This document shows positions 1-64,000 of a stretch of DNA of 64,000 nt, one piece after another. Position 1 is the stretch's first letter; each line of letters starts with the position of its first letter. The position numbers were made by a program, and so were the translations under genes. This stretch comes from Leptolyngbya sp. PCC 6406 (lineage in GTDB: Bacteria > Cyanobacteriota > Cyanobacteriia > Phormidesmidales > Phormidesmidaceae). Location: NCBI RefSeq assembly GCF_000332095.2, contig NZ_KI913949.1, forward strand, positions 5,373,673-5,437,672, written 5' to 3'. Below the pieces are notes generated by a model. It was not told the origin of the DNA. It ran no database searches and was given only the letters and a program-made list of their open reading frames with translations.

Positions 1-99
1 CACCAGAGCTTTTTTTACGCTAGCCGGGGTGGCATCCCAATCTGACACAGAAATGGAGATGCCGCCGATGTCTATGGTGGGCTCGTTGCCTTCACTCAT
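1..99 (-). CDS. Partial hypothetical protein (N-terminal 33 residues)
   Basis: An open frame on the minus strand starts with ATG at 97-99 and runs off the left edge of the window, so only 33 residues are visible. The peptide is acidic at first and then contains GGISISVSDWDATPASVKKA. I do not recognise the family with certainty. The tail faintly recalls the N-termini of some cyanobacterial IS66-type transposases, but that is a guess from memory. It is divergent from the histidine kinase that follows, leaving about 285 bases of shared upstream region without another gene. Confidence 0.4.
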   Translation of the reverse strand, partial: MSEGNEPTIDIGGISISVSDWDATPASVKKALV

Positions 100-384
100 G
101 AGCCTACCTTAACCCCTATCGAGACCCTGGAACCCTTAATTCTTCGTGAACCCCTGAAGGCTTACCTCGTGATGAGAGGCATCATGGAAACATCACTGGC
201 GATCGCGATTGACTCAATGCTGTTGGGCTAAGTCCTCTGTCACTCCCTCTCAGTTCCCCTGGATAACGGGTTTTCCTCTGAACCGCCCTGATCCAGGCCC
301 GGAGACCTTGAAGAAAGGAAGCGATGGAGAGAACAGCCCCCGCAGCGACAGCCGCGTCACCGCTATCAGGGGCATTCTCTGCTG

Positions 385-2391
385 ATGCGTTTACCTGCTG
401 AGTTCTTCATGTCGAGCGTTCACCGCCCTGCTGCTGTTCCCCTAGCCCCCCCTGATCCCGTTGAGCGGGCTACTGATGATCTCTTCCGGGCCTATGTTGA
501 GGCCGCCTCCGATATTGTCTATACCCTAGATATCAACGGTAATTTCACCTTTGTCAATTCCTATGGGCTGCGCCTAGTCGGGGCCACGGAAACCGAAATT
601 ATTGGCGAGCCCTATCTCAAAATAGTCGCGCCCGAATACCACGAACCTACCCTGGCAGCATTTGCCAATTTGTTACAAACCGGGGAACTGCGAGACTATG
701 AATTTGTCGTGCTCACCAGTACTGAAGAACGCATTTTTGTAGAGGTGAACGGTCGCCTGCTACTCCAAAATGGGGAACTAGTAGGAGCCCTGGGAATTGG
801 TCGAGATGTCACCGAGCGCAAGCGTTTTGAAGCCCAGCTCAAGATGTTTTCCAAGGCACTGGACTCCGCCCATGATAGTGCGGTTATGGCGGATCTGCGG
901 GGGCAGCTTCTCTATGCCAACCTGGCCACAGAGCGTATTTTTGGCCATGCTCTGGCTGCCGTTGAGCGTAGCAGCGTAGATATCTTTTTCCCTGCTTCAG
1001 GGCAAGCCCGCTGGCTCCTAGACCATGCCGTGGGCGAGGGTTGGAGTGGCCAAGTCGTCTGTCAGCGGCAGGATGGTCGCTCCTTTCCGGCCCTGGTGTC
1101 CGTGAGTCCGGTTTGTGGGGAAGACGGCAGCCCCACCGCTATTTCGATTATTTTTCGGGACATTACCCAACTGGAGCAGTTCAAGGCGGAGTTGGCGTCT
1201 AAAAATTTAGAATTGGAACGGGCCAACCGTCTGAAGTCCGAGTTTCTAGCCAATATGTCCCATGAACTCCGTACCCCCATGACCTCCATCCTGGGTTTTT
1301 CTTCTCTTCTAGAACAGCAGGTTTATGGTGATCTTAATGAACGGCAGCATCTCTACGTGAACCAAATTCATCAAAGCGGAGAACATCTTTTAACACTGAT
1401 TAATGAGGTTTTAGACCTCTCTAAAATTGAGGCGGGCCAGATGAATTTACACCTAGCACCAATTGCAGTGGATGCCCTCTGCCAGGATGCCTTGACCATG
1501 GTCGGATCTCAAGCAGCGGCAAAGCAGTTGATGATCCACCGAGCAGTGCAGACAGGCTTGGCCCCCCTCGTAGCAGATGAGTTGCGAGTGCGGCAAATGC
1601 TGCTGAATCTGCTCTCGAATGCAATTAAGTTCTCTCAAGAGCGCGGGGAAGTGGGGTTAGAGGCTCGTCGAGATGGCGATCGCATTCTCCTGACGGTGTG
1701 GGATCAGGGGGTAGGCATCCCGCTGGAAAAGCAAAACCTGCTCTTTCAGCCCTTTCAACAGCTCGATAGTTCCTTGGCTCGACAGTACGAGGGGACTGGG
1801 CTGGGACTGGCCCTAACCCAGCGTCTTGCCCGTCTGCACGGTGGCAATGTCACCCTGGAATCGGCGGCAGGGGAAGGGGCTCGATTTACCATTAACCTGC
1901 CCCTCGACTGCCGGGAAGAGTCCCTAATGGGCAGTGACACTGTGGCACAGGCGGTCTATCCCCGTGCGGCGGAAATGGTGGCCCAAGGGGGGCTCCCCCC
2001 CTTGCCAGGGCAGTCTTCTGGTCAGGTCCTCTTGGTTGAAGATCACCCCGTCAACGCCATGCTACTAGAGCACATGCTCACCTATTGGGGCTATGAGACG
2101 ATCCATGTGTCTAACGGTCAGGCGGCCCTAGACTGGCTCGGCGACCACCGACCGACGTTGGTACTGATGGATGTCCACCTTCCTGGCATGGATGGGCTGG
2201 AGGTGACGCGCCAAATTCGCAGCAATCCGAACTGGGAATCGATTCCCATTGTGGCAACTACGGCCCTGGCTCGCCGTCGCGATCGCGAACGCTGCCTAGA
2301 AGCCGGAATGCAGGAATACCTGAGCAAACCCATCAACTCCGCCGAGCTAGTCTCCGTCCTCGCAAAATATACCTGGGGCGATGATGACTGA
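385..2391 (+). CDS. PAS/PAS hybrid sensor histidine kinase with receiver domain
   Basis: A soluble two-component sensor kinase of 668 residues with no transmembrane segment, so it probably senses a cytoplasmic ligand or redox state. Two PAS/PAC modules (about residues 32-145 and 150-265) are followed by a short coiled coil and the HisKA domain with the phospho-accepting His293 in MSHELRTP. The ATPase core has the N box (NLLSNAIKFS near 408), G1 (DQGVGIP) and G2 (GTGLGLAL near 470). A C-terminal receiver domain (about 547-665) has the acidic pair in VEDHP, the phospho-acceptor Asp596 in LMDVHLPGMDG and Lys648 in LSKP, so phosphate can pass internally from His293 to Asp596. No response regulator or phosphotransfer gene lies next to it. 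The ATG at 409 is an alternative start. Confidence 0.93.
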   Translation: MRLPAEFFMSSVHRPAAVPLAPPDPVERATDDLFRAYVEAASDIVYTLDINGNFTFVNSYGLRLVGATETEIIGEPYLKIVAPEYHEPTLAAFANLLQTGELRDYEFVVLTSTEERIFVEVNGRLLLQNGELVGALGIGRDVTERKRFEAQLKMFSKALDSAHDSAVMADLRGQLLYANLATERIFGHALAAVERSSVDIFFPASGQARWLLDHAVGEGWSGQVVCQRQDGRSFPALVSVSPVCGEDGSPTAISIIFRDITQLEQFKAELASKNLELERANRLKSEFLANMSHELRTPMTSILGFSSLLEQQVYGDLNERQHLYVNQIHQSGEHLLTLINEVLDLSKIEAGQMNLHLAPIAVDALCQDALTMVGSQAAAKQLMIHRAVQTGLAPLVADELRVRQMLLNLLSNAIKFSQERGEVGLEARRDGDRILLTVWDQGVGIPLEKQNLLFQPFQQLDSSLARQYEGTGLGLALTQRLARLHGGNVTLESAAGEGARFTINLPLDCREESLMGSDTVAQAVYPRAAEMVAQGGLPPLPGQSSGQVLLVEDHPVNAMLLEHMLTYWGYETIHVSNGQAALDWLGDHRPTLVLMDVHLPGMDGLEVTRQIRSNPNWESIPIVATTALARRRDRERCLEAGMQEYLSKPINSAELVSVLAKYTWGDDD

Positions 2392-2507
2392 GCCTAAGGA
2401 TAGGTCAGGGTATCGCCCCCAGAGCCAGGGCCGATGATCATCATACTGTCCTGACTCTGTGCTGCCGATAGTTTGTCGAGACACGTCTGCGATCGCGGCC
2501 AAATCCT

Positions 2508-2554
2508 TCGGATGCTTAATCCGCTGGTTCTGGGTTCAAATCCCAGGTCACCCA
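2508..2554 (+). other. 3' half of a tRNA-Lys(CUU)-like gene; possible integration scar
   Basis: The sequence folds as the 3' half of a class I tRNA. It has an anticodon stem CGGA/TCCG around a loop containing CTT, a five-base variable region, a perfect T arm (CTGGG, loop TTCAAAT, CCCAG), and the 3' acceptor strand GTCACCC with discriminator A. The matching 5' half, which should begin GGGTGAC, is absent from the preceding 150 bases. The universal U33 is replaced by G. Tyrosine recombinases commonly integrate at tRNA 3' ends and leave such half copies, so this may be an attachment-site remnant. No integrase is visible nearby. Confidence 0.6.
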
Positions 2555-2559
2555 TTTAA

Positions 2560-3627
2560 TTAATCTATCTTCATGAGTAGCAGTCGTTGAGAATTGAGTT
2601 GAACATACCAAGGCATTTGCCGGTTCTTTAAACTTTCCCACTTTTCCTTAAACACTTCTGCCTGAAGATGATAATCATCGGAGTTAGTGGGTGGCCCACC
2701 TAATTTTAAATACAATGTCATGCGGTGGGGGGTTTCGCTGGTTGAGGCTAACCAGGCAGGCAGGGTATTCGGTTGATTAGGGGTTTCTGGAAATGTGATC
2801 TGATGGGCACGCATACCCACATGGGTATGCATGGACGACACTGACTCTACAGTTTGTAGGGTACAGTGCCAATCAAGGGCATGAATTTTCTGCGCGGTAA
2901 CGGGTTGGATGCGAGAGTAATTTTTGCACCCCGTCAGTTGAGCGACGGTGAGGGTACCGGGATGGTCAAAGATGGTTTGTTTTTGCCCTGCTGCCACGAC
3001 CTGGCCCGCAGAGAGCACCAGCAGTTTTGGACAGATCCGATAGGCTTCTTCTAGGTTATGGCTGACGAAGAGGGTTAGGCCACTGTAATTAGATAGGGTT
3101 TTAATCAGTTGCTTTTCGAGTTCGCTGCGTAAATGAGTGTCGAGGGCGGAAAAGGGTTCGTCTAGTAGCAACATATCTGGTTCTGGGGCTAAGGCTCTGG
3201 CCAGAGCAACCCGCTGTTGTTGCCCGCCAGAGAGCTGATGGGGATAGCGATCGCCCATTCCCGATAGTTTGACCTGTTCCAGTTGTTCTGTAACTTTTCG
3301 GTGAGTTGTATTTTTCGACTGCCCCCTTAACCCATAGGCAATATTTTGAGCCACCGTTAGATGAGGGAAGAGAGCATAGTTTTGGAACAAAAATCCCACC
3401 TTGCGATCGCGGCTAGGCAGGTTAATTCCCTGGCGAGAGTCATACAAAATTCGATCATTCAGCACGATCATGCCGCTGGTGGGGGTTTCAATTCCGGCAA
3501 TACAGCGCAGGGTCATGCTTTTGCCAGAACCCGAACTGCCTAAAATTCCGAGAGCGGCTGTTTTGAGCTTGAAGGCAATAGTTAGTGTGTAGTTGGGGAG
3601 TTTTTTTTGGATGTCGAAAATAAGCAT
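2560..3627 (-). CDS. modC: Molybdate ABC transporter ATP-binding protein ModC
   Basis: ATPase of the high-affinity molybdate importer. The nucleotide-binding domain spans about residues 1-235, with Walker A GSSGSGKS (near 32-39), a Q loop FLFQNYALFPHLTV, signature LSGGQQQRVALARAL, Walker B LLLDEPFSALD and an H loop with VSHNLEEAYR. The C-terminal 120 residues fit the regulatory Mop/TOBE-like region, which is weakly conserved here. At 355 residues it has the usual ModC length. It is last in a minus-strand modA-modB-modC cluster and ends six bases from the tRNA half at 2508-2554. In many cyanobacteria ModB and ModC are fused; here a 142-base spacer separates them. Confidence 0.92.
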   Translation of the reverse strand: MLIFDIQKKLPNYTLTIAFKLKTAALGILGSSGSGKSMTLRCIAGIETPTSGMIVLNDRILYDSRQGINLPSRDRKVGFLFQNYALFPHLTVAQNIAYGLRGQSKNTTHRKVTEQLEQVKLSGMGDRYPHQLSGGQQQRVALARALAPEPDMLLLDEPFSALDTHLRSELEKQLIKTLSNYSGLTLFVSHNLEEAYRICPKLLVLSAGQVVAAGQKQTIFDHPGTLTVAQLTGCKNYSRIQPVTAQKIHALDWHCTLQTVESVSSMHTHVGMRAHQITFPETPNQPNTLPAWLASTSETPHRMTLYLKLGGPPTNSDDYHLQAEVFKEKWESLKNRQMPWYVQLNSQRLLLMKID

Positions 3628-3769
3628 TGGCGACCAGTCGTCTCAACAAATAATGAGTTTCTCGTACTTTCTTTCGAAAGTTCTCTCCCGTATATCCTGC
3701 ATCCGGCACCCTTTCTTCCCTTTTTACTTTTTGTTTTCCCTTGCCCCTTTGCCCTCTGCCTCCAACCTG
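3628..3769. repeat. Low-complexity spacer between modB and modC
   Basis: The 142 bases separating modB from modC are strongly pyrimidine-rich on the plus strand (runs of CCCTTT, CTTGCCCC, CTGCC). They lead into a CACCTGTCACCTGTCACC repeat at about 3765-3783. The same heptamer repeat (GTGACAG) occurs three times in tandem at 16795-16817. The repeat overlaps the last codons of modB. No gene or promoter is evident. Confidence 0.55.
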
Positions 3770-4426
3770 TCACCTGTCACCTTTCTCCTTTTGCCTTTCC
3801 AACAGCCTGACCCACCACAGCAAAGTAAATGCGATCGCTGTCATAATCAGCACCATCACATTCGCCAAGTCATACTTTTGGGATTGCACGGCATCATAGA
3901 TAGCGAGCGGCAAGGTTTGTGTGCGCCCAGGAATGCTGCCGCAGACCATCAGGGTTGCGCCAAATTCTCCTAGCCCTCTGGCAACGCTCAACCCAAAACC
4001 GGCCAAAATACCTCGGTAAGCAACAGGAATCGTAATTCGCCAAAGTAGCTCTAGTTCCGTAGAGCCGAGGGTACGAGCGGCAGCTTCTAGTTCAGGGCTG
4101 ACGTTAGCGATCGCCGCTCTAGTGGATTCCACCATGAGAGGCAGCGCCACTACCGTAGAGGCGATCGCCCCGGCGTGCCAGGTAAACAGCAGGTCAATCC
4201 CAAACCATTCCTTAACCGGACTACCGCGCCCCAATGCCAACAGCAGGAAATAGCCCACTACACTAGGCGGCAACACTAGCGGCAAATTGAGCAGCGTAGA
4301 CACCAAAATCTGTCCCGGAAAATCTGTCCTTGCCAACCAGATTCCCAGACCCAGACCCAGCACCAGAATCAATCCACTGGCCACGATCGTGACCTGCAAC
4401 GACAAAAGTGACGGTTCCCAAATCAT
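3770..4426 (-). CDS. modB: Molybdate ABC transporter permease ModB
   Basis: Inner-membrane channel of the molybdate importer, 218 residues with five to six hydrophobic segments. The motif LPLVLPPSVVGYFLL and the EAA loop (EAAARTLGSTELELLWRITI), which contacts ModC, are characteristic of ModB/CysT-type permeases. RGLGEFGATLMVCGSIPG is the classic ModB signature near the C-terminus. It starts 35 bases after the modA stop and is presumably co-transcribed. Its last residues (KEKGDR) are encoded by a low-complexity repeat, so the native C-terminus may have been altered. Confidence 0.92.
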   Translation of the reverse strand: MIWEPSLLSLQVTIVASGLILVLGLGLGIWLARTDFPGQILVSTLLNLPLVLPPSVVGYFLLLALGRGSPVKEWFGIDLLFTWHAGAIASTVVALPLMVESTRAAIANVSPELEAAARTLGSTELELLWRITIPVAYRGILAGFGLSVARGLGEFGATLMVCGSIPGRTQTLPLAIYDAVQSQKYDLANVMVLIMTAIAFTLLWWVRLLERQKEKGDR

Positions 4427-4461
4427 GTTCTTGTTTGTCCTTCTGTCTTTCCCCTCTTGCC

Positions 4462-5295
4462 TTACAAAACGGATTCCTCACCGGGTAGCACAAAGCCATA
4501 TTTCTGCATCAAAGGTCTGCCCTTCTCGCCATTGATAAAGGCCGCAAATTGTTGAGCCTCTTCAGGATGAGAGGCACTTTTAGGCACTGCTAGCATTTGC
4601 TCTAGGGGGTTATGCAGTTCGGCAGGAAGCAGCATCCATTTTCCAGGCTTTTCGACGCTAATAGAGAGGGCCGCGATCGCAACATCGACATTCCCTGTTT
4701 CCGCATACTGCTGGGTCTGCTTGATGTTTTCCCCCAAGATTAACTTGGGCTGGAGTTCGTCCCAAATACCTGCCGATTGCAGCGCTTCCCGTGCCGCTAC
4801 GCCATAGGGGGCGTGGTCAGGGTTGGCGATCGCCACTCGCTTTACCTCCGGCTTCGTCAAGTCTTTAATGTCATTTATTGCCAGGACGCTATCTTCTCGC
4901 TGCCAAAGGGTTAGCCTGCCAACCCCATACAGGGCCTTCGTTTCAGAAAGCACTAGCCCCTTTGCGTCCAAATCTTCCACAAATTTCTTGTTCGCGGCAG
5001 CAAACAGATCCACAGGCGCACCGCGCTCAATTTGCTGGGCCAGTTGTCCGGTCGAACCCAAGTTAAACATGACGGTGTGCCCTGTCTCCTGCGCCCAAAG
5101 CTTGCCAATCTCTGGAAAAACGTAATTTAAATCGGCTGCCGCTGAAACCGTTAACGTCACAGGCTCAAGGGTTGGTGCCGAAGACGTCGCTGAGTTAGGA
5201 GATTGGAGATCTAGAGTAGAAACCCCACAAGCCGCCAGTAGACCTATGAAAGCGATAACAAAGAACCACGGCCATGTTGTTTTTGGCTTTTTCAT
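4462..5295 (-). CDS. modA: Molybdate-binding lipoprotein ModA
   Basis: Periplasmic solute-binding protein that delivers molybdate or tungstate to ModBC. The N-terminus (MKKPKT, hydrophobic stretch, LLAAC) is a lipoprotein signal with the lipobox cysteine, so the mature protein is anchored to the outer face of the membrane. The fold follows the extracellular binding-protein family: LTVSAAADLNYVFPEIG, NLGSTGQLAQQIERGAPVDLF, and a conserved C-terminal KYGFVLP. A TTG at 5313 would add six residues; I prefer the ATG at 5295 because it directly starts the signal peptide, although AGGAG just upstream of the TTG leaves doubt. First gene of the modABC cluster. Confidence 0.92.
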   Translation of the reverse strand: MKKPKTTWPWFFVIAFIGLLAACGVSTLDLQSPNSATSSAPTLEPVTLTVSAAADLNYVFPEIGKLWAQETGHTVMFNLGSTGQLAQQIERGAPVDLFAAANKKFVEDLDAKGLVLSETKALYGVGRLTLWQREDSVLAINDIKDLTKPEVKRVAIANPDHAPYGVAAREALQSAGIWDELQPKLILGENIKQTQQYAETGNVDVAIAALSISVEKPGKWMLLPAELHNPLEQMLAVPKSASHPEEAQQFAAFINGEKGRPLMQKYGFVLPGEESVL

Positions 5296-5460
5296 TGGCT
5301 CAAAACACCTCAAGATCTCCTAAATTCTGGCGCAAGTATGGCTTACATAGCGTCAGCATACTGACATGGAGATTACAGATGACTGAACGCTTTAGGCTGC
5401 AATTACCCGTGATTGCCCTGACACAATCTCCTTCTCAAACCCAAGATTAGACCGTTCATG

Positions 5461-6300
5461 TCATTCTGAACCCGATTTTGACTGCGGCGATCGCAGGGGC
5501 AGATGGGGTTTTGCATCACACAATAGACCGAGGGCGATCGCCACAAGTAGTCCCACTGCCAACCCATAGGGCCTGAGATTACTCCCATCTGGCATCACCA
5601 TGACGGGTATGACCCACGCCCAGGCGTTGACCGCAGTATGTAGCACGAGGGCAGGCAGCACACTTCCGCCAGTATGGTTGAATAGCCACGCAAACAGCAC
5701 CGACAGAGCCACCGTGCTCACCATAAATAGCCCAACGGGAATGTGGCTTTGCGGCGTGTCGGCCATATAAAACAGCGGCAGGTGCCACGCGCCCCACACC
5801 ATGCCCAAAACAAGGCTAGCCATGCGCCAGCTATAGCGCTCTTGCAAAACCGGCAATGCATAACCCCGCCAGCCAAATTCCTCGCCTAGCGGGCCGCCCA
5901 GTAGTAGCACCAGGCCAAAATTCACCACGGCTAGGAGCACATGCTGGGATGCGGGAGACGGGGCGATTGTGCCGCCTAAGGCGATGTGCCCAGCGGCGGC
6001 CAGTGCCATGACCGCCAGAGGCAAGAAAAACGAGAGCGCCAGCCACCAACCGCCAACTCGCCATTGCAGCGATCGCCTGAGCCAACGATGCAGCCCGTCC
6101 TGTCCATCGACATACCTCACTACCGCGATCGCTGCAATACCAGGGCCAAAACTTCCTGCGATAAACAGCACCATCCCTAAGATGGGCAACTGAGGTCTGA
6201 TCACCGAAGACAGCAGCCAGCAGATCCACGACCAAGCAAATGCCAAGGCAAAGAATACCAAAAGGCGCGGATTAAATCCTGATTTACTGTGATGTGTCAT
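5461..6300 (-). CDS. CPBP family intramembrane metalloprotease (second copy of operon)
   Basis: Polytopic membrane protein of about 279 residues in the CPBP/Abi family (related to Rce1, type II CAAX prenyl endopeptidase). The expected motifs are present in order: GGPLGEEFGWRGYALP (glutamate pair and arginine), WHLPLF (histidine) and LHTAVNAWAW (histidine/asparagine). A longer frame opens at 6390 inside the upstream gene, but the ATG at 6300 lies ten bases after that gene's stop and gives a normal N-terminus. Third gene of the minus-strand PspC-CPBP-CPBP operon. Bacterial members act in peptide maturation, bacteriocin immunity or membrane-protein processing; the substrate here is unknown. Confidence 0.85.
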   Translation of the reverse strand: MTHHSKSGFNPRLLVFFALAFAWSWICWLLSSVIRPQLPILGMVLFIAGSFGPGIAAIAVVRYVDGQDGLHRWLRRSLQWRVGGWWLALSFFLPLAVMALAAAGHIALGGTIAPSPASQHVLLAVVNFGLVLLLGGPLGEEFGWRGYALPVLQERYSWRMASLVLGMVWGAWHLPLFYMADTPQSHIPVGLFMVSTVALSVLFAWLFNHTGGSVLPALVLHTAVNAWAWVIPVMVMPDGSNLRPYGLAVGLLVAIALGLLCDAKPHLPLRSPQSKSGSE

Positions 6301-6310
6301 TGACCTATTC

Positions 6311-7102
6311 TTAGTCCACACAAACCCGCTTTTGGCGGGATAGATTTGCTTTTCCAAACACCGCGACCAAGATGATCGCCACCGCACCATTCAGAAGGGC
6401 ATAGGCGACAGGAGACACTCCAGGTATAAATGCTCCCCATATATTCAGCGCACCATGAAAAAGTGCTACAAGTAAGATACTGCCTTTAGTGCTGTTGTAA
6501 ATCCAGGTATATATAAAAGCATTGCTTACGATGATCAAGAGCCAGATTAAAGGGTACTCAGACATCGGGTTTCCGACCAAAAAGAGAGTCGGTAAATGCC
6601 AAAAAGCCCACAATGTACCCACAACCAGAGTCGCTATGAAGGCATTATTTCGATTCTGCAATCGTGGCAATGCAAAGCCACGCCACCCAATTTCTTCACA
6701 GGTATGGGCAAAGAAATTGACTATGACACCGAAAATGATATAGGGAGATAGAACAACTTGCGGTACTGAAATAGTTACGGGCATGCCCAGTAATTTCGTG
6801 ATGGCTTTCGCTGCAATGAGGAGAACCACAGGTCCCAGAATCGCTATGATGTACCAGACTAAACCAACCCGCCATCGGATTAGTCCCTCGAGCAAATTTT
6901 GAACCCCTTCCTTACCATGCGCCACCTGTGACACAATGACAGCCGCAAGTGCAGGGCCAATGGCATAAAAGATGGAAAGAACTAGGAAGTAAGTGCGGTA
7001 AAATGGGGCAATATCTCGCGAGGCTAAGACCACTGATACCATGCCAATCCATGAAATACCAAAGGCCAGGATATAAAACCAGGTAACAGGATGTTTTCTC
7101 AT
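6311..7102 (-). CDS. CPBP family intramembrane metalloprotease (first copy of operon)
   Basis: A 263-residue protein with about eight hydrophobic segments, homologous in architecture to its downstream neighbour. Motif 1 is TCEEIGWRGFALPRLQ, motif 2 FWHLPTLF and motif 3 FHGALNIWG, so all metal-binding positions are kept. Its start codon overlaps the stop of the PspC-domain gene by four bases, a hallmark of translational coupling. The base composition is more AT-rich than that of the second copy, so the two may have separate origins and not be a recent tandem duplication. Confidence 0.85.
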   Translation of the reverse strand: MRKHPVTWFYILAFGISWIGMVSVVLASRDIAPFYRTYFLVLSIFYAIGPALAAVIVSQVAHGKEGVQNLLEGLIRWRVGLVWYIIAILGPVVLLIAAKAITKLLGMPVTISVPQVVLSPYIIFGVIVNFFAHTCEEIGWRGFALPRLQNRNNAFIATLVVGTLWAFWHLPTLFLVGNPMSEYPLIWLLIIVSNAFIYTWIYNSTKGSILLVALFHGALNIWGAFIPGVSPVAYALLNGAVAIILVAVFGKANLSRQKRVCVD

Positions 7103-7698
7103 TTTCCACTATCTCCTTTGGCATAAACTTGTTGCGGTAATCGCGGCTCGATTGGGAACGCCAACCAACACCACAGGTACAGAAAAATAAATCCAGGGAT
7201 GACGATCGCTAACACAACTGTGACAATCCGAATCAGTGCAAGGGGCTGATGCCATGTTTGAGCCAGCGCTGAACAGACACCTGCAATTACTTTGTGGCGA
7301 TGACTCCGATAAAAAGCAGCAGGGGTTTCTCCTGAAGTGCTGTCTGTACTTCGGGAACGCCGATGCTGTAAAACCCAGGAGATCAGCAGCCCGATCGCGC
7401 CTAAAATTGCTGATGGAATGGCAAAAATTGCCAGCCAGTGTGCCATCGCCAGCCCAGAGATAACGTCTCCTAGCCAAATCGGGGAAGGACAGCGAAAGCG
7501 AACAGCTTCTGCTGAGCAACCAAAGTGATTAGCCAAACCGAATGCGCCCCAAGTCATGAGAAACGGAGAAATTCCGTAGAAGATGCAAAGGCTTAATAAA
7601 AATAAGTGCCAACGAGTCGAAAGTCGTCGGAAAAATGCGATCGTGGCGATCCCAGGGCCAACCAATAAAAATATGCCAATCAAAGGTAGGTAAATCAT
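7099..7698 (-). CDS. PspC-domain membrane protein
   Basis: A 199-residue protein. The N-terminal 110 residues hold three to four hydrophobic segments. A PspC domain follows: FYRSHRHKVIAGVCSALAQ, then LIRIVTVVLAIVIPGFIFLYLWCWLAFP (about residues 128-185). PspC domains occur in envelope-stress proteins and as fused modules in membrane proteins. The gene leads an operon with two CPBP proteases, the first overlapping its stop codon, which suggests the PspC part recruits or regulates the proteases in the membrane. That link is inference. Confidence 0.75.
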   Translation of the reverse strand: MIYLPLIGIFLLVGPGIATIAFFRRLSTRWHLFLLSLCIFYGISPFLMTWGAFGLANHFGCSAEAVRFRCPSPIWLGDVISGLAMAHWLAIFAIPSAILGAIGLLISWVLQHRRSRSTDSTSGETPAAFYRSHRHKVIAGVCSALAQTWHQPLALIRIVTVVLAIVIPGFIFLYLWCWLAFPIEPRLPQQVYAKGDSGK

Positions 7699-7902
7699 GA
7701 GTTTTTCTGGATCAGATTCCTTAATTGAGAACTACTTAAAATTGAATAAATTTAACCGCATAAACCACAGTATAGAACCGCTTTATCGAGTAAATAGATC
7801 ATTAAATCTAGCGGATGCAACAAAGAGAAGATAACTAGGTGATGAAAGAGGGACACGTACAGCACATCACCAATTGATTGTGCATTGACGGCGATGTGAT
7901 GA

Positions 7903-8043
7903 TTAGTAATCCTGGGCAGGAGGAAATCGCTTGTCTATGTCTCCCATTTGCCTTTGCAGGTTCTTAACCTCTTTGGTGAGTTTGCTGACCATCGTAAATG
8001 CGGTCAGTCCGAATATAAAGCCGAGAATTCCGAATGGTTCCAT
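7903..8043 (-). CDS. Small single-pass membrane protein, 46 residues
   Basis: A short minus-strand frame beginning MEPFGILGFIFGL and ending RFPPAQDY. Residues 3-19 form one hydrophobic helix and residues 20-38 (SKLTKEVKNLQRQMGDIDKR) a charged amphipathic, probably coiled-coil, segment. Such an anchor-plus-coil layout is typical of real small membrane proteins and unlikely to arise by chance in noncoding DNA. The gene stands alone in the 435-base interval between the PspC gene and the nitroreductase-like gene. Function unknown; no strong ribosome-binding site is visible. Confidence 0.55.
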   Translation of the reverse strand: MEPFGILGFIFGLTAFTMVSKLTKEVKNLQRQMGDIDKRFPPAQDY

Positions 8044-8133
8044 ATTGGGGTGGGGTGATTAAATTCTTGTTGGACGAACATTTGAACCGACGTTCCACAG
8101 GTTGACAGGGATATTTTTTTAGATGAAATAGGC

Positions 8134-9102
8134 TCAACCCAGCACAGCCTCAAGCGATCGCCTGAGCGACTTGGGCATCTCTGGCCCCCGGCCAAACCGC
8201 ACGACCAAATCGGGTCTGCCAGCCCCTAGCTCCAAAGCCTTGGCGAAATTAGGCCGCAAACCGACTTCCTCCACCGGCTGGTTTAACAAGGCGTTGCGAA
8301 TGCCCAGAGCCGTTGCTTGCAGGGCAAAGCGTTCGTAGCAGCGGCCTACTTCTACCCAATGAGCCTTGTCATTCAGATCGGAGACAAACACGGCAATGCC
8401 TGCCGAGCTGCGAATTTGGCGGGTGCATTTCTCATTTTCTGGCTGAGCCTTAAAGATCAGCGGAAAGATCAGGTTCCCCAGCCAGCGAGGGATGGAGGGA
8501 TTGCCGGAGGTGCGACTAGACAAGCCATCCCCCTTTTGCTCGGCCTCGCTGTGGTTGAAGCGAATCCATGATTTGAGTTCTTTGACAAAGGCGGGGTTGT
8601 TGATCTGGGCTGTGTTGCCCTGCACCACGTAGTCCAACACCATTTCCACCTGATCCGGTTGAGTCAGCATCACCACCCGCACGCCTGCTCCCGTTCCCGC
8701 CGCCGTCAGCAGTGCTAACTCCTCTGAGTTCAGAGGTTGGCCGTCGTACTCTGTGCGGCTGCACTGTCGCTGGGCGATCGCCTCAAACAGTGGGGTTGCC
8801 TCGACCTCGCAAGGGGTAAATGAAATACGTATACTCCCGTCCCCAGCGGTATCAAAGCTCACTTGTCCAGATAGCCCTTGAGCCTTGGCGGCCTGAAGGA
8901 TGTTCTCGGCGGCGCATCCTAAGGACACATAGAGATGGTGGTCATCGGGATCGACCACTGGGCATCGTCGCGATAAATCCGGGAGAATGGCGATCGCCTG
9001 CTGCTCTAAGTAAAATCGCCAGCACTGGGTGTTGTGGCTGGAGGGGGCGAGGGTGCCATAACGCACTAGTTCTTTGAGTTGGGCCGATTGTGCATCAGTC
9101 AT
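8134..9102 (-). CDS. Acg-family nitroreductase-like flavoprotein
   Basis: A 322-residue protein similar to the Acg/Rv2032 group, which is related to FMN-dependent nitroreductases. The N-terminal signature LVRYGTLAPSSHNTQCWRF matches the family's FMN-binding region. Further family hallmarks are DPDDHHLYVSLGCAAENILQAA, a central QRQCSRTEYDG and the C-terminal RPDLVVRFGRGP. The mycobacterial homologues lack one classical flavin contact and may store rather than turn over FMN, so enzymatic activity should not be assumed. It is transcribed on the minus strand, apparently on its own. Confidence 0.8.
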   Translation of the reverse strand: MTDAQSAQLKELVRYGTLAPSSHNTQCWRFYLEQQAIAILPDLSRRCPVVDPDDHHLYVSLGCAAENILQAAKAQGLSGQVSFDTAGDGSIRISFTPCEVEATPLFEAIAQRQCSRTEYDGQPLNSEELALLTAAGTGAGVRVVMLTQPDQVEMVLDYVVQGNTAQINNPAFVKELKSWIRFNHSEAEQKGDGLSSRTSGNPSIPRWLGNLIFPLIFKAQPENEKCTRQIRSSAGIAVFVSDLNDKAHWVEVGRCYERFALQATALGIRNALLNQPVEEVGLRPNFAKALELGAGRPDLVVRFGRGPEMPKSLRRSLEAVLG

Positions 9103-9246
9103 GGTTCAGTCTCTGGAGGTGGGCGTGGTCACACAATCGCTGCGAATGAGAAAGCAGCCATCGAAACGAGCTGGCAATAGCTCGCCGGATAGGGACATAG
9201 CCAAAGAACAGTTACGAAGATAGGAAAGCTTTGATGCTGGGTTAGC

Positions 9247-10020
9247 CTATCGGTAGATGGCATCATCGATCGTGGCTCGGAAGAACTCGCCCTCTGACTC
9301 AAACCGCTCAGTACCGAAGTGCCACCCAACCCGCAGACGGGTGGGAATTGTGTAACCGCAGAATGCGCCTTCTTCTTCTACGATTGCCCCGAAGTCTACA
9401 TAGTGGTGCTCCGCACCTTCTGGATTGCCCCAGCGCGGCAGCTTCGCAGTTTTGAGTCGCCCTGCTTGATCAATGCTTAAGTCGAGTTTTGCCTGTTCAC
9501 CCTGAGCCATAAAACTGGCCTGTAGGTGCGATGGCTCTGGGCTGCTCCAGGTCACGTCACCCCGACAAAATGCCGAGGGCAACAGCATTAGCTCTATGTG
9601 GAAGCGCCCCGCCGCCGAGCGGGTAATATCAGCCCCGGTTCCGGTCATCACCGGGAATAGCCCCAACAGCTTCCACTGCATCGCTCCAACGCCATCGATG
9701 ATCCGATCTGATCCGACGATCGGTAAGCGGTTCATCCAGGCGGTGGCACTCCAAATAAAGCCGCGATCGCAGCAGACGACTTGCTCTGCGGTGAAGGGAA
9801 TCCAGTTCTTAAGTTTGATTTCGCCATGCATTTTCAGGCGTACTGCTGATGCGATCGCAGTTCTAGGCGCGATTTTCTGCAGGAGAGGCTCTGCCATCGC
9901 ATGTTTGAGGTACCGCCTGACGGCTTCTGGCAAATGAGCAACGTCGTCTGGATTGAATACGCACTTCTGAGAGACTGCCGACTTCCATAAAGCATCAAGG
10001 GAAAGCTGTTTAGTTCTCAT
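9247..10020 (-). CDS. DUF6544 family protein
   Basis: A 257-residue protein resembling the DUF6544 (formerly DUF6920) family. The diagnostic stretches are DVAHLPEAVRRYLKHAM, VRLKMHGEIKLKNWIPFTAEQV, a GVGAMQWKLLGLFPV segment and a C-terminal TIPTRLRVGWHFG. Members are soluble proteins of unknown function, often next to oxidoreductases or small membrane proteins, which fits the nitroreductase-like gene downstream and the membrane protein upstream. No signal peptide or membrane segment. Confidence 0.7.
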   Translation of the reverse strand: MRTKQLSLDALWKSAVSQKCVFNPDDVAHLPEAVRRYLKHAMAEPLLQKIAPRTAIASAVRLKMHGEIKLKNWIPFTAEQVVCCDRGFIWSATAWMNRLPIVGSDRIIDGVGAMQWKLLGLFPVMTGTGADITRSAAGRFHIELMLLPSAFCRGDVTWSSPEPSHLQASFMAQGEQAKLDLSIDQAGRLKTAKLPRWGNPEGAEHHYVDFGAIVEEEGAFCGYTIPTRLRVGWHFGTERFESEGEFFRATIDDAIYR

Positions 10021-10043
10021 ATTTCTAATCTATTGCTCTTCTC

Positions 10044-10535
10044 TTAATCGCTAGAAGCGATTAAGAGAGCTGGTTGTTTTAACAGACCGATGATAGAAGC
10101 TAGGGCTATTACACTAGGAGCCACTAGCCATAGCCAGAAGCCAAACAAGAATTGGCTCAGGGCAAGTTCAGAAACGCCACCGCTATCAGCGGGTAAGTTG
10201 AACCAAAATGCTGAAAATGTTCCGCCAAAACCAATGAGAATGGCAACTATTCCAGTTATGGCTGAGAACCTATACCGTTTTATCATGAAAGTAATGCAGC
10301 ACAGCCAATAGAGTGGATTAGCGAACCAAGCAATTGCTGGAATTTGCAGAAAAAGTAATCCGATGATGCCCAAAAAAGTCAGTTCAATCCCCTTCATGGC
10401 ATAAACATCATTAGGGTCAGAGGGAATCACACCAATAGAGTCCGTAGGCACTACATTAAACAAAAGACAAGGTAGCGCCAAGGCTATGCCGTATAGGAAA
10501 AGCGATAATCCTAGAAATACAATTTTATATTTCAC
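10044..10535 (-). CDS. Hypothetical four-helix membrane protein
   Basis: A 163-residue protein with four clear hydrophobic segments: 3-25, about 50-70, 85-108 and 128-155. No motif allows assignment. It ends 24 bases before the start of the DUF6544 gene on the same strand, so the two are probably co-transcribed. The AT-richer composition of this neighbourhood hints at accessory DNA. Confidence 0.55.
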   Translation of the reverse strand: MKYKIVFLGLSLFLYGIALALPCLLFNVVPTDSIGVIPSDPNDVYAMKGIELTFLGIIGLLFLQIPAIAWFANPLYWLCCITFMIKRYRFSAITGIVAILIGFGGTFSAFWFNLPADSGGVSELALSQFLFGFWLWLVAPSVIALASIIGLLKQPALLIASSD

Positions 10536-10552
10536 AAGCTACATTCCTAATC

Positions 10553-10630
10553 CTATAGCGATCTTGCATGAGCTTTGAGTAAGACTCTTTGTGGGTTACG
10601 CTTCGCTTCACCCACGCTACGAAGGTCTTT
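10553..10630. repeat. Dispersed repeat family C, copy 1
   Basis: An 80-base element beginning CTATAGCGATCTTGCATGAG and containing the palindromic block GGGTTACGCTTCGCTTCACC. An inverted second copy lies at 39586-39670 with most positions conserved. It sits between two minus-strand genes and supplies the sequence downstream of the DUF4177-like gene. The TATAGCG end resembles the ends of repeat family A. Confidence 0.7.
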
Positions 10631-10635
10631 AGAAA

Positions 10636-10854
10636 TCAAATGGGATTGTCATATTGAATAGTAGGATTTTCTGAAAGTGATCTCTTCAGGATCAAATAAA
10701 ATCCAACGTCATTCCCAAAAAACATCACGGCATTGAGGGCGACAAACTCCCATCCTTCTGCAGAGAGTCGATTAAGATGGCGTTCAATTCTTCTGGCTTT
10801 TTGTTTGGTCGTCAGGCATAGCCAGTCGCTGATTACTTTATATTCTGTTGCCAT
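10636..10854 (-). CDS. DUF4177-like small protein
   Basis: A 72-residue protein when started at the ATG at 10854, preceded by GAGG six bases upstream. The pattern ATEYKVI, then ERHLNRLSAEGWEFVALNAV, then GFYLILKRS matches the DUF4177 type, a one-domain alpha/beta fold of unknown function (compare LNELGAEGWELV). A longer frame starts at 10881 but lacks a ribosome site. The upstream region carries a duplicated 39-base unit. Confidence 0.55.
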   Translation of the reverse strand: MATEYKVISDWLCLTTKQKARRIERHLNRLSAEGWEFVALNAVMFFGNDVGFYLILKRSLSENPTIQYDNPI

Positions 10855-10924
10855 TTTTGCCTCAACCGATAACCTCCACAACTATCCCAAGGTTATGTTT
10901 GATTTCTGGTATGAGTTGATAAAC

Positions 10925-11002
10925 TCCGATAAAAAACGTTGGAATTCTGTCGAAAGCAGCGATTCCGATAAAAAACGTGAGAATTCTGTCGAAAGCAGCG
11001 AT
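10925..11002. repeat. Tandem duplication, 2 x 39 bp
   Basis: Two adjacent 39-base units (10925-10963 and 10964-11002), each starting TCCGATAAAAAACGT and ending TCTGTCGAAAGCAGCGAT, differ at only two bases. A 13-codon period gives an open plus-strand frame, but without other support I do not call a gene. It lies in the region upstream of the DUF4177-like gene; the rest of 10855-11264 shows no gene. Confidence 0.85.
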
Positions 11003-11193
11003 GCAGTGATGGCAACTTGTTACCGAGTTCATCCGCCGCCCGATTGACGCTCTATCCTAGGCGTTGCGTTGGATTTTTCACTGCCATTTGTCCCAATTAA
11101 CAGTGTAAAAGGGGACAGCGTAATTGATGCATTACAGATGGATTTGTAGTTTTTAATTTAGTGAGCATTGGTGGCTCGTTGGGAGGGATGACA

Positions 11194-11255
11194 GGAACCC
11201 GGTTTTTGTTCGCTTCAGTCACACCCATGATAAGTGACGAAAGAAACCGGGTTCC
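11194..11255 (-). terminator. Long inverted repeat after acs
   Basis: GGAACCCGGTTT (11194-11205) pairs perfectly with AAACCGGGTTCC (11244-11255) across a 38-base loop. It begins ten bases after the acs stop codon on the minus strand. There is no T tract, so it is either an mRNA 3'-end stabilising hairpin or a dispersed repeat of the GAACCCGGTTTC kind common in cyanobacteria. Confidence 0.45.
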
Positions 11256-11264
11256 GAATCTGAC

Positions 11265-13235
11265 CTATGCGCCTTCGCGCAGCTTGTCCAAGACGCTCTG
11301 ATCCTCCATCGTCGAGGCATCGCCCACCAGGGCTTCGCCGCTGGCTAGGTTGCGGAGGAAGCGGCGGATGATCTTGCCCGATCGCGTTTTGGGTAGGGCA
11401 TCGGCGAAGCGAATTTCGGCGGGGCGGGCGATCGCGCCAATTTCCTGCACCACATGTTGCTTCAGAGCCACCTTCAACTCATCACTGGGCTGATGGGTTC
11501 CTTCCAGGGTGACAAAGGCAAATACCTCCTCCCCGGTGATTTCATTCTTGCGACCGACCACCGCCGCTTCTGCGACGGCGGGGTGGGACACCAGGGCGGA
11601 TTCGATTTCCATGGTGCCCAGGCGGTGACCGGAGACGCTGAGGACATCATCCACGCGCCCCATGACCCAGAAGTAGCCGTCTTCATCGCGGCGGGCACCA
11701 TCTCCAGCGAAATAGAGATAGTTGCCATCCTTGGGGGCGATGTGTTCCCAGTAGGTGCGGCGGAAGCGATTGTCGTCGCCGTAGACGGTGCGCATCATGC
11801 TGGGCCAGGGGTGCTTGATCACCAGATAGCCCCCTTCGTTGTCCCCGACCGAATTACCGTCTAGATCCACCACATCCGCCAGAATGCCGGGGAAGGGCTT
11901 GGTGGCGGAACCGGGTTTCGTGGGCGTGGCTCCGGGTAGGGGGGTGAGCATAAAGCCGCCGGTTTCTGTCTGCCACCAAGTATCGACAATGGGGCAGCGT
12001 TCGCCGCCGATTACCCGGTGGTACCAGATCCAGGCTTCGGGGTTGATGGGTTCCCCCACGGTACCGAGGATGCGGAGGGAGGAGAGGTCTCGTTTTTTGG
12101 GTTCCTGATCTCCCGTTTTCATAAAGGCGCGGATGGCGGTGGGGGCGGTGTAGAAGATGTTGACGCCGTATTTTTCGACTACATCCCAGAAGCAGCCCGG
12201 ATTGGAGGGACGGGGTACGCCTTCGTACATCAGACTCGTCGCGCCGTTGGACAGGGGGCCATAGACGATGTAGCTGTGGCCGGTGATCCAGCCTACGTCG
12301 GCGGTACACCAGTAGACATCGGTATCCCGATGGTCAAAGGTCCACTGGAAGGTCATGTGAGTGTAGAGGTTGTAGCCGCCGGTGGTGTGGACAACGCCTT
12401 TGGGTTTGCCCGTGGTGCCGCTGGTATAGAGGATGAAGAGCATGTCCTCGGCGTCCATTTCTTCGGCGGGACAGTGGCCGGAGGCGGTTTTTTGCAGTTC
12501 GTGCCACCAGTGATCTCGCCCGGACACCATGGGGATGGTTTCTTTGGTGCGCTGGATGACGAGGACGTTTTGGACGCTGGGGGCGGCGTTGTTAGCAAGG
12601 GCTTGGTCTACCGCTGCCTTGAGGGGGATCACTTTGTCTTTGCGGAAGCCGCCGTCGGCGGTAATGACGGCTTTGGCTTGGGCGTCGTTGAGGCGATCGC
12701 GTAATGCCTCGGCGCTAAATCCGCCAAAGATGACGGTGTGGGGTGCGCCAATGCGGGCACAGGCTAACATTGCGATCGCGGCTTCTGGGATCATGGGCAT
12801 ATAGAGGCCAACGCGATCGCCCTTTTGCACCCCCAGATCCTTGAGCACATTAGCCATCTGACACACCTCTCGGTGCAATTCAGCGTAGGTCAAGGTGCGG
12901 GAATCACCGGGTTCTCCCTCCCAGATCAGGGCAGCCTTGTTGCGCCGCCAAGTGGTGAGATGACGATCCAGGCAGTTGTAGGAAATATTCAGCTTGCCGC
13001 CGCTGAACCATTTGGCAAAGGGGGGCTGCCAGTCCAGCACGGTATCCCAGGGTTTGAACCAGTGCAGTTCCTGCTCCGCCAGTTCTGCCCAAAAGGCGGC
13101 GGGATCCGCTGCTGCCTTTTGATACAGCGCCTCATACTCCGCCATATTTTTGATGCGGGCCTGGGCGGCAAAGTCGGCGGGCGGCGCAAACAGGCGCTTT
13201 TCGTTAAGGATGGATTCGATCGTGGGTTGAGACAT
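11265..13235 (-). CDS. acs: Acetyl-CoA synthetase
   Basis: AMP-forming acetate-CoA ligase: activates acetate with ATP to acetyl-AMP and then acetyl-CoA in the cytoplasm. The ANL-superfamily motifs are complete: the P loop [19 protein letters not shown], the adenylate-binding [26 protein letters not shown] and a C-terminal [12 protein letters not shown] containing the catalytic lysine that Gcn5/Pat-type enzymes acetylate. With the ATG at 13235 the protein has 656 residues, the normal Acs length; the longer frame to 13253 would need a TTG. Monocistronic, with a large hairpin just downstream. Confidence 0.96.
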
Positions 13236-13461
13236 AGCACGGTAACAAAACAAGGACGGAACAGCGATCGCGGCGGGCGCAAGGATGCCCCATGGTAGGT
13301 TCTCTCAAAACCATACTTTTTTTAGGCAGGGGTAGATCATGCCGTACGGTTTTTTAACCTGAATCTGGTTCTGCCTAGGGAGCCGTAGGGAGTAAGGACG
13401 GCGGCGTTTTGCCCCTGCGATGCCTTCCAGAGCATTGCTAACTCAAGGCTATTAGACCTAC

Positions 13462-14775
13462 CTAGAACTGGCAGATCGAGTCAGGTTGGACAGGACAACT
13501 GCGATCGCTTAAGGGATTGCCCGCCAGATGCAGCAACCCTAGTCGAGACAACTGGGATAGAGGCTGTATATCCACAATTTGATTATGGTCGAGCGACAGC
13601 AGGCCCACATTTTCCAGGGCTGCTAGAGGCTCTACATCAACTATTTGATTATTGCTGAGTACCAACACACTGAGATTGGTCAGGGTCGCCAAGGGCTGGA
13701 CATCTTGAATTTGATTGTCGTTCAATCCCAGTCTTTCCAACCTAACCAGGGCCGACAGAGGCGAGACATTCACAATTTGGTTGCCGCTGAGCACCAAAAA
13801 AGTCAGGTTTTCCAACAAGGATAGGGACTGGATATCGACAATTTGGTTGTCGCCCAAAACTAAGGATTCTAAATTCGTTAGAGCTGCCAGGGAAGAGACA
13901 TCCGTGATTTGATTACCGTTCAGATAAAGATTTTTCAGGGTACTCAAAGCAGCCAAAGGCTGCACATCCACGATTTGATTGTCATCCAACCCTAGCCATC
14001 TAAGATTTTCTAAGTCTGCCAGGGGTTGAATGTTCATGACTTGATTCTCCTTGAGTTCAAGCCATGCCAAATTTCTTAATCCAGAAAGCGGCTGTACGTC
14101 CTCAATTTGATTGCCATTGAGATAAAGATTTTGAAGTTTTTCTAATGCCGACAGCGCCCCAATCTCTACAATTTGGTTATAGCTTAGCAAAAGTCTTTCT
14201 AGATTCTGAAGCGTCGCGAGAGGGGCAACATCAACAATCTGGTTGTCGTCCAAAAAGAGCCATTCTAGGCCAGTTAAATTAGAGAGAGGTTGCACATCGA
14301 CAACCTGATTGCCACTGAGTGATAGCCATGTTAAATTGTGGAGTCCTCCTAGGGATTGGATATTCGTAATCTGATTTGATTCTAGAAAAAGTGATTCTAG
14401 CTTAGTTAAACTGGCGAGGGGTTGAATATCTGAAATCTGATTGCCCGACAGAACCAGGGAGGTGAGATTAGTCAGCGTAGATAGAGGCCGTACATCAACA
14501 ATTTCACTGCCGCCAAGTAACAACTGCGTTACATTCATCAACGTGGAATCCGCGCGATCGCAGTTCTCAGTACCGGCTTCTGCTAGTAGAACATCAACAG
14601 TATGACGGGCTTCTGGAGAAAGATTGTTTTTGTTCTCACACCAGTCTGCAAAACGGTCAAATACTTGAATGTTGGGTTGAGCCACGGCATCGTTAGCGCC
14701 CCCCAAGACTGAGATTGACAACAAACTCGCACCAACAAAGCCTTTGAACACCAAAACAACCTTTTTCATTTCCAT
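13462..14775 (-). CDS. Secreted leucine-rich repeat protein
   Basis: A 437-residue protein with a typical Sec signal peptide (MEMKKVVLVFKGFVGASLL, cleavage probably after DAVA). An N-terminal cap with two cysteines (WCENKNNLSPEARHTVDVLL, TENC) precedes fifteen consecutive 22-residue leucine-rich repeats of the form NLxxLxLsgNQIvDvqPLaxL, and a C-terminal cap has two cysteines (SCPVQPDSICQF). The repeats are of the short SDS22/internalin type and form a curved solenoid for protein binding. The export signal and cysteine caps point to a periplasmic or extracellular ligand-binding role. The partner is unknown and no obvious operon neighbours exist. Confidence 0.88.
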   Translation of the reverse strand: MEMKKVVLVFKGFVGASLLSISVLGGANDAVAQPNIQVFDRFADWCENKNNLSPEARHTVDVLLAEAGTENCDRADSTLMNVTQLLLGGSEIVDVRPLSTLTNLTSLVLSGNQISDIQPLASLTKLESLFLESNQITNIQSLGGLHNLTWLSLSGNQVVDVQPLSNLTGLEWLFLDDNQIVDVAPLATLQNLERLLLSYNQIVEIGALSALEKLQNLYLNGNQIEDVQPLSGLRNLAWLELKENQVMNIQPLADLENLRWLGLDDNQIVDVQPLAALSTLKNLYLNGNQITDVSSLAALTNLESLVLGDNQIVDIQSLSLLENLTFLVLSGNQIVNVSPLSALVRLERLGLNDNQIQDVQPLATLTNLSVLVLSNNQIVDVEPLAALENVGLLSLDHNQIVDIQPLSQLSRLGLLHLAGNPLSDRSCPVQPDSICQF

Positions 14776-15162
14776 AAGACTTTATTCTGAAAGAATTGGG
14801 AAGCTCATAAAAAACTCCTACACCACAATTCCGAGCATTTACAGATGCTTTGGGCAAAGCCAAGGCACAAACCAATCATTTTCCTTTGCCATCCACTCCC
14901 CCACTCACCCCTTCGACTCCGTTACTCCTGCGGAGTCGCTTCGCGAACAGAACAGGCCACTCCCCATCTCCCCATCCTGAAAAACCGATCCGTTCTGAAG
15001 TGACTGATTTACTGTGGAAGATAGGTACAGGGGCTAGGTCTGTGCCCAAAGCCCAACTCCTGGGCTCATTGATTGTCTTGGGGCTTGCTGCCGCCGTGAC
15101 CCAAGAGTTCGAGGATAGATGTCTCCTCCCCAAGGCCATGGGCCTGCCGCGTTTTCTTCTCT
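14776..15162. other. Intergenic region between divergent LRR and cyclase genes
   Basis: About 390 bases between two divergently transcribed genes. It contains a GC-rich inverted motif GACTCCGTTACTCCTGCGGAGTC (near 14919-14939), a variant of which also occurs in the repeat cluster near 39909. The C-rich tract CCACTCCCCCACTCACCCC lies just before it. Promoters for both genes must lie here, but I cannot assign -10/-35 elements with confidence. Confidence 0.4.
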
Positions 15163-16806
15163 ATGCTGTCTTTTCTTTACCCTCGCTCCTGGCGACTCCG
15201 TGCGTTGCAGTTTCGCCCCCTGATTCCCTGGGCGCGGCGGCTGCGGGGATGGCAGTACGTCCTTTCGGTGATGGCCTTGGCTTGGGGCTATCGCGGGCTA
15301 GTGTGGCTGGTGTTTCAGATACCCTTGCCAGCGGGGCTCCCCGCCTACCCGATCTGGCCCCCGGCGGCCTATACTCTATTGATCCTACTGCTGGCAGGGC
15401 TGCGATTTTGGCCAGCGGTGGCCCTGGGGTCGGTGTTGAATACGGTGTTGTCTCCCGGTCAGGAGTTGTGGACAGCGGGGATTTTTGGGGCGGGGATCAA
15501 TACTGCCCAGGCGATTCTGGGGGTGTGGCTGTTGCAGCGGGCTGGGTTTAGACCTCAGTTTGCTCGGTTGAAGGATGTGGGACTGCTGATCCTGTTGGGC
15601 GCGATCGCACCCTCGACCTTGAGTGCCACCCTGGGAGTCGCTAACTGTTGTTGGGCGGAGATTCACAATACCGCTAGCTTGGTCAATATTTGGTTGAACT
15701 GGTGGATTGGCAATGTTAGCGGCATTCTGATTCTGTTTCCCGTGATTTTGGCCTTGCCCCAGTGGGGCAAACTCCTCCGTTCTCCTCGGCAAAGTCTAAC
15801 GGGATGTTTCTGGGCGGTGGGGCTAGCCCTGCTGAGCTGGTTTGTCTTTGTCGCACCGGATCGTGACCTCGTGGCTCCCTTTCCCCTGGAATATTTGCCC
15901 TTTCCCTTCATCATTTGGGGGGCGCAGCGTCTGGGGTCGGCGGGGGGCGCGGCGGCGATCGCCCTGACCACCAGCTTTGCCGGTTGGGGATTTATCCAGG
16001 GTCAGGGGCCGTTCTTTCACTTTTCCACCCAGCCGGAGCAGGCCATCCTGGCGCTGCAAGTCTATATCTGTGTTCTAGCGGTTACCACTCTGGCCCTAGC
16101 CGCCACCATGGCAGAGCGAGAAACCGCCCTGATCGCCCTCCAGGAGGAAAAGGAAAAATCGGAACAGTTGTTGCTGAATATTCTGCCCCTGCCCATTGCC
16201 CAGCGCCTCAAGCAGGATGCCGGGGCTACCATTGCTGATCAGTTTGCTGAGGTGACGGTGCTGTTTGCCGATATCGTCAACTTCACCCAACTTTCGGTGG
16301 AGTTATCCCCCCAGCAGTTGGTGGCGCTGTTGAACGATATCTTTTCCAGCTTTGATGCCCTAGCGGAGAAGCATGGCTTGGAAAAAATCAAAACCATCGG
16401 CGATGCCTACATGGTGGTGGGGGGTCTACCCGAACACCGGGGGGACCATGCTGCTGCCATTGCCGCCATGGCGTTGGATATGCAGGGGGCTCTGCGGAAC
16501 TACGGTGAGCGCTATGGTCGCCGCCTTCAGATTCGCATTGGCATCAATACCGGGCCTGTGGTGGCGGGGGTGATTGGCACCAAAAAGTTCATCTATGATC
16601 TCTGGGGCGACACCGTTAATGTTGCCAGCCGCATGGAGTCTACGGGAATCGCCGATGGCATCCAGGTCACGACCCGAACCTACGAGGTCTTGCAAGATCA
16701 GTACAGCTTTGAGGCTAGGGGCGCGATCGCGGTTAAGGGGAAGGGGAAGATGGAGACTTATTTATTGCGGGAAAGGGAGGGGGGTGAGGGGGTAGGTGAC
16801 AGGTGA
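15163..16806 (+). CDS. MASE1-type membrane adenylate cyclase
   Basis: Class III nucleotide cyclase of 547 residues. Residues 30-315 carry about eight membrane helices with MASE1 hallmarks (YPIWPPAAYTLLILLLAGLRFWPAVALGS; NWWIGNVSGILILFPV). A helical linker (TALIALQEEKEKSEQ) leads to the cyclase domain at about 355-535. Metal-binding aspartates are Asp370 (LFADIVNFT) and Asp414 (KTIGDAY). The adenine-selecting pair is Lys410 and Asp479 (FIYDLWGD), and the transition-state residues are Asn486 and Arg490 (NVASRM), so it should make cAMP from ATP as a homodimer. Sensing through MASE1 is unidentified. The C-terminal residues GGEGVGDR come from a low-complexity repeat. Confidence 0.9.
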   Translation: MLSFLYPRSWRLRALQFRPLIPWARRLRGWQYVLSVMALAWGYRGLVWLVFQIPLPAGLPAYPIWPPAAYTLLILLLAGLRFWPAVALGSVLNTVLSPGQELWTAGIFGAGINTAQAILGVWLLQRAGFRPQFARLKDVGLLILLGAIAPSTLSATLGVANCCWAEIHNTASLVNIWLNWWIGNVSGILILFPVILALPQWGKLLRSPRQSLTGCFWAVGLALLSWFVFVAPDRDLVAPFPLEYLPFPFIIWGAQRLGSAGGAAAIALTTSFAGWGFIQGQGPFFHFSTQPEQAILALQVYICVLAVTTLALAATMAERETALIALQEEKEKSEQLLLNILPLPIAQRLKQDAGATIADQFAEVTVLFADIVNFTQLSVELSPQQLVALLNDIFSSFDALAEKHGLEKIKTIGDAYMVVGGLPEHRGDHAAAIAAMALDMQGALRNYGERYGRRLQIRIGINTGPVVAGVIGTKKFIYDLWGDTVNVASRMESTGIADGIQVTTRTYEVLQDQYSFEARGAIAVKGKGKMETYLLREREGGEGVGDR

Positions 16807-16817
16807 CAGGTGACAGG
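16795..16817. repeat. Tandem GTGACAG heptamers
   Basis: Three consecutive GTGACAG units overlap the end of the cyclase gene and are followed by alternating TTTTGAGTTTTGAATT blocks to about 16850. The same TTTTGA block recurs near 48750-48775, and the heptamer occurs inverted near 3765-3783. Confidence 0.7.
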
Positions 16818-16859
16818 GAGTTTTGAATTTTGAGTTTTGAGTTTTGAATTGAGTGTCTG

Positions 16860-16888
16860 GTATTGGGCGCGGTTTCCGCGCCCAATAC
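16860..16888 (+). terminator. Perfect 13-bp hairpin, probable cyclase terminator
   Basis: GTATTGGGCGCGG (16860-16872), loop TTT, then CCGCGCCCAATAC (16876-16888). It lies between the cyclase stop and the PadR gene. No T run follows, so intrinsic termination would be inefficient; a processed 3' end or dispersed repeat is also possible. Confidence 0.45.
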
Positions 16889-16919
16889 AGGAGGGGGCTC
16901 ACTTCCTCTGTTTCTTCCT

Positions 16920-16939
16920 ATATGCTTAAGGATGCATAT
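16920..16939 (+). promoter_or_regulatory. Candidate PadR operator
   Basis: The palindrome ATATGC-TTAAGGAT-GCATAT ends 18 bases before the PadR start codon. Its ATGC-N8-GCAT core has the 4-8-4 geometry of known PadR sites (ATGT-N8-ACAT), so autoregulation of the gene is likely. Found by inspection only. Confidence 0.45.
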
Positions 16940-16957
16940 TCCCCTTAGCACATTGTA

Positions 16958-17494
16958 ATGGCGCTGATCCATGCCATTTTGGTCGCCCTTCTAGACTGCC
17001 CCAGCAGCGGCTATGACCTAGCCAAACGTTTCGATGGCTCAGTGGGTTTTTTCTGGGATGCCAGCCATCAGCAAATTTATCGAGAACTGACCAAGCTAGA
17101 GGTCGGAGGTCACCTTGCTGGCGAAAAGATTCCCCAAGAGGGTCGCCCTAACAAGGTCATTTTTTCCGTGACCGAGAGTGGTCGCCTCCTTCTAGAAGAC
17201 TGGATGGCCCAGCCCGTCCCCCTAGCTCCTGTCAAAGACGCCCTGTTAGTCAAGCTCTTTGGCGGCTACATTATGCCAACGGCAGTGATCCTGACGGATC
17301 TCCAGCAGCATCAGGCCCAGCATCGAGAACGGTTGGCGGAATACGAATCCATCGCCACCCAGTTTTTCCCTAACCCCGCAGTCCTCTCCGCCCGTGCCAC
17401 CCACCAGTACCTCACCCTACGCCACGGCATTCAATACGAGCAGGGTTGGTTGACTTGGTGCGAAGAAGCGATCGCAACGTTACAGAAACTCTAG
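16958..17494 (+). CDS. PadR family transcriptional regulator
   Basis: A 178-residue repressor-type protein. The N-terminal winged helix (residues 1-80) carries the PadR signature: LVALLDCPSSGYDLAKRF, then FFWDASHQQIYRELTKLEVGGHL and GRPNKVIFSVTESGRLLLEDWM. The C-terminal half is the Vir_act_alpha_C helical dimerisation domain, so it belongs to subfamily 1 (PadR/AphA-like). The effector is unknown. A palindrome overlapping its probable promoter suggests self-repression. The next gene is 140 bases downstream and may or may not be a target. Confidence 0.88.
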   Translation: MALIHAILVALLDCPSSGYDLAKRFDGSVGFFWDASHQQIYRELTKLEVGGHLAGEKIPQEGRPNKVIFSVTESGRLLLEDWMAQPVPLAPVKDALLVKLFGGYIMPTAVILTDLQQHQAQHRERLAEYESIATQFFPNPAVLSARATHQYLTLRHGIQYEQGWLTWCEEAIATLQKL

Positions 17495-17634
17495 CCTCTC
17501 GGGTTCATGAGCCACGGGTACATGGGATATTTGGGATATTCAGCACTGGCCCTTGAGGTTAACCCCAACAGCCTTGACCCGGTGGTCAGGCCATCAACAC
17601 AAAGACCCCTATTTACCCTGGAGACATTCTAAGG

Positions 17635-18375
17635 ATGGCAGGAATCATTGGCCTTATTTTACTGATTGGGGGCATCGCCCTGTTTTTTGTCCAGCGCCAC
17701 CAAAAACAAAAAGCCTTTAGCCTCAAGATTGCTCGCAAAGTCACCGCTGCCGAGTTGAACGATACCGCTAGCGGAGTGGCGGCGGAAATTGGCGGCGGTA
17801 GTTGGCGGGATTACGTCAAGGTGTGGGGCAAGATTCAGGTGGATGAGCCCTTGATCTCAGAGCATACCCGCCAGAAATGTGTCTACTACTGCTCCAAAGT
17901 GCTGCGGGAATACGAAGACACCACGACGGAGCGTAATTCTGAGGGGCGGCTAGAGACCAAAACCCAGCGCAAGACCGAAACCATTTCCAGCAACAAGCAA
18001 TCCATTCCCTTCACCTTAGTGGATGACAGCGGCACCGTAGAGGTCAACCCCGAGTCCGCTGACATTGAAACTGTTGAAGTGATGAATGAATTCCGCCGTG
18101 AAACCAAAGGTCGTCGCAATACCCTGGGCTATCGCTATCAAGAATCTCTACTGCCCCTCAATCGCAATATTTTGGTGCTGGGAGCCGCTAGCGATCTGAC
18201 GGGTCGAGTGGTGATCAGTAAACCCACCAAGGCGGACACCAAATACGTCATTTCCCTTAAGGATGAGGAGACCCTCTCGGCGGCGGTGGAGCGCAATGCC
18301 AAAATCAGCTTCTTCAGCATGGTGGCTTGTGGGATTGTTGGCATCCTGCTGGTGTTGTGGCAACTGCTGTCCTGA
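17635..18375 (+). CDS. GIDE-domain membrane protein (MUL1-like, without RING)
   Basis: A 246-residue protein with an N-terminal membrane helix (IIGLILLIGGIALFFVQ), a cytosolic or periplasmic domain of about 190 residues and a C-terminal helix (FFSMVACGIVGILLVLWQLL). The central region matches the GIDE/BAM (beside-a-membrane) domain known from mitochondrial MUL1/MAPL: VKVWGKIQVDEPLISEHTRQKCVYY, IPFTLVDDSGTVEVNPESAD, RYQESLLPLNRNILVLGAA. As in most bacterial members there is no RING finger, so ubiquitin-ligase activity is not implied despite database names. The role is unknown. Confidence 0.75.
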   Translation: MAGIIGLILLIGGIALFFVQRHQKQKAFSLKIARKVTAAELNDTASGVAAEIGGGSWRDYVKVWGKIQVDEPLISEHTRQKCVYYCSKVLREYEDTTTERNSEGRLETKTQRKTETISSNKQSIPFTLVDDSGTVEVNPESADIETVEVMNEFRRETKGRRNTLGYRYQESLLPLNRNILVLGAASDLTGRVVISKPTKADTKYVISLKDEETLSAAVERNAKISFFSMVACGIVGILLVLWQLLS

Positions 18376-18823
18376 GGGGCCAGAGGCTAGGGTCATGGGT
18401 GGGATCCGTAGATCTTCCGAGACTTGGCAAGGGCCAGTGGGGTTTTTGTAGGATTTCTATAAAGGGATGGGGGAATACATCGGCAGTAGCGGTCTGTCGT
18501 GACTCGCCCTTGAGGCAACGATGCGAGAGATCTCAGCTTTAGGAGATGAAACTACGGACTGGGGTGCCACAGCCCCTCTCCGAATCCAGGGGCAGCAGCG
18601 TATATTTAACGAAAGTGGGTAGATAGCTTCACCTCTAGTTTCAATTCAGGTGTGCTTTCTATAAGGGTTGCGGCAAAAGGCAGTCAGGGGAATCTGTATT
18701 CATCTATAACCAGAGGAAGCATGACCATTAGCTTCTCTCTAGGGCCTAACCCTCCTCTCTGGGCCAGATTCCGAAAAGCCCATGCCTTCTGGCTGCTGCC
18801 GTCCGTTTGTTGCCAAGCCCATA
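18376..18823. other. Intergenic region, no gene recognised
   Basis: About 450 bases between the GIDE protein and the roadblock-like gene. Only short frames without family resemblance are present. A promoter for the downstream gene is expected. I see no tRNA, hairpin of note or repeat. Confidence 0.4.
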
Positions 18824-19237
18824 ATGTTAGCCTTGACTGCCCCATCTTCCCCCTCTCCCTCTGCACCCCTATTCCCTCGGGAATTAGCCCTGGATAATCT
18901 CTTAGGGGTGGCACTGTTTGATGTGAATGGCCTTCCCCGCGAATATTTCGTGACCCAGGAAAACCGGAGTACGGGTTGGGTGCAAATTGTGTTCCAGGCT
19001 CTAGGACTGCGATCGCTGTTGGCCTCCTCCTTAAAACTAGAAGGCTTCCAGCAAATTGCTGTGCACCTTAACACCAGCACCGCTGTCGTCCTGCGGCGTC
19101 GCCACGATTATATTGCTCTGCTGCTCAAAGCCCCCGCAGCGGTCCCTTTCCAGGACGATCTGACCCCCCTCAATCAATGGGTCAATACCCTAGAAGCAGA
19201 CTTTTTCCAAGACCACCCCCACTTTACAGCAGCCTAA
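18824..19237 (+). CDS. Roadblock/LC7-like protein
   Basis: A protein of about 137 residues. The core LDNLLGVALFDVNGLPREYFV, then QIVFQALGLRSLLASSLKLEGFQQIAVHL, then VVLRRRHDYIALLLK matches the roadblock/LC7 (MglB-type) pattern: a strand-turn-strand after a helix, and an amphipathic long helix followed by a strand pair. Such proteins are dimeric regulators or scaffolds, often for small GTPases. No GTPase gene is adjacent. The frame opens at 18782, but the ATG at 18824 removes a cysteine-rich leader that looks non-native. Confidence 0.6.
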   Translation: MLALTAPSSPSPSAPLFPRELALDNLLGVALFDVNGLPREYFVTQENRSTGWVQIVFQALGLRSLLASSLKLEGFQQIAVHLNTSTAVVLRRRHDYIALLLKAPAAVPFQDDLTPLNQWVNTLEADFFQDHPHFTAA

Positions 19238-19642
19238 AAAGCCAGTTGGGGGGATGTCGCAGCAGCAATATGGAGAATTTGTATCAGAGTAGTATCAGAC
19301 TATAAGATTTGCCGCCTCGGGACAGGCAGTACCGTCGAGACCCCCTAGGATGGAAGGCAAGGGTTAAACACCTAAGTGTGTTTCAGCCCAAGTCCTGTCT
19401 AGGATCTGAACAGCGGTCAACGTTGGCTTCGGCCAGACCCATGCCTGCTGTCCCAGGCCGAAGATGATTTTTGAGCTGGGATACTCTAAATGGGGGCAGC
19501 ATTGCGTTAGGGGACGAGCCTTTGCGATTGTGGTCTGGGACTGTGGTCTAGGACTGCGGTATGTAACTAGGGCTATTCCCTACCCCAGGGCGGCACCGCC
19601 GCTCCTGCCCCAACGCTGTAACCCAACCGGGGGGAGATCGCT
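19238..19642. other. Intergenic region with a strong hairpin
   Basis: About 400 bases upstream of the DUF2555-coaBC pair. CTTCGGCC (19427-19434) pairs with GGCCGAAG (19456-19463), followed by ATGATTTTTG. A second partial complementarity surrounds 19365-19390 (GTTAAACACCTAAGTGTGTT). A small RNA or leader could sit here, but I cannot match it to a known class. Confidence 0.35.
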
Positions 19643-19864
19643 ATGAATACCTTATCTGTGTCCCATATTTCGCCAGAAGAAGTGTCGGCCATGACCGAAA
19701 ACTCCATGGCGGAACTGGCTCAACGGCTGGAACAAGATGACTACGCCGATGCCTTTGCCGGGTTACAAGACTGGCATCTGTTGAGGGCGATCGCATTCCA
19801 ACGGCCTGAGCTGGCGGAAAACTACATGCATCTACTGGATTTAGAAGCCTTTGACGAGGAATAG
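19643..19864 (+). CDS. DUF2555 protein upstream of coaBC
   Basis: A 73-residue acidic protein conserved in cyanobacteria (DUF2555). The characteristic stretch is AELAQRLEQDDYADAFAGLQDWHLLRAIAFQRPELAENYMHLLDLEAFDEE. It directly precedes coaBC, whose frame begins 14 bases before this gene's stop, so the two are translationally coupled. The pairing with coaBC recurs in cyanobacteria, which suggests but does not prove a role in coenzyme A metabolism. No known enzymatic motif. Confidence 0.88.
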   Translation: MNTLSVSHISPEEVSAMTENSMAELAQRLEQDDYADAFAGLQDWHLLRAIAFQRPELAENYMHLLDLEAFDEE

Positions 19865-21110
19865 GGATGTTCCCCACCGGGTGCTTCTGGGCCTAGGTGG
19901 GGGAATTGCAGCCTACAAATTGTGTGAAGTTGCCTCCACGCTGGCCCAGCGGGATATTTCCGTGCGGCCTCTGTTCACGGCTGCTGCTCAGCGCTTCATC
20001 ACCCCCCTCACCTTGGCCACGCTCTGTCGTCACCGGGCCTATACCGATGAGGACTTTTGGCAGGCGAGTCAGGGGAGACCCCTGCATATTGAACTGGGGG
20101 AGTGGGCGGACCTGCTGGTTATTGCTCCCCTCACCGCCAATACTCTGGGCAAGCTGGTCTATGGCATGGCGGATAATTTGCTGACCAATACGGTGCTGGC
20201 TTCCACTTGCCCAGTGCTAGTGGCCCCCGCTATGAATACGGATATGTGGGAGCAAGTCTCTGTCCAGCGGAACTGGCGGCAGCTTGGCCAAGATCCCCGT
20301 TTCCATGGCCTAGACCCCGGTGCGGGGCGACTGGCCTGCGATCGCGTGGGTACTGGGCGCATGGTGGAACCGGCTGTCCTCATTGCGGCTATTGATGCTC
20401 TGTTGATGACGGGGGGACGGCGAGACCTAGCGGGCAAACAGATTCTGATCAGTACGGGCAGCACCCGTGAGTATTGGGATCCGGTACGTTTTATTGGCAA
20501 CCCCGCCAGCGGCAAAATGGGGGTGGCTCTGGCCCTAGCGGCGCGCTTTCGGGGTGCCCAGGTCACCCTGGTTCATGGCCCCATGGCAGCGGCAGATTTG
20601 GCTCCTTTGAATCAGGTGCAACTGGTTCCCGTTGCCAGTGCGGCAGAGATGGAGGCGGCGTTGATCAATGCTCTACCCCTGGCGGACTGGGTGATCATGG
20701 CGGCTGCGATCGCAGATGTCAAACCCCGCCACCAAGCCACCGAGAAATTACCAAAAGCTGCCCTACCCGAAGCGTTGCCCTTGGCTCCTGTCCCCGACAT
20801 TGCCGCCCGCCTCTCCCAGCTCAAGACGCCTCAACAAAAACTGATAGGCTTTGCGGCCCAAACTGGGGACATTTTGGCCCCCGCCCAGGCCAAGTTAGTT
20901 CACAAGGGCTTGGATGCGATCGTGGCAAACCCCATTGATCAGCCCCAAGGAGGCTTTGGCAGTGAGATGAACCAGGCGATGATTTTGATGCCTGGTCGGC
21001 CCCCGGTGCCTCTGCCCCTAGTGCCTAAATGGCAATTGGCTCACCAAATCTACGATGTTGTCCTCAACCATTTTATCGGGACACATCTCGGCCCCTCACC
21101 GTTCGGCTGA
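19851..21110 (+). CDS. coaBC: Phosphopantothenoylcysteine decarboxylase / phosphopantothenate-cysteine ligase
   Basis: Bifunctional enzyme of coenzyme A synthesis, 419 residues. The N-terminal CoaC flavoprotein (residues 1-190) has VLLGLGGGIAAYK, the active-site region VAPAMNTDMW and the substrate flap GRLACDRVGTGRM with the catalytic cysteine. The C-terminal CoaB ligase (about 195-400) has ISTGSTREYWDPVRFIGNPASGKMG, the AAIADVKP motif and EKLPK. The frame starts with TTG at 19851, overlapping the DUF2555 stop by 14 bases; a GTG around 19881 is the alternative. Cytoplasmic, essential in most bacteria. Confidence 0.95.
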   Translation: MTRNRDVPHRVLLGLGGGIAAYKLCEVASTLAQRDISVRPLFTAAAQRFITPLTLATLCRHRAYTDEDFWQASQGRPLHIELGEWADLLVIAPLTANTLGKLVYGMADNLLTNTVLASTCPVLVAPAMNTDMWEQVSVQRNWRQLGQDPRFHGLDPGAGRLACDRVGTGRMVEPAVLIAAIDALLMTGGRRDLAGKQILISTGSTREYWDPVRFIGNPASGKMGVALALAARFRGAQVTLVHGPMAAADLAPLNQVQLVPVASAAEMEAALINALPLADWVIMAAAIADVKPRHQATEKLPKAALPEALPLAPVPDIAARLSQLKTPQQKLIGFAAQTGDILAPAQAKLVHKGLDAIVANPIDQPQGGFGSEMNQAMILMPGRPPVPLPLVPKWQLAHQIYDVVLNHFIGTHLGPSPFG

Positions 21111-21529
21111 GCGTTCGACTGAGCTCACGCCGAAGCCCTAGCCCTCTTCCAAGGGGAAAGGGGACCGGACAATGTTGAGCTGGCGCGACAAAATGGCAAG
21201 CCTACTTCAGTCTAGAGGTACTAGGACCATCAGAAGAAGTACAGAGAAGAGTATGGAAAGTATCCTAAACCTCAGTAGGGACGCCTACGTGCATCCTCGG
21301 TTCCAGCGACTCCGCAAAGTCGGGAACATCTTTATGGAAACTTCATGTACTTAAAAGATTGAGCAAAACTTGCCCCTGAGGGCTGGGTTCCAAGGGGCTT
21401 GCTCCTAGGATAGGAACAGTCAAGTCATTAATCAGTAACGCCCGTATTATTCAGTATTACGAAGGAGCCTCTGCCACTGTGGTCAGCCTGTCTAGCCCCA
21501 TTGGAATCCAGTCACACCCAGAGGGATTC
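21111..21529. other. Intergenic region, no gene supported
   Basis: About 420 bases between coaBC and the sugar transferase. A plus-strand frame at 21172-21354 has no family resemblance or ribosome site and is left out. Positions 21137-21165 resemble the AGAGGGCTAGGG block shared with repeat family E in inverted form. An AT-rich stretch at 21420-21465 is a plausible promoter region for the sugar transferase. Confidence 0.35.
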
Positions 21530-22195
21530 ATGACCGCCACCTACCAACGTCGGTTGGTCCCCCTACCCCAGACTGCCTCTCTGGGTCTCCACGCTTCGGT
21601 TTCAAGTCCCCTCAAGCGGCTGCTAGACATCGCCGGAGCCCTGGTGGGCTTGGGGATTACGGCCCTCTTGGTTATCCCCATTGCGATCGCGATTCAGATT
21701 GACAACCCTGGCCCCATCTTTTTCCGTCAGGTGCGCTGTGGTTACCGAGGACAGAGTTTCCGGATCTGGAAATTCCGCTCCATGGTGAGCAATGCGGAGC
21801 AACTTCAGCACTTAGTCTCCAATGAAGCAGAGGGTCTGATCTTTAAGAACAAGCAGGATCCCCGCGTCACCCGCGTTGGGCAGTTCCTCCGCCGCACCAG
21901 CCTGGATGAGTTTCCCCAGTTCTGGAATGTGTTGATGGGCGAGATGAGCTTGGTGGGCACCCGTCCTCCCACGGTGAAAGAGGTGATGCTGTACCAACCC
22001 CACCACTGGCAGCGCCTAGAGGTCAAGCCCGGTATCACTGGGGAATGGCAGGCACGGGGCCGCTCTGAAGTTTTGGACTTTGAAGATATTGTCAAAATGG
22101 ACGTGCGCTATCAACGCCGCTGGTCTGTGGCCTACGATCTGCAACTGCTCTGGGAAACGGTGGCGGCAGTCCTAAAGCGCAAAGGCGCTTTTTAG
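21530..22195 (+). CDS. Polyprenyl-phosphate sugar-1-phosphate transferase (initiating glycosyltransferase)
   Basis: Member of the WcaJ/RfbP bacterial sugar transferase family, 221 residues from the ATG at 21530 (preceded by GAGGG six bases upstream). A single N-terminal membrane element (RLLDIAGALVGLGITALLVIPIAIAI) leads to the catalytic domain with GPIFFRQVRCGYRGQSFRIWKFRSM, the RVGQFLRRTSLDEFPQFWNVLMGEMSLVGTRPP block and a C-terminal KPGITGEWQ. It transfers a sugar-1-phosphate to undecaprenyl phosphate, the first step of exopolysaccharide or lipopolysaccharide unit assembly. It lacks the large N-terminal domain of WcaJ proper. No polysaccharide cluster surrounds it; a strong terminator follows. 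Confidence 0.9.
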   Translation: MTATYQRRLVPLPQTASLGLHASVSSPLKRLLDIAGALVGLGITALLVIPIAIAIQIDNPGPIFFRQVRCGYRGQSFRIWKFRSMVSNAEQLQHLVSNEAEGLIFKNKQDPRVTRVGQFLRRTSLDEFPQFWNVLMGEMSLVGTRPPTVKEVMLYQPHHWQRLEVKPGITGEWQARGRSEVLDFEDIVKMDVRYQRRWSVAYDLQLLWETVAAVLKRKGAF

Positions 22196-22240
22196 GCACG
22201 GCGTCGATATCCCTCTGATTTGGCTAAAGGCTCTACAGTG

Positions 22241-22273
22241 ACAGCCTTCTTGTTTCAAGAAGGCTGTTTTTTT
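22241..22273 (+). terminator. Rho-independent terminator
   Basis: ACAGCCTTCTTG (22241-22252), loop TTT, then CAAGAAGGCTGT (22256-22267) running into seven Ts. It is 45 bases after the sugar transferase stop and is the clearest intrinsic terminator in the window. Confidence 0.9.
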
Positions 22274-22301
22274 GTGGCGATAAGTAAGTAGGGCGAACAA
22301 G

Positions 22302-22364
22302 AAGTAGGGCGAACAAGGGGCTTAAGCCCCTTGTCCGTACTGAACCCGAGTGAGAACCTCTATA
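22302..22364 (-). repeat. Repeat family A, partial inverted copy
   Basis: Contains the palindrome CAAGGGGCTTAAGCCCCTTG, then GTACTGAACCCGAGTGAGAA and the terminal TATAG in inverse order, matching the left half of the family A element at 40038-40143. The other half is replaced by a repeated AGTAGGGCGAACAAG unit. Confidence 0.75.
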
Positions 22365-22433
22365 GACAAGGTGTAAGGGGCGAGAAGCTACCCATTTGGG
22401 CCGAAGTTTAATACATTAGTTCCAGGTTCTGCC

Positions 22434-22563
22434 TAGGGCGTGGGGACAATTAACGAGGAAATCCTTGCGGGGTAGGCATGACCACGCCCCACCTACTGGA
22501 TCAAGCTAGGGGCTGTAACCGCCCTATAACAAGGAGTCTGGCTTTGATTGTCCACAGCCCCTA
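22434..22563. mobile_element. Miniature inverted-repeat element, family D, copy 1
   Basis: A 130-base element with imperfect terminal repeats: TAGGGCGTGGGGACAAT on the left pairs with ATTGTCCACAGCCCCTA on the right. An inverted copy with few differences lies at 56101-56226. No coding capacity, so a MITE moved by a transposase elsewhere is likely. It lies just upstream of the NurA gene and extends that gene's frame artificially. Confidence 0.75.
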
Positions 22564-22610
22564 GGTCGTCAGAAACCTGTCGCTTCAGTCCCTTTTCTAG
22601 GAGCCGCCCT

Positions 22611-23804
22611 ATGCCAGTGAGCCCCAGTCAAATCCTGACGGCCCTGGACAGCAAACGTCAGGACTTCACCCGGTTCAACAGTACGATGCAGCAGGATCTC
22701 CGGCGCTATCGGCAGCTTTGGCAACAGTTGACCCAGGGGCCTGGGGAGGCGCTGGCGAATGCCCTGCCTAAGGCACGGGTGGGGGCGCGACCTCTGGAAC
22801 CCTTTGCCGCCGTCCGCAAGGGAGTGGTGCCCTTTGGACGGAAATGGCCTAGCCGGGAGGACAGTTTAGACTGGGTGCGATCGCACCTTTCTGGCATCAC
22901 CACCTTTGCGGTGGATGGGTCACAAATTTTCCCCAGCAAAGATGTTTCCCTCTCAGTGGCCCTGGTGCAGATCGGCTGGTTTGAAAACCCCCATACGGAA
23001 TCGGGAGATTACCACAAGGATGTGCAGCTAGAGGTTTTAACCCCCCAGGATCTAAAAACCAAGGGAGTGATGGAACCTGCTGACCGCCGGGTCAATATCC
23101 GCCGCTTTGAGATGGAAACCCAGCGCCTCGTGGACTATATGGCCCAGTGCGCCCAACCCGATCGCACCCTGGTGTTCTTTGATGGCTCCCTGGTGGTCAC
23201 CTTTGCCGACGCCTTTGACAAAGACAGCCAAGATGCCTACGTCAGCGCCATGGTAAAGCTGTTAGCCGCCAGCGATCGCTATCGTGTCCCCCTAGTGGGC
23301 TATGTAGATACTTCTTCTGCCCGTGATCTGATGACCCTGATTCCCCATTGCTCCGCCGCGATGGTCAGGGAACGGCCCAAAGAGGCCATCGCGGCAGTTG
23401 ATACCCTCCACGATGTCCAAATGCTGTCGCCACTGATGGCCTGGGGCGATCGCACCCCCCTATTGATCTGCGATCGCGAGGGCATTTTGGACAAGTATGG
23501 CGATCTGGGGGATCAGGTCACCTTTACCTATCTCCAAACCACCCGCGATCGGCCCCCAGCTCGATTAGAATTGCCCCGCTGGCTCTGGGACGCGGGGCAA
23601 TTGGAAACGGTATTGAACTGGGTACGGGCGGAAGTGATTGTGGGGGGCGGCTATCCCTACGCCATCGAAACCGCTGACCAAACAGCAGTGTTGCAAGGCC
23701 CAGATCGGCAACTGTTTTACCGCATCCTTCAGGACTGGGCCGACCGGGAAGACTTGAATCTACGTTTTTCCCGCAAGATGATTAGCAAAACTCGCCGTCG
23801 CTAG
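22611..23804 (+). CDS. NurA-domain nuclease
   Basis: A 397-residue protein with a NurA domain, a 5'-3' nuclease fold related to RNase H/Argonaute PIWI. The metal-binding positions are visible as TTFAVDGSQIFPS (near residue 100) and LVFFDGSLVVTFADAF (near 190), with a third acidic site in VGYVDTSSARDL (near 230). In archaea NurA acts with the HerA translocase in DNA-end resection; no herA is within the window. The ATG at 22611 has AGGAG eight bases upstream. The frame extends upstream only because a repeat element is open in this frame. Confidence 0.78.
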   Translation: MPVSPSQILTALDSKRQDFTRFNSTMQQDLRRYRQLWQQLTQGPGEALANALPKARVGARPLEPFAAVRKGVVPFGRKWPSREDSLDWVRSHLSGITTFAVDGSQIFPSKDVSLSVALVQIGWFENPHTESGDYHKDVQLEVLTPQDLKTKGVMEPADRRVNIRRFEMETQRLVDYMAQCAQPDRTLVFFDGSLVVTFADAFDKDSQDAYVSAMVKLLAASDRYRVPLVGYVDTSSARDLMTLIPHCSAAMVRERPKEAIAAVDTLHDVQMLSPLMAWGDRTPLLICDREGILDKYGDLGDQVTFTYLQTTRDRPPARLELPRWLWDAGQLETVLNWVRAEVIVGGGYPYAIETADQTAVLQGPDRQLFYRILQDWADREDLNLRFSRKMISKTRRR

Positions 23805-23973
23805 TGCTCAGGCAATTCATAAATGATTGACGGGTGACCGAACCCTTTGTGCGTCTTGCAAGCCCCTTTCATTCTGCTTCGCACGGGCATAGCCCTACAT
23901 CCTTACTGTCTTCAAGTGTGGTTGTAATTTCCGACTGGACATTGATAACTGGAGTTTAGACTAAAGCCATAGA

Positions 23974-24007
23974 AAAAAGCGGCAGAGCAAGGCTCGGGCC
24001 GCTTTTT
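23974..24007 (+). terminator. Hairpin inside the left IS end
   Basis: AAAAAGCGGC pairs with GCCGCTTTTT across 14 bases, 42 bases before the transposase start. It has an A tract and a T tract, so it can terminate in both directions and would shield the transposase from outside transcription, a device seen in other insertion sequences. Confidence 0.6.
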
Positions 24008-24048
24008 AGCCGAAGCTGAGAAAGTACAACCCATCTCGGCACCGGCCT

Positions 24049-25356
24049 ATGACTTACGATAGCTTGTATGGATTCCGGCACCGCGCCCATAAGTATCTGG
24101 GCCGGGCACGCGACGCAACCTTTGAACTCGTTGATGCGGTGCTGACCAGCCGTCATCTCTCTAGCTTTGTGGAACTCTCGCAGTCCCCGCTATTTCGACG
24201 AAAGTGGCCGAGTGCTTATGAGGCCCTGCAAGATAGTCGCCCGCAACGGCAACGGCTGATGCGCCTCTATCTGGAGCAGCTCCCGAGCGATGGCCCGATT
24301 GTGCTAGCGGGAGACCATACCGGATGGCCACGGCCAGAGGCGAAACGGTTACGGGAGCGCACCCATGAGCATCAGGCCAATGGGGGCGGGAGTTTAGGTC
24401 CGGTGAGTCTAGGTCAAGGGTATAGCACCTTAGCGTGGGTTCCTGAAGCCGAAGGCAGTTGGGCGCTGCCCCTACGCCATGAGCGGATCACCAGTTGGGA
24501 GAGCCCGATTAGCTTAGCCGCCTTTCAACTCAGACAAGTGTGCCAGTCCTTACCCCATCGTCCGCTGAGCCTATGGGATAGCGAATATGGCTGTGCCAGC
24601 TTTGTGCTGAAAACAGCGGACATTAAGGCCGACAAGCTGATGCGTCTGCGCTCTAACCGCAATCTCTGGGGTGCCCCGCCCCCCTATTCAGGTCGGGGAC
24701 GGCCCCGAGTTCATGGCGACTGTTTCAAGCCTAATGACCCCGCAACCTGGCCAGAGCCTAACCAAGACCTGACGGTTGTGGATCCGAAATTGGGTGCTGT
24801 GCGGGTGCGCGCTTGGCACCAGATGCATTTTCGCCAAGCCGCCCCGCATCCCATGACCCTGATTCAGGTTCAACGTCTTGGTGAGGACGGCCAGCCCCGC
24901 TCGATTCGCCCCTTGTGGTTAGTCTGGGTCGGCGACACGATGCCCGACCTTGAGCACCTCTGGCAACGCTACCTGCGACGCTTTGCCCTAGAGCACTGGT
25001 ACCGATTCTTGAAGCAGCGCCTTCACTGGATGGTGCCCAAACTCGGTGAACCCAAAGCCGCCGAGCGCTGGAGCGATCTGATGCCCTTGGCCACCTGGCA
25101 ACTCTGGCTCGCCCGAGACCTTGTGCAGGATGCCCCTCTGCCCTGGCAGAAAAAGCTGCCTATCCTTACCCCCGGACGGGTCGCTGATTCCATTGCCTCA
25201 CTTTTAGCCCGGTTGGGCTCTCCCGCCCAGGCTCCCAAACCCCGTGGAAAGTCCCCTGGGTGGCCCAAAGGTCAAAACCGTAACCGCAAACCTCGCTATC
25301 CCACGGTCAGAAAACGCCCTAGTCGACCCAAAAAAACGTCGCAAACGGTCGCTTAG
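24049..25356 (+). CDS. IS701-like transposase (NF041680-type)
   Basis: DDE transposase of 435 residues, the only gene in the element. The first catalytic aspartate is probably in IVLAGDHTGWPRPEA (near residue 93), the second in PLSLWDSEYGCASFVLK (near 180) and the glutamate in RFALEHWYRFLKQRLHW (near 312), which fits the IS4/IS701 superfamily with its YREK-like Y-x2-R signature. The C-terminus is a basic tail rich in Arg, Lys and Pro. No frameshift or stop interrupts it, so the element may be active. Confidence 0.85.
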   Translation: MTYDSLYGFRHRAHKYLGRARDATFELVDAVLTSRHLSSFVELSQSPLFRRKWPSAYEALQDSRPQRQRLMRLYLEQLPSDGPIVLAGDHTGWPRPEAKRLRERTHEHQANGGGSLGPVSLGQGYSTLAWVPEAEGSWALPLRHERITSWESPISLAAFQLRQVCQSLPHRPLSLWDSEYGCASFVLKTADIKADKLMRLRSNRNLWGAPPPYSGRGRPRVHGDCFKPNDPATWPEPNQDLTVVDPKLGAVRVRAWHQMHFRQAAPHPMTLIQVQRLGEDGQPRSIRPLWLVWVGDTMPDLEHLWQRYLRRFALEHWYRFLKQRLHWMVPKLGEPKAAERWSDLMPLATWQLWLARDLVQDAPLPWQKKLPILTPGRVADSIASLLARLGSPAQAPKPRGKSPGWPKGQNRNRKPRYPTVRKRPSRPKKTSQTVA

Positions 25357-25500
25357 CTCTCCGATCGCCCTCAAATCGCTATTTCTTCTCTCCCTATCCT
25401 CAGGGAGAAAATTTGCCTTAGTCTAAACTCCAATGATAATAAAGACACTGGCAAAGGTGTCATTCTGCCCCGATGATCCTGATGTTGCCCCCCTCTTGCC

Positions 25501-27693
25501 GTGAAATGCTTGCCGCTTACCCTTGGTGCCCTACTTCGTAGAGTTCGGCACCGTATCCGTTACCCGTCCTTACGGGTCATGTTTACAGTGCCTGTCCTAG
25601 TGCAGTTAGTGGTGGCAGTGGGGCTAGTGGGGTATCTCTCCCTCCACAATGGGGAGCAGGCAATGCAGAACCTTGCTTCCCAGTTGCGGACAGAAATTTC
25701 CGCCCGTATTGAGGGAGAACTGGCCAGCTATTTTGGCGATCCCCATGCCCTGAATCGTCTCAATGCCACCGCCTTCAGCAGTGGGGATCTGGATATTCGG
25801 AACGCTGCCTACGGGGAACCTCTGCTTTCTCAGCAGATGAAAATTTATCCCAATATTGCCCTGGTCTATTGTGGTAGCGCCCGCTCAGGGGAGTTTTTTG
25901 GCGTGTTGCGATCGCCGGATACCGGAGAGCTAGAGTTTTCCTACAGTAATCGCAGCAATGACTTCTTTCGCGACTACTACACCCTGGATGTACGGGGCTA
26001 TCGCCAGCACTTCATCCGCCGTGCCGAGGAACGCTACGACGCCCGTCTACGGCCCTGGTTTCGAGCCGCCATCACTGCTGAGCAGCCCGCTTGGACCGAT
26101 GTCTACCTGGCCTTCACGACGGGGTTGCCTAATATCACGGCGAGCCTCCCTGTCTATGACAATCGCCAGGGCCGTCAATTGCTGGGGGTTTGTGCAGCGG
26201 ATGTGGTGCTGCCAGAGGAGTTTAGAGCGTTTCTCAGCCAGTTGCATATTGGTCAGTCGGGCCATGCCTTTGTGGTGGATCGCAGGGGTAACTTGATTGC
26301 CAGTTCTACCGATGAGCCACTGTTGCTAAAGGTGGAGGGCAAGGGGCAATTTTTGCAGGCCATCAATAGTACCGATCCCCTAGTGCAACAGTCGGCGGCT
26401 TACCTCCTGGGGCAGTTTGGCCAGTTTGATCGGATTCAGCGATCTCAGCAGCTCGCCTTTCCCCTGAAGGGCCAGCGGCATTTTCTAGAGGTGCTGCCCT
26501 TTAGTGATGGCTTTGGCCTGGATTGGTTGATTGTGGTGGTGGTGCCGGAGGCAGACATCATGGGGCAAATTTACACCAATACCCGTATCACCATCTTGCT
26601 CTGTGCTATTGCCCTGGTGATTGCCCTGGGGGTGGGTATTGCCTCTACTCGACGGATGACGGAGCCTATCCTGAAGCTGAACCAGGCGGTGAAGGAAATT
26701 GCTCGGGGTAACTGGGACCAACCCCTGCCTTCGGCTCGCACCGATGAGGTGGGTCAACTGGCGCGGTCGGTGGATTCCATGGCGATGGACCTGCGGCAAA
26801 GCTTTGGTCGCCTAGAGGCTCAGAAAAATGCCTTTGCCCGATTTTTTCCACCGGAGTATTTGGCCCTCTTCCAAAAGCGGGATGTGACGGAGGTGCAGCT
26901 TGGGGACTACATCAGTCAGACCATGACGGTGATGTTTGCGGATATTCGCCAATTTACGGGGCTGGTGGAGCGCATGTCTCCTGGGGCACTGGCGGAGTTT
27001 ATGAATAACTATCTCCAGAGAATTTCGCCGGAGATTCGGGGCCACCGAGGGATTGTGGTCAAGTTCATTGGTGACAGCATTATGGCGGTGTTTCCTGAAG
27101 CGGTGGAGGATGGGATTGCGGCGGCTCTGGCTCAGTTCGATCAGGTGCGGGCCTATAACACTGAGGGGATTGGGCCGGGGCATATTCCGGTGAAGATTGG
27201 GATTGGTCTGCACACGGGGCCGATGATGCTGGGCATTATCGGGGAGCCGACGCGGATGCAGGGGGATGCTCTCTCGGATACGGTGAATTTGGCAGCCCGG
27301 TTGGAGGGACTGTCGAAGGTGTATAGTGCGCCCTTGGTGATCTCGGAGGAGGTGTTTAATCAACTCTCAGATCCCCAGCGGTTTCCCCTCCGGTTTTTGG
27401 ATCGGGTGATGGTGAAGGGGCGTCGAGGATCTCTGGACATCTATGAGGTGCTGGGGGCGGAGGAGCCGGATCTGCGATCGCGAAAGTTAGCCAGTCTGGA
27501 GGAGTTTGCGACGGGGGTGCAGTGCTATCGCGATCGCGACTGGACGGGGGCGCGGCACTGTTTTAACCGGGTGCTCCAGATCAACCCTGAAGATGGCGCA
27601 GCCCAAATTTATATGGATCGGCTGGAGATTTTGATGACTGAGGGGGTGCCGCCAGATTGGGATGGCGTCTGGGTCTTTAAGCAAAAGCGCTAA
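25501..27693 (+). CDS. Cache-HAMP adenylate cyclase with C-terminal TPR-like segment
   Basis: Membrane receptor cyclase of 730 residues. A first helix at about 27-47 (MFTVPVLVQLVVAVGLVGYL) and a second at 361-381 flank a periplasmic double-Cache sensor (about 50-355). HAMP (about 382-435; EPILKLNQAVKEIARGNW) and the class III catalytic domain follow. Metal aspartates lie in VMFADIRQFTGL and KFIGDSIMAVF, where the lysine favours ATP. SDTVNLAARLEGL holds the transition-state Asn and Arg, and the layout is that of class IIIb. The tail (LASLEEFATGVQCYRDRDWTGARHCFNRVL) resembles one TPR unit. It starts with GTG; an ATG at 25579 is possible. It differs from the MASE1 cyclase, so the cell has at least two cAMP inputs. 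Confidence 0.9.
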   Translation: MKCLPLTLGALLRRVRHRIRYPSLRVMFTVPVLVQLVVAVGLVGYLSLHNGEQAMQNLASQLRTEISARIEGELASYFGDPHALNRLNATAFSSGDLDIRNAAYGEPLLSQQMKIYPNIALVYCGSARSGEFFGVLRSPDTGELEFSYSNRSNDFFRDYYTLDVRGYRQHFIRRAEERYDARLRPWFRAAITAEQPAWTDVYLAFTTGLPNITASLPVYDNRQGRQLLGVCAADVVLPEEFRAFLSQLHIGQSGHAFVVDRRGNLIASSTDEPLLLKVEGKGQFLQAINSTDPLVQQSAAYLLGQFGQFDRIQRSQQLAFPLKGQRHFLEVLPFSDGFGLDWLIVVVVPEADIMGQIYTNTRITILLCAIALVIALGVGIASTRRMTEPILKLNQAVKEIARGNWDQPLPSARTDEVGQLARSVDSMAMDLRQSFGRLEAQKNAFARFFPPEYLALFQKRDVTEVQLGDYISQTMTVMFADIRQFTGLVERMSPGALAEFMNNYLQRISPEIRGHRGIVVKFIGDSIMAVFPEAVEDGIAAALAQFDQVRAYNTEGIGPGHIPVKIGIGLHTGPMMLGIIGEPTRMQGDALSDTVNLAARLEGLSKVYSAPLVISEEVFNQLSDPQRFPLRFLDRVMVKGRRGSLDIYEVLGAEEPDLRSRKLASLEEFATGVQCYRDRDWTGARHCFNRVLQINPEDGAAQIYMDRLEILMTEGVPPDWDGVWVFKQKR

Positions 27694-27806
27694 GGAATCC
27701 GAATCCTTATAATCTGCAATTCTTGTGGGTTAGGCATCTTGCCTGACCGTGGACAGCCGGGACGGCTATTCCACGTTATTTGATCCCTACTGCTAAGGGG
27801 GCTACC

Positions 27807-28388
27807 TCAGAGGTCCAGATCCCGCAGTGCAGGCAAAAGTTGGGCAAAGGCGATCCCCCGATGGCTGCACTGTTCCTTCTCGGCGGGGGCCATCTCTGCA
27901 AAGGTTTTACCCAGGGCGGGCACGTAGAAAATGGGATCGTAGCCGAAGCCGCCGCTGCCTTGGGGGGCCATCGTGATTTCCCCAGGACAGATGCCTTCGG
28001 TGTCGAGGGCGATGGTGCCATCGGGGCGGGCTAGTGCGATCGCACAGACAAATTGGGCTTGGCGGTGGGAGGTATCCCCCAGTTCCCCCAGGAGCCGTTG
28101 AATGCGAGCGCGGTCGTCCCGGCCATACCGAGCGGAATACAACCCTGGTGCTCCCCCCAGAGCATCCACAGCAAGGCCAGAGTCATCTGCGATCGCCCAT
28201 TGCCCTGTCGCCATGGCCACCGTCGTCGCCTTCAGCCGCGCATTTTCCAGAAATGTTGTCCCGGTCTCCTCTACGTCAATCTCCTGGGGCTTCAGTACCA
28301 GGTTCCACCCCAGCCCCGCCAGGTGGGCATTCATTTCCTGAACCTTACCGGGATTTCCAGTGGCCACCACAACTGTGGGCATGTTCAT
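27807..28388 (-). CDS. rdgB: XTP/dITP pyrophosphatase (RdgB/HAM1)
   Basis: House-cleaning nucleotide pyrophosphatase that hydrolyses dITP, XTP and ITP to monophosphates. Family motifs: VVVATGNPGKVQEM at the N-terminus, the glutamate-containing GTTFLENARLKA, ADDSGLAVDALGGAPGLYSARY and the C-terminal GGFGYDPIFYVP followed by EMAPAEKEQCSHRGIA. From the ATG at 28388 the length is about 193 residues, as expected. A longer frame to 28409 adds seven unlikely residues. No operon partner. Confidence 0.94.
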   Translation of the reverse strand: MNMPTVVVATGNPGKVQEMNAHLAGLGWNLVLKPQEIDVEETGTTFLENARLKATTVAMATGQWAIADDSGLAVDALGGAPGLYSARYGRDDRARIQRLLGELGDTSHRQAQFVCAIALARPDGTIALDTEGICPGEITMAPQGSGGFGYDPIFYVPALGKTFAEMAPAEKEQCSHRGIAFAQLLPALRDLDL

Positions 28389-28655
28389 ATTTCTCGCAGA
28401 GGATTCCATCTAAATATCAAGTCCGTTTAATTAGCCACACAAGTCTATTGGGTGGTTAGTAGGGGCGAACGGCTGTTCGCCCTGTTCAAAATTGTGGGCA
28501 ATTAGCCGAACACGATATAAATCAGCGCCAGGGCGCTGCAAGGGCATTATTAGGGATCAGGGAATTCCAGCGCAATCCTGGACTTGGGAACTAGCGGAGA
28601 TACGTTCCCTTAGGGACTCGCAAGAAAATAAGGTACCAATTGCCACCTTGCCTAT

Positions 28656-28707
28656 GGGTGCATTGCTGCGCGTGGGCGAAGCCGCGCCTTAGCGTTATGC
28701 ACCCTAC
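28656..28707. repeat. Dispersed hairpin repeat, family F, copy 1
   Basis: A 52-base element flanked by GGGTGCAT/ATGCACCC and containing GCGTGGGCGAAGCCGCGCC. An inverted copy lies at 50055-50104 with about two differences. The rest of 28389-28749 shows no gene. The motif ATTTAGACGCACGTCCCTTA at 28735-28754 matches the right end of the element at 39693-40021. Confidence 0.75.
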
Positions 28708-28749
28708 CAGTGCTCAACGGTTCCGGTACTTTATTTAGACGCACGTCCC

Positions 28750-29199
28750 TTAAGCCTCGCCGAGGACGATCTCAAGGGCCATGGCCCCCTCTAGATCAAA
28801 GGGAGGAATTTCCGGGATCTCGCCATCGCTGAGTCCAGTCTCCTCCAGAGCCATCAGTCGCCCGCGCCCATAGCCATCGGCAAACACCTCGTCCAATTTC
28901 CCTTTGAGGCTGGGGTTGTCTCGCAGCAAGGTGGTGATATCTTGTCGTGCTCCCCGAATACTCAGAACCCAGGACCGACTGCGGCGGGCCGGTTGATAGC
29001 GCCATTTCAGTAGATGGCAGCAGAGTCTAGCGATCTGGCTGGTCAGCGCCCGTTTTTCAGATCGGCCCAAGCTTTCCAATTCCTCCTGCACGTTAGCAGC
29101 ATCCAGCTCTCCCCATCGTCCTTGCTGAATCAGGGCCGCCTGTTGCTGCACCCAGCCATAGAAATCTGTGTCGTACAGGGTCGAGTCGCGATTGCTCAC
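28750..29199 (-). CDS. DUF29 domain-containing protein
   Basis: A 149-residue protein of the DUF29 family, which is highly expanded in cyanobacteria. Typical features: LYDTDFYGWVQQQAALIQQGRWGELD, NVQEELESLGRSEKRALTSQIARLCCHLLKWRYQP, and WVLSIRGARQDITTLLRDNPSLKGKLDE. The fold is all-helical. A toxin-antitoxin or mobile-element association has been suggested for such genes, but no biochemical role is established. It is transcribed away from the ABC exporter with about 160 bases between them. Confidence 0.85.
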   Translation of the reverse strand: MSNRDSTLYDTDFYGWVQQQAALIQQGRWGELDAANVQEELESLGRSEKRALTSQIARLCCHLLKWRYQPARRSRSWVLSIRGARQDITTLLRDNPSLKGKLDEVFADGYGRGRLMALEETGLSDGEIPEIPPFDLEGAMALEIVLGEA

Positions 29200-29357
29200 T
29201 TTTGCCTATCCCCCGTCATGATCGCCTGGATCTAATTGCCCATCTAACTTTATCTAGAATAACTCTCCCCCCGCGCAGGATCCGGTACAGGGATTTAGCT
29301 GGAACACTCTAAAACTGATAGCGTGAGGGATGCAGTCGGAATCCGTGAGGCGATCGC

Positions 29358-31085
29358 TTGGCACCGCGTTCTAACTACCATAATCTCTTGCCCTACGTTC
29401 AGCAGCAGTGGCGCACTATTGCCTATGCCCTGCTCTGTACCCTGGTCTTCACCGCCTTTTGGCCCTTGCTGGCTTGGTTGGCGGGGCGAATGCTGTCCCT
29501 GCTGGTGCAGGGGCAGGTGGTGGCCCTGGCCCAGACAGCGGGGATCACGATGGTGGGCTTCACCATTCATAAGCTGGGACAGTACGGCCAAGACTCCCTG
29601 ATGTCCAAGGCGGCACTTACCGCCACCTTCAACCTACGGGTTCAGGTCTATCGCCATCTCCAGAGCCTCAGCTTGGCCTATTTTGAGCGATCCCAGACGG
29701 GGGATTTGGCCTACCGCCTCACGGAGGATGTGGACCGCATCGGTGAGGTGATCAAACGTCTGTTTCAAGACTTCGTCCCCAGCCTGCTGCAACTGATTGT
29801 GGTGCTGGCCTACATGCTGTGGCTGAACTGGCAACTCACCATGACCACCTTTATCCTGGTGCCCGCCCTGGCCTTGCTGGTGGGTTGGTTTGGGGAGCGG
29901 ATGTTGAGCTATTCTCGCCGCAGTCAAAATCTGGTGTCGGACTTGTCTTCCCAGTTGACGGAGGTTTTCAGCGGCATTCGTCTGGTGCGGGCCTTTGCCG
30001 CTGAGGACTATGCCATCCAGCGGTTTACGGAGGAGGCGGAGCGCAACCGCAAGGCTCGCTATCGGGCCGCTTGGTTGCTGGCGGTGCAGTACCCGGTGGT
30101 GGGACTGCTCTATGCCTTGATTGTGCTGATTCTATTTTTGGTGGGGAGCTGGCAGATTGCTTCGGGAAATCTGACGGGGGAAGCCTTTGGCAGCTATGTG
30201 GCGGCGGCCCTGTTGTTGATTGACCCGGTGACCCACACCACGGAAAACTACAACCTGTTTAAGGAGGCGGAAGCCTCGGTAGACCGAGTGTTTGAGCTAT
30301 TTGCCATTGAGCCTGCGGTGGGGGAAGCTGTCGATGCCCAGCCCCTACCTGCTGTCACCGGCAAGGTGGAATATCGCCATGTGACCTTCCATTACACCCC
30401 AGAGGAACCTGTGCTCCAGGGGATTTCCCTCCAGGCGATGCCGGGGGAAAAGATCGCCTTGGTGGGATCTTCGGGGGCGGGTAAAACGACGTTGGTGAAT
30501 CTGCTGCCTCGGTTCTACGATCCCCAGGGGGGGCAGATTTTCATTGATGGTATTGATATCCGCACGGTTACCCTCAAGAGTCTGCGTCGCCAGATTGGCA
30601 TTGTGCCCCAGGAAACGACGCTGTTTTCCGGCACGATCGCGGAGAATATCGCCTTTGGCCAGAAGGATTTTGACCTGGCGGCAGTGCAGGCGGCGGCTCA
30701 GGCCGCTAATGCCCACGAGTTCATCATGCAGTTTTCCCAGGGCTACCATGCTTGGGTGGGGGAACGGGGGGTGAATCTTTCGGGGGGGCAGCGCCAGCGA
30801 CTTGCGATCGCGCGGGCGGTTCTTCTCAATCCCCGAATTCTGATTCTAGATGAGGCCACATCGGCCCTGGATTCCGAGTCAGAAAATCTGGTCCAGGAGG
30901 CTCTGGAACGGCTGATGGGCGATCGCACGGCCTTCATCATTGCCCACCGTCTGGCCACGGTGCGGGGGGCGGATCGAATTCTAGTGATGGATCAAGGCTT
31001 TATTGTGGAGGCGGGTACCCATGAGGAGCTGCTGGCCAAGGGCGATCGCTATGCCTACTTCTATGACCAGCAGTTTCAAAAGTAG
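29358..31085 (+). CDS. ABC-type exporter, fused permease/ATPase (MsbA/MDR type)
   Basis: Half-transporter of 575 residues that should act as a homodimer. The membrane domain (about 15-320) has six hydrophobic segments and the coupling region YFERSQTGDLAYRLTEDVDRIGEV. The ATPase domain (about 335-575) has Walker A GSSGAGKTT, a Q loop in VPQETTLFSGTIAENIAFG, signature LSGGQRQRLAIARA, Walker B ILILDEATSALD and an H loop in FIIAHRLATV. Substrates of close relatives include lipids, peptides and drugs; none can be inferred here. The frame opens with TTG at 29358; no ATG occurs before residues of the first helix. Confidence 0.9.
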   Translation: MAPRSNYHNLLPYVQQQWRTIAYALLCTLVFTAFWPLLAWLAGRMLSLLVQGQVVALAQTAGITMVGFTIHKLGQYGQDSLMSKAALTATFNLRVQVYRHLQSLSLAYFERSQTGDLAYRLTEDVDRIGEVIKRLFQDFVPSLLQLIVVLAYMLWLNWQLTMTTFILVPALALLVGWFGERMLSYSRRSQNLVSDLSSQLTEVFSGIRLVRAFAAEDYAIQRFTEEAERNRKARYRAAWLLAVQYPVVGLLYALIVLILFLVGSWQIASGNLTGEAFGSYVAAALLLIDPVTHTTENYNLFKEAEASVDRVFELFAIEPAVGEAVDAQPLPAVTGKVEYRHVTFHYTPEEPVLQGISLQAMPGEKIALVGSSGAGKTTLVNLLPRFYDPQGGQIFIDGIDIRTVTLKSLRRQIGIVPQETTLFSGTIAENIAFGQKDFDLAAVQAAAQAANAHEFIMQFSQGYHAWVGERGVNLSGGQRQRLAIARAVLLNPRILILDEATSALDSESENLVQEALERLMGDRTAFIIAHRLATVRGADRILVMDQGFIVEAGTHEELLAKGDRYAYFYDQQFQK

Positions 31086-31269
31086 GGGAAGGAACGGGGC
31101 AAGTTCCCGCTGCCGGTGGTTACTGATCTACCCGCTATTGTGGTCAGTTCAGCGGCATACACAGCAAACCGTCCCGACCTGATCTTGATTGCTGTCACCA
31201 GTCAGGTGAGAACACCTTGGTGCTGTGGCTGTCTGCTGCTGGGGTGTTGTTGCCGGAACGCGCCAGTGC

Positions 31270-31905
31270 TCAGGAAGCCTCCGCCCCGCCCCCAATCGTT
31301 TGACCGTCCGTTTCTCCATCTGGTTCAGGGATGGATGGGGAAAATTCCACGGCTTCGTAGAGAGCCGCCATTGACCCCGCCCAGCCGACACTGGTGAGGG
31401 TGAGGGTATCCCCTTCACTGTGGGGATGCAGTACCCACAAGCCCTCGGCATTGCGGCGAAAAACCTCCGCGTGGGGCCGGGTCTGGGAAATCAGCACATA
31501 TTCTTGCAAGCTATCAAGGTGGCGATAGTCAAAAAACTTATCCCCCCGGTCGAAGGCTTCGGTCCCTTCGGAAAGCACTTCAACAATCAGGCAGGGGTGG
31601 CGTTTGCAGGTGGTGTTGGCCCGATCGCGATCGTCGCACGTGACCATCACGTCGGGGTAATAATAGCGATTCAGGGTTTCAATGCACGCCTTCATGTCCA
31701 AGGCATAGGCTCGACATTTACCTGTGCGGAGGTGTCCCCGCAAGAGTGCCCAAAGGTTGAGGGCAATGGTGACATGGGCATCGGTGCCCCCGGCCATGGC
31801 ATAGACTTCCCCATCCCGATATTCGTGCTTGGTGGGGCTATCGGCTTCTGCGGCGAGGTACTCCTCGGAGGAAAGGGGGGAGTGGGTGGCGGGGAGGGCA
31901 ACCAT
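31270..31905 (-). CDS. Uma2 family endonuclease-like protein
   Basis: A 211-residue protein of the Uma2/DUF820 family, with the PD-(D/E)XK fold. Signature elements are SSEEYLAAEADSPTKHEYRDGEVYAMAGGTDAH, then YYYPDVMVTCDD with the putative metal Asp, and CLIVEVLSEGTEAFDRGDKFFDYR with the Glu of the ExK-type core. These genes are massively expanded in cyanobacteria and their substrates are unknown. The C-terminal 20 residues are low-complexity and acidic. The ATG at 31905 is preferred over 31923. Confidence 0.88.
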   Translation of the reverse strand: MVALPATHSPLSSEEYLAAEADSPTKHEYRDGEVYAMAGGTDAHVTIALNLWALLRGHLRTGKCRAYALDMKACIETLNRYYYPDVMVTCDDRDRANTTCKRHPCLIVEVLSEGTEAFDRGDKFFDYRHLDSLQEYVLISQTRPHAEVFRRNAEGLWVLHPHSEGDTLTLTSVGWAGSMAALYEAVEFSPSIPEPDGETDGQTIGGGAEAS

Positions 31906-32044
31906 GGGTTTTGAACTGGGCAATGAGGCGATAGGCCCATTGTATCGAGTGGGTGAGAGAAGGCCCCTCCCAACTGCATGGGTTGAATAAGTTGACTGGG
32001 CTCAGCAATAGTTGTTGATGTTACCCATCGCCGGAGATTGCCCC

Positions 32045-35000
32045 ATGGCCCGCCTCGCCAAGCTGCTCGGTTTTGCCCTCTGCTCTGCCTTGCTGGTACC
32101 CGCGATGCAACTGGCGGGGGAGGCCGCTCAGAACCCAGGGCAGTTACGGGGGGTCGGGGACAGGTTCCTTAACGGTAGCGGGGCGGGTAGTCAGATCGGT
32201 CGCCAGGAACCTGTCCCCTTAGTGACCCAGAGCCCAGGGTTCTTTGGCGCGGGTGACTCGTTGCGTTTAGGAACGATACAAGAACCCTGGAATCTCGGCC
32301 CGCTGAATGGGGAAGGGCTACAGGTGGAGCCGTTACCCCTAGTGGCGGAACCGCCCCAGATTTTGGCTCAGGCGGATAGCCGCCTAAGCGAAGCGGATCG
32401 ACTGCTTCAGCAAGGTATTCAACAGTACAACCAGAATCAGTTTCAAAGAGCAATTAACTCCTGGGAGCAGGCATTACAGCTATATCGTGCTGGAGGTGAT
32501 CGCGCTGGGGAAGGGCGCGCCCTGGGAAATCTAGGCACTGCTTATTTGGTTTTGGGCGACTATCACCGTGCCATTGAGTTCTTTGAGCAACATTTGGCAA
32601 TCTCCCAGACTATTGGCAACTGGGCTGGGGAAGGAGTTGCTCTAGGGAATTTGGGTAACGCTTATTTCAGCCTAGGAGACTATCGCCAAGCCATTAAATT
32701 CTATGAGCAAGATTTGGCGATTTCCCAGGAAATCGGCGACCGACTTGGTGAAGGTACTGCGTTGGGGAACTTAGGCATTGCTTACAACAGCCTAGGGGAG
32801 TATCGTCGTGCCATTGAATTCTATGAACGACACCTAGTGATCGCCCAGGCTGTCGGCGACCGGGCTGGGGAAGGACGGGCTCTAGGGAATTTGGGCTCTG
32901 CTTATTTAGGCATGGGGAACTATCGCCGCGCTATCGAGTTTTTTGAGCAAGACTTAGCGATTTCCCAGGAAATCGGCGACCAACTGGGAGAAGGGACTGC
33001 TCTGGGGAACCTGGGCATTGCTTACAACAGCCTGGGAAACTACCGCCGTGCCATTGAGCTTCATGAGCAGGTTCTCACTATCTTTCAAGCCATCGGTAAC
33101 CGATCTGGGGAAGGAACTACCTTTGGGAATCTGGGGGCTGCTTATCGCAATCTAGGAGATTATCGCCACGCTATTGAGCTTTTTGAGCAACATCTGGTGA
33201 TTTCCAGGGAAATTGGAGGCCGATCTGAAGAAGGTAGAGCCCTAGGGAATTTGGGCAGCGCTTACCTTGGGTTGGGAAAATATCGCCGCGCCATTGAGCT
33301 TTTTGAGCGACATCTGGTAATTTCCAGGGAAATTGGAGATCGGGCTGGAGAAGGGGGAGCCCTAGGGAATTTAGGCAATGCTTATTGGGGTCTTGGGAAC
33401 TATCAACGAGCTATTGAGCTTTTTGAACAACACTTGGCGATCTCTCAGGCTGTCGGTAACCGTACTGGTGAAGGAAACGCCCTGAACAGTTTGGGCGTTG
33501 TTTATCTGAGCTTAGGAGACTACCACCGTGCTATTGGATTCTTTGAGCAACGGTTAATGATCTCTCAGGAAATTGGCGACCTCGCTGGAGAAGGTCGAGC
33601 CCTAGGTAACTTGGGCATTGCTTACTGGAGTTTGGGAGACTATCACTCAGCCATTGAGTTCCACACACAAAGCCTAATGATCGCCCGTAGCATTGGCAAC
33701 CGAGCTGGGGAAGGCGCTGTGCTGGGAAATTTGGGTGCTGCTTATCGCGGTCTGGGAAACTATCGTCGTGCCTTTGACCTTGATGAGCAATTTCTGACAA
33801 TTGCCCGTGAGATTGGAGACCGAACTGGTGAAGGAAACGCTCTGAACAATTTGGGTCTTGCTTACCTCACTCTGGAGCAGAGTGACCAAGCATTGGCTCT
33901 ATATCAACGGTCCTTAGCCATTCGCCGCGAGATTGGCGATCGCGTCGGAACTGCCACCACCCTCAATAACCTCGGCAGACTCCTCAACGATCGCAACCAG
34001 CCCGAACTGGCCATCACCTTCCTCAAAGCTGCTGTCGATATCCGCGAATCCATACGCGGCGAGATCCGCCAACTAGATCGCGACCTTCAGCAAGCCTTCA
34101 CCGACATCGTCGCCGCCGACTACCGCCTCCTCGCCGACCTCCTCCTCCAACAAGATCGCGTCCTCGAAGCCCAAGAAGTCCTCGACCTGCTCAAACTGCA
34201 AGAACTCGAAGACTATCAACTCCGCAACGTCCGAGGCACCGAGGAAACCCGCCAGGGCATTTCCTTCTGGCCACCCGAGCGGGAAATCCTTGATCGCTTC
34301 TACACCCACCTAGAAACCAATACCGATCCCCAAACCTTCTTCACCAGTGGAGACGTGGCGGATCGCATTGCCCAACTCCAACGCAACGCCCGCAGCCAGA
34401 ACCCCAACCCCGAACAACTCGCCCGCCTGCAAGGGAACCTGCAACAGGCCGGTAACGCCGCCCTGCTTTATCCCCTCGTCCTCGACGATCGCCTCGAACT
34501 AATCCTCGTCACCACCAGCGGCATCTCCCGCCACACCGTCCCCGTTGACCGGGTAGAGCTGAACCGGGCGATCGCCGCCTTCCGTTCCGACATTGAGGAT
34601 CCCTTCAGCAACTCCCTCCCCAACGCTCAGCAGTTGTACCAATGGCTGATCGCGCCCCTCGCTGACGAGATTGATGCCGCCGGAGCCGAAACCATCCTCT
34701 ACGCCGCAGACGGCCAACTGCGCTACATTCCCCTCGCCGCTTTGCATGACGGTGACCAATGGCTGACCCAGCGCTACACCCTCAACCACATCACCGCCGC
34801 CTCCCTGATGGACTTCTCCCAGGCGGAGTCAGCACCCCTCAGCATCCTGGCTGGCGCTTTCCCCGCTCAAGATCTGGTGGTGGAGGTAGCGGGGGTACAA
34901 CGACCGTTCAGTGGTCTGCCCTATGCCCAGGTGGAGGTGGAGAATCTCCAGGCCAACTTACCGGGCACAGTGGCGTTTTTCAGTGCGGGGTTCAACCGCC

Positions 35001-35533
35001 AAGCTATTGAGCCTCGGCTGGGGAACCACACCATTATTCACTTGGCAACCCACGGAACGTTCCAGTCTGGTCATCCCAATGACTCGTTCATCTTGCTGGG
35101 GGATGGCGATCGCATTACCCTGTTCGACCTGGATCAGTGGGACTTGCCCAACATCGACTTGGTGGTGTTGAGTGCCTGTGAAACGGCGGTGAGTGGACCG
35201 GAGTTGGGCACGGGGGAAGAGATTCTGGGGTTTGGCTACCAGATTCAGCGGACGGGAGCAAGAGCCGCGATCGCATCTCTCTGGGTGGTGAGTGATGGCG
35301 GTACCCAGGTGTTGATGGATGCCTTCTATGGGGCGATGCAGGTGGGCTTGCCCAAGGCGGAGGCTCTGCGTCAGGCTCAGGTCGCTTTGATTACCAATGA
35401 CTTTGCGGCGGTGGGGGGCAATCGCGGCATTGAAATCTTTAGCACCGTCACGGGGCAACCCTTGGTGCCGGGGGGGACGTTGGCCCATCCCTACTACTGG
35501 GCACCGTTTATTTTGATTGGCAATGGACTCTAG
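32045..35533 (+). CDS. Exported TPR-CHAT protein
   Basis: A large protein of about 1162 residues. From the ATG at 32045 it starts with a Sec signal peptide (MARLAKLLGFALCSALLVPA, cleavage near AGEA-AQ). After a linker of about 90 residues come fourteen 40-residue TPR units; the central twelve are nearly identical in pattern (GEGxALGNLGxAYxxLGxYxxAIE) and form a 120-base DNA tandem repeat (about 32505-33940). The C-terminal CHAT domain is a caspase-like cysteine peptidase with His in IIHLATHGTF and Cys in VVLSACETAVSG, and a final PYYWAPFILIGNG. Cyanobacteria carry many such TPR-CHAT proteins. The signal peptide implies action outside the cytoplasm, unlike the CRISPR-linked CHAT protease of type III-E systems. 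Confidence 0.9.
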   Translation: MARLAKLLGFALCSALLVPAMQLAGEAAQNPGQLRGVGDRFLNGSGAGSQIGRQEPVPLVTQSPGFFGAGDSLRLGTIQEPWNLGPLNGEGLQVEPLPLVAEPPQILAQADSRLSEADRLLQQGIQQYNQNQFQRAINSWEQALQLYRAGGDRAGEGRALGNLGTAYLVLGDYHRAIEFFEQHLAISQTIGNWAGEGVALGNLGNAYFSLGDYRQAIKFYEQDLAISQEIGDRLGEGTALGNLGIAYNSLGEYRRAIEFYERHLVIAQAVGDRAGEGRALGNLGSAYLGMGNYRRAIEFFEQDLAISQEIGDQLGEGTALGNLGIAYNSLGNYRRAIELHEQVLTIFQAIGNRSGEGTTFGNLGAAYRNLGDYRHAIELFEQHLVISREIGGRSEEGRALGNLGSAYLGLGKYRRAIELFERHLVISREIGDRAGEGGALGNLGNAYWGLGNYQRAIELFEQHLAISQAVGNRTGEGNALNSLGVVYLSLGDYHRAIGFFEQRLMISQEIGDLAGEGRALGNLGIAYWSLGDYHSAIEFHTQSLMIARSIGNRAGEGAVLGNLGAAYRGLGNYRRAFDLDEQFLTIAREIGDRTGEGNALNNLGLAYLTLEQSDQALALYQRSLAIRREIGDRVGTATTLNNLGRLLNDRNQPELAITFLKAAVDIRESIRGEIRQLDRDLQQAFTDIVAADYRLLADLLLQQDRVLEAQEVLDLLKLQELEDYQLRNVRGTEETRQGISFWPPEREILDRFYTHLETNTDPQTFFTSGDVADRIAQLQRNARSQNPNPEQLARLQGNLQQAGNAALLYPLVLDDRLELILVTTSGISRHTVPVDRVELNRAIAAFRSDIEDPFSNSLPNAQQLYQWLIAPLADEIDAAGAETILYAADGQLRYIPLAALHDGDQWLTQRYTLNHITAASLMDFSQAESAPLSILAGAFPAQDLVVEVAGVQRPFSGLPYAQVEVENLQANLPGTVAFFSAGFNRQAIEPRLGNHTIIHLATHGTFQSGHPNDSFILLGDGDRITLFDLDQWDLPNIDLVVLSACETAVSGPELGTGEEILGFGYQIQRTGARAAIASLWVVSDGGTQVLMDAFYGAMQVGLPKAEALRQAQVALITNDFAAVGGNRGIEIFSTVTGQPLVPGGTLAHPYYWAPFILIGNGL

Positions 35534-35682
35534 GGACAGGGCCTTGGCTTGCTCGTTCCGCAGAATGAGGGAAGGCTGGAACGTAATCAGGTCCAAGGGT
35601 TACGCTTAAGTTAATGCCCATCAGGGCTGTGCGCCCTTTGCAGAGTGGTTGCTATCAACCAGATATCGTATTCGTTTCAGCT

Positions 35683-35702
35683 TGGGGCGTGTGGACAATT
35701 AA
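35683..35702. repeat. Family D end fragment
   Basis: TTGGGGCGTGTGGACAATTA matches one terminal repeat of the family D elements at 22434-22563 and 56101-56226. Only one end is visible, so this is a remnant or a chance-preserved end, located 20 bases before the recombinase-like gene. Confidence 0.45.
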
Positions 35703-35721
35703 TTTAATACAGATATAGCCC

Positions 35722-37032
35722 TTGACGGTTTTTGCCTATCTCTATACCCATCCCCTGTTAGAGTCTGCGCCCCCTGACGATCTGTGGGGGGCAGAGGTGG
35801 TGCGGGTCTATCGAGATTTTGGTGGCGATGAATCCCAATCCGGTCAGTCTCGTCCCCAATTGCAGCAGCTCTTGCAGGATTGTGCCGGGGGCACCGTGGC
35901 AGAGGTGCGGGTGCGGCGGTGGGCGGAATTGGGGAACTCGCCGGATGCGATCGCACCCATTGTCACCCAACTTCAGGAACAGGGAATTCAGCTCACCTCC
36001 CTGGCGGAGGGGCCGTTTCCCGAGGGAGATGTGGTGGCGGTGGTGGCGGCGACCGCTGCGATCGCGCAACAACAACGCCGGGATAGTTTGCGGTTGGGCC
36101 ATGCCCGCAACCGGGTGAAGGCCCAACCGCCACCGGGGCGGGCTCCCTACGGCTATCGACGCGGCAAGGATCGCTACACCCTAGATCGGGCAGCGGCTCC
36201 GGTGGTGAAGGACTTTTTTGAGCAGTTTCTCCTCTTTGGCTCCCTGCGGGGGGCGGTGCGGTATTTGGCCAAGACCTACGGCAAGCGCATCTCCGCCTCC
36301 ACCGGACAGCGATGGCTGTCCCATCCGGTCTATCGCGGCGATCTGCTCTACCAGGATGGTCGGGTAGTGCGCGATACCCATACCCCCATCCTGGGGCGGG
36401 ATGAGGCGGCCCAGGTAGATCGGCTGCTGCGCCGCAACCGCCGCCTCCCCCCCCGCACCGCCAGCGCCCAGCGGTCCCTCGCAGGGCTAGTGCAATGTCA
36501 GGAATGCGGCAGCACCCTGCGGGTGGCCCCCGTGAGCCGTCCCCGCCGAGATCAGACCTACCTGTATCTGCGCCCCAGCGCCTGTCCACGGGCAAAACCC
36601 TGTGGGGCGATTCCCTACGATGCGGTGCTAGAGAGCACCATTGCCACTGTCTGTCGAGATCTCCCCCCTGCGATCGCAACCCAACCCCTGCCCCCCATCG
36701 GGGCCATCCAGGCGGGAATCCAGCGTCAGATTGCCGCCAAGCAGGACAGTTTGGCCCAGTTGCCCCCCTTAGTGGCGGCGGGGGTGTTGGATGAAACCAC
36801 CGCAGACCTGCGGGCCTATACCCTCCGCAGCGACATTGCCGCCCTCGAACAACAGCGATCGCAACTGCCCCCAGAAAATTTGCCCGAGATTGCCCAGACC
36901 CTCTCCATTCCCCAGTTTTGGTATGACCTGTCAGAGGCAGAGCGGCGGGTCTATCTGCGAGAATTCATCCGCCAGGTAGAGTTGGTCCGTGAGGGACAAG
37001 ATTGGTCTGTGGCGATTAAGTTTGTGTTTTAA
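35722..37032 (+). CDS. Serine-recombinase-like protein lacking canonical catalytic residues
   Basis: A 436-residue protein with the domain order of large serine recombinases: N-terminal resolvase-like region (1-135), Recombinase domain (about 140-245; PPPGRAPYGYRRGKDRYTLD) and a zinc ribbon (VQCQECGSTLRV then CPRAKPCG, about 258-300) with a C-terminal coiled coil. The N-terminus reads VFAYLYTHPLLES where active enzymes have YARVSTxxQ, and RRWAELGNS where they have the LDRLxRS arginines, so the nucleophilic serine and most catalytic arginines seem to be missing. I recall similar proteins in other cyanobacteria, suggesting a conserved non-recombinase role. It starts with TTG and lies 16 bases before a NUDIX gene. 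Confidence 0.72.
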   Translation: MTVFAYLYTHPLLESAPPDDLWGAEVVRVYRDFGGDESQSGQSRPQLQQLLQDCAGGTVAEVRVRRWAELGNSPDAIAPIVTQLQEQGIQLTSLAEGPFPEGDVVAVVAATAAIAQQQRRDSLRLGHARNRVKAQPPPGRAPYGYRRGKDRYTLDRAAAPVVKDFFEQFLLFGSLRGAVRYLAKTYGKRISASTGQRWLSHPVYRGDLLYQDGRVVRDTHTPILGRDEAAQVDRLLRRNRRLPPRTASAQRSLAGLVQCQECGSTLRVAPVSRPRRDQTYLYLRPSACPRAKPCGAIPYDAVLESTIATVCRDLPPAIATQPLPPIGAIQAGIQRQIAAKQDSLAQLPPLVAAGVLDETTADLRAYTLRSDIAALEQQRSQLPPENLPEIAQTLSIPQFWYDLSEAERRVYLREFIRQVELVREGQDWSVAIKFVF

Positions 37033-37048
37033 GGAGTGATAGAGGGCA

Positions 37049-37738
37049 ATGGTGGAGGCCCAGTATGCCCGCTTGGGGCTGACGGTGGACTGTGTGGTGT
37101 TTGGCCTGGATGCCCAGGATCAACTCCAGGTGCTCTTGATTCAGCGTAAACTGCCGCCCTTTGCGGGGGAGTGGGCGCTACCGGGGGGCTTTGTGCGCCC
37201 CGAGGAATCCCTGGAGCAGGCCGCTCGGCGGGAACTGCGGGAGGAAACGGGGATGGAGCAGGTGTTTCTGGAACAGCTCTACACCTTTGGCGCGGTGGAG
37301 CGAGATCCCCGCGATCGCATTGTTTCCGTCGCCTACTATGCCCTCGTGAACCTGCGCGATCATGCCCTCCGCGCCGCCACCGATGCCCGCGCCGTGGACT
37401 GGTTTGGGCTAGAGAATCTACCGGAATTAGCCTTTGACCACACCGCAATTTTGCACTGTGCCCTGACCCGGCTGCGAGCCAAGATTCGCTATGCCCCCAT
37501 CGGCTTTGAGCTATTGCCGGAAAAGTTTACCCTGACCCAACTTCAGCGGCTTTATGAGGTGATCTTGGGAACCGCGATCGACAAGCGCAACTTCCGTAAA
37601 AAAATCCTCAAGATGAATCTCCTACGGCCTTTACCGGAAAAGGAACAGGGGGTACCCCACCGCGCCGCCCAACTCTACTGCTTCGATTGCGATCGCTACA
37701 CCACCCTCACCAAATCGGGCTTCAGCTTTGAGCTTTAG
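37049..37738 (+). CDS. NUDIX hydrolase / NrtR-like regulator
   Basis: A 229-residue protein. Residues 8-140 are a NUDIX domain with an intact catalytic box: [20 protein letters not shown] followed by ETGM, giving the G-x5-E-x7-REUxEExGU pattern. Residues 150-229 form a winged-helix-like C-terminal domain ([30 protein letters not shown]), as in NrtR, the ADP-ribose-responsive repressor of NAD synthesis genes. With its full Nudix box it may also hydrolyse ADP-ribose or a similar nucleotide sugar. It follows the recombinase-like gene by 16 bases and is probably co-transcribed. No NAD biosynthesis gene is nearby. Confidence 0.85.
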
Positions 37739-37814
37739 GTCACTCTCTATAACCTGAGTTCGACAAGGAGTAGAGGGCTAAAAAACGTCAATTCGGTATC
37801 AGCGCTGTCACCCC

Positions 37815-37837
37815 GCCGGGAATTCAAAATTCCCGGC
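37815..37837 (+). terminator. Perfect hairpin after NUDIX gene
   Basis: GCCGGGAATT, loop CAA, then AATTCCCGGC, about 75 bases after the stop codon. No T tract follows; it may be a transcript 3'-end hairpin or a REP-type element. Confidence 0.45.
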
Positions 37838-37846
37838 TAACAGGCT

Positions 37847-38168
37847 TATAGCGCTTCTCACTCGGGTTAAGTACACGACTTGGAAGGTTATGTCTTGGGA
37901 CGAGCTGAAAAGCCTGCCACATCGTTGGCTCCATACAGACATCCAGTTCCCTGAGCGGAGTCGAAGGGAACGGCCAGAACCCGGTGGTGTGGCTGGCTTT
38001 CTCCCTTCGGGAGACGCTGCGCGAACGACTCCGCTCAGCCAGCAGTCAACGGGCTCGGTTCTCTGTAACCTTCCAAGTCGTGTTAAGTAAAGGCAAGGGG
38101 CTTAAGCCCCTTGTTCCCCGAATTGCCATCAAGTTGAGCTGGACCTCATCCATTAGGGAACCGCTATA
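37847..38168. mobile_element. Repeat family A element, split by a nested insertion
   Basis: Begins TATAGCGCTTCTCACTCGGG and ends GGGAACCGCTATA, the two ends being inverted repeats (TATAGCGSTTC). The inside holds CAAGGGGCTTAAGCCCCTTG. The copy at 40038-40143 is uninterrupted (106 bp). Here the sequence TTAAGTA is duplicated and separated by the 209-base element at 37874-38082. No coding capacity. Confidence 0.85.
37874..38082. mobile_element. Miniature inverted-repeat element, family B, with target duplication
   Basis: A 209-base element whose ends are perfect 17-bp inverted repeats, CACGACTTGGAAGGTTA at 37874-37890 and TAACCTTCCAAGTCGTG at 38066-38082. It is flanked on both sides by TTAAGTA (37867-37873 and 38083-38089), a 7-bp target-site duplication. 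A related, inverted and longer copy lies at 39693-40021. No frame encodes a recognisable protein. Non-autonomous transposon moved by an unknown transposase. Confidence 0.88.
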
Positions 38169-38185
38169 AGTCCATTAAAAATGGA

Positions 38186-38330
38186 CTAGTACCGCAGAGC
38201 GTAAATCAGTCCACTATTGTCGCGTCAGCCCAACATTTTCCGGTCCCCTCTCCTCTTGGGAGAGGGCTAGGGTGAGGGGCCGAGTATGCCACGAGAGAAC
38301 GGCCAGGGTATTTACGCCGCCCAGTACTAG
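38186..38330. mobile_element. Miniature inverted-repeat element, family E, copy 1
   Basis: A 145-base unit from CTAGTACCGCAGAGCGTAAAT to GTATTTACGCCGCCCAGTACTAG (imperfect terminal repeats) with an internal GGGAGAGGGCTAGGGTGAGG block. A left-truncated copy is at 51190-51308. No coding capacity. Confidence 0.7.
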
Positions 38331-38442
38331 GAGCTGGGCTGGAGATAGGGGGGCGAGTCTGTTTTAACAGACTTCTGCCCATCCGCCAGGGCAATTTATT
38401 CCCTGGCGGATGGGCAGCGAAGCTTAAGTCGAACTCAGGTCT

Positions 38443-39327
38443 CTACAACTCCTGTCCGTGGCGCTGTTCGTACTGGCGCTGGCGTTCCTGCTGACGGCTG
38501 CGCTGCACTGGGGTCAGGGTATTGTGGCAGTGGGGACAGGCGATGCCCGGTTGATACTGGGGGTGGGCCTTGTCCGCCGCGCTGATGGGGTGGCCGCAGG
38601 CGCGGCAGAGATCATAGCTGCCCGGTTGCAGCCCGTGGCCCACCGCCACCCGCTCATCAAAGACAAAACATTCCCCCTGCCAGAGGCTTTGCTCCTCGGG
38701 GACGGTCTCTAGGTATTTCAGAATGCCGCCTTGGAGATGGTAGACCTGTTCAAAGCCCTGCTGGAGTAGGTAGGCCGTGGCCTTTTCGCAACGAATGCCC
38801 CCAGTGCAAAACAGGGCCACCTTGCGGTGCTGGGTGGGGTCGAGGGTCTGGTTGAGGGAGTTGGGGAGTTGGCGAAAGGCGGCGGTGCCAGGATTTACGG
38901 CCCCTTGAAAGGTACCGATCGTCACCTCGTAGTCATTGCGGGCATCGATGAGCACCACCTCAGGGTCTTGAATCAGGGTGTTCCAGCCCTCTGGGGGAAC
39001 GTAGGTGCCCACCCGCTGGCTAGGGTCGGCCTCGGGGCAGCCCAGGGTGACAATTTCCCGCTTGACCTTGACCTTCATACGACCAAAGGGAGGCGCGGTG
39101 GCGGTGGACTCCTTAACCATTAGGTCGGTGAAGCGCTCGTCTTGGCGCAGGGTAGCGAGGAGATCATCAATGGCCTCTCGACTCCCGGCAATGGTGGCAT
39201 TGATGCCTTCTGTGGCCAGCAGGATGGTGCCGAGCAGAGCGGTGGCGTCACACTGGGCCTGTAGCCGTTCTTGCCACTGGTGGCAGTCGGGCAGAGCCAC
39301 AAATTTGTAGAAGGTGGCGACAATCAC
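38443..39327 (-). CDS. trhO: tRNA uridine-5-oxyacetic acid pathway hydroxylase, rhodanese family
   Basis: Rhodanese-domain protein of the TrhO (YceA) family, which hydroxylates U34 of certain tRNAs without oxygen-derived prephenate. An N-terminal acylphosphatase-like domain (VIVATFYKFVALPDC, LLATEGINATIAGS) precedes the rhodanese domain (about 125-235), with the active-site cysteine in VALFCTGGIRCEKATAYLL. A C-terminal zinc-binding region has CRACG and CPHCH. I choose the GTG at 39327, with GGGAG ten bases upstream, giving about 294 residues; the frame continues to a TTG at 39387. Surrounded by repeat elements on both sides, with no operon partner. Confidence 0.9.
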   Translation of the reverse strand: MIVATFYKFVALPDCHQWQERLQAQCDATALLGTILLATEGINATIAGSREAIDDLLATLRQDERFTDLMVKESTATAPPFGRMKVKVKREIVTLGCPEADPSQRVGTYVPPEGWNTLIQDPEVVLIDARNDYEVTIGTFQGAVNPGTAAFRQLPNSLNQTLDPTQHRKVALFCTGGIRCEKATAYLLQQGFEQVYHLQGGILKYLETVPEEQSLWQGECFVFDERVAVGHGLQPGSYDLCRACGHPISAADKAHPQYQPGIACPHCHNTLTPVQRSRQQERQRQYEQRHGQEL

Positions 39328-39406
39328 CGCGCGGTCCTCTCCCTGAATCTGGGTACGGTTCTGGGGTATCAACGTAAGCCGAGACAATATTGCTTCCGAG
39401 GAATTT

Positions 39407-39434
39407 AGGAGCTAGGAGTCAGGAGCTAGGAGTC
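39407..39434. repeat. Tandem 14-bp duplication
   Basis: AGGAGCTAGGAGTC occurs twice in direct succession, followed by AGGAGTCTCCTG. It lies upstream of trhO on its minus strand and could influence its leader. Typical of slippage-prone AGGAGTC repeats in cyanobacterial spacers. Confidence 0.75.
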
Positions 39435-39585
39435 AGGAGTCTCCTGGATTCTCAACGTCTGACGCCTGACTTCTCCCCAGGAGATTTGTCCCACTTTGAG
39501 TTGATACCCTGTTTCTGGATACTTTTATCATTCTAGGAAATGGTTTCGGGAACCCAGCATTGCCCCAGCAATTTCCATTCTGATT

Positions 39586-39670
39586 TTTGAAGATCTTCGT
39601 AGCGTGGGTGAAGCGAAGCGTAACCCACGGAACAAAACGCTTGCTCAAAGCTTATGCAGGATCGCTATAG
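39586..39670. repeat. Dispersed repeat family C, copy 2 (inverted)
   Basis: Inverse copy of the element at 10553-10630: GAAGATCTTCGTAGCGTGGG, then GAAGCGAAGCGTAACCCAC, then GCTCAAAGCTTATGCAGGATCGCTATAG. Located in the repeat cluster upstream of trhO. Confidence 0.7.
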
Positions 39671-39692
39671 AGCAAGTCATCTGGATAGGGGA

Positions 39693-40021
39693 CACGACTT
39701 GGAAGGTTACGGAGAATCGAGCCCGTTGAACGCTGGCTGAGCGGAGTCGCAAGTCTTTCAGACAGGCTACGCCCTAGCTTTAGCCTTAGCGTAGCCATGC
39801 CTAAGGCTATTGCCCCTTGGGCTATACGCCCTGCGTCTCCCGAAGGGAGAAAGCCAGCCACACCACCGGGTTCTGGCCGTTCCCTAGCCCCTCCGGGGCG
39901 GCAAAGCCAACGACTCCGTTGCTCCCTAGGGGAGCCGCTAACGCGAACAGGGAACTGGATGTTTGTATGGAGACAACGACGTAGCAAGCTTTTCAGCTTG
40001 TTTCAAGACATAAGGGACGTG
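39693..40021. mobile_element. Family B element, longer and rearranged copy
   Basis: Starts with the intact 17-bp end CACGACTTGGAAGGTTA. Over much of its length it matches, in inverse orientation, the 209-base element at 37874-38082 (for example the GTTCTGGCCGTTCCCT and GAACAGGGAACTGGATGTTT segments). It is 329 bases long because of extra internal GC-rich sequence (GCGTAGCCATGCCTAAGGC). Its right end, AAGGGACGTG, is diverged from the perfect terminal repeat, and no target duplication is visible, so it is probably immobile. Confidence 0.7.
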
Positions 40022-40037
40022 CGTCTAAATGAGGACT

Positions 40038-40143
40038 TATAGCGCTTCTCGCTCGGGTTCAGTACAGGCAAGGGGCTTAAGCCCCTTGTTCCCCGAATTA
40101 CCATCAAGTTGAGCTGTACCTCATCCATTAGGGAACCGCTATA
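40038..40143. mobile_element. Repeat family A, complete copy
   Basis: A 106-base element with ends TATAGCGCTTCTC and GGGAACCGCTATA (inverted repeats, one or two mismatches), an internal perfect 20-bp palindrome CAAGGGGCTTAAGCCCCTTG, and the spacer CCATCAAGTTGAGCTGTACC. It serves as reference for the copies at 22302-22364, 37847-38168 and 50971-51057. Confidence 0.82.
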
Positions 40144-40251
40144 TGTATAAGCAGCAGCCCTCCTTGGGAGAGGGATTTAGGGTGAGGGCTCACGAAAGTA
40201 GGATGCTGCCGTTCGGCAGCATCTGATACTACAGAGACAACTCTGGAACCC

Positions 40252-41685
40252 TTAGCTTATCGACGGCTTAGGCTTGACATTCTCCTCGGCAAAAATGCCC
40301 TTAGGAATAATGCCGTGGACACCCCAGTTGCCATCCACCACCTGGGTGATGGCAAAATCCGCGCCGACGGTAATCAAGGAAAACGCCTCATCCTCGGTCA
40401 GATTCATGCCACTCATCAAAAAGTCCCGGAGCTTGGCGGAACTGTCCTTGAGGGCCGGATCTAGAGAAGACATCTCATAGATTTTGGATTGGGCCTCATC
40501 CCCCAAAGCCTCCAGGTAGTTGGGGAAGGTAAATCCATGCACAATCCAGGAATCAGGGGTTTCTAGGAGAGGATAGTTGACACCTTCGAGAATCGTCCCC
40601 TCCAGGTCGGCCTGCTTATGAACAATGAACTGAAACACCCCAGTAATGGAGGTTTCAATCGCAGTGCCATCTAGCTCCGAGTCTCCTTGAGAGGCGTGGG
40701 CATCTCCCCCAGAGAAGAGGGCTCCCGGCACCGAAACGGGATAGTACATGGAGGTACCCACCGCAATATTGCGATTGTCCATGTTGCCCCCGAAGTAGCT
40801 GGGGGGAATGGAATCCACCACATCGACCTCGCCAGGGGCGACCCCCATGGAGCCAAAGTGCAGCCGCAGGGGAATCTTTACCCCTTCCAGAGTTTCTTCA
40901 ATTTCGGTGACGGTGCTGTGATCCACGATGATGCCGGGGTAATCGATGGTGTCATGAACGACGCCATCGGGAGTGGTTTGGGGGGTCCACTTATAGCGGT
41001 AGACCGCTTCGGCCCAATCCCGTTCGCCCGTAGCATCCATCTCATAGATGGTGATCACTTCCCGAGGGGCGGGATCTTCCTTCAAGTTGTCGTATTGATA
41101 TCCCCACCAAGCAGAGGCATTGGAACCAAAGGTTTTGCCTCGATAGAGAGGATTGCCGCTAGGCCGCAGCTTGAGATCGACAATGCGCACCTCCAAGAGG
41201 TCACCCGGTTCTGCCCCGCACACATAAACCGGACCCGTGAGAACGTGGACGCCGGGACCGCGATTGGTAATCGTCTGTTCTTCCTCGGTCCAGTGGTAAA
41301 TGCTCTCAATGGCAGGGTCACCCGCCGCCATGCGTTCATAGTCATCCCCAGCATGGTGGGTAATACTTTCAAGCGTGACGTAGTCCTGGGACTGCACCGA
41401 GATTACGGGAGGCAGGTTTTTGCTATAGAACCCCCAGTGCACTGTTTCAGGGCTAGCAGCTAGCTTAAAGTGACGCGGGCTGGTGGCTGCGGTGCTACAG
41501 CTTGTGGGTAGGGCGGTTTCGAGGGGAGGCACTGCATCGCTAGCCGGGGTCATGCCAATGGGCAGAAAACTGGCGATGACACAGAGGGCGATGGTGGCAA
41601 TGGATAACGCAGGCCAGGTTTTGACCCAGCGTTTTTTGCGCTTATCAGGCATTTTTGCGCTCCAAAGAGAATTTTTTGGGCTCAT
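40252..41685 (-). CDS. Exported acetamidase/formamidase family protein
   Basis: A 477-residue FmdA/AmdA-family amidohydrolase, which releases ammonia from short amides such as formamide or acetamide. The N-terminus is a signal or anchor segment (KTWPALSIATIALCVIASFL), so the enzyme should be periplasmic. Family features: TVHWGFYSKNLPPVISVQSQDYV, GPVYVCGAEPGDLLEVRIVDL, a metal-site region with GSMGVAPGEVDVVDSIPPSYFGGNMDNR, and FSGGDAHASQGDSELDGTAIE. The next gene upstream on the same strand is a copper amine oxidase, 66 bases away, so the pair may process amines and amides as nitrogen sources. A start at 41652 is also possible. Confidence 0.88.
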   Translation of the reverse strand: MSPKNSLWSAKMPDKRKKRWVKTWPALSIATIALCVIASFLPIGMTPASDAVPPLETALPTSCSTAATSPRHFKLAASPETVHWGFYSKNLPPVISVQSQDYVTLESITHHAGDDYERMAAGDPAIESIYHWTEEEQTITNRGPGVHVLTGPVYVCGAEPGDLLEVRIVDLKLRPSGNPLYRGKTFGSNASAWWGYQYDNLKEDPAPREVITIYEMDATGERDWAEAVYRYKWTPQTTPDGVVHDTIDYPGIIVDHSTVTEIEETLEGVKIPLRLHFGSMGVAPGEVDVVDSIPPSYFGGNMDNRNIAVGTSMYYPVSVPGALFSGGDAHASQGDSELDGTAIETSITGVFQFIVHKQADLEGTILEGVNYPLLETPDSWIVHGFTFPNYLEALGDEAQSKIYEMSSLDPALKDSSAKLRDFLMSGMNLTEDEAFSLITVGADFAITQVVDGNWGVHGIIPKGIFAEENVKPKPSIS

Positions 41686-41751
41686 TCGCCTTTATCCTTT
41701 CTCTTAATAGATCTAGCGTCTGTATGGTAGGTGACAGCAATTGACGGAACA

Positions 41752-43683
41752 CTAGGACTGGCAGCAATGGTGCTGACTCGCTGAGGGTGGGACATCGTTA
41801 GCGGGATTTTCATCGAAGAAATTCAGGGGCTTGAGCATAAAGCCAATGGTGGAGACAGGCATGACTGGCCAGTCCTCGGCGCGGGGGGAATGGCTGTGGG
41901 CAAAGGTGTGCCACACCACCAAGTCGGTGTTTTCCACCGGGCGATCGGCCTGGGTCCATTGGGGCAGTCCCTCGCCACCGGGGCTTTGGTTAGGGTAGTT
42001 GCCAGCGGGAAACTTCTCGTCGGGGCTGTAGGGGGTGACCCAGAGGTGCTGGGTCATGTAGGTAGCGCGTTTAATCACGCTGGCGTTGGGGCGGGCTAGG
42101 GGCAGGGTATTTTCCCCCGGCATTAGTTTGTAGGCGGTGGGATAGCCCATGGCGTTGGTTTTTGTCGGATTGACGATTTTCCAGTAGCGCCCTTTCATGG
42201 GGTCGATGCGGCGCTGGGCGGCGAGTTCCGTGGGTAGGAGGGTGGATTTAGCGTAGAAGGCGTTGCCGTAGGGGTTGTGGTCATCGTCTTCGGGCTCGAT
42301 ATCCACTTCGTAGACGGAATTGTTCATGCCATCCACGCACATATCTAAGCGCACGTTAAAAATGTGCTGGTGGATGGGGGCGTAGAGTTGAGGGGCGATC
42401 AGGGTGCCGTACTTGGGCACTTCCCCAGGGGCGACGGCGGCGGTGCTGACAATGCCGGTGAGTTTCACCTCGTATTGAATGGTGCCATCTTGGTAGAAGT
42501 ACCAGTAGAAGCCGTACTCGTAGTTGCCGACGGTGGCAATGAAGGAGACCACCAGGCGGCGGGAGCGACGAACTTCTGTTTCTTCGGTGCGCCAGTCTAC
42601 GTGCTTCCAGAGAATGCCGAAGTCCTCTTCGTGGAGGCAGATGGCATTTTTGATCTGGGCGACTTCACCGCGAGAGTTGGTGATGAAGCCATTGAAGTAG
42701 TGAATTTCGCCCAGGCAGTCGCAGCCTAGGGTGAGGGAGTTGGCGAGGGAGCCAATGCCGTATTCCCCGACATCGAAGGCGTTTTTGCGGTAGTGGTGGG
42801 GCTGGGGGTCGCCGTAGGGCACGGTCATTTCCGCTAGGGAGGCGCGGTAGAAAATGGGCCGTTCTTCCCCTTGGTCGGTGTAGCTGACGGTGTAGAGCAC
42901 AAGCCCTTCACGGGGGGTAAAGCCCACGCGCATTTTCCACTTTTGCCAGCGGATTTCGTGGCCTTCGACCTCGAAGCTGGGGCCTTCGGGCTGGATAATC
43001 TCTAACGGTTTGAGGTCTTGGCGGTAGTTTTGGATGTATTCGGTGGCGTAGTTGCCGTCTTTGGGGGGCAGGGGCACGATGCCGTGGTCTTCGACCCGAA
43101 TCACCTCCATTTTGTTCAGATCCACCACGGGAATGACGCCTTCAATGGGGCGGGCGTAGCCGTTGTCGGTGGGGTTGGCGCGCACCCAGCACAGGGCGCG
43201 GGAAAGGCGAACGCCGTCTTCTTCTGCTAGGCCGTAGTGACCAGCGGACCAGGGATCGACCATGACCAGGCTGGGGTCGGTGATGCCGCGTTTGGCAATA
43301 GCGGCTTGAAATTCGGGGCTGGCCTTGACCGCCGCCTCACATTCCACAAATTCATCCAACATGATCGGTGGCTGCACGCCGGGGATGTGCTGCCAGGATT
43401 TCACGGAGCCTGTCGCCAGGGAGATCACCGCTTCATAGGTTTGGGCGGTGGCGTTGTCGAGCACAATGGCAAAGGCTTCCCGCTCGATGGCATCCCCCAG
43501 CTTGAAGCCCAGCACGGTGGCTTTGGGGGGCTCGTTGAGGGTGACGGAGGCAAAGCGGGCACTGGCTCCCAGGGACTTTTCTCGCCGTAGAATGGCGACG
43601 GCGGCGGAGATTTCCTCTGGGGTCAAGGGCTCTAGGGGATGGGTGGTGGTGGTGAGAGTGGGGCGTTCTTGGGCGAGGGTCAT
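41752..43683 (-). CDS. Copper-containing primary amine oxidase
   Basis: Oxidises primary amines to aldehydes with release of ammonia and hydrogen peroxide, using copper and a topaquinone cofactor made from a tyrosine of the enzyme itself. The cofactor tyrosine is Tyr388 in VGNYEYGF, which fits the required N-Y-D/E. The catalytic base is probably Asp304 in AFDVGEYGIG. Copper histidines are visible as APIHQHIFNVRLDM and further on in TYMTQHLWVTPY. The length of 643 residues is normal. There is no signal peptide, in contrast to its exported amidase neighbour. The TGACA-N5-TGTCA palindrome upstream may be an operator. Confidence 0.93.
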   Translation of the reverse strand: MTLAQERPTLTTTTHPLEPLTPEEISAAVAILRREKSLGASARFASVTLNEPPKATVLGFKLGDAIEREAFAIVLDNATAQTYEAVISLATGSVKSWQHIPGVQPPIMLDEFVECEAAVKASPEFQAAIAKRGITDPSLVMVDPWSAGHYGLAEEDGVRLSRALCWVRANPTDNGYARPIEGVIPVVDLNKMEVIRVEDHGIVPLPPKDGNYATEYIQNYRQDLKPLEIIQPEGPSFEVEGHEIRWQKWKMRVGFTPREGLVLYTVSYTDQGEERPIFYRASLAEMTVPYGDPQPHHYRKNAFDVGEYGIGSLANSLTLGCDCLGEIHYFNGFITNSRGEVAQIKNAICLHEEDFGILWKHVDWRTEETEVRRSRRLVVSFIATVGNYEYGFYWYFYQDGTIQYEVKLTGIVSTAAVAPGEVPKYGTLIAPQLYAPIHQHIFNVRLDMCVDGMNNSVYEVDIEPEDDDHNPYGNAFYAKSTLLPTELAAQRRIDPMKGRYWKIVNPTKTNAMGYPTAYKLMPGENTLPLARPNASVIKRATYMTQHLWVTPYSPDEKFPAGNYPNQSPGGEGLPQWTQADRPVENTDLVVWHTFAHSHSPRAEDWPVMPVSTIGFMLKPLNFFDENPANDVPPSASQHHCCQS

Positions 43684-43729
43684 GGGAATCTGGGCAGGTA
43701 GTTAGGGGCAGTATTGAGGCGTATTTAAC

Positions 43730-43744
43730 TGACAAAGGCTGTCA
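43730..43744 (-). promoter_or_regulatory. Palindrome upstream of the amine oxidase
   Basis: TGACA-AAGGC-TGTCA, a perfect inverted repeat 46 bases upstream of the amine oxidase start. On the minus strand it overlaps a possible -35 box TTGACA. It is a candidate repressor or activator site; the regulator is unknown. Confidence 0.3.
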
Positions 43745-43820
43745 AGCCTCTTGTACTTGTCATAATAAGTTTCTGCTCTGGAGATTATGTGTCCCCTGTT
43801 ACTGGTGCCCTGCCCAGACC

Positions 43821-43853
43821 AGACCTCGGAGGTTTCTAAAACCTCCGAGGTCT
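43821..43853. repeat. 15-bp perfect hairpin repeat
   Basis: AGACCTCGGAGGTTT pairs with AAACCTCCGAGGTCT across a 3-base loop. The motif is a dispersed palindrome seen in many bacterial genomes. Here it could also end transcripts from the left. The surrounding 43745-44086 holds no gene I can support. Confidence 0.7.
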
Positions 43854-43972
43854 TACAGCAGGAGGTCTTACCGCGAGGATAGAGATTACCCTGGAATGAA
43901 AGGCCGGGTCTAAGGCTTGAGCTGTGAGACAAATCGAGGATCTGTTGCAGCGCTGTACGGTGAAGCTCTCTA

Positions 43973-44028
43973 TCACCATCCGCGACTCAATGCCCGCCCA
44001 CACCTGCGGTGACACCCGCACCGCCGCC
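43973..44028. repeat. 56-bp duplicate of the NACHT pseudogene tail
   Basis: This 56-base segment matches 44919-44974 with two differences. In the pseudogene it encodes AAVRVSPQVWAGIESRMV on the minus strand; here the same peptide is encoded without the rest of the gene. A small gene relic left by duplication or deletion. Confidence 0.65.
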
Positions 44029-44086
44029 TTGCAGCGAACCATAACCTCACTAATCAGGGGGAAGCGATCGGGGTATTGTGATGATG

Positions 44087-44308
44087 TCAAGAGAATAGGT
44101 CAATATCCAGGTCAGGCCAGTAGAGATGGCCAGGGTGGGGTTCTTCTAGGTTGAAGATGTGTTTGATCGGGGCATCCTGGAACCAGGGGAACTGATCATA
44201 GGGTAGGAAATACTCGCGATCGCCACAAAGCAAACACAGTCCATGAGCCGAGATAGCATTAACCTCTACTTGAAAGTTGCTTTTCCCGGACGTTTCCAAA
44301 GTCATCAC
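44087..44308 (-). CDS. DUF2442 protein
   Basis: A 73-residue protein of the DUF2442 family: VEVNAISAHGLCLLCGDREYFLPYDQFPWFQDAPIKHIFNLEEPHPGHLYWPDLDIDL. Such proteins are frequently encoded next to small toxin-antitoxin type genes. It follows the RelE-like gene by 13 bases on the same strand and is probably the third gene of that operon. Function unknown. Confidence 0.8.
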   Translation of the reverse strand: MMTLETSGKSNFQVEVNAISAHGLCLLCGDREYFLPYDQFPWFQDAPIKHIFNLEEPHPGHLYWPDLDIDLFS

Positions 44309-44321
44309 GAGTTTCCCTTAA

Positions 44322-44588
44322 TCAGTTTTTGTCTCTGTATACCTCTCTGCGGTGCTTGCATTGTAGAACCTGAATCCTGAGCTCTTCGTCAAAAATTTCG
44401 TATCTGATCCGATAATCTCCAATCCTGATTCGATACTGATGATCATAGCCTTTCAACTTCAAGGCTCCATGTGGGTGTGGTTCTGACTTGAGCATCAGGA
44501 GCTTTTCCTGAACTTTGAGTCTGATTGAAGCTGGCAATTTGAGAATCTGCTTCTGCACCGACTTGGAAACAATCACTGCGTAAGGCAT
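44322..44588 (-). CDS. RelE/ParE family toxin
   Basis: An 88-residue toxin of a type II module. The pattern YAVIVSKSVQKQILKLPASIRLKVQEKL, then GALKLKGYDHQYRIRIGDYRIRYEIFDEE, then VLQCKHRREVYRD matches RelE-type ribosome-dependent mRNA endonucleases, including the basic residues of the central strand. It follows its presumed antitoxin by 14 bases. Confidence 0.86.
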   Translation of the reverse strand: MPYAVIVSKSVQKQILKLPASIRLKVQEKLLMLKSEPHPHGALKLKGYDHQYRIRIGDYRIRYEIFDEELRIQVLQCKHRREVYRDKN

Positions 44589-44602
44589 GATGTTTGCTCT
44601 GT

Positions 44603-44842
44603 TCAGTTTGATTGGGCCTGAATAAAATCATCAATGGTCGAAAATTCACCTTGCTGATACTCAAGCCTGACAGATTCTATTTCGGCTTTGGTCTCTGAAT
44701 CTTCTATGTAACCAGCTTCTTCTGCCTCAAAGATTTGCTGCTCAATGATGTCGAGCAGATGTCGTTTTGCCTCTAGATCAAGGGAGGAAACAGCTTGAAT
44801 GAGTGAGTCCAGGGAAATTTGCAGGCTGATGGTTGTGGTCAT
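44603..44842 (-). CDS. Antitoxin of RelE-type module
   Basis: A 79-residue acidic protein placed directly before the RelE-like toxin. The N-terminal half (ISLQISLDSLIQAVSSLDLEAKRHLLDIIEQQI) is helical; the C-terminal half (DSETKAEIESVRLEYQQGEFSTIDDFIQ) is the likely toxin-binding tail and is typical of cyanobacterial antitoxins of this kind. First gene of a three-gene operon with the toxin and a DUF2442 protein. Confidence 0.8.
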   Translation of the reverse strand: MTTTISLQISLDSLIQAVSSLDLEAKRHLLDIIEQQIFEAEEAGYIEDSETKAEIESVRLEYQQGEFSTIDDFIQAQSN

Positions 44843-44904
44843 GATAGTCGCCTCCTAGCGTTTTGAAATTAGTCTTGTAATCCAAAATCCCCAATCCAAA
44901 ATCT

Positions 44905-45368
44905 TCAATCGGCCACTGTCACCATCCGCGACTCGATGCCCGCCCACACCTGCGGCGACACCCGCACCGCCGCCCCTTTGATGCTGCCATCGGCCCGATC
45001 AAATTGGCGCAACTCCAGCATCACCGGAATGCAGGGGTGCTGGTAGACGATCTCTTGCGGCACCAGTAGATTATCGGGGTCCTTGCCTGCAAAGTCCGGC
45101 GACCCAAAGTCCGCAACGCCTCCAGCCCCACTTTGCGGAGGAAGGTGGACTTACCTACCCCCGGCCCCCCCAAAACCATCAGGTACGTGCCATGGCGATC
45201 AATGTAGCGGCGCACATACGCCCCCATCGCCTTTCTCAGAGCCAGATTTTTGCCGATGTCCCAGTCCAGCCGCTTCAGGATGGCGCTACCCTTCTCTGCG
45301 ACCAGACTAGCAATGAGTCCGCTAAAGCCAGTGATGGCAGGTGCAATTAGCAGCTCTAATCCAGTCAT
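44905..45368 (-). pseudogene. NACHT-type NTPase remnant, frameshifted
   Basis: The 5' part (45368 down to about 45100) encodes a typical NACHT N-terminus: LLIAPAITGFSGLIASLVAEKG, DRHGTYLMVLGGPGVGKSTFLRKVGLEALR, with Walker A GGPGVGKST. That frame stops at 45021. A different frame continues with VPQEIVYQHPCIPVMLELRQ, FDRADGSIKGAAV and a stop at 44905, so a frameshift has occurred between about 45050 and 45120. Intact NACHT proteins are several hundred residues longer, so the gene is also truncated at its 3' end. NACHT NTPases act in bacterial antiphage defence; this one is dead. Confidence 0.7.
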
Positions 45369-45581
45369 AGCAGGGGCGAGGGGGTGGTTGCCCCTTACTA
45401 TAGCCTAGTCAATCCTGGGCGCTAGGGGCTCAAATGAAGCGGGTATTTAGTCAGGGATAAACTCATCAGCACTTTTACGGCCCTGCCTATGGTGTAGCTG
45501 GCAACGTTGAAGGCAAGCAAATTATTCCTCCCCCACATCCAAATTCAACCCAACCCCCTGTAAACCCCACCGAGTAAACCC

Positions 45582-45911
45582 ATGACCAAAACCCTTACCA
45601 TCACCCTGCCCAATGCCCTAGAGCAAGCCCTAACCCAAACCGCTGCCCAGACCAACCAATCCACCGAAGCATTAATCCTGCCATTGCTTACCCAAAACCT
45701 CATCGGTCAAGAAGCTCCGGCGGTGGCGACTCCTCTAGAGTTACCCGACGATCCCTTACTGCAACTCGCAGGCTGCATTACCAGCGATGTGGGCGACGCA
45801 GCCGATCGCCATGATTACTACATTGGCAAAGCCATCTACGACGACATGAATCAAAACATCCTCAACCTTGATTGGATTCAAACTCAACCCCTGAATCGAG
45901 AAATCACCTAA
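45582..45911 (+). CDS. Small antitoxin-like protein, no partner
   Basis: A 109-residue protein. The start TKTLTITLPNALEQALTQTAAQTNQSTEALILPLL resembles the ribbon-helix-helix-like N-termini of cyanobacterial VapB-type antitoxins, and the tail DAADRHDYYIGKAIYDDMN is acidic. No toxin gene follows; the next gene is convergent and overlaps its stop by four bases. Possibly an orphan antitoxin. Confidence 0.6.
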   Translation: MTKTLTITLPNALEQALTQTAAQTNQSTEALILPLLTQNLIGQEAPAVATPLELPDDPLLQLAGCITSDVGDAADRHDYYIGKAIYDDMNQNILNLDWIQTQPLNREIT

Positions 45912-46948
45912 ATACCTGCTACCATCACCTGCTGCCACAGGGCATAGCCCTGGCGGTTCAGGTGCAAGCCGTCGGTGGTCAGTTCAGCCCGGAGAATGCC
46001 AGCGGCATCGCGGAAAAGACCCTGGAGGTCGCGGTAATCTACACCGCTGCGGGCAGAGAGGTAAGCAATGTGGTTGTTGAGGGAGCGGGTGCGATCGCTA
46101 CCAATATTGTCCCAGCGGGTGGGCAGCACCGAGTACAGCACAATTCGGGCTTGGGGGTGCTGGTGCTGGAGTTGGGCCACGATTTGTTCCAGATTGTGCA
46201 CAATCTGGGTTTCTGGGACGTTGTTTTTCAAATCATTCACCCCCACCATCAGGTGAATCACCGTGGGGCGGGTTTGCCTAAAGGCATCTAGACGAGCCAA
46301 GACGCCAGCGGTGGTATCGCCGGAGATGCCCTGGTTTAACCAGATGCGATCGCGGGGCAAACTTTCGGGGGGCAACCAGAGGCCGAGGGAATCCCCCACC
46401 ACAATTTCGAGGCGATTTGGGCCTTGGCCAGCGGCGGCGGCGGCGGCCTCCTGGGCTAAAAGCTGTCGCCACTGGAGATAGGTGGGTTGGGTGGTAGCCT
46501 GCTGCCAGCGATCGCGGTAGCTATCTGGAGAAATACGGGTGTAGAGTTGCCCTGCTTGCAGAGCGCTCTGTCGCTGCCGATAGAGTTGGGGGCCAGAACT
46601 GGGTCCCGTGGGAAGGGCTCGGGGGCTGAAGATCGGCACCGCTGTCGGTGACACGACAGCGGTAGTGACGGGCACCAGAGCCGCTGTTTCTCCACAGGCT
46701 GCTTCTGCCTGGGGGCCTAGATCGCACCAACTGGGTGGACTAAAGCGCGGTTGATGTTCTGGGGGTGAGGGGGCAATTGTTGTCGAGATTGGGGCTAGGG
46801 TCGAGGCCGTTCCCAGGGCGTTTGCTGGGGGTGCGATGGTCAAAGACCGGCCCCAAGGAGCTATAGCACTTGGGGGCGACACTGTTTTTGCCTGGGTAGC
46901 ACAATTCCCCGCTAAAGCCTGTGCCACCAGCCAGCATAAATCTGCCAT
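45908..46948 (-). CDS. SGNH/GDSL-type esterase, exported
   Basis: A 346-residue protein. The N-terminal region is a probable secretion signal followed by a Pro/Ser/Thr-rich linker (about 25-120). The C-terminal hydrolase domain has block I IVVGDSLGLWLP with the nucleophilic serine, block II NQGISGDTTAGVLARLD, block III HLMVGVNDLKNN and block V DGLHLNRQGYALW with the catalytic Asp and His. Substrates in the family include lipids, acetylated sugars and peptidoglycan. The tail overlaps the antitoxin-like gene on the other strand by four bases. Confidence 0.85.
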   Translation of the reverse strand: MADLCWLVAQALAGNCATQAKTVSPPSAIAPWGRSLTIAPPANALGTASTLAPISTTIAPSPPEHQPRFSPPSWCDLGPQAEAACGETAALVPVTTAVVSPTAVPIFSPRALPTGPSSGPQLYRQRQSALQAGQLYTRISPDSYRDRWQQATTQPTYLQWRQLLAQEAAAAAAGQGPNRLEIVVGDSLGLWLPPESLPRDRIWLNQGISGDTTAGVLARLDAFRQTRPTVIHLMVGVNDLKNNVPETQIVHNLEQIVAQLQHQHPQARIVLYSVLPTRWDNIGSDRTRSLNNHIAYLSARSGVDYRDLQGLFRDAAGILRAELTTDGLHLNRQGYALWQQVMVAGI

Positions 46949-47648
46949 GGAATCATAACCTTGAGAATCACTCGATGCAGCGGTCGCTAGTCCGGTTAAG
47001 ACAAGCCTGCGAGCTTATTTGCCTTGGCACTCAGCATCCGAGAGGTTCTCGGGATCTGAAGCAAAGAGGCCAAAGCGATATAGGCTGCGGTAAACCTACG
47101 AGGAACACTTCCCCTTTGACAGGGGTATCGAGGATGGTTCAGGATATTTTTGATCCGATTTTCCAGGGTCACCCCGTCCTGCTGAAGGCTAAGGGATAGC
47201 GCTTTAGGGGAATCCCTCGTCTGCTTTTGCTTTGCCCCAGACCTCCAGGGCTTCCGGCCCATAGTATTCTCTTAAACAGAAGATAAACTTTGGTTTCAAA
47301 GCCCCCACAACGCTTATGGGTCGGCGTATCTTAATAACTAAGGAACGTAAGTTCCGAGTTCAAACCGACACGTTAAGACCCTATTCACAGGAGGTTGGAT
47401 ATCGATTCAACATCTGAGCCAAGTTCGTCAAAGACAGCAGCACCCAACCAGGTTTTGGTGTTCCCTTTACTATCTAAATGAGAGCCCTGCTATAGGTTCG
47501 GCAAATTTGACGGTGATTCACTTCACTCAAAGATGCCGTTTAGAAGCAACTCTAGATAGTCTTAACAGACATGGGAAAACACTTCAAAAAGCCGTTCTGG
47601 GTGCTGTTGTCGTATTTTAAATTCTAATAATGGAAATTGGGTTCAGCG
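46949..47648. other. 700-base spacer next to ccmK3-like gene
   Basis: A long interval with one possible minus-strand frame (46996-47262, 88 residues, starting MGRKPWRSGAKQKQTRD) that matches nothing I know and has no clear ribosome site. CCTTAGCCTTCAGCAGGA and a few short inverted motifs are present. In other cyanobacteria ccmK4 follows ccmK3, but I find no BMC-domain coding sequence here. Confidence 0.4.
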
Positions 47649-47987
47649 TTAGGGCTGAATTAAAGCCCGAATTTCATCAATCCAAAATTCTTCTGACTCT
47701 TCGGTGAAATAGATGGGCAGCACTGCCTCCAGATTCTCCGGAGGGTTGGGGACCACGTAATGGCTAGTGACGGTGCCATAGTTGGGCATATTGTTCCCCG
47801 CCGCCAAACCTGCTTCCATCGCCTGTCTAACCTCAGAGACAGGTCCCCGGATGGCGACAAACTGACGGCCACTCTCAGAGCGATCGTACTTAACAAGGGT
47901 GACCCGTCCCGCCTTGACCATGGCGTCTGCTGCCGCTAGAACTGCCGGGAAAGTCTGAGTTTCAATGACGCCCACTGCAAAAGGCAT
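47649..47987 (-). CDS. ccmK3: Carboxysome shell protein, CcmK3-like
   Basis: Single BMC-domain protein of 112 residues from the ATG at 47987. It forms or joins hexagonal shell tiles of the beta-carboxysome. FAVGVIETQTFPAVLAAADAMVKAGRVTLVKYD, VAIRGPVSEVRQAMEAGLAA and SHYVVPNPPENLEAVLPIYF follow CcmK3 rather than CcmK1/2/4. CcmK3 normally forms heterohexamers with CcmK4 encoded directly downstream; no ccmK4 is in this window. The neighbour upstream on the same strand is an uncharacterised protein 92 bases away. The frame opens at 48017, but the first ten residues do not fit the family. Confidence 0.85.
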   Translation of the reverse strand: MPFAVGVIETQTFPAVLAAADAMVKAGRVTLVKYDRSESGRQFVAIRGPVSEVRQAMEAGLAAGNNMPNYGTVTSHYVVPNPPENLEAVLPIYFTEESEEFWIDEIRALIQP

Positions 47988-48079
47988 AGGAAAACCGCTT
48001 CTATTCGTTGTCAGCAAATTAAACAGGGTGCTGCATTGGAGTCCCTTTAGACCGATGACTCAAATGCTCCAAGCCCTCA

Positions 48080-48676
48080 TTATACCTTGATGGCGCTGGG
48101 TTCCGCGATCGCGGCAATGATTCGTTCGCAGCCCGATGCAGGCCGCCCCCAGTCGTAGTGACATTCCTTGGGGTCGCCCCAGCACAGGCTGAGGTACAGT
48201 TCCGTGCGGGTAGCGTCGATCTCCGCCCATTCCGCCTCCGCAATCCATTGCTCCACTGCCGCCCGATGGGTCGGGGTCGTGGGGGCGGGGGGCCGACCCA
48301 CATGCCAAAACTGCAACCCATTGATGGAGTTGCGCCAGAACTCAACCACCGCTGATTTGGCAGCAATCAGCCTGATTTTGTCAGTGGGAATGGCGGTGAG
48401 TTGGGGATGCAGTTCCGGAAACTGTAGCGATCGCCCGCCAAAACGACAGGTGTGACATACCAGCCCCGAGACTTGATGCTCTCTCTGATAGTGATGAATC
48501 TGGTCGCGAAAATCTTGGATGGCAAAAACTTTGCTTAATTTTTCAGCCCCTAGGGCCTTTGCCACCACCGAATTGTTGAGGCGCTCGGCAGAGGACAAGA
48601 CCACTCGCTCCCCGCGCCAAGCTGCCCGCAGTTCCCGGTCCAGGATGTCTAGGAGTTCCTCGGTGGTGTAGGGCAT
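48080..48676 (-). CDS. Uncharacterised protein upstream of ccmK3-like gene
   Basis: A 198-residue soluble protein that I do not recognise. It has a helical N-terminus (TTEELLDILDRELRAAWRGERVVLSS), a CHTCRFGGRSLQFPELHPQL motif near residue 75 that could bind metal, and a C-terminus with LYLSLCWGDPKECHYDWGRPASGCERI. The ccmK3-like gene begins 92 bases downstream on the same strand; whether the two share a function is unknown. Confidence 0.55.
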   Translation of the reverse strand: MPYTTEELLDILDRELRAAWRGERVVLSSAERLNNSVVAKALGAEKLSKVFAIQDFRDQIHHYQREHQVSGLVCHTCRFGGRSLQFPELHPQLTAIPTDKIRLIAAKSAVVEFWRNSINGLQFWHVGRPPAPTTPTHRAAVEQWIAEAEWAEIDATRTELYLSLCWGDPKECHYDWGRPASGCERIIAAIAEPSAIKV

Positions 48677-48811
48677 GGGTAGGGGGGTGGATGGGTGTGA
48701 GGGTGTGTTGGCGAAGCCTGCCCGAAGGGCTTGGGGGGGGCAGAAATTTTGAGTTTTGAATTTTGAGTTTTGAATTAAATATCCCGTAGATACTGTGTTG
48801 GTCTTGGGCTG

Positions 48812-49810
48812 TCAAGCGGTCACGGGGGAGGATTTTGCTGGCAGGAGCTTATCCGGGTCGTAGGTTTTCCCGGAGGATAAAACGCCATAGACGATGCGAA
48901 TGAGCTTGTGCATGGCGGCTCCGATGATAGCCATCTTGGTTTTGCCTGCGGCGCTTAAGCGGTCGCGCCAGGGCTGAATCTGCGGTGCATGTCGAAGAAA
49001 CGCTAAAGCTGGAAAGAACAGAGCCTTGCGCAGGCGGGCATTACCAATCTTGCACAGGTGAGTTTTACCCTGCACGGAGGTACCGGAGGAGTGTTCTTGG
49101 GGGGTCAACCCGGCATAGGCAGCGAGTTGACGGGCAGAGCGAAAGGCTTTGATGTCACCAATTTCAGCGAGCAGACGAGCGGCAGTATCGGGGCCAATGC
49201 CGACAATGGAGACCAGTAAATCAGATTGTGCTTTTAAGGGGTCATGCGCCTGAATATGCTCTCGCAAAAGCTTTTTCAACGCTTTCACCTGGGCCTCAAG
49301 GAACTCAATATGGGCCTCAATATCAGACTTCACTGCGGTTGGGCTAATCTCTAGGCGATTTTTTTCCTGGGTCAGCATGTGGGTGAGGGCATCAAGACGA
49401 CGGGTGTAGCCTTGCAGGTCTTGCACTTCAGTCGATGAGGGCTGCCAAGCGCTGGGCTTGAGGTCTCGACAGAACTCGGCAATCAGCGTGGCATCGGGGC
49501 GATCGGCTTTGGTTCGCTTGAGCTGGCTTTTGGCATAGCCGTGAATGCGCACTGGGTTGACGATGCTCACTCGATGGCCCTGCTGGTGTAAGGCCAGCGC
49601 GACGGCATGGCCATAGATGCTGGTCGCCTCTAGGCAAGCATGGACCGGGCTGGCGCTCAGGTCTACTAGCCAGCTCTGTAAAGCCTCGAAGCCAGCTTCG
49701 GTGTTCTCAAAACTCTGATAGCGAGGTTTATTGTGTCCGGGCAATAGCACCGCAACGTGCAGGGTCGCTTTGCTAACATCAATCCCGACTGGAATCAGCA
49801 CCTCATTCAT
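48812..49810 (-). CDS. IS110 family transposase (DEDD recombinase)
   Basis: A 332-residue transposase. From the ATG at 49810 (AGGAGTG ten bases upstream) it begins MNEVLIPVGIDVSKATLHVAV with the first catalytic Asp. VHACLEATSIYGHAVAL holds the Glu and RTKADRPDATLIAEF the Asp pair, completing the RuvC-like DEDD site. The C-terminal Transposase_20 domain has LVSIVGIGPDTAARLLAEIGDIKAFRSARQLAAYAGLTPQEHSSG with the serine-containing segment. Full-length and uninterrupted. The frame extends to 50026, but that part is the IS noncoding end. Confidence 0.9.
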   Translation of the reverse strand: MNEVLIPVGIDVSKATLHVAVLLPGHNKPRYQSFENTEAGFEALQSWLVDLSASPVHACLEATSIYGHAVALALHQQGHRVSIVNPVRIHGYAKSQLKRTKADRPDATLIAEFCRDLKPSAWQPSSTEVQDLQGYTRRLDALTHMLTQEKNRLEISPTAVKSDIEAHIEFLEAQVKALKKLLREHIQAHDPLKAQSDLLVSIVGIGPDTAARLLAEIGDIKAFRSARQLAAYAGLTPQEHSSGTSVQGKTHLCKIGNARLRKALFFPALAFLRHAPQIQPWRDRLSAAGKTKMAIIGAAMHKLIRIVYGVLSSGKTYDPDKLLPAKSSPVTA

Positions 49811-50030
49811 GGGTTTACACTCCTGATAATGGGGCAAAATTGGCAGATCGCTCTCAGCGCTATCCTTGTTATCCAGTTTGGGAGGTCTCGAGGACTCCCT
49901 GGTATACTGTCCAGTCTGCTGACGGCAATCCAGGTGGCTAAAAGGGGGAGGCTCTTGTTCTACGTTGCAAACTCTAAAGGGCTTTAGGGTGCATCCAGAG
50001 TCACTCCTAGGTCTATTTTCGGCCAACTCT
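49811..50030 (-). ncRNA. IS110 noncoding end, candidate bridge-RNA region
   Basis: About 220 bases upstream of the transposase show no gene. IS110-group elements carry their bridge RNA in this long 5' noncoding end, which pairs with target and donor DNA. Short internal inverted segments are present (for example GGTCTCGAGGACTCCCTGG near 49885-49903). I cannot define the exact ends, loops or core dinucleotide by eye. This is inference from family knowledge. Confidence 0.45.
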
Positions 50031-50054
50031 TACATACAAGGGTGCATAGTTTCG

Positions 50055-50104
50055 TAGGGTGCATAGCGCTAAGGCGCGGCTTCGCCCACGCGAAGCAATG
50101 CACC
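50055..50104. repeat. Dispersed hairpin repeat, family F, copy 2 (inverted)
   Basis: GTAGGGTGCATAGCGCTAAG, then GCGCGGCTTCGCCCACGCG and AGCAATGCACC: the inverse of 28656-28707. It abuts the IS110 end region. A diverged relative (GTGCTGTTAGGCGTAGCCGT) occurs near 51090. Confidence 0.7.
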
Positions 50105-50149
50105 GCAGAAAGGCTAGCTGAAGGGTTCTCAGGTTCTTAGGGTTGGATG

Positions 50150-50971
50150 TTAGGGGTGAATGCGATCGCTGATCCATTCCACAACGCGCTGGTAGCTATC
50201 TACGCACCAGTTGAAGCAGGGTTCCCAATAACAGACCGCCAGGATTGCCAAGAGGGGATGCCCCAGGTGAAACCCCACTAGAACGCCTCCACAGTAGCGG
50301 GGGGCCGTTTGTAGCCAGCTACAGAAGAGCGGCAGGCTATCCCCCGATGTAGCCCCGGCCCAGCGGACCAGCAAGTCTATGCCACTGAGGAATTGGATCA
50401 TCAATCCCGCAGGAAAAAGGGCAAAGGCGGCTATCGCAACGGTGATCAGCAAGACATTGATAAGGCAAAAGTGGAATAAATATTTCGCCATGAGCCAGCC
50501 CAGGTTAGGCAGGGTGCGGGCATAGGTTCCCTGGCACAAATCCACAATCGGCAAGACCACCGTAGGCAGCACCACCGCCAGCCAAATTAGAAGCCAAAAC
50601 TCCTGACTAAACACCCTGGGCAACAATAGCGGCAATATCATCAGGGAGAGGAGGGAGATAACCCCAATTGTCACCCCCAACCCCCAGGCCCAGCCCCAGA
50701 GAAACCGTGTGACCAATTCCCAGGGGGTAGACCGCTTTCCCCATTGCAAAAGCTGCATGGCCACCGATCCCGCCGTCAACGCCAAAAGTACGGTGATAGA
50801 CCAGGCAAGGCGGTCTAAATTGCGGACTTGGAGAGATTCTTCATAGCGCCAACAGAACCAGATCACCCCCACGACCAAGGCAATATCTAACCCCAGCAGC
50901 CCGACTAATACCCCCTGAGATACCCCAGGCGGCAACTGACGCAAAGGGCGGCGATGTTTCCGTCGAGTCAT
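50150..50971 (-). CDS. Hypothetical polytopic membrane protein
   Basis: About 273 residues from the ATG at 50971, starting MTRRKHRRPLRQLPPG. Six or seven hydrophobic segments follow (for example LVGLLGLDIALVVGVIWFCW, IGVISLLSLMILPLLL, LLIWLAVVLPTVVLPIV). I recognise no family. A family A repeat begins exactly at this start codon; the longer frame to 51004 would take its first 11 codons from that repeat, so the original upstream control region has been displaced. Confidence 0.6.
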   Translation of the reverse strand: MTRRKHRRPLRQLPPGVSQGVLVGLLGLDIALVVGVIWFCWRYEESLQVRNLDRLAWSITVLLALTAGSVAMQLLQWGKRSTPWELVTRFLWGWAWGLGVTIGVISLLSLMILPLLLPRVFSQEFWLLIWLAVVLPTVVLPIVDLCQGTYARTLPNLGWLMAKYLFHFCLINVLLITVAIAAFALFPAGLMIQFLSGIDLLVRWAGATSGDSLPLFCSWLQTAPRYCGGVLVGFHLGHPLLAILAVCYWEPCFNWCVDSYQRVVEWISDRIHP

Positions 50972-51057
50972 ATAGCGGTTCTCACTCGGGTTAAGTACAG
51001 ACAAGGGGCTTAAGCCCCTTGTTCACCAAAGTGTTTAAGTTGAGGTGTACTTCATAA
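50971..51057. mobile_element. Repeat family A, copy with diverged right end
   Basis: Starts TATAGCGGTTCTCACTCGGG and contains the ACAAGGGGCTTAAGCCCCTTGT palindrome and GTTGAGGTGTACTTCATAAG, but the right terminal repeat is absent. Its left end abuts the start codon of the membrane-protein gene. Confidence 0.78.
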
Positions 51058-51189
51058 GTAGGTGGACATCATTAAAATGCTGTTGTAGGGTGCTGTTAGG
51101 CGTAGCCGTAACGCACCGTCCCGTAAGGCTTTAATGCGTTACGTTGTCGCTTTAGCGCAGCCATGCCGCAGGCTATACGCATCCTACAA

Positions 51190-51308
51190 ACTATTGTCAC
51201 ACCAGCCCAACATTTTCTGGTCCCCTCTCCCCGTGGGAGAGGGCTAGGGTGAGGGGCCGAGGTGTCCCACAATGAAACGGTTAGGGTATTTACGCCGCAG
51301 AGTTCTAG
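51190..51308. repeat. Family E element, left-truncated copy
   Basis: CTATTGTCACACCAGCCCAACATTTTC, then GGGAGAGGGCTAGGGTGAGG and GGTATTTACGCCGCAGAGTTCTAG: about 120 bases matching 38210-38330. The left terminal repeat is missing. It sits directly downstream of recG on its minus strand. Confidence 0.7.
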
Positions 51309-51364
51309 TGCCCTGAAGATCCCCCTCGTGCAGCCATCAACAGCGATCACTTGTCCGAGATCCC

Positions 51365-53929
51365 TCAGGTCAGAATGGCTCCACCCATGAGTTTGTCGTA
51401 GCGGCGCTGAAGTTCCTGGCGCAGGACCGGGTGCTGGTGGAGTTCTGGATCCTGAGCGATCAGGGCGGCGGCAGCTTCGCGGGCTTCAGCGAGGACCGAC
51501 TGGTCGGCCACCAGGCTGGCTAGGGCAAAATCCGGTAGACCCGATTGGCGAGTGCCCAAAACCTGTCCCGGTCCCCGGAACCGCAGATCCATCTCAGAGA
51601 TGAAAAAGCCGTCTTGGGAGTCCTCCAGTACTCGCAGTCGCTGGAGGGCGACCTCGTTGCGGGCGGCACTCATGAGCAGGCAGTAGGACTGGTCAGCCCC
51701 TCGCCCTACCCGGCCCCGCAGTTGGTGCAGTTGGGAGAGGCCAAAACGTTCTGCATGTTCGATCAGCATGATGCTGGCGTTGGGGACATCCACGCCCACT
51801 TCCACCACGGTGGTAGACACCAGAATGTGGGTATGTCCCTCTCGAAAGGCGGTGATGGCCTGGTCTTTTTCGGTGGAACTCATGCGTCCATGGAGCAGCC
51901 CGACGGTGAAGTCGGGGAAGATCACCTCTTGCAGTCGTTGGTGTTCTTCAATGGCGGATTTCAAGTCCAGTTTTTCCGACTCATCCACGAGGGGCAGGAC
52001 GATGTAGACCTGGTGGCCCTGGGCAACTTCCCGGCGAATGAGGTCGTAGGCGTGGGTGCGCTCTCGCCCTGCCAGCAAAGTCGTTTTAATCGCCTTGCGT
52101 CCGGGGGGGAGTTCATCGATCTGGCTCACCTCCAGATCGCCGTGGAGGGTGAGGGCTAGGGTGCGGGGAATGGGGGTGGCGGTAAGGGTAAGGACGTGGG
52201 GATTGTCCCCTTTGCGCTGAAGTCGCGCTCGCTGCTGTACCCCAAAGCGGTGCTGTTCATCAATCGCCACCAGTCCCAGAGCTTGGAACTGCACCGGATC
52301 TTCAATCAGGGCGTGGGTGCCCACCAACAGGGGCAATTCCCCGGTGGCTAACTGGGCGAGAATACCCCGGCGCTTGGCAGCTCGGGTGGAGCCCGTCAAC
52401 AGTTCCACCGGCAGGCTCATAATGTTGAACCATTCCACCAGCTTGCGGTAATGCTGTTCTGCCAGCACCTCCGTCGGAGCCATCAGGGCAGCTTGGTATC
52501 CGGCCTGGAGGGCGGCGAGGATGGCCACCACCGCCACCACGGTTTTCCCCGATCCCACATCCCCCTGGACGAGCCGATTCATAGGGGTAGCGGCCTGCAA
52601 GTCCGTGAGGATTTCCGTCACCACCCGCTGCTGTGCCCCAGTCAACTCGAAGGGAAGGATGGTGTAGAACTGGTCAATCAGCTTCCCGGTGGGGGGCAGA
52701 ACAATGCCGGTCTGCTGCTGGCGCTGTTGGTGTCGCCGTCGCAGTAGCCCCAGTTGCAGGTAGAAAAATTCATCAAAAACCAGGCGCTTGCGGGCCTGTT
52801 GCAGACTTTCCTCGGTATCGGGAAAGTGAATATGCGCGATCGCGACGGGCAATTCCACCAAGTTGTGGGTCCGGCGCAGGTCCGCTGGTAGGGGATCAAC
52901 TAGGTCTAGGGCGGCGGGGAGGGCCGTTGCGATCGCTCTGCGAATCAGGTGGGCCGCCACCCCCTCCGTCAGGGGATAGACGGGCACAATTCGACCCACC
53001 AGGGGAGAGTCTGGTTCCTCCCCTGGTCCATCCAGCACCTCCAGTTCTGGGTTATCTAGGGTGATGCCGTATTTGTTTTGCTTGACCAGCCCCGAGGCCG
53101 CCACTAGCGCCCCCACCGGGTATTGTTTCTTTTGCCGCTGTTGCCAAGCTACGTTGCGAAACCGCTGCCCCGGCCAGAATTTGCTGAGACGCAGTTGGCC
53201 GCTGCTGTCCCGCAGCACCAGTTCTTGGATTGTGAGTTGGGGATTTTTAGGGCTGCTGAAGCAGTTCGATCGCTCCACCCGACCCACCAGGGTGACGGTT
53301 TCCCCCGGCTTCAGGTCGCGGATGGCCACCTGCTGAGCATAGTTAATGTAGTCGCGGGGGTAGTAGTGCAGCAGGTCGAGCACCGTCAGCAGCCCCAGTT
53401 TTGCCAGCCGCTCGGCATTTTTCGGCCCCACCCCCTTCAGGTAGGTGGCCCCTTGATCTAGGGTGGGGGGTTTACTGGAGACGGTGGCTCCCGGCAAGGC
53501 GCTGCCACCGGGTTGGGTCTGGGCGGAGGGCAGACCTTGCCCTGCTCCACTTTTGCGTTGGCCACTGCTGACAGCGGCAGCGCCTTGCGCCCCCCTGGAA
53601 CCGCTCTGTTTTCCGTCTCCGGTTCTGCCAGATTCCCACTGACGCCGCCCTTCGTAGAGGGTGCGACGGGTTTCTGCCACGAGGTGTTGGCGGTCGGCAA
53701 ACCCTAGCTCGGGATAGGTGCTGAACTGGGTGGCTAGGGATCGCCACTTGGCCCGCTCCGCTGCGGGTAGGGGGGCGGGAGGCTGGGCAAGGCGTTCCTG
53801 GAGAAACTCACTAAAGTGCTGTTGATTGCCTTTGAGATCATTGAATCCCCGCTCAGCCTCCACCGCTAGCGCCTTTTGCAAGCGATTCCAGTCAGGGGTC
53901 GGACTCGGCAGCGGCTCACCCATGGGCAT
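51365..53929 (-). CDS. recG: ATP-dependent DNA helicase RecG
   Basis: Branch-migrating helicase that reverses stalled forks and processes Holliday junctions, 854 residues. It has the wedge/OB domain (GVGPKNAERLAKLGLLTVLDLLHYYPRDY), Walker A in LVQGDVGSGKTVVAVVA, the DEQHRFG form of the DExH box, TATPIPRTLALTLHGDLEVS, and the C-terminal helicase motifs HGRMSSTEKDQ, ILVSTTVVEVGVDVPNA and QLHQLRGRVGRG. The N-terminal ~150 residues are an extension with a low-complexity Gly/Ser/Gln segment, as is usual for cyanobacterial RecG. The acidic protein gene lies 19 bases upstream on the same strand. Confidence 0.96.
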   Translation of the reverse strand: MPMGEPLPSPTPDWNRLQKALAVEAERGFNDLKGNQQHFSEFLQERLAQPPAPLPAAERAKWRSLATQFSTYPELGFADRQHLVAETRRTLYEGRRQWESGRTGDGKQSGSRGAQGAAAVSSGQRKSGAGQGLPSAQTQPGGSALPGATVSSKPPTLDQGATYLKGVGPKNAERLAKLGLLTVLDLLHYYPRDYINYAQQVAIRDLKPGETVTLVGRVERSNCFSSPKNPQLTIQELVLRDSSGQLRLSKFWPGQRFRNVAWQQRQKKQYPVGALVAASGLVKQNKYGITLDNPELEVLDGPGEEPDSPLVGRIVPVYPLTEGVAAHLIRRAIATALPAALDLVDPLPADLRRTHNLVELPVAIAHIHFPDTEESLQQARKRLVFDEFFYLQLGLLRRRHQQRQQQTGIVLPPTGKLIDQFYTILPFELTGAQQRVVTEILTDLQAATPMNRLVQGDVGSGKTVVAVVAILAALQAGYQAALMAPTEVLAEQHYRKLVEWFNIMSLPVELLTGSTRAAKRRGILAQLATGELPLLVGTHALIEDPVQFQALGLVAIDEQHRFGVQQRARLQRKGDNPHVLTLTATPIPRTLALTLHGDLEVSQIDELPPGRKAIKTTLLAGRERTHAYDLIRREVAQGHQVYIVLPLVDESEKLDLKSAIEEHQRLQEVIFPDFTVGLLHGRMSSTEKDQAITAFREGHTHILVSTTVVEVGVDVPNASIMLIEHAERFGLSQLHQLRGRVGRGADQSYCLLMSAARNEVALQRLRVLEDSQDGFFISEMDLRFRGPGQVLGTRQSGLPDFALASLVADQSVLAEAREAAAALIAQDPELHQHPVLRQELQRRYDKLMGGAILT

Positions 53930-53948
53930 CAGAAATCATTAGACTGCG

Positions 53949-55319
53949 CTATTTACCCTTGGTGTCGTCAAACCAGGTGACCTGCCAAGCAGACTCTGCT
54001 TCTGCTCGTGCCTGCTCCTGCTGGAGCTTTTGGTAGCGAGTGCTGAGACGTTTCAGGCGGATCAGGGTTTCCTGGATTTTACTGCGGCGTAGGGCGGTCT
54101 GGGGGTCGGTGAATTCGATATCCACCAGTCGCAAATTGATGGCAACGAGGTGGGTCATGGATCGCTCTGGGGCGTTCATGGCCTCCTCTAGGGGATCTTC
54201 GTCCTCATCCTCTAGCAGGTCGTCGTCCTCCCCGTCCTCGTCGTCCTCATCCTCGTCGTCCTCTGAGCGTTCGCGCCCCATTTCCACAATGACGCTGAGT
54301 AGGTTTGGGGTAGCGGGGGCGCTGTCCTCAGAGTCGGACTCTACCGCTGCCGAGAGCACGGCTTCGGGCAAGTCGGGCAAGATCTGGGCCTGCTTGAGCA
54401 GGTGGTTAGAAAGGGTGGAGAGGGTATGCAGAATGCTACGGATTTGTCGCTCTAGCAGCACATGACGTTTCGCCAAGTGCAAGGGGGAGGGGTGATCGGG
54501 GGTTGCTGCTGAGAGGCCCCTCTTGGGTCGGTCTTTGCCCATCGCGGCGGCTAGGACTGCCACGGCATCTGGGGGTAAGGCTCCTATGAAGGTTTGGGGG
54601 TCTGTCGCGTTAGCTTGGTCCTCGGGATCTGCGCCTTCGGGATCTGCGCCTTCGGGATCTGCGCCTTCGGGATCTGGGTTAAAGGGGGCAGCGTCCCAGT
54701 CGGGGCTAGGGATCTGGAGGTCTGCGGTTATCCCTGCCTCTGGTGCGGTAGGGTCGGCGGCGTCTGGGTTCACCCCTTCTGGGTTCACCCCTTCTGGGTC
54801 GGGGATCTCTGGGGCATTTTCTTCGGAACCATCTAGGGCTGGATCCTCTAGGTCTCCTTCTTCTGGGTCTTCTTCTAGGTCTAAAGATGCGATGGCCCCT
54901 TGGGGCCGGTCTCTGACCATCGCAGTGGGCTGCTGTACCTTCAGCGGGAAGAACTCACCCTGGAGGGAAAGTGCGATCGCATTTCGGGATAACCCGTCTG
55001 CGGATTGCAGCAGTAGGCTCAGCGTAGCGGACACATTATCCATGGAAACTAGGGCCTCAATGTGCGATCGCCCTTGATCTCCCAACTGGCGTAGCGCCCC
55101 TTGGAGTTTTTCCCGATGCCCTACAGAGAGGGCCAGAAATGCCTCAGGATAGGTCTGGGTACAGAGGTGATAGGCTGCGAGCACTAACTGCTGGCGCACC
55201 GCTGCCCCCAATACCTCTAGGTATTGGCCATAGATTTCCTGTAACTTCTCGTCAATCTTGACGGTTTCGGTTGCTACCGCCGCCAAGTCTTTACGAATCT
55301 GATCTAGGCTTCTGGCCAT
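53949..55319 (-). CDS. Acidic low-complexity protein upstream of recG
   Basis: A 456-residue protein. The N-terminal ~130 residues are helical (SLDQIRKDLAAVATETVKIDEKLQEIYGQYLEVLGAAV). The middle is a linker rich in Asp, Glu and Pro with GADPE and GVNPE pentapeptide repeats (15-base DNA repeats at about 54627-54680 and 54768-54797). A strongly acidic patch follows (EDDEDEDDEDGEDDD), then a C-terminal coiled-coil region (IQETLIRLKRLSTRYQKLQQEQARAEAES). I know no characterised homologue. It sits 19 bases before recG, so co-expression is likely. Confidence 0.6.
   Translation of the reverse strand: MARSLDQIRKDLAAVATETVKIDEKLQEIYGQYLEVLGAAVRQQLVLAAYHLCTQTYPEAFLALSVGHREKLQGALRQLGDQGRSHIEALVSMDNVSATLSLLLQSADGLSRNAIALSLQGEFFPLKVQQPTAMVRDRPQGAIASLDLEEDPEEGDLEDPALDGSEENAPEIPDPEGVNPEGVNPDAADPTAPEAGITADLQIPSPDWDAAPFNPDPEGADPEGADPEGADPEDQANATDPQTFIGALPPDAVAVLAAAMGKDRPKRGLSAATPDHPSPLHLAKRHVLLERQIRSILHTLSTLSNHLLKQAQILPDLPEAVLSAAVESDSEDSAPATPNLLSVIVEMGRERSEDDEDEDDEDGEDDDLLEDEDEDPLEEAMNAPERSMTHLVAINLRLVDIEFTDPQTALRRSKIQETLIRLKRLSTRYQKLQQEQARAEAESAWQVTWFDDTKGK
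54513..54546. repeat. REP-like palindrome family G, diverged copy
   Basis: GAGGCCCCTCTTGGGTCGGTCTTTGCCCATCGC, inside the coding region of the acidic protein, where it encodes GKDRPKRG on the minus strand. It resembles the copies at 54889-54923, 55515-55547 and 57585-57619. Confidence 0.5.
54889..54923. repeat. REP-like palindrome family G, coding copy
   Basis: A 35-base unit GCGATGGCCCCTTGGGGCCG plus GTCTCTGACCATCGC, in which GATGG/CCATC and GGCCCC/GGGGCC are self-complementary. It is within the acidic protein and encodes MVRDRPQGAIA there. Confidence 0.6.
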
Positions 55320-55514
55320 GGGTATGGAAGCCTCTCCTTAGCTCAAGAACTATCTTGGGTTCTACGTCTACTCTCGGGATACCACTTTAGAGGATTCCGG
55401 CTGCCTTTGGCTTTGGGGTCTATCTCAAGGGTGCGTTATTTCTGCCAGCCAGTACGACTAGTCTGATCCCCTCCCTTGCATCCAGGCCGCAAGATGGGAG
55501 AATAAAAACGGCAT

Positions 55515-55547
55515 GATGGTCACAGACCGACCCTTGAAAGCCATCAC
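55515..55547. repeat. REP-like palindrome family G, copy before cyanoP
   Basis: GATGGTCACAGACCGACCC followed by TTGAAAGCCATCAC, the inverse of the unit at 54889-54923 with a few changes. It lies 17-50 bases upstream of the cyanoP start codon and creates the artificial frame MMVTDRPLKAI before it. Confidence 0.55.
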
Positions 55548-55563
55548 AACCCTTACCCCCTCC

Positions 55564-56103
55564 ATGCTGAAACGACTGGCGACCCTAATCCTTTTGATCA
55601 CAGCCCTAGCTCTGCAAAGCTGCGTGAGTGCAGGGGCTGGCCTCAAGAGCTACGCCGATACCTACACCGGGTACCAATTCCTTTATCCCAACGGCTGGAC
55701 GCAGGTCAAGGTGGCAGGGGCGGCAGATGTGGTTTTCCACGACATTGTGAACGAGACCGAAAACGTTAGCGTGGTGATTAGCACCGTACCCGAAGACCAA
55801 ACCCTAGAAGGGCTGGGCACCCCCACCGAAGTGGGCTATAAACTCTCCAAAAGTATCAACTTCTTGACAGGGGACGATCGCAAGGTAGATCTACTCAGTG
55901 CCCAAGCCATTACGAAGGACGACAAGACTTACTACATCCTGGAATACTTGGCGGATTTGCCCTCGGGCCTGCGCCATAATTTTGCTAGTGTGATTGTGCG
56001 TCAGGGGGAATTGTTTACCTTTAATGCCTCCACCAGTGACGATCGCTGGGAAAAAGTTAAGGACTTAATGAAACAGTCTGTCGCATCTTTTTCTGTGTAC
56101 TAG
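55564..56103 (+). CDS. PsbP-domain lipoprotein, CyanoP-like
   Basis: Thylakoid-lumen lipoprotein of 179 residues. From the ATG at 55564 it starts with the signal MLKRLATLILLITALALQSC, whose final cysteine is the lipidation site. The PsbP domain follows: YADTYTGYQFLYPNGWTQVKVAGAADVVFHDIV, VSVVISTVPEDQTLEGLGTPTEVGYKL, and a C-terminal RWEKVKDLMKQSVASFSVY. CyanoP assists photosystem II assembly. Position and size agree, and maf follows it, as in other cyanobacteria. Its stop codon TAG is the first three bases of a family D element. Confidence 0.9.
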   Translation: MLKRLATLILLITALALQSCVSAGAGLKSYADTYTGYQFLYPNGWTQVKVAGAADVVFHDIVNETENVSVVISTVPEDQTLEGLGTPTEVGYKLSKSINFLTGDDRKVDLLSAQAITKDDKTYYILEYLADLPSGLRHNFASVIVRQGELFTFNASTSDDRWEKVKDLMKQSVASFSVY

Positions 56104-56226
56104 GGGCTGCGGACAATCAAAGCCAGAGTCCTTGCTATGGAGCGGTTACAGCCCCTAGCTTGATTCGGCAGGGCGTGGTCATGCCTACCCCGCAAAGGTT
56201 TCCCCATTAATTGTCCACACGCCCTA
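56101..56226. mobile_element. Family D element, copy 2 (inverted)
   Basis: A 126-base element from TAGGGGCTGCGGACAAT to ATTGTCCACACGCCCTA, the inverse of 22434-22563. Inner landmarks match: AATCAAAGCCAGAGTCCTTG, GGTTACAGCCCCTAGCTTGAT, GGGCGTGGTCATGCCTACCC. It starts at the cyanoP stop codon and ends 37 bases before maf. Confidence 0.78.
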
Positions 56227-56263
56227 ACCTCCATCCATCGCCGCCTTTTTAACCCCAATTGCT

Positions 56264-56851
56264 ATGGTTCCGCAGTTTGTCCTAGCTTCCGCCTCCCCCG
56301 CGCGACGGCGACTGCTGGTAGCCGCTGGCATTCAGCCCTTTGTCTGTCCCAGCAATTTTGATGAAGATCAGATCCAACTGACGGACCCTGCTGCCCTGGT
56401 TCAGGCCCTTGCCTTGGGTAAGGCTCAAGTTGTGGCACCCCAATTTGCCAATGCTCTGGTGCTGGGCTGCGATTCAGTCTTGGCGCTACACGGTCAGATT
56501 TACGGCAAGCCAGAGTCTATTGAGGCCGCGATCTCCCGGTGGCAGCAGATGCGGGGTCAGGTGGGGGAAATTTTCACCGGCCATGTCATTCTCGACACGG
56601 CCCAGCAGCGCCAAGTAAGCCAGTGTGCGGTCACGCGGGTCTTTTTTGCCTCGGTGAATGATGCCCAAATTGCCGCCTACGTTGGTTCTGGGGAACCCCT
56701 TGGCTCTGCCGGAGCCTTTTCTATTGATGGCAAGGGAGCCTATTTTGTGGAGAAGATTGAAGGCTGTCATACCAATGTCATTGGTCTCAGTATGCCGATA
56801 CTGAGACAGCTTTTGGAGCAGTTGGGCTACAGCGTTGCTGACTTTTGGTGA
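56264..56851 (+). CDS. maf: Maf-like nucleotide pyrophosphatase
   Basis: A 195-residue Maf/HAM1-superfamily enzyme that hydrolyses non-canonical or canonical nucleoside triphosphates to monophosphates. Motifs: [14 protein letters not shown] at the N-terminus, [27 protein letters not shown] with the catalytic aspartate, and a C-terminal [30 protein letters not shown]. Starts 160 bases after cyanoP. Confidence 0.93.
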
Positions 56852-57279
56852 ATTCCACCCAGGATTTATTCACCCTTGAAATTTCTTGATACACTAATAC
56901 GTGTTCTATTTTTGGTTTTCTAGTCCATAGCTGCGATCATCGTAATAGCCGACATCGCAGGTGTTTTAATTTATACTGTCCCGCCGCAAAGGCATGGTAG
57001 CTCTAGCTTTGAGCATGATTGCTTCATCAAACTTTTATCAGTAGAAATCAATTTCAAAGGAACTGTGAACTATGTGAAGCTCCCTGAAAGGGACTTTGTA
57101 AATACTGTGAATCCGTGCTCTAAATAAGGTTTTTTCTGAGTAATGCTGTTTCTATGGGATCAGTCACCCAAGGTTGGCGAGTGAAAGCGGCGGACCATCG
57201 TCCGTCCTCCAGTTAAACGCTTAGAACGGCACTCGACCTATCCATTGGCAGTCTATGTCTTAGATAGGGCTCCAGGATA
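56852..57279. other. Intergenic region, nothing assigned
   Basis: About 430 AT-richer bases between maf and a small conserved gene. Only very short frames exist. Segments such as GGTTGGCGAGTGAAAGCGGC, near 57170-57190, look structured, but no known RNA family fits. A promoter for the following gene probably lies near its right end. Confidence 0.35.
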
Positions 57280-57582
57280 ATGAACTCTTCTCAACCGTCC
57301 GTAGATTCTTCGGTTCGAAATTATGCTCCCCCAGTCACTGTCCCCAAAGTCGGGGTCTATGAATGCGAGGTAAAACTCAAGTTCCGCCTCATTGAAGAAG
57401 ACTTAACCACCTGCGATCGCGAAGAACTGCTGCATATTCTGGTGGATGCCTTTACCTACGGCAGTGATGAATACCTAGAGTCCCTCCACACTGAGATCTC
57501 AGTTCACGAACTAGAGGAAGTCCAGGCTTCTCCCGAGATGCGTCGCCAACTCATGCGCCTCCGCAACGTCATCGGTCGCTAG
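57280..57582 (+). CDS. Small conserved cyanobacterial protein (Npun_R1517-like)
   Basis: A 100-residue acidic protein. The block VGVYECEVKLKFRLIEEDLTTCDREELLHILVDAFTYGSDEYLESL and the tail SPEMRRQLMRLRN match, as far as I recall, a cyanobacterial family annotated as Npun_R1517-like heterocyst differentiation regulators. No DNA-binding motif is evident, and the name does not show that this organism forms heterocysts. It is the last ordinary gene before the tRNA-Glu locus. Confidence 0.65.
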   Translation: MNSSQPSVDSSVRNYAPPVTVPKVGVYECEVKLKFRLIEEDLTTCDREELLHILVDAFTYGSDEYLESLHTEISVHELEEVQASPEMRRQLMRLRNVIGR

Positions 57583-57584
57583 GG

Positions 57585-57619
57585 GCGATGGCCCCTGTGG
57601 GCCGGTCCTTGGCCATCAC
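57585..57619. repeat. REP-like palindrome family G, intergenic copy
   Basis: GCGATGGCCCCTGTGGGCCG then GTCCTTGGCCATCAC, beginning two bases after the stop codon of the small conserved gene. It matches the coding copy at 54889-54923 and may end the upstream transcript as a hairpin. Confidence 0.6.
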
Positions 57620-57737
57620 GCATCTGACCTAAGGATTCCTGGCGCAGCTTCTCAGTAAAAAAAGAGCGTCGGGATAGCACTGCGGGGGTTTACATGGGTA
57701 CCCCCTTTGACTATATTGAAGGATGTCAAAGCAATGC

Positions 57738-57810
57738 GCCCCCATCGTCTAGAGGCCTAGGACACCTCCCTTTCACGGAGGCGACGGGGATTCGAATTCC
57801 CCTGGGGGTA
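57738..57810 (+). tRNA. tRNA-Glu (anticodon UUC)
   Basis: A 73-base cloverleaf. Acceptor strands GCCCCCA/TGGGGGT; D arm with TCTAGAGGCCTAGGA; anticodon stem CCTCC/GGAGG around loop CTTTCAC giving UUC; T arm GGGGATTCGAATTCCCC; discriminator A. CCA is not encoded. It directly precedes the run of defence-like genes and so is a candidate integration site. Confidence 0.95.
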
Positions 57811-57833
57811 TTGGATTTAGGCAATGACGAAAC

Positions 57834-57866
57834 AAGCCCCGCAAGCGCCAAAAGCTTGCGGGGCTT
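57834..57866 (+). terminator. Terminator-like hairpin after tRNA-Glu
   Basis: AAGCCCCGCAAGC, loop GCCAAAA, then GCTTGCGGGGCTT (13-bp stem), followed by ATGTTTT. It starts 23 bases after the tRNA and probably ends its transcript. Confidence 0.75.
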
Positions 57867-58016
57867 ATGTTTTGGACTCTGTTGTATTTTGTAAGGAACC
57901 CCCAATTAATCCCAACTATCTGTATCCGGCCCCGGAATCCAGGCCGGATTCTAGGCCCCATTTTAGGCACAGGGTTGAGGATGGATCTCTTACCGTAAGC
58001 CCCAGGGACGACGCCC

Positions 58017-61000
58017 TTGCCCAGAATCTTCGACAACATTGAGCAAAAATTACACCCAGCCCTGACCAGTGCCTTAGATACGGCCTACCGGGCAGACTTC
58101 TGTGTGGGTTATTTCAACCTACGGGGCTGGGAGCAGATTGCCACCCACATCAACCCATTGGCCGGTGGAGAGGGAGCCTGTTGTCGTCTTCTAATCGGCA
58201 TGAACAAACTGCCCCAGGAAGAGCTGTATGACTCTCGCAGTCTCCTCTCTGGTCAGGCGGGCATCGACAATCGCCAGGTGATTCAGCTCCGAAAACGCAT
58301 TGCCCAAGAATTTCGCCAGCAGTTGGCCCTGGGGGTTCCCAACAATCGAGAAGAAGCTGCCTTTCGCCGCCTCAGTGCCCAGCTCAAGGCCAAGAAACTG
58401 GTGGTGAAGCTGTTCCTGGGCCACAGTCTGCACGCCAAGCTCTATCTGGTGCATCGCCACGATGCCCACAGCCCCACCGTGGGGTTCCTGGGCAGCAGCA
58501 ACCTCACCCTATCGGGCCTGTCTTACCAAGGGGAGCTGAATGTCGATGTCCTAGAGCATGATGCCTGCGAAAAATTGCAGCGGTGGTTCAACGATCGCTG
58601 GGCCGACCATTGGTGCTTCGACATCTCTGAAGACCTGGCCGACCTGATTGACTCCAGTTGGGCCAGGGAACAGCAGCCACCGCCCTATCACATCTACTTG
58701 AAGATTGCCTATCACCTCTCCCAGGAGGCCAGAGCGGGACTGTCGGAGTACAAGATTCCCCGCGAGATTGATGCCCAGCTCTTTGAGTTTCAAAAGGCGG
58801 CGGTGCAGATTGCCGCTCACCATGTCAATCGCCGGGGTGGGGTGCTGATTGGTGATGTGGTGGGCTTGGGCAAGACCCTGGTGGGAGCCACCCTCGCCCG
58901 CATCCTGCAAGAAGATTACTTTCTGGAAACCCTGATTATCTGCCCCAAGAATCTGGTCTCGATGTGGCAGGACTATGTGGATCGGTACCGATTGCTAGCC
59001 AAGGTACTGTCGATTAGTCGCGTGCAACATGAGCTACCGGAACTGCGGCGCTACCGGGTGGTGCTGATTGACGAAAGCCACAACCTGAGAAATCGGGACG
59101 GCAAGCGCTATCGAGCGATTCAGGAATACATTGCCATCAATGAGTGTCGCTGCATTCTGCTATCAGCCACCCCCTACAACAAAACCTATCTGGACTTGTC
59201 CGCTCAACTGCGGCTGTTTGTCCCGGAAGATCAAGACTTGGGTATCCGCCCTGAGGTGTTTCTGAGCCAAATCGGGGGGGAACTGGAGTTTATTCGCAAG
59301 CACCAGGCAGCGGTGCGATCGCTACGGGCCTTCGAGCTGAGCGACCACGCTGACGACTGGCGCGACTTGATGAAGCTCTACATGGTGCGGCGCACCCGCA
59401 GCTTTATCCAAACCAACTATGCCAAAACCGAGGAACAACTCCCCCTGGACAAGGAGTGGCAACAGCGTCCTCCCCGCAAATATCTAGAATTCCCCAATGG
59501 GCAGCGGGCCTATTTTCCCGATCGTCGCCCCCAAACCATCAAATTTCAGGCGGAGGAGGAGGGCAACCCCTATGGAAGGCTCTACTCAGAGGCGGTCGTC
59601 GAGGCGATTAATGGTCTGAGTCTGCCGCGCTATGGATTGGGCAACTATGCCATCTCAACCCGCAATCGCAAGCTCACCCCCAGCGAAGAGCAGCAACTTA
59701 AAGGCTTGTCACGGGCGGGAAAACGACTGATGGGCTTTAGCCGCACCAATTTGTACAAGCGGCTAGAAAGCGGCGGCCCCGCCTTTATTCAGTCCCTCGA
59801 TCGCCACATTTTGCGGAATTACATCTTTCTCCATGCCATTGAACAGGGCTTAGACCTGCCCATTGGCAGTCAGGAGGCTTCCCTATTGGATACCCGCAAC
59901 AATGATGAGGATGCCGATGCCCTGGCCGCCAGCTTTTTTGACGTGGAAGCTGAAGAGGAAGCGACCGAGAACGAAGCCGCCCCCGATCCGGCAGATGCGG
60001 ACTATCGACGACGGGCAGCGGCGGTATATGACCAATACGCCACTCGCTACCAACGCCGCTTTAAGTGGATCAAGCCGGGACTCTTTAAGGTGGCGCTGAA
60101 GAAGGACTTGCTCGCCGATGCCGAGGTGTTGACGACCATTTTGCAAACCTGCGGCCCTTGGCAGGCACATCAAGATACCAAGTTAGGGGCGCTCATTGAC
60201 CTGATCACCCACCAGCATCCAGCGGAAAAGGTGTTGGTCTTTACCCAGTTTGCCGACACCGTTCGCTACCTGACGGCGGAACTGAAGCAGGCGGGCATTG
60301 CCGCCATTGCCGGAGTGACGGGGGATGATGACAACCCCGCCGCGATCGCATGGCGCTTTAGCCCCCGCAGCAACCAAAAATCGATTCCTGCCTCGGAGGA
60401 ACTGCGGGTACTGATTGCCACCGATGTCCTTAGTGAGGGCTTGAACCTGCAAGACTGCGCCATCATCGTCAACTACGACCTGCCCTGGGCCATTATTCGC
60501 CTGATTCAGCGGGCGGGGCGGGTGGATCGCATCGGCCAGACCGCCGATACGATCCGCTGTTACTCTTTCCTTCCCGTGGAGGGGGTGGAGCGCATCATTC
60601 GCCTCCGGAGTCGGCTGCGCCAGCGGCTTCAGGAAAACGCCGAAGTAGTGGGCACCGATGAGGCGTTCTTTGAGGACGAGATCGACGAGCAGACCATCCT
60701 CGACCTGTATCACGAGAAGTCCGACATCCTGGACGGTGAGGCCGATGCTGAGGTAGACCTGACCTCGGAGGCATACCAGATTTGGAAAAATGCCATCGAT
60801 GCCGATCCGTCCCTGAAGCAGACCATCGAGAACCTGCCCCCGGTCGTCTACTCGACCCGTGCCCACACCCCAGCGCCGGGGCAACCGGAGGGGGTGCTGG
60901 TGTATCTGAAGACCTCGGAGGGCAATGACGCGCTGGCACTCATCGATCGCAACGGCACCAGCGTCACACAGTCACAACTGGCGATTTTGCGGTTAGCCCA

Positions 61001-61415
61001 GTGTGAGCCTGATACCCCAGCAATTCCCAGAGATCCTCAGCATCACGAGCTGGTCAGCAAGGGGGCAGCGCATATTCTGGAGGAGGAGAAGAGTTCTGGC
61101 GGGCAACTGGGGCGACCCTCTGGAGCCCGGTTCCGCACCTATGAACGGCTGAAGCGCTATGCCCAGGCAGTGAAGGGGACGCTGTTTGAGTCGCAGGATT
61201 TGGTGAATGCGATCGACCTGGTTTATCGCTATCCCCTGCGGCAAACGGCGACGGATCAGCTCAATCGCCAGCTCAAAAGCGGCATTGATGATGCGCAGCT
61301 AGCGGATTTGGTAGTGGCGCTCTATCAGGATGAGCGGCTATGCCTGGTGCAGGAAAGTGAGTGCGATCGCGAACCCCAAATCATTTGTTCAATGGGGCTG
61401 TTTCAGCAACGCTAA
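58017..61415 (+). CDS. PLD-like / SNF2 helicase fusion, defence-type
   Basis: A 1132-residue DNA translocase. Residues 1-200 form a phospholipase D-like nuclease domain with His139 and Lys141 of HAKLYLV and GSSNLTLSGL, but the Asp of HxKx4D is replaced by His146. The SNF2 helicase has Walker A GDVVGLGKT (279-287), the DESH box (352-355), LLSATPYNK, and the C-terminal lobe KVLVFTQFADTVRYL, LIATDVLSEGLNLQ and QRAGRVDRIGQ. The last 200 residues are unassigned. It starts with TTG; MPRIFDNIEQ is the usual N-terminus of such proteins as I recall them. PLD-SNF2 helicases are typical of restriction-like defence loci. It heads the island after tRNA-Glu. Confidence 0.85.
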   Translation: MPRIFDNIEQKLHPALTSALDTAYRADFCVGYFNLRGWEQIATHINPLAGGEGACCRLLIGMNKLPQEELYDSRSLLSGQAGIDNRQVIQLRKRIAQEFRQQLALGVPNNREEAAFRRLSAQLKAKKLVVKLFLGHSLHAKLYLVHRHDAHSPTVGFLGSSNLTLSGLSYQGELNVDVLEHDACEKLQRWFNDRWADHWCFDISEDLADLIDSSWAREQQPPPYHIYLKIAYHLSQEARAGLSEYKIPREIDAQLFEFQKAAVQIAAHHVNRRGGVLIGDVVGLGKTLVGATLARILQEDYFLETLIICPKNLVSMWQDYVDRYRLLAKVLSISRVQHELPELRRYRVVLIDESHNLRNRDGKRYRAIQEYIAINECRCILLSATPYNKTYLDLSAQLRLFVPEDQDLGIRPEVFLSQIGGELEFIRKHQAAVRSLRAFELSDHADDWRDLMKLYMVRRTRSFIQTNYAKTEEQLPLDKEWQQRPPRKYLEFPNGQRAYFPDRRPQTIKFQAEEEGNPYGRLYSEAVVEAINGLSLPRYGLGNYAISTRNRKLTPSEEQQLKGLSRAGKRLMGFSRTNLYKRLESGGPAFIQSLDRHILRNYIFLHAIEQGLDLPIGSQEASLLDTRNNDEDADALAASFFDVEAEEEATENEAAPDPADADYRRRAAAVYDQYATRYQRRFKWIKPGLFKVALKKDLLADAEVLTTILQTCGPWQAHQDTKLGALIDLITHQHPAEKVLVFTQFADTVRYLTAELKQAGIAAIAGVTGDDDNPAAIAWRFSPRSNQKSIPASEELRVLIATDVLSEGLNLQDCAIIVNYDLPWAIIRLIQRAGRVDRIGQTADTIRCYSFLPVEGVERIIRLRSRLRQRLQENAEVVGTDEAFFEDEIDEQTILDLYHEKSDILDGEADAEVDLTSEAYQIWKNAIDADPSLKQTIENLPPVVYSTRAHTPAPGQPEGVLVYLKTSEGNDALALIDRNGTSVTQSQLAILRLAQCEPDTPAIPRDPQHHELVSKGAAHILEEEKSSGGQLGRPSGARFRTYERLKRYAQAVKGTLFESQDLVNAIDLVYRYPLRQTATDQLNRQLKSGIDDAQLADLVVALYQDERLCLVQESECDREPQIICSMGLFQQR

Positions 61416-61479
61416 ACTTTAGGCGACAGCCTTAGCTCATGATACTGTGTGCCGCCGCGTACTCCCTTGGAAAAGAACT

Positions 61480-62118
61480 ATGGTCAGCGTCATCCCTGCC
61501 AATCAAGTCTCCCTAGCTCTATTAGAGGAAAGATACGGCCTCCAAGAGGCTGACCAGACAGACTTCTTTTCAGAATGGCAAACGGGGCTAGAGGAACTGA
61601 CCGAACTAGAAAAGCAGTATCTTGATCGGGTTAAAACCCATTTCAAACGCCTCCTCAAAAGCCCCCCACTGTTAGAAAACAGCGTCAAAATGGTGGTACT
61701 CTCACCGCTGCTGGATATGGCAGGGTTCTACGATGACCCGTTCCACCTGCGTTCCGAGGTGGGTGTGGAAGTGACTGCTGAGGATGAAGGGGAGGTGATT
61801 CGCGGCAAAATTGATGTCTTGGTGCTAAAGCATCGGTTTTGGATCCTCGTGGTGGAAGCAAAACGCAGTGATTTTGATGTGAATATTGCGACGGCTCAAG
61901 CGCTGGCCTATATGCTGGCAAATCCAGAGGCAGGAAAGCCGAGTTTTGCCATGGTCAGTAATGGCCAGAGTTTTTTGTTTCTAAAACTGACGAAAGCGCC
62001 GCATTCCCGGTATGGCAATTCACGCCTGTTTTCCCTGGTTAGTCCGGGCAATGATCTCTATAAGGTGCTGAAGATAATGAAGTCTCTGGGGCAATTAATT
62101 GGGGCGGAAACGGCTTAG
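61480..62118 (+). CDS. HsdR_N-like PD-(D/E)XK nuclease
   Basis: A 212-residue protein from the ATG at 61480 (the frame opens at 61447). The core RGKIDVLVLKHRFWILVVEAKRSDFD places Asp112, Glu126 and Lys128 in the PD-(D/E)XK arrangement and Gln140 in the following helix, as in the nuclease part of type I restriction HsdR subunits. No helicase domain is attached; the PLD-SNF2 protein 64 bases upstream may supply that activity in trans. That would be a split restriction-like enzyme, but there is no methylase gene here. Confidence 0.8.
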   Translation: MVSVIPANQVSLALLEERYGLQEADQTDFFSEWQTGLEELTELEKQYLDRVKTHFKRLLKSPPLLENSVKMVVLSPLLDMAGFYDDPFHLRSEVGVEVTAEDEGEVIRGKIDVLVLKHRFWILVVEAKRSDFDVNIATAQALAYMLANPEAGKPSFAMVSNGQSFLFLKLTKAPHSRYGNSRLFSLVSPGNDLYKVLKIMKSLGQLIGAETA

Positions 62119-62219
62119 GATGTGCCGGAAAAATTATGGTAGTGTCGCCGACACAACTTCCGTTTTCGTTGATAAGAAAGGGTGGAAATTCCCAAAACAT
62201 TGGAACTGAGACACAGAAA

Positions 62220-63368
62220 ATGAAGCGCCTCCAAATTGAGAACTTAGGACAAATCAAAAATGCTGACATTGAGTTTGGAGACTTAACCCTATTTGTTGGG
62301 CCTCAGGCCACAGGCAAGAGCATAGTATCACAGCTTATAAAGTTGCTGATAGACCACGAAGACATCGTTTATAGCATCAGAAAGAATGGCTATGATTGGG
62401 GCGGTAATTCTATTAACTTTATGGAATTTTACTTTGGCGAAGGGATGCGTCATCTATGGGATGAAAGCACTGAAATCGTTGTAGATAGCGCCAGCATTAA
62501 GCTTGCTGATATTTTAGAGAGAAATAATCGTGTCAAAGAAAAGTTATTTTTTGTTCCAGCCCAGAGAGTTCTAATTCTTGAAAATGGATGGCCTAAACCT
62601 TTCACTAGTTTCGAGGTTGGCGATCCCTATGTCGTGAGAAATTTTAGCGAGCATCTGCGACTCTTAATGCAACAGGGTCTAGGCAGTAAAGGTAGCGCTA
62701 TTTTTCCTCAGGTGGGCCGTCTTAAAAAAGAGCTTCGAGATGCCTTAGATGAGAGTATTTTTCATGGGGCTCAAGTTGAGCTAAATACGACGGGTATGAG
62801 AAAGCGAATTCAACTTAACATGAATGGTGATTTGCTACCGTTTATGACTTGGTCTGCTGGTCAGCGTGAATTCATGCCATTGCTGCTAGGGCTTTACTGG
62901 TTAATGCCCGCATCACGAGCATCTAAAAAATCAGATATCGATTGGGTGATTATTGAGGAACTTGAAATGGGATTACACCCTCAAGCCATTTTATCGGTAT
63001 TTTTGATCTGTTTAGAACTCCTTCATCGAGGGTACCGCCTCATCATTTCTACCCATTCACCTGTGTTATTAGAAGCAGCTTGGGCAATTCGTTCTCTGCA
63101 AGAAGAGAAGGCAGATGTCAAATATCTAAATTCCCTCTTTCGGCTGAAATCATCCCCTGGCATAGACAAAATATTTGAGAATATTCTTGAAAACAAAGAA
63201 ATTAAAACCTATTATTTTGATCGTCAACCAGAAGGCGTTTTTGCTCGCAATATTTCATCCCTCGATCCAGTAGATGCAGATACTTCGGTAGCTAACTGGG
63301 GAGGCTTGACTAGCTTTAGCAGCCAAGCCTCAGATGTCATCTCTCAAATGATGCAAGAAAAATCATGA
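62220..63368 (+). CDS. OLD/ABC-type AAA ATPase of putative two-gene defence system
   Basis: A 382-residue SMC/ABC-like ATPase from the ATG at 62220. Walker A GPQATGKS (27-34), a Q-loop-like VPAQRVLIL, the signature TWSAGQREF, Walker B WVIIEELEMGLHP, where Glu-Glu replaces Asp-Glu, and the H loop IISTHSPVLLEAA are in the right order. Only a short coiled segment separates the lobes, as in OLD-family and RecF-like ATPases of defence systems (GajA, PtuA, AriA). It lacks their Toprim domain. The stop overlaps the start of the next gene by four bases, so the two products are probably made in fixed ratio. Confidence 0.85.
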   Translation: MKRLQIENLGQIKNADIEFGDLTLFVGPQATGKSIVSQLIKLLIDHEDIVYSIRKNGYDWGGNSINFMEFYFGEGMRHLWDESTEIVVDSASIKLADILERNNRVKEKLFFVPAQRVLILENGWPKPFTSFEVGDPYVVRNFSEHLRLLMQQGLGSKGSAIFPQVGRLKKELRDALDESIFHGAQVELNTTGMRKRIQLNMNGDLLPFMTWSAGQREFMPLLLGLYWLMPASRASKKSDIDWVIIEELEMGLHPQAILSVFLICLELLHRGYRLIISTHSPVLLEAAWAIRSLQEEKADVKYLNSLFRLKSSPGIDKIFENILENKEIKTYYFDRQPEGVFARNISSLDPVDADTSVANWGGLTSFSSQASDVISQMMQEKS

Positions 63369-63799
63369 GTTTTAGGTCTGCTGTGCAATCTACGCCATCT
63401 CTACAAGCAGCATTGAAACCGGGCTTAAGAGCTTTAGGTAGCAATAGCAGTAAAATTAAATCAAACGACCCTGGTAAATGTGAAGGTAGCATTGATATTG
63501 ATACAACGGTGAGGGCACAATATCCCAATAGTTCTCGCTGGGACTATGCTTTGGGATATGGCGGTAAAACCTACTTTGTTGAAGTGCATAGTGCTAAAAC
63601 AGATGAAGTTTCATCGGTGCTCAATAAACTACAATGGCTCAAAGATTTTCTGGTAAGGGATGTACCAGAACTTAACAAAGAACCGAGATCCTTCCACTGG
63701 ATTGCCTCAGGAAAAGTTGCTATCTTGCCTAGTAGTTCTCAAGCACGTCAGTTAGCCCAAAAAGGGCTCAGAGTAGCAGGTCAATTAACGCTGCCTTGA
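63365..63799 (+). CDS. Small PD-(D/E)XK-like partner protein of AAA ATPase
   Basis: A 144-residue protein translationally coupled to the ATPase (ATGA overlap at 63365-63368). The core is RWDYALGYGGKTYFVEVHSAKTDEVSSVLNKLQWLKDFL. A strand with Asp60, a strand with Glu73 followed by His75 and Lys78, and a helix are arranged like a minimal nuclease, although His stands where the catalytic Lys of ExK is usual. DID (44-46) adds acidic residues. I know no named family. It is the likely effector of the pair; nuclease activity is inference. Confidence 0.6.
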   Translation: MSFRSAVQSTPSLQAALKPGLRALGSNSSKIKSNDPGKCEGSIDIDTTVRAQYPNSSRWDYALGYGGKTYFVEVHSAKTDEVSSVLNKLQWLKDFLVRDVPELNKEPRSFHWIASGKVAILPSSSQARQLAQKGLRVAGQLTLP

Positions 63800-63835
63800 T
63801 CGACACCATCCAGGATCTTAAATCCCCCTGAAACC

Positions 63836-64000
63836 ATGCCAGAAGCCACCCTGTCTCCCTTAGTGGAAGCCATTACTGAGCAGCTCAAGACCCTCTCAGC
63901 GGAGGAGCTACACACCATCCAGGAGTTTGTGGACTACCTGGCCTGGAAGCGTCAGCAGGAGTCGAGTCCCGCCCCAGTCAAGAAAAAATCCGCTGAGGAA
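63836..64000 (+). CDS. Partial small protein, DUF2281/antitoxin-like
   Basis: A frame of 55 codons starting with ATG at 63836 that runs off the right edge. The segment LVEAITEQLKTLSAEELHTIQEFVDYLAWKR resembles DUF2281-type antitoxins (LxxLPEExxxEVxDFVEFL). A toxin gene may follow beyond the window. Confidence 0.55.
   Translation, partial: MPEATLSPLVEAITEQLKTLSAEELHTIQEFVDYLAWKRQQESSPAPVKKKSAEE

Follow-up and report, generated by a model that had tools for sequence, protein, structure and literature searches.

A probable tRNA-Lys(CUU) relic next to modC of Leptolyngbya sp. PCC 6406 may have arrived with the molybdate transporter operon

How does half of a tRNA gene come to stand, without its other half, at the end of a molybdate transporter operon? 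The question is raised by a stretch of 64,000 nucleotides from Leptolyngbya sp. PCC 6406, which we call the window. At positions 2508..2554 of its plus strand lies the sequence TCGGATGCTTAATCCGCTGGTTCTGGGTTCAAATCCCAGGTCACCCA, a 3′ fragment of a tRNA-Lys(CUU) gene that starts with the 5′ strand of the anticodon stem and ends with base 73. The fragment agrees in 44 of its 47 bases with the commonest complete tRNA-Lys(CUU) gene among the cyanobacterial loci that we fetched; the next-best place for the same comparison in the window scored 25/47, and dinucleotide shuffling (50 replicates, none shorter than 99% of the window) gave 25–28/47. The anticodon reads CTT, the T stem is a perfect helix of 5 bp, and the three differences from the complete gene are TG for CT at bases 32 and 33, so that base 33 is G, and a G to A change in the T loop. 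The base of the anticodon stem, not the tRNA 3′ end, is where the similarity starts. A preliminary description of this DNA, which had noted a half tRNA-Lys without a 5′ half beside modC, with a perfect T arm and a replaced U33, is thus accurate as to the object itself.

The fragment is real, but it looks like a dead relic and not like a working gene. Tested as a functional tRNA gene, it gives no cloverleaf with a D arm and both acceptor strands. ARAGORN, which found a tRNA-Glu as the only tRNA in the window, does not report it, and a search of Rfam with positions 2000–3000 returned no match at E values up to 1. The 5′ half is absent from the window when up to 3 mismatches are allowed. A split or permuted gene, which the preliminary description had named among the findings that would overturn it, was rejected, because the 5′ half was found neither there nor elsewhere in the genome. 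One D-arm match, at C1:4489179 (L058), was considered as a candidate 5′ half; ARAGORN finds no tRNA at this place, and by eye we judged the match to be due to chance.

We then looked for a complete gene from which the fragment could derive. With the full-length tRNA-Lys(CUU) gene of G025 as the query and matches accepted up to an E value of 10, the strain's own genome yielded eight matches: the fragment, the tRNA-Lys(UUU) gene (77%), and six short matches of 14–22 bases with E values above 1, the D-arm match of L058 among them. RF00005 matched at 45 places, the fragment not included, and when ARAGORN was run on the loci of the best 30 of these 45 matches, it found one lysine tRNA, with the anticodon UUU. 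In these searches a complete tRNA-Lys(CUU) gene was not found in the genome, and tRNA-Lys(UUU) was the only lysine tRNA. Across the order, a tRNA-Lys(CUU) match was present in one of 62 other genomes (G067), where the gene is complete according to ARAGORN; 18 of the 63 genomes in this search fall outside the given completeness and contamination limits. With one match in 62, the tRNA-Lys(CUU) gene appears, from the genomes at hand, to be missing from most of the family; the genome searches covered a subset of species, and several relatives are metagenome-assembled or incomplete genomes. The complete gene of G067 is what speaks for decay in place, by which the lineage's own tRNA-Lys(CUU) gene would have lost its 5′ part through deletion. 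Against it stand the 61 order genomes without a match, the absence of any match to the window's first genes in 12 kb around the G067 gene, and the nearest kin of the neighboring mod genes, which lie outside the genus; we regard decay in place as improbable.

These neighboring genes are modC, the molybdate ABC transporter ATPase (2560..3627, minus strand; Pfam ABC_tran), the stop codon of which is 5 bp from the fragment, the permease gene modB (3770..4426, minus strand; BPD_transp_1), and the substrate-binding protein gene modA (4462..5313, minus strand; SBP_bac_11). The names presumably hold; they follow from the trio of genes and from general knowledge of these families. The window's ModC is 81% identical to that of G274, a metagenome-assembled genome of a cyanobacterium from another family, versus 55% to that of G001, 55% to that of G003, and 64% over 240 residues to that of G002, three genomes of the same genus that are 61–87% complete and in which a mod cluster of the window type could be missed. 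In a ModC tree, G274 has the highest identity to the window among 98 other rows; the window's ModC groups there with G274 and G233, which belong to another family (support of 96/64, not starred). Petrachloros mirabilis and G011 of the strain's own family join them in a group of five with support of 98/86, whereas G001 and G003 fall in a distant, separate clade. For ModB (87% to G274) and ModA (79%), G233, G186, and others are as close as G274 or closer. The next ModC matches in the strain's own genome reach 46% and 39% only; the ModC type of the same-genus genomes was not seen in it. On these comparisons, modC was probably acquired laterally, and the molybdate transporter of the window appears to be of foreign origin, from another cyanobacterium. 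This points to a molybdate transporter in the strain that differs from those found in its genus. Farther along, at 5461–7102, the window contains two adjacent Rce1-like (CAAX protease) genes on the same strand, overlapping as called.

What ties the fragment to this operon is an arrangement that the window has in common with G274. On contig C40 of that genome, a complete tRNA-Lys(CUU) gene is followed by modC on the opposite strand, so that the two genes stand tail to tail, with modB next and modA further on. We scanned the genome collection with the C terminus of ModC and obtained 54 loci, with at least 500 bp of downstream sequence in 50, at least 100 bp in 53, and less than 200 bp in two; a tRNA-Lys(CUU) gene or half occurs in one of them, which its length and its identical tRNA show to be that G274 contig, and a bare half in none. 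The operon thus has its closest kin outside the genus, as far as the incomplete same-genus genomes allow, and it is syntenic with an intact tRNA gene elsewhere. That such an arrangement is shared by chance seems unlikely. The tRNA and modC are separated by 5 bp in the window and by about 100 bp in G274, a spacer without conservation, and in G233, the sister of G274 (100/92), no tRNA adjoins modC, so the adjacency was either lost in G233 or gained twice.

On its other side, the fragment has a host gene at some distance. A gene for a PAS sensor kinase with a receiver domain, assigned by Pfam, occupies 385..2391 on the plus strand, and its product is 85% identical to that of G001, 79% to that of G002 (residues 115–666), and 77% to that of G003, all of the same genus, and 78% to that of G013, of the same family. 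In 11 relatives whose loci we inspected to at most 1.5 kb past the end of the kinase gene, modC was never found beside it. Between the kinase gene and the anticodon side of the fragment are 117 bp, which comprise a probable regulator stub and 51 unassigned bases.

The stub, 22 codons on the minus strand at 2443..2508 (KDLAAIADVSRQTIGSTESGQY), resembles regulators that combine a helix-turn-helix (HTH) domain of the XRE type with a PBP-like domain. It lacks the regulator's N-terminal codons and everything after the helix-turn-helix. Its identity to the regulators of loci L177 and L215 is 77% over 22 residues, in a search set that is rich in mod loci; as controls, the best match in a plasmid collection, on a Nostoc plasmid with no feature annotated there, was 68% identical across those 22 residues, and enterococcal HTH proteins reach 61%. 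The intact L177 regulator matches HTH_3 and PBP_like in Pfam, and the stub's frame gives weak family matches (HTH_3, E value of 0.067; couple_hipB, E value of 0.025). The position is that of such a regulator, downstream of modC and on its strand: 7 of the 54 loci have one there, within 110 bp in 3 (L177, L180, and L209), and one also follows modC in G186 and G198. A search of the strain's own genome with the intact regulator found no intact copy; two other HTH genes scored, and the stub was not listed. A competing reading comes from the left flank, which can be aligned with the DNA that follows the kinase gene in L048 (score of 47, versus 37 for the best of 200 shuffles) over a span that covers the stub; for the other 10 of the 11 relatives, the score was matched by one or more of the 200 shuffles. 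On balance we consider 2443–2508 a probable HTH regulator stub, to judge from the translated match and its place. If the stub is real, the tRNA piece would have replaced the start of the regulator gene. The frame next to the regulator-matching one, SIRRIWPRS...LTYP* on the minus strand (2397–2516), was rejected as a convergent gene; it has no Pfam or NCBIfam match and no convincing match in the loci compared. HTH plus PBP-like regulators of this kind, noted in L177 (8443–9597), L180, L209, L227, and L229 and in L235, follow modC in some cyanobacterial mod clusters; that of G010 is on the opposite strand, with about 2 kb between it and modC. By inference, this protein is a candidate molybdate-responsive regulator.

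Could an integrated element have left the fragment? The preliminary description had read it as a remnant of integration at a tRNA gene, and one part of that reading stands: in cyanobacteria, tRNA-Lys(CUU) is, by the gene pairs that we aligned, an integration target. A complete tRNA-Lys(CUU) gene occurs together with an extra 3′ half in at least 7 of 388 genomes of the class (G331, G144, G251, G307, G286, G216, and G239). In six of them the two share contig and strand and lie 1.7–30 kb apart, and in G286 they are on two contigs; a 33-base tRNA-Lys(CUU) piece at a contig end in G098 is not counted among the seven. When the seven halves are aligned, the shared gene sequence starts in the anticodon stem or loop, and what lies to the left of it differs among them. 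The open reading frame (ORF) that follows the complete gene in G144 is integrase-like (phrog_1, E value of 9.8e-9; PF00589, E value of 0.0013, below the cut-off), and the corresponding ORF in G331 has no Pfam or PHROG match; by eye, the likely integrase gene looks split into two ORFs in both genomes. In G331 (L124, 1–18001) and G144 (L125, 1–18001), elements of about 17 kb stand between the complete gene and the displaced 3′ half, with the ORF after the tRNA, integrase-like as shown in G144 only, and a primase/helicase-like protein; 7 of 10 element proteins scanned have no PHROG match, and the two elements are possibly an undescribed family of integrated elements. Further pairs, 1.7 to 30 kb apart, are in G216 (L129–L130), G239 (L131–L132), G251 (L126), and G307 (L127). 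A search for literature on cyanobacterial tRNA-Lys integrase islands brought up no paper on the topic, judging by titles and the opening lines of abstracts.

The main rival to the explanation that we prefer follows from these pairs. An element would have entered the intact tRNA-Lys(CUU) gene in a lineage that carried the mod genes, leaving the old 3′ half beside modC as a displaced attR, and both the element and the restored gene would later have been lost. On the one hand, the fragment is a tRNA 3′ piece that starts near the anticodon loop, like the halves in the seven genomes, one of which has the integrase-like ORF, and in the portion of PMC4383910 at hand one class of tyrosine integrases is described as cutting in the tRNA anticodon stem-loop, which fits the position of the cut and counts against a fragment merely carried along with the operon. 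On the other hand, the part of the integration reading that concerns this genome found little support in our searches. The preliminary description had named the lack of a matching complete tRNA as a refutation, and our own-genome searches found no complete tRNA-Lys(CUU) gene, on the same replicon or another; the partner site and integrase that it had also called for were not found either. PF00589, which covers tyrosine and not serine integrases, has no match in the window. In the whole genome it has one match over the cut-off (C1:1076217) and one weak partial match (C1:3607999), and the full match is 4.3 Mb from the window along the contig, or 1.17 Mb if the contig is circular. No element DNA is recognizable in the 117 bp on the anticodon side, a length that is too short to exclude an element end, and comparison of the left flank with the elements and the loci around the other halves gave only short words in common, with E values no better than 0.2. 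Bases 32 and 33 are changed in the fragment, whereas the anticodon loop is intact in five of the seven other halves (it is changed in G251 and G307). Two half-site patterns have no exact match on viral contigs, and the fragment has no match of any kind in the plasmid collection; it matches 15 phage records at 80–90%, of which 10 have a tRNA-Trp annotated there and 5 no feature or annotation. Finally, the intact tRNA-Lys(CUU) beside the closest modC, in G274, offers another source for the piece. A displaced attR therefore seems to us a doubtful, if serious, possibility.

Our tentative choice, held with a confidence just short of even, is that a tRNA-Lys(CUU) gene was severed at a recombination junction and that its 3′ part, now dead, arrived here along with modCBA. 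The donor lineage would have had this gene intact and tail to tail with modC, as G274 has today. When the block was joined to other DNA, the junction would have broken the tRNA gene where the anticodon stem starts on its 5′ side, which would leave bases 27–73 fused to the remnant of a regulator gene like those found after modC in a number of mod clusters. We infer the direction of transfer, a cut without an integrase, and the recency of that cut. The origin of the stub is less clear, because G274 has no such HTH plus PBP-like regulator and a minority of the loci have one. No close relative with an unoccupied site was found, and G274 can be no more than a relative of the donor.

The recency of the cut is inferred from a comparison of divergence. 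At four-fold sites, modC, modB, and modA are 50%, 46%, and 42% identical to their G274 counterparts, versus 94% (44/47) for the fragment and the complete gene. A pseudogene that old would have diverged to a similar extent; the tRNA gene was thus probably, on this reasoning, still complete until a recent time, in a donor more closely related to this strain than G274 is. Selection acting on the half would give the same picture as a recent truncation. A further rival is that the piece is a functional RNA or a terminator between the convergent kinase and mod transcripts. Placed between convergent genes, the T arm would indeed form an intact hairpin, and conservation of the piece is high, but neither strand has a long T run after the hairpin (by eye), none of the 54 mod loci has a bare half, and recent truncation accounts for the conservation. 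We consider such a function very improbable on these features. It is just as hard to credit that elements specific to tRNA-Lys(CUU) can still use the retained half as a landing site although the lineage lacks this tRNA; were it so, a lost tRNA gene would persist only as an integration site carried with an acquired operon.

To us, then, the fragment looks like an ordinary relic of DNA exchange. Our results suggest that a tRNA fragment can lie at the border of an acquired operon where no island is present, so that finding one is, taken alone, weak evidence for an integrative element nearby; as a mechanism the case carries little weight. Homology-facilitated illegitimate recombination would leave a foreign block with one non-homologous junction, and one such junction is what the preferred explanation implies; the likeness is an analogy, with the homologous side not located. 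Compared with the displaced tDNA fragments of Islander, as presented in the sections of PMC4383910 available to us, the fragment is alike in being a 3′ tRNA piece that starts in the anticodon region and differs in that neither a restored complete gene nor a tyrosine integrase in the window was found. In the available part of PMC9897764, tRNA fragments that result from element integration are described as widespread. Like the partial tRNA genes treated there, ours is a non-canonical tRNA gene fragment tied to transferred DNA; whereas those come, in the same account, from element integration or a CRISPR spacer, the one described here ends a probably acquired operon.

Follow-up and report, generated by a model that had tools for sequence, protein, structure and literature searches.

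How did one short repeat come to lie inside another in the genome of Leptolyngbya sp. PCC 6406, in what order did the two arrive, and what kind of enzyme moved the inner one? The locus lies in the window, the whole stretch of 64,000 nucleotides analysed here, and the original prediction for it was of nested miniature transposons (element B inside a family A element) with a 7-bp target duplication. Here we report that B is very probably a non-autonomous MITE that was moved by an IS701-like DDE transposase, inserted into a resident A element and is now orphaned in this genome. The nested MITE itself is real and well supported, and is an ordinary, already-known sort of mobile-DNA fossil; it matters because the survival of a MITE family beyond its transposase can be traced here cleanly and in full, the insertion sequence (IS) being intact in a genome of the same genus.

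Structure of the nested locus

Direct reading of the sequence confirmed, to the base, all of the predicted coordinates for nested B and its TTAAGTA flanks (Table 1). The terminal inverted repeats of B were perfect over 17 bp, with CACGACTTGGAAGGTTA at 37874–37890 and its exact reverse complement at 38066–38082, and this 17-mer occurred 3 times in the window with ≤3 mismatches, cf. 0.10 occurrences expected by chance. When the A flanks were joined across B and one TTAAGTA was removed, the product was exactly 106 bp, the same length as the uninterrupted A copy in the window; it differed from the commonest genomic A sequence at 3 positions and from the uninterrupted window copy at 5. The outer TA on either side of the split A was read as its target duplication. 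Rather than being common to all A copies, the nest with a complete B was present in 1 of the ~41 in the genome, namely the window copy. One other A copy (L011, G000:C1:2348461-2348587) contained a truncated B, ~6 bp from the equivalent position of the window nest.

Table 1. Features of the nested locus and related copies in the window (window coordinates).
Feature	Position	Strand	Remarks
Host element C	37752..38440	+	Ends ACCTGAGTTCGAC / GTCGAACTCAGGT; flanks CTCTATA / CTCTACA; interrupted by A and D
Family A element split by B	37847..38168	+	322 bp = 106 + 209 + 7; ends TATAGCG..CGCTATA
Left 7-bp target duplication TTAAGTA	37867..37873		Direct read; most other B copies likewise duplicated
Element B, 209-bp MITE	37874..38082	+	Sequence read directly; no ORF ≥80 aa
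Right 7-bp target duplication TTAAGTA	38083..38089		Direct read
Element D within C	38186..38330	+	CTAG at both borders
Second B copy, ~335 bp	39693..40027	-	Carries additional internal modules; one end eroded
Uninterrupted family A copy, 106 bp	40038..40143	+	Sequence read directly

The truncated B–A junction in L011, at nearly the same A position, and the proximity of B and A at 39693–40143 and at G000:C1:5044758-5045219 would be compatible with an origin of the nest by recombination or duplication of repeats, with no insertion of B. However, the exact 7-bp duplication and the exact restoration of a 106-bp A are the signature of an insertion, and the L011 junction differs in position and has lost one side, such that we regard a recombinational origin as very unlikely.

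The nest proved to be larger than originally proposed, as both the A copy and another element, D, are contained in a larger one, C. The bases flanking C match at 6 of 7 positions at the window copy, and duplications of 7–8 bp were seen at other C copies. Uninterrupted C copies were ~227–241 bp long (e.g. L200, L201 and L209); the A site was AGGCT-TA-AGTCC in those without A, and the D site was GGACTGGGAGC or GGACTAGGAGC in those lacking D. At this locus C came first, followed by A and D in either order, and B arrived after A, so that four nested families record an order of insertion at a single site. The right duplication of C (38441–38447) overlaps a neighbouring rhodanese-like ORF (38443–39387, minus strand) at its stop codon. 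The orthologous intergenic region of G003 was unrelated DNA, without C, A, B or D, and thus provided no clean empty site; a scan of viral contigs with the neighbouring NUDIX-like gene found nothing.

Copies and target duplications of B in the genome

Copies of B were counted as search matches in the host genome (5.78 Mb in 3 contigs, 99.96% complete). The 17-mer gave 75 matches with ≤3 mismatches, 39 of which were exact, cf. 7 for a reversed-pattern control, and 22 copies of B had both ends. These two-ended copies spanned 152 to 310 bp, according to the presence or absence of internal modules. Perfect target duplications were found at 13/22 (7-bp in 9 and 6-bp in 4), and 4 further copies had a 7-bp duplication with one mismatch, giving 17/22 when one mismatch was allowed. 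Since 462 mismatched pairings of left and right flanks yielded 1 perfect 7-bp match and 0 perfect 6-bp matches, these duplications were not chance matches. The 7-bp targets were mostly T-N5-A. A recognisable duplication was absent at four to five of the 22 copies, yet most B copies have one, and the genome-wide search with the 17-bp end came out in favour of the prediction. Overall, nested MITEs with a 7-bp duplication were strongly supported by the B duplications across the genome and by the 106-bp length of the restored empty site.

B is short and non-coding, has 17-bp inverted ends, occurs in multiple copies and is flanked by target-site duplications, as expected of a MITE. B was found in no plasmid record. 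Alternatively, selection might have spread B as a structured regulatory or RNA element not derived from a transposon, and the 209-base strand was indeed more stably folded than its shuffles (z = -5.4). This is highly improbable, as the fold consists mainly of the inverted ends and palindromic modules, Rfam gave no match in the region, large modules distinguish B copies from one another, and the copies have duplications of the transposition type.

Insertion sequences with B-type ends

Neither single-sequence nor profile search found a transposase for B in the genome that carries it; the matches obtained were all ≤26 bits and look like fragments of other transposases. A resident IS4-family element with nine full copies was considered as the mobilising element, as one copy (4971148–4972581) is framed by B-like ends (1 and 3 mismatches) spaced 1434 bp apart, with an intact 399-aa IS4 transposase between them. 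The other aligned IS4 copies, however, have quite different common ends (CTTAACGGGTGACAAGG..CACCCTGTAAG) and duplications of their own; thus, IS4 termini are not shared with B, and at 4971148 a diverged B-type element has received an IS4 insertion. The 1434-bp element (at 4971297) was rejected as a partner of B on these grounds, and mobilisation by IS4 is exceedingly improbable. This locus (L090/L253, G000:C1:4971148-4972581), with IS4 retaining its own ends, mimics an autonomous B.

We searched for the exact B end in 59 relatives and found pairs of ends ~1.46–1.48 kb apart, each with a 448–449-aa ORF, in G019, G033 and the same-genus genome G001. Intact ISs with B-type ends measured 1.46–1.50 kb and were present in the same-genus genome and other cyanobacteria; profile and protein searches added ISs, either intact or partial, from other genera and from Acaryochloris plasmids. 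The 17-bp ends were identical to those of B on intact ISs of G001 (duplication TGACAAA), G117 (6-bp duplication) and G033, one base was changed at one end in G019, and ends that differed by one to a few bases accompanied 6–7-bp duplications in G059, G067, G171, G024, G032 and two Acaryochloris plasmids. Measured IS ends were of the CACGACTTGG type, with CAGGACTTGG in G059. Duplications of 6–7 bp were present at all 4 G059 copies, one G171 copy, and the ISs of G117, G067, G024, G032, G001 and the two plasmids, while that of G004 was 8 bp, and none was seen at the ISs of G019, G033 and two G171 copies. The autonomous element with the same ends that had been anticipated was therefore found in relatives, but is absent from the genome that carries B.

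The transposase of these ISs is 448–449 aa long, and D103, D225 and E349, assigned by inspection as the DDE catalytic triad typical of IS701, were invariant in 7 sequences. The nearest model was IS701 (NCBIfam NF033540) at ~89–97 bits, which does not reach the family cut-off of 150 bits. A PDB sequence search returned marginal Tn5 matches only (E ~0.3). The target duplication of the IS701 family is 4 bp, unlike those of the partner ISs, almost all of which were 6–7 bp (8 bp in G004). The partner ISs thus resemble IS701 by profile and DDE residues, differ from it in score and duplication length, and are a coherent IS701-like group with 6–7-bp duplications that is unnamed by the family models used.

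Proposed origin of B

The IS of G001 and B have the same 17 bp at their ends and duplication lengths in the same range, and these matches suggest that this transposase group mobilised B in trans. A DDE transposase of the group would bind the 17-bp ends, cut B out or copy it, and B would then insert at a staggered cut of 6–7 bp, usually at T-N5-A. One such insertion would have put B into an already resident family A MITE (of the TA-target, IS630 type) inside element C. The transposase gene is now absent from the genome, and B is therefore orphaned here and would be mobile only if the enzyme returned.

B and the ISs have just the 17–19-bp ends in common and their interiors are unrelated, such that B did not arise by simple internal deletion. 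In being short and non-coding, with inverted ends, duplications, many copies and a partner IS recognised through its ends, B resembles bacterial and cyanobacterial MITEs (e.g. Nezha; PMC10969869), but it differs from Nezha-type MITEs in its ends and partner group, in a partner that is absent from the host and in a modular interior. G021, G025 and G027 were rich in B-type ends, yet no transposase of the 448-aa group was found in them; a different enzyme is thus conceivable as the partner. In G021, ten contigs (C3, C6, C8, C13 and others) start 101 bp inside an element that ends in the B terminal repeat. Elements with the same 17-bp ends and different interiors were seen in G009 (L175, 125 bp) and G025 (L176, 227 bp, with one base changed at one end). 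Since different MITE interiors are thus associated with the same ends in other genomes, the ends appear to be sufficient to define the mobile unit.

Plausible partner and relative age of family A

A TA target duplication, as expected of an IS630-type MITE, was visible for family A by comparison of A in C with empty C copies and at an IS4 transposase gene. This gene (L254, G000:C1:4534700-4535700) is interrupted by an A copy, and the duplication is seen relative to intact copies of the IS. The genome contains 8 copies of a 1021-bp IS630 with ends TATAGCGGATTTC, and terminal TATAGCGG is common to this IS and family A. The first 8 bp of the ends are identical, and ~20 of 30 bases, counted by eye, agree at one end. 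The resident IS630 is a plausible partner of A, which is like IS630-type MITEs in its TA target and terminal TATAGCGG, and unlike them in that end similarity past 8 bp is only partial.

The original prediction placed family A first. This was correct for the locus, but not for the families as a whole, as the 28 full A copies had a median identity of 97.2% (7 were identical), whereas that of B copies was 91.8%. Because its copies are less diverged and a plausible IS630 partner is present, family A probably remained active to a later date than B. The perfect ends of the nested B had also been taken as a sign of recent mobility; they provide no clock for this copy, as the 17-mer is found exactly in distant genera and the copy is 5–6% different from its nearest full-length relatives. 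Its exact conservation in distant genera indicates that the 17-mer is held by function.

Internal modules of B

B copies differed by units of 24–33 bp that were cleanly present or absent. In the alignment, all four combinations were found among B copies for modules 1 and 3 and likewise for modules 2 and 3, which implies repeated gain or loss, or recombination between copies. A tentative and rather doubtful reading is that the interior of B serves as a landing platform for mobile modules of 24–33 bp that insert or leave cleanly. Cyanobacteria are known to contain very small mobile repeats (Elhai et al. 2008, as cited in PMC4390886), and the B modules are like the small dispersed repeats of that secondary account in their size and clean presence or absence. 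Two B copies at different loci (L062, G000:C1:4346214-4346423, and L065, G000:C1:1399797-1399979) had the same sequence over 183 bp, the only differences being a 26-bp module (TCTCCCTTCGGGAGACGCTGCGCGAA) and one T.
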